Source: a virus. Taken from it: a stretch of 22,504 nt of DNA. Shown piece after piece: positions 1-22,504 of this stretch. Each line of letters starts with the position of its first letter. Within the stretch, counting starts at the first letter, position 1. The notes below the pieces were generated by a model. It was not told the DNA's origin, did not search any database, and saw nothing but the letters and a program-made list of their open reading frames with translations. The DNA is taken from positions 1 to 22,504 of the IMG/VR virus record IMGVR_UViG_3300049783_000543. One strand, written 5' to 3'. The position numbers were made by a program, and so were the translations under genes.

Positions 1-265
1 ATGCAGTGTCTTCGATTGAGTCGCGCCCCTTCCAGCCCTGCGTCCACCACTCTATGACGACCGCATAGGCCGCGATTTGCAGCATGGCGACGGGCCAGCG
101 CATCGGCATCTCGCCAAATATAGCGGACCATCCAACGCAGATTGCCGCAAAGATTGCCGCCGATACAGTGCAGTGCGACCATTGATTCATGAAACCGCCG
201 TAGGGGTCGCCCTCAAACTTTGACGGCGTGTTGAGTATCGCCCAAAAGGCCCATAAGGCGCTCAC
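1..265 (-). CDS. Partial membrane protein, runs off left edge
   Basis: The reading frame opens at GTG 265, five bases after the upstream stop, behind a GAGGAT Shine-Dalgarno 8 bases away, and stays open to base 1, giving 88 residues without the C-terminus. An in-frame TGA at 280-278 rules out a much longer start. The product has a hydrophobic stretch with SAAIFAAICVGWSAIFG (about 35-51) and another with VAMLQIAAYAVVI (about 58-70), so at least two membrane segments. Between and after them are polar, Trp-rich parts (DPYGGFMNQWSH near 20-31; EWWTQGWKGRDSIEDTA at the end). It is the most promoter-distal gene seen in the tail operon, where lysis genes often lie. A role in lysis is only a positional guess and I do not recognise the family. 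Confidence 0.7.
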   Translation of the reverse strand, partial: MSALWAFWAILNTPSKFEGDPYGGFMNQWSHCTVSAAIFAAICVGWSAIFGEMPMRWPVAMLQIAAYAVVIEWWTQGWKGRDSIEDTA

Positions 266-269
266 AGCG

Positions 270-605
270 TCAAATCCTCAACGCGGGGCTGTTTGGGTGA
301 CACGAGTAAACCCCGTTGACCGTTTTACTTTCCCCGGCCTCGACCGCAAGCGCCTCGCAAGCATCGGCAAGGTCAGGATTGGCGCAGGTTATGTTGACGT
401 GAAAGCCGGGAACCGTGACGCCGGGGGTGGTCACAAGGTCGTCTGCGTTTCGGATAGGCTCAGTCGCCCAGATGGTGCCAACCGGGTGCACGTTTGTGAG
501 GCTAATGCCTTTGGGCGCGTCTCTAGTCACAAACCCCCAAGCCAATAGCGCTGCGTCCATTGCGGGTTTGTCTGCTGCGGTGAGGTATAGTTTAAACATG
601 CTCAT
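270..605 (-). CDS. Conserved phage hypothetical, PGFHVN protein
   Basis: This 111-residue protein starts with an ATG overlapping the stop of the fibre-like gene (ATGA), so it is translationally coupled; no clear Shine-Dalgarno is visible, and a second ATG two codons in (MFKLYL) is possible. It has a short amphipathic N-terminus, then a VHPVGTIWATEP segment (about 39-50) and the motif TVPGFHVNITC near 64-74. From memory, small proteins with a PG[WF]HVN motif occur behind phage tail-fibre genes, with unknown function. The position suggests a tail-fibre accessory or assembly protein, which is inference. It has no signal peptide or membrane segment. Confidence 0.75.
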   Translation of the reverse strand: MSMFKLYLTAADKPAMDAALLAWGFVTRDAPKGISLTNVHPVGTIWATEPIRNADDLVTTPGVTVPGFHVNITCANPDLADACEALAVEAGESKTVNGVYSCHPNSPALRI

Positions 606-2485
606 GATCCACTAATAACGGCAAGCTGTGCGTTTGACCAGCCGGGGGATGCAACGGGGCTGGCGTAGGGGCCGATTGAGAAGTGGCTGATGCGGACGGG
701 GGCGATGACGCCCCCGTCGTCGCCAAAGTGGACAGTCGTTATCCCCGTTGGTTCTGTGCCGCTCAGGTCTGCTATAACCGTTGCGCCGTCCCAACTACAT
801 GAAAAGTCGTCTTCTACCCACCGAAACGCGACCCTTGAGATCACGCCCGTCGCAACCGCTGTGGTAAGCACAGCCGCAGTGCTGCCCGCGCTTTTTACTT
901 GAATCCGATAGGAGTTGATACTTTCCTGACACTGCACTCTGACAAGATTATCACTTGTATCGCCGCCTAGCAAAACAAGATGTCCGAAAGCACTCCCGCC
1001 CGTTTCATAATCAATCGACCCCTCGAACACGAGCGACCCACTGCCTTGGATAAAGCCGGGGATGCTGTCCGCGATAACGCACGACGCCTCGTCTTTGGCC
1101 CGTGCTTCGGATGAAGCCTTGGCGGGGATGACCGAAGTAAATGTGTGGTATGCCTCAATCTGTGCAAAAGCGACATAGAACTGATCGCCCGTTGTTTCGC
1201 CGCCCCCAATGTGGCCCCCAATGCGGAAACTGCAAGACGTTCCGGTGCCCGTTGTAAACGTAAACCAGACCAGAAACACCTCTGGTGAAATTTCTAAATA
1301 ACCGGAACTGTCCACGTCTGCATTGTTAGAAAAAGTCCTAGACGCAAAAATGAAATTGCACTGCGCATCAGGGTCTCCCGCGCCACCAGAGCAAAACGCC
1401 CGAAACCCGGCAATTTCACAATCTACGCTTGAAACAACAGCCCATGCACAGTGCTGGGTCGAAGCCGATAACGTGGCATTCATGGATATACGATCTGGCC
1501 CGAGCGACGACCCCACACCACCAACATCAATTAGCGACGCAGGTATGCCGAGGAGCGTTGTCGCGCCAGTTGTAACCGTGGTTGTGCCGTTTTCCGACCA
1601 GTTGCTAGACGAAATATCAGCGCCCACATTGTACGGCAGCAAGTCAGTGCCCGCAGGCTCGCCAAGTATTTGGCCGTCCACGGGAAGGCGGGAGTAATCC
1701 CGGCGCAGCGCGTAGCCCGCAGCCCCGGCGGTGGAGAGATAGTCGGTGCCGTCTTTGCTGTTGAGCTGCATTCCGCCGAGGTCGGAGCGGTAAGACCATG
1801 CTTTTGTCAGGTAGATGTCTTCGCCAACCACCGAGCTGTCGGGGCCAAACCCTGCACTGTGGTTAACCGCCCCGCCCGCGTCCATTGTTGCGACAACGGT
1901 TAGTCTATAGCTATTCCCGCCAAGGTCTTCGTTCGTTACTGTAATTTCGGTGGTCCCAGTTGTTGCGGAGACAGCCGCCGCGCCGACCGCGCCGTTTACA
2001 TTTAGGTTGACAGACGGCGAACCATCAAAAATTTGAAACCGCACACTTCCGCTAGTACCTGCTGTGTATTCAAAGTTCCAAGTATATTTCGCGCCGTCAA
2101 CAAGGTCTTCTGTAACGTTGCTTGCTCGGTCGCTGCCGCTTCCACCCGATTGCACCCGCAGGCCGTTAGCCGTATCAGTTAATGTTGCCGACCCTACTAG
2201 CGCCCACTCCGCAGTCGTCGGAATGCTCTCTGTAATAAAGTTATGCAGCCGCCACTTCAGCGCCCCGCCTTTGTCAATCACCGTTGCATTGCCAAGCGCA
2301 ACGCTGGTCATTAGCTCGGACAGATTGTTAGACACCTCCGGCCCGCTCGTCAGGTATTTGTTTTTCGGCGTGTCCATGACAAAATACGGGCGCACCGAGA
2401 ACTTGGTGAAGGCCGCAGTGCCAGTCTGCGACAATGCCCCGAATGGCGAGCGAAACCCGGCAACGGGCGTTTGCAGGTCACGCAT
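602..2485 (-). CDS. Tail fibre / receptor-binding-like structural protein
   Basis: The reading frame extends further upstream, but the ATG at 2485 (MRDLQTPVAG) overlaps the previous stop by 8 bases and is the likeliest start, giving 627 residues. The protein is rich in Ser, Thr, Gly and Ala with beta-sandwich-like patterns. A first sandwich-like region (roughly 90-200) carries WALVGSATLTDTANGLRV and TWNFEYTAG. A second (roughly 290-460) leads into AYHTFTSVIPAKASSEARA, resembling the 'TSYIPT...TRAAD' junction common in phage tail fibres. A third (SGSLVFEGSIDYE onwards) looks like a concanavalin/LamG-type fold. These fold calls come from sequence texture, not a search. The largest protein downstream of the tail tip is normally the fibre or receptor-binding protein. 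Confidence 0.7.
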   Translation of the reverse strand: MRDLQTPVAGFRSPFGALSQTGTAAFTKFSVRPYFVMDTPKNKYLTSGPEVSNNLSELMTSVALGNATVIDKGGALKWRLHNFITESIPTTAEWALVGSATLTDTANGLRVQSGGSGSDRASNVTEDLVDGAKYTWNFEYTAGTSGSVRFQIFDGSPSVNLNVNGAVGAAAVSATTGTTEITVTNEDLGGNSYRLTVVATMDAGGAVNHSAGFGPDSSVVGEDIYLTKAWSYRSDLGGMQLNSKDGTDYLSTAGAAGYALRRDYSRLPVDGQILGEPAGTDLLPYNVGADISSSNWSENGTTTVTTGATTLLGIPASLIDVGGVGSSLGPDRISMNATLSASTQHCAWAVVSSVDCEIAGFRAFCSGGAGDPDAQCNFIFASRTFSNNADVDSSGYLEISPEVFLVWFTFTTGTGTSCSFRIGGHIGGGETTGDQFYVAFAQIEAYHTFTSVIPAKASSEARAKDEASCVIADSIPGFIQGSGSLVFEGSIDYETGGSAFGHLVLLGGDTSDNLVRVQCQESINSYRIQVKSAGSTAAVLTTAVATGVISRVAFRWVEDDFSCSWDGATVIADLSGTEPTGITTVHFGDDGGVIAPVRISHFSIGPYASPVASPGWSNAQLAVISGS

Positions 2486-2765
2486 GGCTAATAAAGACTT
2501 GCCCGCCGCTGGGCGCATAGGCAAACAACCGAACAGGTGTAGTGACGCCGGGAAACAAGTCGGCAATCGCTACGCTTGAGCGCTCGCCTGCGCCGGGGTT
2601 GTACCGAATCGCGCCTAACGTGTTTGTAGGCTCTGTTGCATCAGCCGTGCCAGCAATAAAAACGGCGTTGCTGCCGTTGTTCTGGAATGTCGCTGCCAAA
2701 ATGTCGGTATCGGTTAGCAGCACCCAAGTGGCTGCTGCAACGTCTTTAGTGGTGTTCTGGGCCAT
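2478..2765 (-). CDS. Small tail-region protein, unknown function
   Basis: The start is taken as ATG 2765 (MAQNTTKDVA) because a strong GGAGG lies 8 bases upstream, giving 95 residues; the frame extends a few codons further without a better start. The protein is beta-rich, with TWVLLTDTDILAATFQNNGSNAVFIAGTA in the middle and a VFISHA end. The pattern (a quantity tested per 'NNGSNAVFI') resembles small phage structural proteins placed before the fibre gene, but I do not recognise a family. It is the first gene after a gap holding a candidate promoter (2801-2809), and its stop overlaps the fibre-like gene start by 8 bases. Confidence 0.75.
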   Translation of the reverse strand: MAQNTTKDVAAATWVLLTDTDILAATFQNNGSNAVFIAGTADATEPTNTLGAIRYNPGAGERSSVAIADLFPGVTTPVRLFAYAPSGGQVFISHA

Positions 2766-2800
2766 TTCCAGAGCCTCCATATATGGTGGTCAGTTGCCGC

Positions 2801-2829
2801 CTTATAGCACGACGGCGCGCTGCTGCATA
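2801..2829 (-). promoter_or_regulatory. Candidate promoter, TGnTATAAG type, for distal tail genes
   Basis: On the minus strand the gap between 2846 and 2765 contains TGCTATAAG, an extended -10 element (TATAAG at 2806-2801). The -35 position (TATGCA, 2829-2824, 17-base spacer) matches TTGACA poorly. The -10 lies 36 bases before ATG 2765. The same TGnTATAAG string precedes the connector genes and the protease gene. A palindrome CCATATATGG (2774-2783) overlaps the ribosome-binding region. Confidence 0.4.
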
Positions 2830-2845
2830 TAGAGGGCCGCGCAAC

Positions 2846-3091
2846 CTATTCCGGCAGAGGGGAAGCCGCCACGGACACGCCGCCAATCAACAAGCCGCCA
2901 TCTAAAAAAGTCAAGTTGGGGTGGACGTCACTAGCCAACAACCCCGGCGCGGCCATAAACTCAAACACATAAGCGGTCAGGCTTTCGTCGCTTTCAATGC
3001 GCGCGTTAGGCAATCTCACATCAAGCACCAAATGCCCTATTTCGCCGCCGTTTGCGACGTATGCAATTCCCGTATATTTAACATCAGACAT
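2846..3091 (-). CDS. Small tail-region protein, unknown function
   Basis: Start chosen at ATG 3091 (MSDVKYTGIA), 7 bases after a strong GGAGG; the frame runs open further upstream inside the previous gene but without such a signal. The product has 81 residues and is acidic, with a short beta-strand pattern (GIAYVANGGEIGHLVLDVRLPNA) and a hydrophobic C-terminal half (FLDGGLLIGGVSVAA). Its start overlaps the previous gene's stop by 8 bases. Together with its neighbours it forms a set of small genes between the tail hub and the fibre-like gene. I do not recognise a family. Confidence 0.7.
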   Translation of the reverse strand: MSDVKYTGIAYVANGGEIGHLVLDVRLPNARIESDESLTAYVFEFMAAPGLLASDVHPNLTFLDGGLLIGGVSVAASPLPE

Positions 3092-3440
3092 TGATATACC
3101 TCCACGATACAGAATAACTATAATCAACGCCTGATGACCCGGAGAAAGATACAGCCCTCCCCGTGACAAGACCGTTAAATACTCCCCCAGGCCCGCTGAC
3201 TGAGGCATTTGGAATGAAGGAATAATTAGAAGATAGGCCGACAACAACGGTCCCACCACCTACAGACGTCCCGGAAGCGCTGCCTGTTCCAATGTCTAGC
3301 GCCCCAGCGACGATGCGTGGTGCTCCTGCTGCGCCCTCGGTAATAGCAATGGGGTTGTCCCGCCATTTGGTCGCCAGCGTCTCAGTGAGCGGGCTATCCT
3401 GGTCAATCTCCGCGTTTGTAATGGCTGTGTAAGTAGTCAT
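3084..3440 (-). CDS. Small tail protein with DNPIAITEGA motif
   Basis: This 118-residue protein starts one base after the stop of the tail-hub gene, with an AGGATC Shine-Dalgarno 7 bases upstream. The N-terminus MTTYTAITNAEIDQDSPLTETLATKWRDNPIAITEGA.GAP is a pattern I associate with small minor tail proteins of siphoviruses ('sPlt..l...lrdNp.Ai.EGa.gAP'). The C-terminal part is Gly/Ser-rich with alternating hydrophobic residues (TVVVGLSSNYSFIPNASVSG), consistent with a small beta domain. The likely site is the virion tail tip or fibre attachment, by position and pattern only. Confidence 0.7.
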   Translation of the reverse strand: MTTYTAITNAEIDQDSPLTETLATKWRDNPIAITEGAAGAPRIVAGALDIGTGSASGTSVGGGTVVVGLSSNYSFIPNASVSGPGGVFNGLVTGRAVSFSGSSGVDYSYSVSWRYINV

Positions 3441-3441
3441 T

Positions 3442-5190
3442 CTATGTGATCCTCGCGCTGTTCGTTCCGTCGCTTAGTAAGCCGCTTGCGTTGCCAATGT
3501 AAGCGCCGCTAAACGTGGCAGTCGTCGGGTCGTAATCCGCTGCGCCTGCCGCCAGTATCTTGAATATCTTGCCGTATAACGTCGTATCCTGAGCAACATA
3601 CTCCACAACCTCGCCGGGCACAATTTCTTCCGCGCTAACGATTGTCCAAAGGCTCAGAACCCGCACGCCGAATGCGTCCATATCAAGGTCAGTTGATAGC
3701 CGCACCGTGTCGCCGGTCCAATAGGCGCGGTCCTTAGCGTCCAGCCTGAATTTGGCCTCGCGCGGCACGTCAACATAACGGACCAGCAACTTGTTTGCTA
3801 ATGCTGGGGCCAAAGCGCTGCTAGGAATCCAGCCCGCGAAGATTGTGCGCACTGACTTTTCGCCGAATTGATTAGGCCCCTCGCTCGGCAAGTCCGCTGA
3901 TATGGCAGACGATTTCCAATTCTCGGTGTCATCTAGGCTTTCCGCTGGGTTGTCAATTTCATAATAGACCCAGACTTGAGACGTGCGATATTTGGGGAGA
4001 TCCACAATGGACAAAGACCCGTCAAGAATGTTTGCTTCTTCGGTCAGCGTGTTAGGCTCTTCATCAACACCCGTGATGACGCGGAGCTTAACTAGCGCGC
4101 TCCGCTCGTCCCACCAGATGTAGACGCTGGCCTGCTCTTGCACTTCGGACGCAAGTTGGTCAACTCCGGTTGGCTCAGTTATTAGACGGTTGAGCAATAA
4201 CGAAGGGGCGTAGTTATCAACCTCAGTCGCCCAGTTGGTCGTGTCGAGCTTGGCCGATGGGATGCCGCCGTATGTCTCTAGCAAGTCTTCTAGCACGTCA
4301 TCGACGCGCGCGTCTGTGTACCGCAAGCAAGCCTGCACCGCATCGCCCGCACTGCCCGTGGCTGCTGTGGTGCCGTCAGTCCCGCGCGCTACGGTTGAGA
4401 ACGTCACGCCGTTTGTGCTGTTTGCTCGGCTGGCGTAGGTCATAACCTCGCGCCCAATCCGCAACGTGCCGCTTGCAGCATAGTCGCTTTCCGTCGCGCC
4501 CGTCGCTTCAAAGCTGCTTGCGCTGTTGGTTATGTCCGCGAACAATTCGCCAGGCGATGCAAGTGGAGCCTTGGCTTTGCGCTCCTCAATCTTTGACAAG
4601 ATGTCCTTGCCCGTGATGCTGATATTGCCCTGCGAGTCCGGCCCGCTTAGGCCCGTCCAGATGTACTCCCGAACATTCATGGCGCTGAGCGCTTGGCCCG
4701 CGTAGCCCTCATATATTTTGAGCGTGATGTTCTGGCGGTATTTGTTGCGCGCCAACCATTTGACCCAGAAAGATCCGCGTTGGTATGCGTCCCATGACCG
4801 CCCATCAATGTATGGGTCAACAATCCTGTCAGTGTGCGGATGGTCTTTGAACCGGATAGTGCAAACCGCGCGATTGCCCAGCCCGCTTGCGTTGCTATCC
4901 GCTGAAGAAAGGTTGATCCGCGTCGGCAGCGTCGAGACTGACACAAGGGACGGGATGATGTAGGTTGCGCCTAAAACCTCTTGGTCCGCCACGTTCCCGC
5001 GACTGAAAAACAGGCTCAGCGTTGATGCGGTATAGTTTGGCGTGTCTTGGCAAGTCGTGAAAGTGTTGTAGCACTTCGCATCAGCCGCCCCGCTTGCCGT
5101 GCAAGGGCTAGACCCAAAGACGTTACCGCACGAAGGCTGCACAATCTCTACTATCAGGATGGGTTCCCGGCCTACCGTGTCCTTAGTCAT
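3442..5190 (-). CDS. Tail tip / tail hub protein with four-cysteine cluster
   Basis: This 582-residue protein follows the tape measure and a discoidin-like protein, the usual place of the tail hub. Near the N-terminus it has Cys21, Cys30, Cys40 and Cys47 (CGNVFGSSPC...KCYNTFTTCQDTPNY), spaced C-x8-C-x9-C-x6-C. This resembles a metal or Fe-S site; lambda gpL is a known Fe-S tail-tip protein with a similar outer spacing. The middle (about 170-330) includes GNISITGKDILSKIE and LRIGREVMTYASR, resembling hub beta domains. The C-terminal part includes REAKFRLDAKDRAYWTGDTVRLSTD, typical of baseplate-hub beta barrels. The start overlaps the previous gene by 8 bases. The hub role is confident from order; the metal site is inference. 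Confidence 0.8.
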   Translation of the reverse strand: MTKDTVGREPILIVEIVQPSCGNVFGSSPCTASGAADAKCYNTFTTCQDTPNYTASTLSLFFSRGNVADQEVLGATYIIPSLVSVSTLPTRINLSSADSNASGLGNRAVCTIRFKDHPHTDRIVDPYIDGRSWDAYQRGSFWVKWLARNKYRQNITLKIYEGYAGQALSAMNVREYIWTGLSGPDSQGNISITGKDILSKIEERKAKAPLASPGELFADITNSASSFEATGATESDYAASGTLRIGREVMTYASRANSTNGVTFSTVARGTDGTTAATGSAGDAVQACLRYTDARVDDVLEDLLETYGGIPSAKLDTTNWATEVDNYAPSLLLNRLITEPTGVDQLASEVQEQASVYIWWDERSALVKLRVITGVDEEPNTLTEEANILDGSLSIVDLPKYRTSQVWVYYEIDNPAESLDDTENWKSSAISADLPSEGPNQFGEKSVRTIFAGWIPSSALAPALANKLLVRYVDVPREAKFRLDAKDRAYWTGDTVRLSTDLDMDAFGVRVLSLWTIVSAEEIVPGEVVEYVAQDTTLYGKIFKILAAGAADYDPTTATFSGAYIGNASGLLSDGTNSARIT

Positions 5191-5983
5191 AGCCGAGCGC
5201 CGTCACTTGAAGCCCAACTGTCATATAGGCTCTGACGCCCATAAACTGCGGTGCAGGTACGTTTTCGGTTTGGCAATATCCAACCTCGCTAAAATCATCA
5301 GGACGCCATGCAATAAAAAATGGCTCAGTGTATCCGGCCTTTTGGAACGCGGACCAATTCGCCTCGACCCAAGTTTTGTTTAGGTGCGTCCACTCAAAAG
5401 ACGTTGCCAGCCATTGCCGTTGTTTTGACCGCCCCAAAAACGCGCCAGACATGGAATAAGCCGCGCGGCTTTCGGTAATGCGCCCATAATCAAGCGGTGA
5501 GTGCCCGCCAAAAATAGGGGCATCCATTTGCATCGCCTCACCGAAGCGAATCACGCCAATCGTCGGGGCAGTGCCTCCTGTGACGCTGATCCGAAAGCGT
5601 TGCGCGTTCTCGGTGCTAAATATGCACATGATCGGCATATCGTCAGATACGGCAGTCACAGGCGTGAGATCCGCCCATGCTGACCCGGTGTAATACTGCA
5701 CCTGCACAGAGTTGCCGTTTGTGCCCATCGTGTGCGCAGCGATGCAGCAATAATCAACGTCGACCGCTGAACCTAGATCAAGTTCCCATGTCGCAGTCAC
5801 GCTGCTAGGCTTCCACAGCTCGTATGTCAGCGAGTTGTTAGGCGATGCGGCAAAGTAACCCGTCGCGGTGCTAGATGCCGCTGGGGTGCCCGCATACCAC
5901 GTCCCAGAGTGCGCAATCCGCGCGTTGGTCAACGGCTGGTCTGCACCCGGTAGCGAATAGCCCGCCTCGAATATAACGCCCAT
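5183..5983 (-). CDS. Distal tail-like protein with discoidin-like domain
   Basis: This 266-residue protein is encoded directly after the tape measure gene, sharing one base with its stop (TAATG); a GGGGGAT lies upstream. The middle region ATWELDLGSAVDVDYCCIAAHTMGTNGNSVQVQYYTGSAW (about 64-103), followed by RFRISVTGG (about 129-137), matches the layout of F5/8-type C (discoidin) or carbohydrate-binding beta-sandwiches. The C-terminal half (GRSKQRQWLATSFEWTHLNKTWVEANWSAFQKAG...PFFIAWRPDD) resembles tail proteins with a DUF2460 or distal-tail fold. It is probably a tail-tip component linking tube and hub. Function is inferred from position and texture. Confidence 0.65.
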   Translation of the reverse strand: MGVIFEAGYSLPGADQPLTNARIAHSGTWYAGTPAASSTATGYFAASPNNSLTYELWKPSSVTATWELDLGSAVDVDYCCIAAHTMGTNGNSVQVQYYTGSAWADLTPVTAVSDDMPIMCIFSTENAQRFRISVTGGTAPTIGVIRFGEAMQMDAPIFGGHSPLDYGRITESRAAYSMSGAFLGRSKQRQWLATSFEWTHLNKTWVEANWSAFQKAGYTEPFFIAWRPDDFSEVGYCQTENVPAPQFMGVRAYMTVGLQVTALGYD

Positions 5984-7776
5984 TAAGCCATCCCCCGCAC
6001 GTTTAGCGTTGCGCCGTCGCCAATCGCGTCGTTAATCTGCGCAATCAAGCCGCGAATAGACCCCTGCGAGGACTCGGACCCGCCGGACAGGTTAACGTCA
6101 ACCGTGCGCGTGATAGATTGCGCCGCCGCTGGGGCCGCGCTTGCCGCAGATCCACCGCCTCCGCCGCCACCGCCTGCGCTTATGCTTTGAATGGCGCTAA
6201 CTGCGCCCATGCCTTGCGCTAGAACTGCGCCGAATGCCGCGATATTGCCGGGAAATGGCAGCTTTAGAGCCTCCGCTGCGCCTTGCCATGCGCTAATTAA
6301 CGCTTGAGCCGCGCCGAATGCCTTGTTGATTTTCAGCATTTCCTCGTTGCCGCCGCGCGTAGCGTTTGCCATGTCGCCAAAGAACTGCCCCGCCTGCGCC
6401 AGGGTGCTGGTTTCGCCATCCGCGCGGATACCCTTTAGCCTGTCTTGGTGCTCTTTCTCAAGCCGCTCAATCGCCGCTTGCTTGCCGCCAATCTCGTCAA
6501 GTTGGGCCTGGCTGGCGTCCGCAAGCATGGCTTGGCTTTCGGCATACCAATCTGCGATGGTCTCGCGCTCGGTTTGCAGGCTGTTTACAAGCGCATCAAT
6601 CTGGCCCGCGCGAGCATTGCTGCCACCGCCTCCGCCGCCTCCGGCTGCGCTTGGGTTAAGGAGGGCGTCCGCTTCGTCAATAACAGCTTGCGAAGGGTTA
6701 AACTCGCCAGGGCGCGCGCCCCCCCGTCCTGCGCTGCGACCGCTGCCCTCGCGGAATGTGGCTTGTGCGAACTTAATCTGTCTAGCCGCATCAACCGATA
6801 CGCCAAGAAGTTGGGCGAGACTTGCTGCCTCAATCACGGCCTTGCTAATCTCCCCTGACAGATCCACCCCGGCTAGCTCCATAGCCTCAATCGTTGCGTC
6901 AGTTAGGCCCGCCTCATACAATGCAACGTGAGTGTTCGCGCGCTGGAGCAATTCTAGCCTATCACGAAGCAATACCTGCTCGGCCTCAATAACGCCAATC
7001 GCGCCTAGCCCTAACTCTATGCCGTATGCGTTAGCGCCGTTCATCTTTCGCCGCAAATCTAGGATCTTAGCAGTATTAGCCGCAAGCATTTCTATCAATG
7101 TGTTTTCTTCTGAGCTTGTGCCCATGCGCGCGGCCCGCAAGCGCTCCTCTGCGTCCTCAACGGCATCAGCAAGCGCCTCAACCTGCTCGGCCATCTTCTT
7201 GGCTTCCTCAGACGCCCCAAACGCTTTCATGCCCCACTGAACAAGCGCGGCACCGCCTGCAATGATACCGATCGTGGCGAGGCTCATGGGGTTGATTACG
7301 CTCATAAACGCCGCGCCAAGGCCGCGCAAGGCAGTCTTGCCCCCGCCCATTTGCGCCAACACCTGGTTGATCTGCGTACCCTGTTGCATGGCAAGCATGA
7401 GCGGAGACTGACCCGCTGCAAGCATCACGCCGATGTCGTTGAACTGCGCCCCAAGGTTGGCCGTTTGAGCCGTTGCCCCGCGCATTTGAGCGCCCGCGAC
7501 CTTAGCCGCGCGGCCTACGGTTATCTGCGCGCCGGTTAGCGCTGCCGCCGCGCGAGTGGCCGACTCATACGCGGCTTCGGCCTGCATAGTCGCAGACGCA
7601 GCGGCCTTCTGTGAAATAAGACCAGACTTTTGCGCCGCGTCCACCTTGCGCAGGCTAGATTGATACTGCTCAGCGGCCATGTCGGCAGCTTTTGTTGCCG
7701 CCGAAACCTCTTTAAGCCCCGCCTTGGCGTTGGTCGCGTCCGCCGTTATTTTAATGCTGAGTGGAGGAAGGGCCAT
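5983..7776 (-). CDS. Tail tape measure protein
   Basis: This 597-residue protein starts inside the tail chaperone frameshift frame (26-base overlap) and is the longest helical protein in the tail module. Residues 111-140 (QFNDIGVMLAAGQSPLMLAM...) match the lambda-type tail length tape measure domain (TMP_2). Long Ala/Glu/Lys-rich helices occupy about 15-110 and 185-345. A hydrophobic segment lies at about 153-182, as often seen in proteins thought to contact the host membrane. Two glycine runs (379-385 and 535-542) separate helical blocks. Tape measure length sets tail length; at about 0.15 nm per residue (a general rule for helical tape measures) this would be a tail near 90 nm. Confidence 0.92.
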   Translation of the reverse strand: MALPPLSIKITADATNAKAGLKEVSAATKAADMAAEQYQSSLRKVDAAQKSGLISQKAAASATMQAEAAYESATRAAAALTGAQITVGRAAKVAGAQMRGATAQTANLGAQFNDIGVMLAAGQSPLMLAMQQGTQINQVLAQMGGGKTALRGLGAAFMSVINPMSLATIGIIAGGAALVQWGMKAFGASEEAKKMAEQVEALADAVEDAEERLRAARMGTSSEENTLIEMLAANTAKILDLRRKMNGANAYGIELGLGAIGVIEAEQVLLRDRLELLQRANTHVALYEAGLTDATIEAMELAGVDLSGEISKAVIEAASLAQLLGVSVDAARQIKFAQATFREGSGRSAGRGGARPGEFNPSQAVIDEADALLNPSAAGGGGGGGSNARAGQIDALVNSLQTERETIADWYAESQAMLADASQAQLDEIGGKQAAIERLEKEHQDRLKGIRADGETSTLAQAGQFFGDMANATRGGNEEMLKINKAFGAAQALISAWQGAAEALKLPFPGNIAAFGAVLAQGMGAVSAIQSISAGGGGGGGGSAASAAPAAAQSITRTVDVNLSGGSESSQGSIRGLIAQINDAIGDGATLNVRGMA

Positions 7777-8313
7777 TGAGCGTCCATTCTAGAAGTTCGT
7801 CTGCATCGCGTCGTGTCAGTTTGGTCTTGCCTACTGTCTCGCGGTCCCTGTGCGTCTCATATATCAAGAACCATTCCGCCATTGTCATCGCCCAGAACTC
7901 GCTGGGGCTTATGTCCCAAGCCAGCGCGCCCATGAACATGTTGTCCCAACCGAGCTTTTCGGGAACATCCTCTAGCCTGACGTGCTTAGAGGTTTCACCG
8001 CGTCTTTTTTTTTGGGCTGCGGCGAAACTGCCTCAAGAACAGCATTCCAAATGGCTATAAGCGTCTCGCCGTTCATCTGGTTAATCTCGGCATAGACAGC
8101 CTCCTCAGTCAGCCCGCGCCCGTTGTCGGCAGTCTGCAAGAGCAGGGCCAACACGAAGGCGAGGTGCGATGTCTGGGGTTGCCCGTTGCTTACGCCCCAA
8201 GCCAAGCGCGGTATCGACACGTCGTTTTCGATACGGCGCAATAAGCGCATTGTAGGCGTGACCAGATAGGACACGCCCGCAAATTCAATCTCGATATCTC
8301 GAAACACCGCCAT
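7751..8313 (-). CDS. Tail assembly chaperone, long -1 frameshift product
   Basis: The 113-residue chaperone frame contains CCC AAA AAA AAA near its end (8016-8005). If the ribosome slips back one base there, translation continues in the -1 frame with no stop for 84 more residues (RRGETSKHVRLEDVPEKLG..., then LAWDISPSEFWAMTMAEW) to TAA at 7753-7751, giving a 187-residue fusion. The DISPSEFWAMTMAEW segment resembles the second domain of alphaproteobacterial and gene-transfer-agent tail chaperones. No good independent start is needed. Programmed frameshifting here is the established pattern of lambda gpG/gpGT and many siphoviruses. The long form normally binds tape measure and tube protein and is not in the virion. 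Confidence 0.82.
7972..8313 (-). CDS. Tail assembly chaperone, short product
   Basis: This 113-residue, mostly helical protein lies between the tail tube gene and the tape measure, exactly where siphoviruses encode the gpG-type chaperone. The N-terminus is a short beta region (FRDIEIEFAGVSYLVTPTM), then helices (LRRIENDVSIPRLAW; SHLAFVLALLLQTAD; TEEAVYAEINQMNGETLIAIWNAVLEAV). The start is ATG 8313, three bases after the tail tube stop; the Shine-Dalgarno is weak, so coupling is likely. It ends in frame 0 at TAG 7974-7972 after PKKKDAVKPLSTSG if no frameshift occurs. The pattern resembles alphaproteobacterial tail-chaperone and gene-transfer-agent gp10-type proteins. Confidence 0.8.
   Translation of the reverse strand: MAVFRDIEIEFAGVSYLVTPTMRLLRRIENDVSIPRLAWGVSNGQPQTSHLAFVLALLLQTADNGRGLTEEAVYAEINQMNGETLIAIWNAVLEAVSPQPKKKDAVKPLSTSG
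8005..8016 (-). other. -1 programmed ribosomal frameshift site, A9 slippery run
   Basis: On the minus strand CCC is followed by nine A bases and then GAC. Codons CCC AAA AAA AAA in frame 0 allow both tRNAs to re-pair after a one-base slip. The -1 frame is open from here through to the downstream chaperone domain. It lies near the end of the upstream frame, as in other phage tail chaperones. I did not identify a convincing stimulatory stem-loop. Confidence 0.8.
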
Positions 8314-8316
8314 CTG

Positions 8317-8736
8317 TTAAGCGGTCGCGCTTGTGATAGCGCCTGCCGAGATAAGCGATGTGGAGAACGTCACAGGCTCGTCGCCTTCAGCGCCGGATGC
8401 CTCAAAGCTCTCGATGAACCAAAGCCCCGAATACTTGCGCAGGCCAGGGATTTCGATAATGAAAGTGTGAAGCGCTGTGGTGGAAGCTGCCGATGCTGCA
8501 AGCTGCATCAAGGTGTTGTCAGTCAAGACGCCCTCGCAGGAAAGAGACATGCCCTTTGTGCCCACGTCGTTCAACATCGTCCGGACGCCGGAATCGTCCT
8601 TGTCTGTGATGTCAATGCCTGTATTGTTGATCGTGAGGCTTTCGGTGCGCGCCCCAGCAATGACAGCCGCGTCGGTTGCGGTGCCGCCGGTCGGGTCGTA
8701 TTTGATCCGCAAGTTGCGGCCTGCCTGTGCTGCCAT
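8317..8736 (-). CDS. Major tail tube protein (TP901-1 family-like)
   Basis: This 139-residue protein begins MAAQAGRNLRIKYDPTGG and continues with ESLTINNTGIDITDKDDSGVRTMLNDVGTKGMSLSCEGVL, the classic pattern of TP901-1-type major tail proteins ('...g....it....g.d.t.k.s.g.r..l...g..s..is.eGv'). The C-terminal strands YSGLWFIESFEASGAEGDEPVTFSTSLISAG match the end of the tube fold. It polymerises into the tail tube in the siphovirus virion. It is followed by the tail chaperone and preceded by the DUF3168 tail-completion gene, the normal order. It lies after a 73-base gap with no clear Shine-Dalgarno. Confidence 0.9.
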   Translation of the reverse strand: MAAQAGRNLRIKYDPTGGTATDAAVIAGARTESLTINNTGIDITDKDDSGVRTMLNDVGTKGMSLSCEGVLTDNTLMQLAASAASTTALHTFIIEIPGLRKYSGLWFIESFEASGAEGDEPVTFSTSLISAGAITSATA

Positions 8737-8809
8737 GATGCTGCGCCCTATAAAGTTTCAATACTTGGCGCTGTTTTAGCATATATCCGGCGCGCGTGCT
8801 AGCCCGCCC
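8737..8809 (-). promoter_or_regulatory. Intergenic gap before tail tube gene, weak promoter candidate
   Basis: This is one of the few gaps in the late operon. On the minus strand it holds TGCTAAAAC (8781-8773), a weak relative of the TGnTATAAG elements found in other gaps and at a similar distance (37 bases) from the next start codon. TTGAAAC and TTATAG lie closer to ATG 8736 but would leave almost no leader. Evidence for a promoter is weak. Confidence 0.2.
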
Positions 8810-9229
8810 CTAAATCTGGTCGAACGTCACGCGCACGCGCAGAAGTCCGCGCTTTGTGTGCCCGTCTGGGTCGCGGCTATAATCTCCACTCTCGAACAGT
8901 GTGACGATGTGGTTAGCGCCGGATATGGTTAGCGATTGGTGATGCAGCGCCGTGCGAACAGCCGCGCCGATTTGCTTGACCTGAAGCAAGTTGTTATTGC
9001 GTGACCAGACGTCCATTTGGCAAAGCGCGTTGGCCCCGTCGTCGGTTTTGGTGTCGCTTGCCGTAATAATGCTTTCACCAATGACGAGATACGGAAACGC
9101 GCTGTCGCTTTCCGGCTGGTCGGGCTGTGCCACGTCGGCATATACGCCCTGAATTAGCGCCATCAACGGCGCGTTGCCCGTTAGCTTGGCGTAAAGTGCC
9201 CGCTGGAGGTTGTCGTCTGCGCCGCTCAT
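8810..9229 (-). CDS. Tail completion/terminator protein, DUF3168 family
   Basis: This 139-residue protein reads NLQRALYAKLTGNAPLMALIQG-VYADVAQPDQ then FPYLVIGESIITASDTKTDDGANALCQMDVWSRNNNLLQVKQIGAAVRTALHHQSL, the DUF3168 pattern ('l..aLya.L.....l.al....vyd..p....fPYv..g......d.......g.......vWs......e...i...v..aL'). Members correspond to tail-completion or tail-terminator proteins (SPP1 gp17/lambda gpU type) that cap the tail tube and join it to the head. It overlaps the HK97 gp10-like gene by 4 bases and precedes the tail tube gene, as in related phages. Confidence 0.88.
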   Translation of the reverse strand: MSGADDNLQRALYAKLTGNAPLMALIQGVYADVAQPDQPESDSAFPYLVIGESIITASDTKTDDGANALCQMDVWSRNNNLLQVKQIGAAVRTALHHQSLTISGANHIVTLFESGDYSRDPDGHTKRGLLRVRVTFDQI

Positions 9230-9657
9230 TTGTAAGTTCCTGCTATGACTGCCGTTATGCGTGCTATGAATCGGGGGCGCATTGCCTCAACCGCTGGTTC
9301 CCATGCTGGCCTAGGCCGGATCTTGAACGTGCCAAACTCAAGCATAGGCCCGTATTTGATGCGGGTCAAAACCACGACCGACATTTTGCCAGCCTTGCGG
9401 AATAGAACCCCGGCCCGCAGCCGCCCCGTATCGACCGCCGGCGCGTTACCTGGCGACGATGCCGTGTGTATCTTGCCGCCGCGCTTGTATCGCCTGCCGG
9501 TCTTTGGCGTGTTGGTGTAGCGCTTCTTGATGTCCTCTTGAAGCTGAATGCCCGTCACGTTTACCGCGCGACCCGCCGCCGCCTCCATTTCCGGCCCTAA
9601 GCTGTTAAGCGCGCTTTGCAGGCTCGCAAGCCCATCAAGGCGGATCGTGGTTGCCAT
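9226..9657 (-). CDS. HK97 gp10-like head-tail joining/tail component
   Basis: This 143-residue protein starts at TAATG, sharing a base with the previous stop. It has the HK97 gp10 family signature: an N-terminal helix (LASLQSALNSLGPEMEAAAGRAV), then HTASSPGNAPAVDTGRLRAG at 64-83 and YGPMLEFGTFKIRPRPAWEPA at 102-122. The family acts at the head-tail interface or in tail completion of siphoviruses. Its neighbours are the head-tail adaptor before it and DUF3168 after it, the standard connector order. All signature residues are present, so the gene looks intact. Confidence 0.92.
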   Translation of the reverse strand: MATTIRLDGLASLQSALNSLGPEMEAAAGRAVNVTGIQLQEDIKKRYTNTPKTGRRYKRGGKIHTASSPGNAPAVDTGRLRAGVLFRKAGKMSVVVLTRIKYGPMLEFGTFKIRPRPAWEPAVEAMRPRFIARITAVIAGTYK

Positions 9658-10001
9658 TACGTCGCCACCCCGCCGTCAAGATCTAGCGTCAGCCACTTGT
9701 CGCGCAATTCCAGATTGTTGATAAACCGGATATTGTAAGCGCGGGCGCGGAAAACCACGCGGTCACTCTCAAGCAACCCGTCGAAATATCGGAACGTAAT
9801 GCGCCAGCGTGTCGTCGCCTCTATACGGTCAGACGCAAACCGCTCGGAGCCTGACAGCGCCTTGACATGCGCCCTATCAGGTGCCCCGCTAATCGCGCTC
9901 CATACCTCAGTAAAGCCGCCAGCGCCGTCGCTTGTGCGGGCAGCTCGTTCTATCGTGATGGGTTCGCGCAGCATCCCGGCGCTCATGTCGCAGCAATTCA
10001 T
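9657..10001 (-). CDS. Phage head-tail adaptor (head closure protein)
   Basis: This 114-residue protein has the head-tail joining pattern: REPITIERAARTSDGAGGFTEVWSAISGAPDRAHVKALSGSERFASDRIEATTRWRITFRYFDGLLESDRVVF. The DGaGG..evW, sG.E, and [WY].iT.RY motifs are typical of SPP1 gp16-like head closure proteins. It plugs the portal-connector channel after DNA packaging and gives the tail its docking site. The ATG at 10001 overlaps the previous stop (ATGA); other ATGs at codons 6 and 10 could be the true start because no clear Shine-Dalgarno exists for any. Confidence 0.88.
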   Translation of the reverse strand: MNCCDMSAGMLREPITIERAARTSDGAGGFTEVWSAISGAPDRAHVKALSGSERFASDRIEATTRWRITFRYFDGLLESDRVVFRARAYNIRFINNLELRDKWLTLDLDGGVAT

Positions 10002-10864
10002 TCGGTATATCCGAGGACGCCAGTCACTGCACCAACAACAGAGTCCGCCGTCGTGTCACTGTTCTCAACCCCCAGCGTCATTGCATACGCCAGCCCTAGG
10101 CTAAAGCTCAACCCGTTTGGCAGCGTGAACGGACTCGCGGAGTTGGGAGACATGGTTAGGGTCAAGACCGGCGTGTCACTGCCGACCGTTGGCGCTGACG
10201 CTTTGTCATACAGCTTGAAATACCGCAGCGTTGCAACGCCGTTCACGAGGCTAATCGTGCGCAGTTTCGTCGGCCCCGTCGTAACGGATGTTGCGTTTGT
10301 CGTCGCGGCGGTAATGACCTGCGCGTATGTTTCGGCGGGGCTGTCTGCAAGGTTAACCGTCCCGATAACTTTGGTCGTCTCAGGGGCCAAGACGACTTGC
10401 CCGATTGTACTAACAAGGCCAGACGAGTTTTCGTCTCTATGCCCATATGCAGACGCCGAGATCGTGCCAGACGTATAGGCCGAAACGCGGGCGCGCACGT
10501 ACTTAAACAGAATCGGGATTTTCACTAATCGGTTAGTTGTAGCCGTGGCCGAACCCGTCTCAACACTGCTAGGGTCTGTCGTCGCTACGCTATAAAACGT
10601 GGTGTTGTCGTTTGAGCCTTCAAACGTAACAGTCCCAACCCATGTTCCAACGAGCTGAAGCGCGATGAACTTGTATTCCTCAGCGTTAAGGCTTGGCAGG
10701 ACAAACTCATTAAGGGCCGTCGCGTTGTTGGTTGCGACGACTGCCGGAAATGAGTGGATGCCCTCGTGCCCGTCGCTTGAAAAGTTGATGACGTGCAGCG
10801 CCTTCGCGGTCGGGTGGACCGATGCGATGTCTGTGCTATCGCCTGATTTGATTTCAACTGCCAT
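9998..10864 (-). CDS. Virion structural protein, two beta-rich domains
   Basis: Start chosen at ATG 10864 (MAVEIKSGDSTDIA), with GAGGAC about 10 bases upstream; 288 residues. The N-terminal half contains FIALQLVGTWVGTVTFEGSNDNTTFYSV (about 64-91), the 'G.W.GTV.fegS.Dn..f' pattern of small beta-sandwich modules in phage structural proteins. The second half repeats a beta-rich layout (KLRTISLVNGVATLRYFKLYDKASAPTVGSDTPVLTLTMSP). It is large for a gene inside the connector cluster, between two small beta-rich genes and the head-tail adaptor. It may be a head or neck decoration, or a collar fibre. No family is recognised with certainty. Confidence 0.75.
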   Translation of the reverse strand: MAVEIKSGDSTDIASVHPTAKALHVINFSSDGHEGIHSFPAVVATNNATALNEFVLPSLNAEEYKFIALQLVGTWVGTVTFEGSNDNTTFYSVATTDPSSVETGSATATTNRLVKIPILFKYVRARVSAYTSGTISASAYGHRDENSSGLVSTIGQVVLAPETTKVIGTVNLADSPAETYAQVITAATTNATSVTTGPTKLRTISLVNGVATLRYFKLYDKASAPTVGSDTPVLTLTMSPNSASPFTLPNGLSFSLGLAYAMTLGVENSDTTADSVVGAVTGVLGYTE

Positions 10865-10885
10865 GGGTCGCCCTGTCCTCAATCA

Positions 10886-11182
10886 TTATGCAAAAGCCCA
10901 ATCGACCCGATAAAGGCCGTTCGCGGGCGCGTTTTCCATTGTGCCGTATACAGTAAAACCGACCCCGGCGCTAATGTCGCCCGCCATGACGCGGATAGGG
11001 TCAACTAGCAGGTCATCGATTGGGTGGTCGGCTGTGGCCTCAATCCGCATTGATGCTAGGATAATAGTCGCGGCCTTGGCTGAGCCTATCCCTGTCACAG
11101 CGGTTTGCGCCGTCTTGTTGCTCGCCCCGAAATCTAGCGTGACTGTGCCCGATGCCTTGGCGTCTGCTAGTATGCTTTTCAT
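10886..11182 (-). CDS. Small beta-rich structural protein, unknown function
   Basis: This 98-residue protein has an ATG overlapping the preceding stop (ATGA). The sequence alternates hydrophobic and polar residues (SGTVTLDFGASN; AATIILASMRIEATADHP; VGFTVYGTMENAPANGLYRVDWAFA), pointing to a beta-barrel or jelly-roll. It belongs to a string of small genes between the gp6-like connector and the head-tail adaptor. The function may be head or neck stabilisation, which is inferred from position. I do not recognise a named family. Confidence 0.75.
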   Translation of the reverse strand: MKSILADAKASGTVTLDFGASNKTAQTAVTGIGSAKAATIILASMRIEATADHPIDDLLVDPIRVMAGDISAGVGFTVYGTMENAPANGLYRVDWAFA

Positions 11183-11436
11183 CCGCGAATACCCCGGATA
11201 TCGCCAGCGCCCTTAACCCAGATGCGTTGGTTGGCGTCGGTCATTCCAACAGCTTGGAAGTCCCAATCGCTAGGCCATGTATGCACAGCGTTGCCCTTCG
11301 CCGCGCCAGGATTGTCTGCGGTCTCAGATAAGTAGATGTAAGCCGTGGAGGCCGCTAACCCGTCAAACGCCAAGCGGGACGCGCCTTGCAGCACCTCCTG
11401 CCAAGTGTCGCTTAGGGTTAGCTCGAATGTGACCAT
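11179..11436 (-). CDS. Small beta-rich structural protein, unknown function
   Basis: The frame is open for 158 codons, but the first 73 overlap the gp6-like gene and look like non-coding Arg-rich text. The ATG at 11436 (MVTFELTLSD) overlaps the gp6-like stop as TGATG and gives 85 residues. The sequence reads LTLSDTWQEVLQGASRLAFDGLAASTAYIYLSETADNP...VWVKGAGDI-like beta strands, a type often seen as small structural proteins near phage connector genes. It is coupled to the next gene by ATGA. The function is unknown; a minor capsid or neck component is a guess. Confidence 0.75.
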   Translation of the reverse strand: MVTFELTLSDTWQEVLQGASRLAFDGLAASTAYIYLSETADNPGAAKGNAVHTWPSDWDFQAVGMTDANQRIWVKGAGDIRGIRG

Positions 11437-12119
11437 CAGATGCGCTTCACTCGATACGCGCCAACCATTCCAGCCGCGCCGGACATTGAGTAAGCGTCTG
11501 CCACATCGCAGCCGTCGCCCCTGTGCGCGTAAAGGCTTCCGGCCATTTTCTTGACCGCGCCCCTTAGCGTTGCCGGAACGTCTGACGCCGCGTCGCCATA
11601 ACCAGATACATAGGTAATCTCGATTGCGTTGATCGCGCGCAATGCCACGGGCCATGTAGCGCCCCGCTTGAGGGCAATCCGCCCCGGTGCGCTGTACGTA
11701 TCCACATCAAACACGTTTGCCACTGTGACCGCCGTAGCGTTGCCGTCCTCGTCGTATACGTTCACGCCCGCAATGCTTTGAAGCGGATAGCGGGGCAGCG
11801 CGATGTCGGAATAGCTAGACGGGCCGTAAAGCTCAACAATAGAGCCTTGCCGCACGCCGTCCCACCATTCCGCCTTGCCAGCTGGCCAGCTATCCAGAGC
11901 GACCAGCCATGTCTGCGTGATAAGGGCAAGCCCGCTCATTTCCTCGATGCACTCGCGGGCCTCTGCAACGAATGCGTTGGCCTCGGCATCGGGCAAGCCT
12001 GTGGCCGTCTCGCGCAGGAACGTGCGAAGATCTGCCGCCGTAACAGGCTCAACCGATGGGGCCGTCGTCTGCACATTGGCGCGGAATTGGTGAAGTGCTG
12101 CGGGTGCGCGCAAGGCCAT
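11436..12119 (-). CDS. Head-tail connector, phiE125 gp8 / HK97 gp6 family
   Basis: This 227-residue protein begins one base inside the previous stop (TAATG). It matches the phiE125 gp8/HK97 gp6-like pattern: VEPVTAADLRTFLRETATGLPDAEANAFVAEARECIEEMSGLALITQTWLVALDSWP, then LPRYPLQSIAGVNVYDEDGNATAVTVANVFDVDTYSAPGRIALKRGATWP, then ITYVSGYGDAASDVPATLRGAVKKMAGSLYAHRGD. The N-terminal helical part and the 'YPL.si..v.vyD..G' strand are the family hallmarks. Twelve or thirteen copies normally form a ring below the portal. It starts the connector block behind a candidate promoter. Confidence 0.9.
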   Translation of the reverse strand: MALRAPAALHQFRANVQTTAPSVEPVTAADLRTFLRETATGLPDAEANAFVAEARECIEEMSGLALITQTWLVALDSWPAGKAEWWDGVRQGSIVELYGPSSYSDIALPRYPLQSIAGVNVYDEDGNATAVTVANVFDVDTYSAPGRIALKRGATWPVALRAINAIEITYVSGYGDAASDVPATLRGAVKKMAGSLYAHRGDGCDVADAYSMSGAAGMVGAYRVKRI

Positions 12120-12370
12120 TAGCGGACGTCCTTCTTGGATCTGCGCGCTTGCCTATTGGCCGGCGGTGCTGGCTTCGTCTCTTGCGGCAACACGACTTTA
12201 GCCTCAAGCGCGCGCGCGGGTGGCGTCTCGACAACAGGAATGGCGCATCGCTCGTCAACAGCCCACGCGGCAACTTCACCAGTGACAATATCGCCCAAAG
12301 CGAAGGACCGGACCGTGTGGCCGTCGGGTGCGCAGCGGTATCCGTTGCGGTTTACAATCTTCGCGCGCAT
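12119..12370 (-). CDS. Small conserved phage protein upstream of connector
   Basis: This 83-residue protein has a strong AGGAGG 6 bases before ATG 12370. The N-terminus (MRAKIVNRNGYRCAPDGHTVRSFALGDIVTGEVAAWAVDERCA) is a short beta-strand domain with the 'k...rcaPdGhtv..f..Gdiv.G..A..A...g.a' pattern, which I recall from small proteins beside capsid and connector genes. The C-terminal 30 residues are Ala/Pro/Lys/Arg-rich, probably disordered (PPANRQARRSKKDVR). The function is unknown. It is the first gene behind a candidate promoter at 12396-12424, so it probably begins the connector transcription unit. Confidence 0.8.
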   Translation of the reverse strand: MRAKIVNRNGYRCAPDGHTVRSFALGDIVTGEVAAWAVDERCAIPVVETPPARALEAKVVLPQETKPAPPANRQARRSKKDVR

Positions 12371-12395
12371 GTGTGCGGCCTCCTACGTTTGCGGT

Positions 12396-12424
12396 CTTAT
12401 ATCACAGGACGGGCGGCGCGTCAC
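12396..12424 (-). promoter_or_regulatory. Candidate promoter for connector genes
   Basis: In the 61-base gap, the minus strand shows GTGACG (12424-12419), a 17-base spacer and TATAAG (12401-12396) preceded by TGA, an extended -10. GTGACG matches four of six -35 consensus positions and TATAAG five of six -10 positions. The -10 ends 26 bases before ATG 12370, leaving a leader of about 20 bases with AGGAGG. The TGnTATAAG element is shared with two other gaps. Confidence 0.5.
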
Positions 12425-12431
12425 TTGCCAT

Positions 12432-13151
12432 TTACGCAAGGCTGTTCGGATGCTTGCTGTGGTCATACCGCGCTTCGACTTCCGCAGCGCTCGGCAGGTC
12501 GCACGGCTCAAGCTCCACGCTGTATCCGGCTTCGTCGCGGCCCACTGACACCGTAAAGCCGTCATAGCCATAGAAGACGCCTTGCAGGCCCTCGCACGAG
12601 TCCAATAACGACGTATTAGTCGGCAGGGCCAAGTGCATCCCCTGAGCCTTGCCTAGCGCGATCCAGTATTCAAGGCAGGCCCGCCCGCGCTCGGCAAGGT
12701 GCGAATTTGCATAGGTATAATCGCACCCGAACAAGCTGACCTGCCGAGCGCCGCCCCAGACAGCTAGGGCCATTGCATAGGCCACAGTGCTGTTGAAATA
12801 GTAGTGCCCAGTATCCCGCACCACATCAGCAAGCGGAAACGCCACAAGGCCGGGGAAGCGCGGATCTGCATAGCTGGTGACGACGGGGCCATGGTGAACC
12901 TTCAGCCATTCCACCATCGCCGCGACGTTGCTATGGGGCCGGTCATCCGCGCGGGCCTCCTGTACTCGGATATCGTCCATATGAAACACGCGGTCGCATT
13001 GAAACACGTTGCCAAGCGCATTAACCGCCCAAACCTCGTCGCAATATGCAGACGCGCCGCCCAGCTTCTTGACGTGATTGGTGTATGCGTCAACCGATGG
13101 GCCAAGCCCTAAGATGGTGACGTGCTGGCCCTTCAGGAAGCCCTTGTTCAT
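12432..13151 (-). CDS. DUF115/MptE-like Rossmann-fold protein, cargo gene
   Basis: Start chosen at ATG 13151 behind GGAGAG; 239 residues. The N-terminus HVTILGLGPSVDAY (10-23) is a nucleotide-binding-type loop like the 'GNGPSL' loop of DUF115 (MptE-like) and GT42 sialyltransferase-type proteins. Further matches are DEVWAVNALGNVF, CDRVFHMDD, and FNSTVAYAMALAVWGGARQVSLFGCDYTYAN, the last a helix-strand unit ending in 'lfGcDy'. Family assignment is from motif memory and not certain. It could be a transferase acting on a glycan or small molecule. It is not a usual morphogenesis gene and lies with two other accessory genes between the decoration and connector genes. Confidence 0.8.
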   Translation of the reverse strand: MNKGFLKGQHVTILGLGPSVDAYTNHVKKLGGASAYCDEVWAVNALGNVFQCDRVFHMDDIRVQEARADDRPHSNVAAMVEWLKVHHGPVVTSYADPRFPGLVAFPLADVVRDTGHYYFNSTVAYAMALAVWGGARQVSLFGCDYTYANSHLAERGRACLEYWIALGKAQGMHLALPTNTSLLDSCEGLQGVFYGYDGFTVSVGRDEAGYSVELEPCDLPSAAEVEARYDHSKHPNSLA

Positions 13152-13153
13152 CT

Positions 13154-13480
13154 TCACTCTCCTTTGGCGCTTGTCGCAGCGTCTATCTGTTCAGCCGCCG
13201 CGCGTAATGCTTTAGAAATTGCTCGCGCCTCGTCTACAAGCCATTCGTCGCCAATAACTGCGGCTTTAACGCCGAATACAACATCTTGCACCAAACCGGC
13301 GACCTTGAAACCCAACTTGTCGCCGTCTTCGTTCGATGCCCGGAAACACACTTGGCCTTCTTGAACTGTCAGCCTTCCCAAAAGGCCACCTAAACGGCCA
13401 GCGATTTCGTCTTCTACTGCGCTCTCCATAGCCTTGCGTGCTGCGGCAAATGCCTCGTCAAGATCTGGGTACTTATCCAT
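13154..13480 (-). CDS. Accessory protein, unknown function
   Basis: Start chosen at ATG 13480 (MDKYPDLDEA), 5 bases behind GGGAGAG; 108 residues. A helical N-terminus (LDEAFAAARKAMESAVEDEIAGRLGGLLGRL), a short central beta part (VQEGQVCFRASNEDGDKLGFKVAGLVQDVVFGVKAAVIGDEW) and a C-terminal helix (VDEARAISKALRAAAEQIDAATSA) are visible. I do not recognise a family. It is acidic and lacks signal or membrane segments. The codons GGA GAG TGA at its end double as the Shine-Dalgarno of the next gene. It forms part of the three-gene cassette after the decoration gene. Confidence 0.72.
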   Translation of the reverse strand: MDKYPDLDEAFAAARKAMESAVEDEIAGRLGGLLGRLTVQEGQVCFRASNEDGDKLGFKVAGLVQDVVFGVKAAVIGDEWLVDEARAISKALRAAAEQIDAATSAKGE

Positions 13481-13482
13481 AG

Positions 13483-13707
13483 TCACTCTCCCTCTTTTTG
13501 CGGTGGCTTGTTAAGCGCGGCCCAATGCGTTGGGTCATCGTCGTTACTAGAACAACAGCCGCAGCCGTGTGAGGTAACGCTACCAACACGCCAAAAGCGC
13601 CGGCCAAGGCTGCTGTCCCATACCGCCTCAATTGCAACGTCCTCAACATAGAGAAGAATCTCCGTGCCGTCTTTTGGTGCGGTTGCGATATCCTGCCAGT
13701 CAATCAT
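13483..13707 (-). CDS. DUF551 domain protein, first copy
   Basis: Start chosen at ATG 13707 (MIDWQDIATAPKDG), 5 bases behind GGGAGAG; 74 residues. W.dIATAPKDGTEILLY at the start and DPTHWAALNKPP near the end are the DUF551 signature, a small phage-encoded domain of unknown function. In between lies an unusual CGCCSS cluster (about 50-55) after GSVTSHG. A second DUF551 protein is encoded at 21349-21546. The gene follows the terminator at 13722-13750 and begins the accessory cassette. Confidence 0.85.
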   Translation of the reverse strand: MIDWQDIATAPKDGTEILLYVEDVAIEAVWDSSLGRRFWRVGSVTSHGCGCCSSNDDDPTHWAALNKPPQKEGE

Positions 13708-13721
13708 AATCACTCTCCCAT

Positions 13722-13750
13722 AAGAATAGGGCGCAGCCTAAGCCACGCCC
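13722..13750 (-). terminator. Rho-independent terminator after decoration gene
   Basis: On the minus strand GGGCGTGGC (13750-13742), loop TTAG and GGCTGCGCCC form a 9-pair stem with two G-U pairs (13750-13729), followed by TATTCTT (13728-13722). It lies 32 bases after the decoration gene stop and just before the DUF551 gene. It probably reduces read-through from the highly expressed capsid and decoration genes into the accessory cassette. Confidence 0.55.
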
Positions 13751-13781
13751 CATCTGTTCGCAAGTGCTAACTGCGCGCCGC

Positions 13782-14225
13782 TTATGTGGCCGCGACAGAC
13801 GCCCCCACGTATGTGGTCGGAGCCTGAGCAGGCTTAGCCATGCGGCCCAGCGTGCGGATGACCGCATCCGTGCCAGTCGTGCCAATCGTATTGAAACGGA
13901 TGTAGCGCTTGGAACCGTTGTAGCCCACAACGCCTTTGACGATGTTGTCGTCGCCATCGGCAGTGATTGTTACCGAGATTGTGCCGTTGGTGGTGTCAGC
14001 CGCTACAACGTCAGCCGCATCAGCCGCCGCAGTCGTGTCACTGTGCTGCATTGTGCAAGTGAAGCCACCAGCCGCGCCGGCATCAGTTACAGCATCGGTC
14101 AACAGCTCAAGAGCCGCAGAACTAAAGCCGAGGGTGTCCAGCCAAGCCGAAGCGTTGGGCGTTACGCCGGAAAGTGTATCCTTGCCGAGGTCTACGGTTT
14201 GGACGTTGGAAATATTATCACGCAT
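13782..14225 (-). CDS. Probable capsid decoration/cement protein
   Basis: This 147-residue protein lies directly after the major capsid gene, with a strong AAGGAG 7 bases before ATG 14225. Its second half, GTISVTITADGDDNIVKGVVGYNGSKRYIRFNTIGTTGTDAVIRTLGRMAKPAQAPTTYVG (about 84-143), matches a pattern I associate with small proteins encoded behind capsid genes ('YiG.KRYvR......Tg.........lg......P'). The first half is Ala/Thr/Asp-rich with short helices. The placement and strong translation signal fit a capsid-surface decoration or stabilising protein. This is inferred; I have no direct homologue. Confidence 0.75.
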   Translation of the reverse strand: MRDNISNVQTVDLGKDTLSGVTPNASAWLDTLGFSSAALELLTDAVTDAGAAGGFTCTMQHSDTTAAADAADVVAADTTNGTISVTITADGDDNIVKGVVGYNGSKRYIRFNTIGTTGTDAVIRTLGRMAKPAQAPTTYVGASVAAT

Positions 14226-14249
14226 GGGTTTACTCCTTGAGCGTGTGAG

Positions 14250-14286
14250 ATTGGGGCGGCAGGATCACCGCCCCAATTTATTTAGG
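14250..14286 (+). terminator. Strong hairpin with T-rich tail on plus strand
   Basis: ATTGGGGCGG (14250-14259) and CCGCCCCAAT (14268-14277) form a perfect 10-base-pair stem with an 8-base loop. On the plus strand TTATTTAGG follows, as in an intrinsic terminator for rightward transcripts. On the minus strand the hairpin sits just after the capsid gene stop but has no T-tract, so there it may instead protect or process the capsid mRNA. Confidence 0.45.
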
Positions 14287-15583
14287 CCGAAAGCTTGAGG
14301 ATCTTGATCGCCTCAAAGTTAACCACATCGCCGCCGACCCGCTTTGTCGAATAGAACTCGACATAAGGCTTGGCAGAGTACGGGTCACGCAGTGTGCGAA
14401 TGCCCATGCGGTCAACAATCTGGTAGGCCGCGCGCATGTCACCGACAGCGATGGAAAGCGAACCAGTTGCCGGGTCTGGCATGTCCTCAAACGATGCAAC
14501 AGGATAGCCGAGCAATGTTGCAGGCTGGCCCGCTGCAATGCCTGGTGCCCAAAGGTAGGCTCCGTCGCTGTCTTTGGTCTGGCGCACAATCTTAGACGTG
14601 CCCCTATTCATGAACCAGCTTGCGTTTGCCCGATACTGAGCCTTGAGGTCATACAGCGCCCCGATAAGTGCATCACCGCCAGCAGGTGCCGAAGCAAGCG
14701 CGCCGTTTGCGCCTGAGTTGGTCTGGTCGATGGTGCCCGGAAGTGTGGTGCCGTCTGCATAGGTGAGGAAGCCGCGTGGCTTGCCAACACCGTCGCCAGT
14801 GACGAACGCAGCATTTTCCAAGCGCATGAACCGGTCAGCAATCTTGCCCGCCAGCCATTGTTCGATGTTGATTTCGGCATCGTCCAGCAATTTCTGGGTT
14901 GCCAAAGGCTTGCCATACATCTCATGCACTGGGATGCGCCAAGCGCCAAGATCCGGCGTGGTGGTCGATGGTCGCGCCGCAGTCTCAGCAACCCAGCCCG
15001 CGCCAGCTTCGTTCAGGTCAAACAGGCCTTCCAAGGCGTCGGTCGAGATAACCTGCACAGACGCGTAGGCGCGCATGGGCGAAGTCTCAAAGACCTGCTT
15101 GACGATTTGGCCGGACATGTCCGGGTGAACAACATAGCCGCCGGTTGGGTCGCCGCCGACAGAAAGCGTTTTGCGCTCGATATCGGTCAAGCTTCCCTCG
15201 CCCTTGCGCAGATAGGCTTCCTGCGCGGCTTTGAACGCCTCAAGCTCTTCACCTTTTACCGTGCCGTGCATTGGGCGGTTGGTGAAGCTGGTAGCCGCGC
15301 GCTCAAACTGGCGGGCCTTTTGCTCAAGCATCGCGTCAATGTCCACAGCGTTGCCGTTTTCGTCGGTCACAACGCGATTTGAACGCTTGGATGCAAGGAC
15401 AGCTTCGTCCGCAACCTTTTGCATCGCGTCCATTTTTGCCTCAATCTTGGCAATCTTGTCAACGGTCAGCGGATCGGCAACGCCCTTTGTTTCGATCTCA
15501 ACAATCCGGGCATCGTTTGCGGCCTTGAACTCTTCAAACGCCTTGTTGACGCCGGTAATTGCGTCTTTGATTTCGTCAGCCAT
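14282..15583 (-). CDS. Major capsid protein, HK97 fold
   Basis: This 433-residue protein has the HK97 major capsid layout. Residues 1-130 are a helical, coiled-coil-like scaffolding (delta) region (MADEIKDAITGVNKAFEEFK; DAMLEQKARQFER). TLSVGGDPTGGYVVHPD (139-155) is the typical junction before the mature N-arm. The E-loop lies about 180-230, the spine helix at 231-257 (LLDDAEINIEQWLAGKIADRF), GDGVGKPRGFL at 263-273, and the A-domain at about 300-395. RVGGDVVNFEAIKILKLSA forms the C-terminal strand. The ATG at 15583 overlaps the protease gene by 8 bases, behind AGGAGA. It assembles the prohead and expands on DNA packaging. It is the parent-like relative of the mini-capsid gene at 16356. Confidence 0.97.
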   Translation of the reverse strand: MADEIKDAITGVNKAFEEFKAANDARIVEIETKGVADPLTVDKIAKIEAKMDAMQKVADEAVLASKRSNRVVTDENGNAVDIDAMLEQKARQFERAATSFTNRPMHGTVKGEELEAFKAAQEAYLRKGEGSLTDIERKTLSVGGDPTGGYVVHPDMSGQIVKQVFETSPMRAYASVQVISTDALEGLFDLNEAGAGWVAETAARPSTTTPDLGAWRIPVHEMYGKPLATQKLLDDAEINIEQWLAGKIADRFMRLENAAFVTGDGVGKPRGFLTYADGTTLPGTIDQTNSGANGALASAPAGGDALIGALYDLKAQYRANASWFMNRGTSKIVRQTKDSDGAYLWAPGIAAGQPATLLGYPVASFEDMPDPATGSLSIAVGDMRAAYQIVDRMGIRTLRDPYSAKPYVEFYSTKRVGGDVVNFEAIKILKLSA

Positions 15584-16223
15584 TGGTCATGTTCTCCTGT
15601 AGCTGGTTCAACATTGCTAGAAGGTCGTCAAGACCCTCCGTTTCTGTCTCGTCCTCTACAGCATCCCGCTGATCGGCTAGACCTTTGAAGCCGTGCGCCG
15701 CCGCAGCGGTGGCCTCCGCTTTAGATAGCCCTGCATCCCGCAAGAACTTTTCAAACTGTCGTATCGTCTGGACGCTCTTTACGTCCGTAACCTTGGCGGC
15801 GTCCAGCATTGGGAACGTCACTAGGCTAATCTCGTAAAGGTCAATCTCGTCCAGTTGGCGGATTGATCCGTTGCCTTGTTCGGAAGCTGCTTTGACAGAA
15901 TAGCCAATCGACATGCTGTCAAGCGCGCCGGCCCTAAGCAAAGCCATCGCCTCGCGGCCCTGCTGTACATCCTTCAGGATGCGGCCCTTAACGCGCAAGC
16001 CTCGCTCATCCTCTGCAATTTCGTCCCATACGCCAATGACCTTAGTGGTGTCGTGCTGCCAAAGCATCTTCACCTTGCGACTGCCGAGGGACTTCATAAA
16101 CGCGCCGCGTGCGACCACATCCATTCCGTTGTCGACCACGTTGAACACAGACGCGTAGCCCTCGAACAGGCCGTCCTCGTCCGGTAGCTTCTTTAGTTCA
16201 AACGTCGCGGCTTTGTACTGCAT
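15576..16223 (-). CDS. Prohead protease, HK97 gp4 / peptidase S78 family
   Basis: This 215-residue protein shows the herpes/HK97-type protease layout. FEGYASVFNVVDNGMDVVARGAF (20-42) forms the first strands. Catalytic His57 lies in LWQHDTTKVIGVWDEI, and catalytic Ser105 in GALDSMSIGYSV. EIDLYEISLVTFPMLDAAKV (126-145) follows. The C-terminal tail (about 160-215) is helical with LSKAEATAAAAHGFKGL. It cleaves the scaffolding region of the capsid protein inside the prohead. The gene precedes the capsid gene and begins a possible transcription unit behind a TGTTATAAG element. The Shine-Dalgarno (AAGGCAGG) is modest. Confidence 0.95.
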   Translation of the reverse strand: MQYKAATFELKKLPDEDGLFEGYASVFNVVDNGMDVVARGAFMKSLGSRKVKMLWQHDTTKVIGVWDEIAEDERGLRVKGRILKDVQQGREAMALLRAGALDSMSIGYSVKAASEQGNGSIRQLDEIDLYEISLVTFPMLDAAKVTDVKSVQTIRQFEKFLRDAGLSKAEATAAAAHGFKGLADQRDAVEDETETEGLDDLLAMLNQLQENMTNG

Positions 16224-16355
16224 GGACCTGCCTTAGCTAGAATTTGCAACCTTATAACACAGCGCTGCAAAGTTGCAAAGTGTGGGGGTGCATTAGCGCT
16301 TGCACAAGGCGTCGGGGGTTGGTAGGTGTTGTGGGTGCAACTGAAAGGAGCCGAC
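16224..16355. promoter_or_regulatory. Divergent intergenic region with TTGCAA repeats
   Basis: This gap separates the minus-strand protease gene from the plus-strand mini-capsid gene. It holds a perfect inverted repeat TTTGCAAC (16243-16250) and GTTGCAAA (16272-16279), plus tandem TGCAAAGT units at 16266-16273 and 16274-16281. The repeats flank the -10 and cover the -35 of the candidate protease promoter, which is where an operator would lie. I found no convincing promoter for the plus-strand gene. Confidence 0.5.
16251..16278 (-). promoter_or_regulatory. Candidate promoter for protease-capsid genes
   Basis: On the minus strand TTGCAA (16278-16273), a 16-base spacer and TATAAG (16256-16251) preceded by TGT form an extended -10 promoter. 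The -10 ends 28 bases before ATG 16223. The motif TGnTATAAG also occurs in the gaps before the connector and distal tail genes. The -35 hexamer lies inside the tandem TGCAAAGT repeats. Confidence 0.5.
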
Positions 16356-16973
16356 ATGTCTCAAATGATGAATCTAGCGCGGGTTACTGAGTGCGAAGGC
16401 TTATCGCTTACCGTTCTCAAGTCGGGGCTTGCCGGGGCCATTCCGACACGAACCGACATCCCCCTTAATGCATATATGCTAGGATATCCGACTAGGCCCG
16501 TTGAATATCACGGTCCAGAACTGGACGCCTCGTTTATAAACGGCAACGGCCACGACAAGCCGACCGGGATTTTGCAATATGTTGGACGCGGCATAGAAGC
16601 GTTGCCGAACACAGGCGATCCTGTTGAAGACTTGATTAACTTGATCTATGCCCTAGCGTCAGAACATCGCGCGCGAGGCGCTTTTATAATGGGCCGCGAA
16701 ACGTTGCGCGTAGTTAGGAAGCAGACGGATAGAGACGGGCGGTATATCTGGAGGTCCGGCCTTGCTGTTGGCGACCCTGACCGGCTTCTAGGCTTTCCCT
16801 TGATATGCATTGACGCCATGCCTGAACCTAACGAAGGCAAGCCGTCAATCCTGTTTGGTGACTTTGACGCGGGCTACACCATAGCGCGCGGGCCATACAA
16901 AGAGGGCCAAGAATCCATCAAGATGGGCGGACACGTGACGAACCCCAAAGCAATCAAGGCCCTGTTGGTCTAA
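16356..16973 (+). CDS. Miniature HK97-fold capsid-like protein, antisense to late operon
   Basis: Start chosen at ATG 16356, five bases behind GAAAGGAG; 205 residues with no frame damage. Residues 58-75 (ASFINGNGHDKPTGILQY) align with the phage's capsid protein at 258-275. Residues 93-183 align without gaps to capsid 306-396, by eye a little over a third identical (DGxYxW, LLGxP, MPxP, GD at matching places). Residues 189-205 match the capsid C-terminus (GGxVxNxxAIK). Compared with the capsid protein it lacks the N-terminal scaffold region, the spine helix (231-257) and about 14 P-domain residues (397-410), and the E-loop is shortened. At least four Arg codons are AGG/AGA, unlike those I checked in the capsid gene. 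Its stop overlaps the convergent MuF-like gene by 3-4 bases. Possible roles: capsid assembly interference, superinfection exclusion, or decoy. Function is unknown. Confidence 0.88.
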   Translation: MSQMMNLARVTECEGLSLTVLKSGLAGAIPTRTDIPLNAYMLGYPTRPVEYHGPELDASFINGNGHDKPTGILQYVGRGIEALPNTGDPVEDLINLIYALASEHRARGAFIMGRETLRVVRKQTDRDGRYIWRSGLAVGDPDRLLGFPLICIDAMPEPNEGKPSILFGDFDAGYTIARGPYKEGQESIKMGGHVTNPKAIKALLV

Positions 16974-17773
16974 AACCCGTCATCAACAATATGCGCCACG
17001 GCACAGCGGCAGTTAATGACCGCGCTGGCTGGCAAGTCAGGGTGCCCCGGAAACATGGCCTGGATGGTGGTGCCGTCCCTTTTGGGCATGGCAAACGGCT
17101 GGTCCATGTCAACGGTCTGCCCGTTCATTGATAGGTGGCCAAACTCGTCACCATCGCCAATCCGCCGCGTACGCAGGTCCACAGCACTCAGCCATTCCTT
17201 GCGCATTGTCAGCCCGGTTGATCGAGCCGCCGCGTCTGCACCCGCGTTGGCTGCGCCGTGTGTCTCGGTGCGCGCAATTAGACGCCCGCGCCCGCGTGAT
17301 ATGCTGCCGGTGTTGTCTGCAATGCCCTTGGCGATTTCGTTAATGCCTAGGCCGTCCTCCTGCCCGCGCGTGATTTGCCGCACAATCTGCGAGCGCGTCG
17401 TCTCAGCTATCAAGGTGATGCGCCGGCGGATTGCCTCACCTTGGATGTACTCTAGGGCGATGCGCCGGAAGAACTCGGCAAAGCCCTTTGTCTCAAGCAC
17501 CAGCCCGCGCGCCTTGCCCTGGTCAACAATGCGCCCGCCAAATGTGGCGACGGCTGTTGACGCCAAGCCCTCAAATATCTGCGCAAGGGTCTGTTGATGG
17601 TCGAGGGGTAGCGCTGGGGCCGATCCCGTCGCCTCATACTCAGCAAGCATGGCGCGCGTTGCCCTGCCAATCTCAGACGCAAAGCGCACCGAGAAACGGC
17701 GGTCCATTAGCTTAAGCAGCCTCATTTGCATACGACGCTCGCGCGCAGGGGATAGGCCGGTTAGGCGGCGCAT
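16970..17773 (-). CDS. Head morphogenesis protein, SPP1 gp7 / Mu F-like
   Basis: This 267-residue protein begins two bases after the portal stop. The N-terminal half is helical (about 1-150). The Mu F/SPP1 gp7 domain follows: RLIARTETHGAANAGADAAAR (164-184), KEWLSAVDLRTR (192-203), HLSMNGQTVDMDQPF (213-227), FPGHPDLPASAVINCRCAVAHI (241-262), with the conserved 'NCRC' pattern. The family is a minor head protein associated with the portal and injected with or bound to DNA. Gene order portal-MuF-protease-capsid is standard; here the antisense mini-capsid gene is placed between this gene and the protease. Confidence 0.92.
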   Translation of the reverse strand: MRRLTGLSPARERRMQMRLLKLMDRRFSVRFASEIGRATRAMLAEYEATGSAPALPLDHQQTLAQIFEGLASTAVATFGGRIVDQGKARGLVLETKGFAEFFRRIALEYIQGEAIRRRITLIAETTRSQIVRQITRGQEDGLGINEIAKGIADNTGSISRGRGRLIARTETHGAANAGADAAARSTGLTMRKEWLSAVDLRTRRIGDGDEFGHLSMNGQTVDMDQPFAMPKRDGTTIQAMFPGHPDLPASAVINCRCAVAHIVDDGF

Positions 17774-17775
17774 AT

Positions 17776-19047
17776 CTAAGCCTCGTATCCAGCCGCGCGG
17801 ATTAGCGCCTTTAGCTCAGGCTCGGACATTTCAGGCTCGGACCCAAGCCCTGCCGATGCCTCGCCCAAGGGGATCTGCATTGATGGCACCAGCAGCACGT
17901 CGCCGCCATCGATCGGGGGGTATCCCATCGCCTCGCGCTTTTCGTTCACGGTCAAGCTGTTCGTCGCCTCGGTCATCTCCCACAGCTTGGCGCGGCGATC
18001 CACAATAGCGGGGATCTTCTCAAGGTCGGGGCGCAACTCTAGCCCATTGCCCAGCTTGCGGCTTAGGTCGCCAGCGATCAAGCCTAGCAACGGCAGCACG
18101 GTATCCTCCCAGAACGACAAGCGCGCCTCGGAATAGTTGGAATACGTGTTATCGCCGGGGATGCCCAGCAACTGCGGAGGAACGCCCCAAGCAAGGCAGA
18201 TGTCGCGCGCCGATGCGTTCTTGCTGTCGATGATGCCCATGTCCGTTGGGCTAAGGCCCATCTGTTGCCACTTCATGCCGCCCTCTAGCAACATGGGGCG
18301 TCCTGCGTTCTGAGCGCCGGAATACTGGTCCTCGGTCTGCGCCTTGAGCCGCGCAAACTGCTCGTCTGACAGCTGCTCGTCACCCTCGACCACAAGCGCA
18401 CCAGACGGGCGCGCACTGTTCTGCAGTAGCGCTTGCATCCAGCCCATTGAGGCGTTGTGGACGTCAATAGAATAAGCCGCCGCTTCGGTTGGTGCCAGCC
18501 CGTACCAGTCATTTACCGGGTTGAACAACTTGAGGTGCTGGATATCAGACGCGCCGGTCTTTGGGTCGGCATCAAAGAACGTTTTCCGCCCGTTCACTTC
18601 ATAGCAATACTTGGCGGGGCGACCGTTGGCGCTCGGTATAATCTTCATCCGGTCAGGGCGTAGTGCATACATCTCGCGCACGTCGTCGCCCACGCTGATG
18701 GTCTCGCGGTATCCGTTGCCGCTAATCATCAGAAAGCCGACATACTCCATAAAGAACTGCTCGGATGTCTGAAACGGGTTAGGCGTGCGGACGAGATCCA
18801 GCATAGGCGCTTCGGTCACTTCAGTGTCACCGTTAAACGCGGTCCACTCAACTGAGGCGATGGACTCTGCAATCTTGTTTATCGCCTGATAGGCAACGAC
18901 GTTCTGCACATAGCCTTCCTTGGCGAAGGCGGAATAATCGCGCTTTGACCAGACGGGCTGACCCAGGCTAACAAGCTGCGTGTGCAGCCGGTGCGCCGCG
19001 CTTTCCTTCGTTTCGGCTGGTGCCCGGAACCTATCTAAAAAACCCAT
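17776..19047 (-). CDS. Portal protein, HK97 family
   Basis: Start chosen at ATG 19047 (MGFLDRFRAP), forming ATGA with the terminase stop and lying 7 bases behind AAGGG; an in-frame TTG one codon earlier is less likely. The 423-residue protein has portal hallmarks: VVAYQAINKIAESIASVEW near 50-68, TPNPFQTSEQFFMEYVGFLMISGNGY near 88-113, LRPDRMKI, LKLFNPVNDWYGLAP, ASARDICLAWGVPPQLLGIPGDNTYSNYSEARLSFWEDTVLPLL (about 277-320), and TVNEKREAMGYPPIDGGDVLLVP near 367-389. Twelve copies form the ring at the packaging vertex through which DNA enters and the connector attaches. Confidence 0.96.
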   Translation of the reverse strand: MGFLDRFRAPAETKESAAHRLHTQLVSLGQPVWSKRDYSAFAKEGYVQNVVAYQAINKIAESIASVEWTAFNGDTEVTEAPMLDLVRTPNPFQTSEQFFMEYVGFLMISGNGYRETISVGDDVREMYALRPDRMKIIPSANGRPAKYCYEVNGRKTFFDADPKTGASDIQHLKLFNPVNDWYGLAPTEAAAYSIDVHNASMGWMQALLQNSARPSGALVVEGDEQLSDEQFARLKAQTEDQYSGAQNAGRPMLLEGGMKWQQMGLSPTDMGIIDSKNASARDICLAWGVPPQLLGIPGDNTYSNYSEARLSFWEDTVLPLLGLIAGDLSRKLGNGLELRPDLEKIPAIVDRRAKLWEMTEATNSLTVNEKREAMGYPPIDGGDVLLVPSMQIPLGEASAGLGSEPEMSEPELKALIRAAGYEA

Positions 19048-20270
19048 CAAAGCGCCCTTATTCTCGGCTGACTGCGCCGTTTAATCATTGGCCCTATCGC
19101 ATAGCGCAAGGCGTCGATCCCGTGGTTGTGGTCGTCAACAATCTTGGACGTGATGTCCTCGGTGTTGCGGTCCACTTTGTAGCTATATAGCCGAAATTCG
19201 CGCGATATGCTAGGACAGCGCGGATGCACGTATATCTTGCCGTAGGATTTGAGGTGTTCGATACCGTCCTCAACCGACCCCGGCCACTTGTCGCACGACT
19301 GCGCGCGTGCCATCCCGTGCCGCTTTAGGTAGCTGATACTCTCAGGGCGGGCGTTGTCCCAGCGTGACACGTCATTGCTCCAGCCGGGTATTTTGCCCTC
19401 GACGAACGCCGCCGTGTCGTCAATCTCCAGTTTCTTCTTAAACGCCTCGTGTGAGACGTAAAGGTCGCCTTGATAGATCCAGCACTGGATAGCGGCAGTC
19501 GGATCTTGCGAGAAACCGAAGTCGCCGCCCTGAAACGGCCCATCCCATGCGTGGCTAGGCTCGAACTCCTTTTCCTCAACCTTGCCCGCGAATATCTGCG
19601 CATCTGTGCGAGTGAGGAACGCGCCCTCCCAAACGTGGTCGTAGGTGTCGGGCCGCAGCCGTTTATCGTCAAGCCGCTCCTGATTGAGAACCTCATTCCA
19701 CCACGGATTGTCCCGCCAGTTTAGCTCGGTGACGATGCAGCTTGTGGGGGTGTCCGCAATGAAGCGCTTATGCGTTGCGCTCTCGCTGCTTTCCGGGTTG
19801 TACGTTACCCAGTTTTCAGATCCATGTTCTCGGATGGTCGGCAGCAACTTGCGCCATGCGGCCTCAGACACTGCCTCCGCCTCGTCCGTCCAGTTGCGAA
19901 GAATGCGGGCTTTTGATTTGATGCTGTCAAGATTGTGGCGCAGCCCTGCAAACGCAAACGAGACGCGCCGGTCTGCTGTGCGTATATATCGCTCGCCTAT
20001 GTCAAAGTGCGGCAATAGGTCAGGCTCCGACCGTATAGATACCTTCAATTCTTCTAAGCTGGATTCGTCTAGGCTGTTGAGGTGTTCACGGCTACATAGG
20101 AAAATGCCCTCGGCACCGCCCTGAGCAAGCCGAAAGGCATCTACCCCCGCCATTTTAGCAACTCCCCTAGTTTTTCCTCCGCCTCGACCACCTTTAATTA
20201 TGCGGTGACGAGCGGGGCGCGAGAACAAATCAACTAGCTTAGGGGGAAGATCAATCCGAAGTGTTGTCAT
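19047..20270 (-). CDS. terL: Terminase large subunit (PBSX/Terminase_3-like)
   Basis: This 407-residue protein has an N-terminal ATPase and a C-terminal nuclease. The Walker A motif is KGGRGGGKT (26-34), the Walker B-like region is ILRNWTDEAE (123-132, Asp129/Glu130), and the coupling motif is WVTYNPES (154-161). Acidic nuclease residues are Asp250 (GGDFGFSQDP), Asp305 (RWDNARPES) and Asp386 (HGIDALRYA). The enzyme cuts concatemeric DNA and pumps it into the prohead through the portal. It overlaps the putative small terminase by 20 bases and ends in ATGA overlap with the portal gene. All motifs are intact. Confidence 0.96.
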   Translation of the reverse strand: MTTLRIDLPPKLVDLFSRPARHRIIKGGRGGGKTRGVAKMAGVDAFRLAQGGAEGIFLCSREHLNSLDESSLEELKVSIRSEPDLLPHFDIGERYIRTADRRVSFAFAGLRHNLDSIKSKARILRNWTDEAEAVSEAAWRKLLPTIREHGSENWVTYNPESSESATHKRFIADTPTSCIVTELNWRDNPWWNEVLNQERLDDKRLRPDTYDHVWEGAFLTRTDAQIFAGKVEEKEFEPSHAWDGPFQGGDFGFSQDPTAAIQCWIYQGDLYVSHEAFKKKLEIDDTAAFVEGKIPGWSNDVSRWDNARPESISYLKRHGMARAQSCDKWPGSVEDGIEHLKSYGKIYVHPRCPSISREFRLYSYKVDRNTEDITSKIVDDHNHGIDALRYAIGPMIKRRSQPRIRAL

Positions 20271-20664
20271 CGCCGGGGATATCTATAATGGGCTTTGCGA
20301 CAAGCTCAATCTTGTTAATTGGCGTCATGCTGCCGTCGCTTGACGTATTGTCGACGGTTTGCTTGGGTGTGCCAAGACCACGGTTTTCAGAGTCCGCTAA
20401 CAGCTTGAGCATGGCCGCTTCAATTAGCTCCATCGTGCTGGCCCCGCCTGCCTCACTGGCATCAATAACCGCGTCCAGCAATCGGCCCCGAATGAGCGTT
20501 GCTTTTTCAGCGTTGGCAATTTCCATTTTGCGCTGGGCGGAGGTCTTGCCTTGGGGGTTCGGGTTGCTGCCAACCACAAATTGGCTATGCTTTGGGGGCC
20601 GCTTGTACCCTACTTCGCTGTTCCCATCTTTAGGGACTGGTGGCTTGTCTGTCATGTCGGCCAA
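20251..20664 (-). CDS. DUF5681 protein, probable terminase small subunit
   Basis: This 137-residue protein carries a DUF5681 pattern GYKRPPKHSQFVVGSNPNPQGK near 19-40. It is followed by helices (AQRKMEIANAEKATLIRGRLLDAVIDASE; TMELIEAAMLKLLADS). DUF5681 proteins lie upstream of large terminases in many phages, so this is probably the DNA-recognising small subunit; that role is inferred from position. The start is TTG 20664, six bases behind AAGGGG; the ATG three codons later (20655) would have a 15-base spacing, so TTG is more likely. The C-terminus is acidic and overlaps the large terminase gene. Confidence 0.82.
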   Translation of the reverse strand: MADMTDKPPVPKDGNSEVGYKRPPKHSQFVVGSNPNPQGKTSAQRKMEIANAEKATLIRGRLLDAVIDASEAGGASTMELIEAAMLKLLADSENRGLGTPKQTVDNTSSDGSMTPINKIELVAKPIIDIPGDDNTSD

Positions 20665-20694
20665 TATAGGCCCCTTTTCGTGCGTTGCATAGCC

Positions 20695-20853
20695 CTACCC
20701 GTCCACCGCTTGGTTTAGCGCCATGACAGCCACGTCGTAGAATTGCTCGTCGTCTATGTGCGCCGCGTCTTCCTGCATACGTTCGCGCATCCAGTCCACT
20801 AGGTCGGCCTGTAGGGTGGCGCGGGCTTGGGCGCTGCGTTCGGCTTTGGTCAT
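20695..20853 (-). CDS. Small 52-residue gene upstream of terminase
   Basis: A short frame starts at ATG 20853 and ends at TAG 20697-20695. The product MTKAERSAQARATLQADLVD... is charged and helical, with WMRERMQEDAAHIDDEQFYDVAVMALNQAVDG as its second half. The alternating charged/hydrophobic pattern and codon use look coding, and it lies 30 bases before the small terminase start in the same direction. The Shine-Dalgarno is weak (AAGG directly next to the ATG, or AAGGGG at 12 bases). The function is unknown; a small DNA-packaging accessory is a positional guess. Confidence 0.65.
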   Translation of the reverse strand: MTKAERSAQARATLQADLVDWMRERMQEDAAHIDDEQFYDVAVMALNQAVDG

Positions 20854-20906
20854 GGCCTTGTCTCGCCCCTTGGGGTTAGATGCTTAGAATGGTTGAGCGC
20901 GCCCAC

Positions 20907-20933
20907 TTTATGGGCATCACAGGCTTACGTCAA
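20907..20933 (-). promoter_or_regulatory. Candidate promoter for terminase genes
   Basis: On the minus strand TTGACG (20933-20928, five of six -35 positions) is followed after 15 bases by CATAAA (20912-20907, four of six -10 positions), a short spacer. It lies 54 bases before the 52-residue gene. A small hairpin (GCCCA/TGGGC) overlaps the -10 element. It is weaker than the TGnTATAAG sites. Confidence 0.35.
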
Positions 20934-20948
20934 CGCTGTGAATGGACT

Positions 20949-20969
20949 AAGCGGCGCTCATGAGGTGTG
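20949..20969 (+). repeat. 21-base direct repeat, copy A
   Basis: The unit (core GCGGCGCTCATGAGGTGTG, preceded by AA) is identical to copy B at 21035-21055, 86 bases away. Copy A lacks the CACACCACA left arm that B and C share. Confidence 0.85.
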
Positions 20970-21022
20970 TGCCAGCAACTGCTTTCCGTCTTTCACGTAT
21001 TTCATCTACGCGAAATTTGGAA

Positions 21023-21055
21023 CACACCACATCAAAGCGGCGCTCATGAGGTGTG
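21023..21055 (+). repeat. Direct repeat copy B with imperfect palindrome
   Basis: The 21-base unit at 21035-21055 is identical to copy A. With the bases before it, CACACCACAT (21023-21032) and ATGAGGTGTG (21046-21055) form an imperfect inverted repeat (nine of ten pairs) around the core. Possible packaging or regulatory protein site. Confidence 0.8.
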
Positions 21056-21109
21056 ACGATGAATCCCAACTAGCCACAAGTGGTTGGCCTGTCATTCATT
21101 GGGTTGCGT

Positions 21110-21133
21110 CACACCACAAGAAAGCGGCTCTCA
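21110..21133 (+). repeat. Degenerate third repeat, copy C
   Basis: CACACCACA followed by two bases and AAAGCGGC, then TCTCA, matches copy B (21023 onwards) at a distance of 87 bases, but the right arm is lost. Confidence 0.55.
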
Positions 21134-21180
21134 ATCACCTTGCCCCATTGCGCGCGACGTTGCAAGCCTTGGGGGTTAGC

Positions 21181-21208
21181 GGCCCGCGCACTCCAAAATG
21201 CGCGGGCC
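21181..21208. other. Strong GC-rich hairpin
   Basis: GGCCCGCGCA (21181-21190) and TGCGCGGGCC (21199-21208) form a perfect 10-base-pair stem with loop CTCCAAAA. Neither strand has a T-tract next to it, so it is not a standard intrinsic terminator. It may be a transcription pause, RNA end or DNA cruciform. Confidence 0.5.
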
Positions 21209-21330
21209 TGCCCGTCTCGTGGGCTAATCGACAACCTCATGTCAGGCGAAAGGATAAAACCCAACCGTTGTTGCGGGTGTATGTGCTGATATCGGGGGAA
21301 ACTATGAAACCCCAAGAGGCACGCGACCGC

Positions 21331-21362
21331 CCGCTGCGCTAAGTTATGCTAGACCGCAGCGG
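21331..21362 (-). other. Hairpin overlapping stop of second DUF551 gene
   Basis: CCGCTGCG (21331-21338) and CGCAGCGG (21355-21362) are perfect inverted repeats around a 16-base loop that contains the gene's TAG stop. No T-tract follows. It could mark the end of the small accessory transcript. Confidence 0.4.
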
Positions 21363-21546
21363 CCTCGATGTCTACTGCTGCTTGGGGTGGCGGCGGCAGG
21401 GGCATCCAGTGGGACGATGGTCTTGATGTTAACATATAGTAATCAATCGAAATGCGCGCGGGCAAACTCGCACGGAGCTTTATTTCAGGCTGATACAGCA
21501 ATACCAGCTTGCCCTTCGGCGCTGTCTCAATCGGCTGCCAGGTCAT
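21349..21546 (-). CDS. DUF551 domain protein, second copy
   Basis: Start chosen at ATG 21546 (MTWQPIETAPKGK), which overlaps the upstream stop as ATGA and follows GGAAGGTG; 65 residues. The start W.PIETAPKGKLVLLYQPE and the end SSHWMPLPPPPQ match the DUF551 signature. Compared with the copy at 13483-13707 it lacks the Cys-rich middle and has an Ala/Val-rich tail. The function of the family is unknown. It is the last gene of the small coupled accessory operon. Confidence 0.85.
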   Translation of the reverse strand: MTWQPIETAPKGKLVLLYQPEIKLRASLPARISIDYYMLTSRPSSHWMPLPPPPQAAVDIEAAAV

Positions 21547-21935
21547 GTCGGCACCTTCCGCCACTGGTGAATAAATCCTGCGCCTTGCATCCATGCACAT
21601 CCGTCAGTCTTCACCTTAACGCCTTCAGGTCGCAGGTTGTCGGCAGTATTGCACCCTGTCACCTCAACCCAAAACTGTTCGTCTTTTTTTGTGACCATAA
21701 TCCGGTCGCCAACTTTCAGACCCAGAGCGCGCAGACCTGCCCCGACAAGCTGCTTGTTTAGCTGCACGGTTTGCGTTCGCAGTTGCTGGAGCTGGGCTTT
21801 GATCTCGTTCACTTCGTCCATATTCATGCCTCGTCCTCCTGCACAAAGCGCACGGCCATGTTCTGTGCATTCCGGGTTAACCCATCTGTGCCCTTCAGGT
21901 GCGCTGTCAGTTGTGCATGTGCATTCACCAATCAT
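21543..21935 (-). CDS. Cys-rich N-terminus fused to coiled-coil/beta domain protein
   Basis: The frame runs from ATG 21935 (ATGA overlap, AGGAGA upstream) for 130 residues. The first 36 residues carry GECTCTTDSAPEGHRWVNPECTEHGRALC, a C-x-C plus PEC..HG pattern like small zinc-ribbon peptides in phages. At residue 37 (ATG 21827, MNMDEVNEIK) a strong GCAGGAGG lies 7 bases upstream, suggesting a second, internal start giving 94 residues. This second part has a helical stretch (EVNEIKAQLQQLRTQTVQLNKQLV, coiled-coil-like) and a beta part (KVGDRIMVTKKDEQFWVEVTG). It may be two ancestral genes fused, or one gene with two starts. Confidence 0.72.
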   Translation of the reverse strand: MIGECTCTTDSAPEGHRWVNPECTEHGRALCAGGRGMNMDEVNEIKAQLQQLRTQTVQLNKQLVGAGLRALGLKVGDRIMVTKKDEQFWVEVTGCNTADNLRPEGVKVKTDGCAWMQGAGFIHQWRKVPT

Positions 21936-22207
21936 GGCGTCTCTCCTGTTGGTGCCTTGCGCGCCTCTAGCATTGCGTCGGCAAACTCGTAGGCTAACTG
22001 CGCGACTTCAGGCGGTTTTTGCCATTGGCCTTGGTCGCATGAGGCAAGCCAGCCATTCAAAGCCTGCCCCGCAAAGATGTCGCGCCAATGGTAGGCTGGA
22101 GATTCTGCCCCCGCGTGAAAGGCGCTCTGAAGGTCGCCGCAAGAATCATCAAGCGCGGGGTCAAGGTCAGGGTAACGCTCAGCATACCATGCTTCAAAAT
22201 CAATCAT
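21932..22207 (-). CDS. Small accessory protein, unknown function
   Basis: Start chosen at ATG 22207 (MIDFEAWYAERYPDLD), seven bases behind GGAGG and overlapping the upstream stop as ATGA; 91 residues. An in-frame upstream extension exists but lacks this signal. The protein is Trp- and acidic-rich (FEAWYAERYPDLDPALDDSCGD; NGWLASCDQGQW) and mostly helical at the end (VAQLAYEFADAMLEARKAP). I recall short phage proteins with an N-terminal 'dFe.W...' helix but no function. It is coupled on both sides to its neighbours. Confidence 0.75.
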   Translation of the reverse strand: MIDFEAWYAERYPDLDPALDDSCGDLQSAFHAGAESPAYHWRDIFAGQALNGWLASCDQGQWQKPPEVAQLAYEFADAMLEARKAPTGETP

Positions 22208-22443
22208 CGTGTCGCCTCCTGTTGCGGTGTTTGGCGCAGTTGCCAAGTTGGTGAGCCTTCGCCGTTGCTTGCGCGTCGGATGACCTTGCCTCGGATCTCC
22301 ATGGCCTTGAGCGTGCGGCCTACTTGGGTTTCGGTTGTGTGGTGGCCCATGGCTCGTATCGACACGGCCAACAACCTGGATGAAAAGAACCGGTAAGCGG
22401 TAAACGCCTTCTTGATCTCGCCCTCTAGTTCGCTATCAGTCAT
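22204..22443 (-). CDS. Small winged-helix-like protein
   Basis: Start chosen at ATG 22443 (MTDSELEGEIKKAF) because GGGAGGTG lies 8 bases before it; 79 residues. The frame extends upstream through a TTG at 22476, but with no signal. The pattern HHTTETQVGRTLKAMEIRGKVIRRASNGEGSPTWQLR (about 33-69) fits a winged-helix: a recognition-type helix (TQVGRTLKAMEIRG) followed by a two-strand wing (KVIRRASNGEGSPTWQL). It could be a small DNA-binding regulator, which is inferred. It overlaps the next gene (ATGA) and the upstream partial gene by 8 bases. Confidence 0.7.
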   Translation of the reverse strand: MTDSELEGEIKKAFTAYRFFSSRLLAVSIRAMGHHTTETQVGRTLKAMEIRGKVIRRASNGEGSPTWQLRQTPQQEATR

Positions 22444-22504
22444 CGGCCAGCACCTCCCGAACGTGTGTGTAATCAAGTTGGTTTCCGCGCAGCGGTGGCG
22501 AGGT
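22436..22504 (-). CDS. C-terminal end of an upstream gene, partial
   Basis: A frame open to the right edge ends with LRGNQLDYTHVREVLADD and TGA at 22438-22436, overlapping the start of the winged-helix-like gene by 8 bases, the same overlap style seen elsewhere here. Only 22 residues are visible, so the protein cannot be named. Confidence 0.5.
   Translation of the reverse strand, partial: TSPPLRGNQLDYTHVREVLADD

Follow-up and report, generated by a model that had tools for sequence, protein, structure and literature searches.

The window (the whole stretch of DNA analysed) is a 22,504-base virus record that carries a phage head gene cluster on its minus strand, in the order terminase large subunit, portal, MuF-like gene, prohead protease and major capsid protein (MCP). 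Between the MuF-like gene and the protease, on the plus strand, lies a short gene related to the capsid gene and named here the mini-capsid. The features discussed below are the following:

3442-5190, minus strand: the phage's own tail protein, 582 aa
14282-15583, minus strand: the phage's own full-length MCP, 433 aa (PF05065 positions 1-279 of 280, E 6e-84)
15576-16223, minus strand: prohead protease (Peptidase_S78 profile)
16243-16279, no strand assigned: inverted repeat TTTGCAAC..GTTGCAAA, together with a candidate promoter for the minus strand (TTGCAA-16-TATAAG); both precede the protease gene (sequence)
16291-16969, no strand assigned: accessory insert of 679 bp, with 25 bp in its place in contig L006 (blastn and flank comparison)
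16344-16350, plus strand: Shine-Dalgarno sequence AAAGGAG, 5 nt ahead of the ATG; altered yet retained in contig L003 (GAAGGAGGAAGACATG)
16356-16973, plus strand: mini-capsid gene, 205 aa, a lone capsid axial (A) domain (open reading frame; PF05065; full-length orthologue in contigs L003 and L004)
16356-16523, plus strand: N-terminal stretch, codons 1-56, outside the MCP profile alignment
16524-16886, plus strand: last part of the spine region (GxG motif), with the core of the A-domain, codons 57-177 (BLASTP and profile alignments, AF2 model, PDB matches)
16914-16970, plus strand: C-terminal P-domain strand (KMGGHVTNPKAIKALLV), codons 187-205 (alignments)
16970-17773, minus strand: MuF-like head morphogenesis gene (PF04233; profile and sequence)
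17776-19050, minus strand: portal
19047-20270, minus strand: terminase large subunit

The mini-capsid frame opens with an ATG and contains no internal stop. The PF05065 (Phage_capsid) profile matched its residues 57-203 with an E value of 1.6e-30 and 106.9 bits, against a cut-off of 24.2, through profile positions 110-236 of 280 only, and TIGR01554 matched with an E value of 4.9e-34. BLASTP aligned the same residues with residues 257-429 of the phage's own MCP at 34% identity (95 bits, E 2e-27). The initial annotation, made from the sequence alone, had described an intact plus-strand gene of 205 residues akin to capsid, and had offered a profile search as a check able to disprove that relation; the relation found was strong. 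Its ungapped block, pairing residues 93-183 with capsid residues 306-396, was essentially right, and the Shine-Dalgarno sequence that it reported stands where expected. The observation of an intact, capsid-derived mini gene is confirmed, far beyond chance. No minus-strand ORF of at least 80 aa occurs within 16224-16969, so that the mini-capsid frame is not a shadow ORF.

The AGG/AGA codons said to set the gene apart from the capsid gene do differ in number (AGA plus AGG 4 in the mini-capsid vs 1 in the MCP, with ATA 5 vs 0 and CTA 4 vs 0), but the difference in codon usage is mild overall, with GC3 values of 0.59 and 0.65, respectively. The stop codons of the mini-capsid and MuF-like genes overlap tail to tail. 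A consensus scan found no convincing plus-strand sigma-70-like promoter near the mini-capsid gene, and did not flag the candidate minus-strand promoter TTGCAA-16-TATAAG either. The inverted repeat overlaps this candidate promoter, and both are also found in the empty-site phage L006.

The matches of the mini-capsid extend over the turn that follows the spine helix, the A-domain and the final strand of the P-domain; the domain names are taken from what is generally known of the HK97 fold and from the papers on Ccm and RcGTA, rather than from coordinates. BLASTP, Pfam and the alignments revealed no counterpart of the N-arm/scaffold domain, the E-loop or the spine helix, and part of the MCP P-domain hairpin that precedes the C-terminal strand is absent, in agreement with the original description of a protein lacking the N-terminal scaffold region, the spine helix and part of the P-domain. 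The product has about half the MCP length and falls short of a complete HK97 fold; it is a stand-alone, optional protein and is not the shell-forming one, a full-length MCP being encoded at 14282-15583 and L006 existing with no mini gene at all.

Structure prediction of the 205-residue product alone, as had been suggested at the outset, gave a well-predicted A-domain (AF2 pLDDT mostly 84-94 for residues 71-170, pTM 0.71) and a pLDDT below 50 for residues 13-53. The best PDB matches by fold were those of the MCP of an RcGTA gene transfer agent (6tsu/6tb9, Foldseek E 1e-15), which is also the solved structure closest in sequence (90 bits). Because MCPs were part of the AF2 alignment, the agreement in fold does not count as evidence separate from that in sequence. 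An assignment of residues 1-56 to a P-domain strand plus the E-loop base looked plausible by eye and in MAFFT and was set aside, as neither profiles nor AF2 supported it.

The viral contigs L003 and L004 carry a full-length copy of the mini-capsid, 89% identical, at the same place. L006 lacks it: the 679 bp of the window are replaced there by 25 bp, both neighbouring genes are intact, and its MuF, protease and MCP proteins are 98-99% identical to those of the window. The mini-capsid is an accessory gene, absent from a near-identical phage with undamaged neighbours, as a moron would be, and the cargo status first proposed for it is upheld. In L003 and L004 a further plus-strand ORF, 59 aa long (L003 6558-6737), shares the slot; it has 54% identity over 48 residues (E 1e-16) to residues 101-148 of the window's tail protein. 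Judged by this match, the ORF is a second truncated structural gene carried as cargo, derived from the tail protein. The motif CTA(A/G)AACCC(G/A)TCGTC flanks this second cassette at both ends.

The space between the MuF and protease genes was surveyed in 120 distinct loci containing both genes, about 1.0 Mb in total. The gap measured at most 130 bp in 49 of the 120 loci and more than 250 bp in 59, a spread which argues that the slot is a cargo site. Complete short capsid-like ORFs occurred in three phage lineages among the 120 slots, every one inside the slot, which represents 5.4% of the surveyed sequence. The first lineage comprises the window, L003 and L004 (antisense, 205 aa); the second L009 and L010 (antisense, about 94 aa, A-domain core alone); and the third L125, with two copies in sense of 198 aa (mini1) and 130 aa (mini2). 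All four mini-capsid types, namely those of the window and of L009/L010 and both L125 copies, passed the PF05065 cut-off. The expectation that homologues might recur as stand-alone short proteins in the same antisense position held for the slot in all three lineages, but orientation varies, the L125 copies being in sense; and the homologues are intact ORFs, not the decayed fragments that would have spoken against a working gene.

L010 has a run of four ORFs in antisense (1839-2698, minus strand), with overlapping stop and start codons: a 66-aa HTH-like ORF, ORFs of 75 and 51 aa, and the mini-capsid, which is the last of the four, reads into the MuF end and lacks the C-terminal strand. From the overlapping codons, the L010 mini-capsid is predicted to be translationally coupled to the ORFs upstream of it. 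A related HTH ORF heads the slots of L011 and L013, where the cargo is different and comprises, among others, a lipoprotein-like ORF of 104 aa. L125 has close relatives in L120, L123, L113 and L114, and in these the slot is empty. The MuF-like gene of L012 (203-1912) has an internal insertion of intein-like appearance, raising its length to 569 aa vs about 269, and the insertion contains a 258-aa antisense ORF with a weak nuclease-like Pfam match.

Outside the slot group, phage MW202777 (L005) has a stand-alone capsid-like gene of 261 aa (3714-4499) among non-structural neighbours (alpA-like, SprT-like and endonuclease V genes), in addition to a normal MCP at 36934-38271. The 261-aa protein keeps the spine-helix region and lacks the N-terminal part and the E-loop. 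Among the phage and plasmid matches listed, those inspected were annotated MCPs with the exception of this protein. Cellular genome contigs searched with the window mini-capsid yielded no relative, and in 395 genomes of one host family searched with the mini profile, full-length MCPs dominate among the best matches listed.

The initial interpretation is supported in part. It regarded the mini-capsid as a miniature of the phage's own capsid protein, and this parentage is not established; capsid poisoning, exclusion and decoy action, which it also put forward, would be candidate functions. The closest sequences are RcGTA-type MCPs (115 bits and 38% identity, vs 95 bits and 34% for the own MCP), and mean identity is 35.5% to GTA-type and 30.9% to own-lineage MCPs. 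In an A-domain tree a branch of about 1.5 substitutions per site separates the window protein from every MCP; AU tests reject neither the own lineage (p 0.24) nor the GTA position (p 0.37), and the diagnostic sites are split, six own and five GTA. An own-capsid origin can no longer be taken for granted, since GTA MCPs score higher, but the own lineage is still compatible with the AU test; a GTA origin of the window gene is suggested by similarity only.

The mini1 copy of L125 has a clearer ancestry. Its A-domain is 58-67% identical to the MCPs of contigs L174-L252 and 42% identical to the MCP of its own phage. The identity of these contigs was checked on two of them, L174 and L185: the L174 MCP matches RcGTA Rcc01687 with 634 bits, and downstream in both contigs lie GTA-gp10, an Rcc01695-family distal tail protein and a GTA baseplate hub protein, so that both are RcGTA-type gene transfer agents. 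In the A-domain tree mini1 falls within the GTA clade (support 98/95), and the AU test rejects an own-lineage position (p 0.0003). By these comparisons mini1 is clearly derived from a GTA capsid. Aligned with a GTA MCP, it lacks in frame the spine-helix stretch between MCP residues 194 and 218, about 15 residues are gone from the P-domain hairpin near the C-terminus, and only MAFFT and some BLAST matches align its first 42 residues; its AF2 model has a pLDDT of 33. A different case is the GTA-like contig L330 (2998-3528), where a 177-aa frame, open only from the GxG motif, matches the C-terminal half of a GTA-type MCP and is perhaps a frameshifted GTA capsid gene.

The mini-capsids could be debris, that is, fragments of capsid and tail genes brought into a permissive slot by illegitimate recombination, short-lived and without function. 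The rarity of the copies, their absence from close relatives, the way the L010 copy runs into the MuF end and the presence of a tail-protein fragment in the slot would all be expected of debris, as would the dN/dS ratio of the window/L003 pair, 0.67 (25 nonsynonymous and 12 synonymous changes), which is indistinguishable from neutrality (p 0.18); neighbouring genes have ratios of roughly 0.03-0.1. Against debris, every copy is open and has a start codon, mostly with a Shine-Dalgarno sequence, and the L010 copy shows signs of translational coupling. The internal losses of mini1 preserve the reading frame and leave the A-domain untouched, and its comparison with the nearest GTA MCP, where third-position changes dominate, gave a dN of 0.295, a dS of about 1.5 (NG86) and thus a dN/dS of about 0.2, indicating that this copy is under purifying selection. 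The window protein, moreover, has kept its capsid core and an open frame despite its long branch. The mini-capsid is, as far as sequences can tell, more likely functional than debris, the window copy alone being no proof, and we consider the debris explanation somewhat unlikely.

The explanation that we tentatively prefer, as a possibility, is interference with assembly by a moron cassette, inserted between the MuF-like gene and the prohead protease of the head operon, whose product would join or block the capsomers of rival particles, either phages or GTAs. The A-domain alone could still reach the capsomer centre, and with the N-arm/scaffold domain, the E-loop and the spine helix lost, such subunits could not be linked into a shell. 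We infer that the protein is made from its own strand in the lysogen, or early in infection. It would then join or cap the capsomers of some other HK97-fold particle competing with the phage, whether a second phage or the RcGTA-type gene transfer agent of the host, and so stall assembly. During late growth of the phage itself, transcription of the head operon from the opposite strand would lower the amount of mini-capsid. The sense copies of L125 would have no such antisense brake, which would fit a GTA-directed target, at least for the GTA-derived mini1.

In favour of this explanation are the intact frame with its Shine-Dalgarno sequence, the presence or absence of the cassette among near-identical phages, the recurrence in one slot, the antisense ORF run of L010, the low dN/dS of mini1 and the second truncated structural gene of L003 and L004. 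Capsomer poisoning also has points against it: the dN/dS of the window/L003 pair is not significantly below 1, the scan gave no convincing plus-strand promoter, and only three lineages among the 120 slots carry a mini-capsid. HK97-type subunits contact one another through the N-arm, the E-loop and the P-domain; these contact elements are absent from the mini-capsid, so that binding to capsomers is not assured. Moreover, own and GTA capsids are both compatible as parent of the window gene, and its likely target could accordingly be either. A wider proposal would be that phages of Rhodobacterales-type hosts load truncated virion proteins, including the axial domain of the host's GTA capsid, into a head-operon slot as dominant-negative inhibitors of GTA or rival-phage assembly, the mini-capsids forming a capsid-derived, spineless poison family; this we regard as unlikely.

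A narrower form of the interference explanation, in which the mini-capsid is a specific antagonist of the host's RcGTA-type GTA, is quite unlikely. It would account for the nesting of mini1 among GTA MCPs, with about 65% identity as opposed to 42% to its own MCP. An own-lineage MCP was also found in a Rhodobacteraceae MAG, and profile matches inside full-length MCP frames are common in this family. Against it stand the AU test and the diagnostic sites of the window gene, which do not single out a GTA parent.

Decidedly doubtful is a role as immune decoy, in which the A-domain, together with the tail fragment in L003 and L004, would occupy capsid and tail sensors without triggering them and so shield the phage. 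As a precedent, one host immune system is known that a viral capsid protein activates directly (PMC9712102). A slot holding fragments of two virion proteins suits decoys at least as well as a capsid poison. On the other hand, PADLOC gave no match among the cassette genes tested, there is no indication of a host sensor that reads the A-domain alone, and a gene placed antisense within the late operon would yield less decoy at the very time when capsid appears. Finally, a minor constituent of the phage's own virion, or a helper in its assembly, for instance a special capsomer component, is highly improbable, since in spite of its place beside the protease and MCP genes and the two sense copies within the L125 head operon, the gene is missing from near-identical phages, is antisense in two of three lineages and, in mini1, stems from a GTA capsid and not from that of its own phage.

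Compared with HK97-type MCPs (PF05065/TIGR01554, including the phage's own), the mini-capsid shares the A-domain and the C-terminal strand, but it is about half as long, lacks key assembly elements and is an optional stand-alone gene. The RcGTA MCP Rcc01687, the best solved relative of the window protein and a member of the parent group of mini1, is a shell-building protein of 398 aa with a full HK97 fold (PMC7296036; PDB 6tb9, 6tba, 6tsu), whereas the mini-capsids lack the N-arm, E-loop and spine helix. Ccm of SaPIbov5 is a capsid homologue that occupies the pentamers of the helper capsid and redirects the size of the phi12 capsid (PMC8569155, PDB 7rwz). Like the mini-capsid it is encoded in addition to the true MCP, and it acts on phage capsid assembly from another element; however, Ccm is satellite-encoded and has a complete HK97 fold with N-arm, E-loop and spine helix, whereas the mini-capsid lacks the spine helix and the N-terminal half. 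Tab, the tail assembly blocker of Pseudomonas phage JBD26, is a constitutive prophage moron of the late operon that blocks virion assembly, and anti-Tab holds it back during growth of its own phage (PMC10884400). The mini-capsid would parallel Tab as a small accessory gene in a late/head cluster, modelled as a lysogen-expressed assembly inhibitor with a lytic brake; Tab, however, has no resemblance to known proteins, acts on the tape measure protein and is kept in check by a protein.

A lone axial domain, its recurrence in one slot and a copy from a GTA capsid are unusual among known element-encoded capsid homologues and assembly blockers, and no direct precedent for truncated-capsid interference in phages was found in the literature searched. 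If the proposed role is true, it would represent phage capsid-derived interference by a protein cut down to one capsid domain, and a phage gene built from a GTA capsid would link phages and GTAs directly. Whether an isolated HK97 axial domain can poison capsid assembly, and whether phages use it against GTAs, has thereby become a testable question. The recurring slot is a place to seek small anti-assembly genes that annotation names truncated major capsid proteins.

Elsewhere among the structural genes of the window, a 241-aa protein is encoded at 12432-13157 on the minus strand. Pfam and PADLOC gave no match for it; it begins with a Rossmann-like stretch (TILGLGPSVD) and may be another cargo gene.
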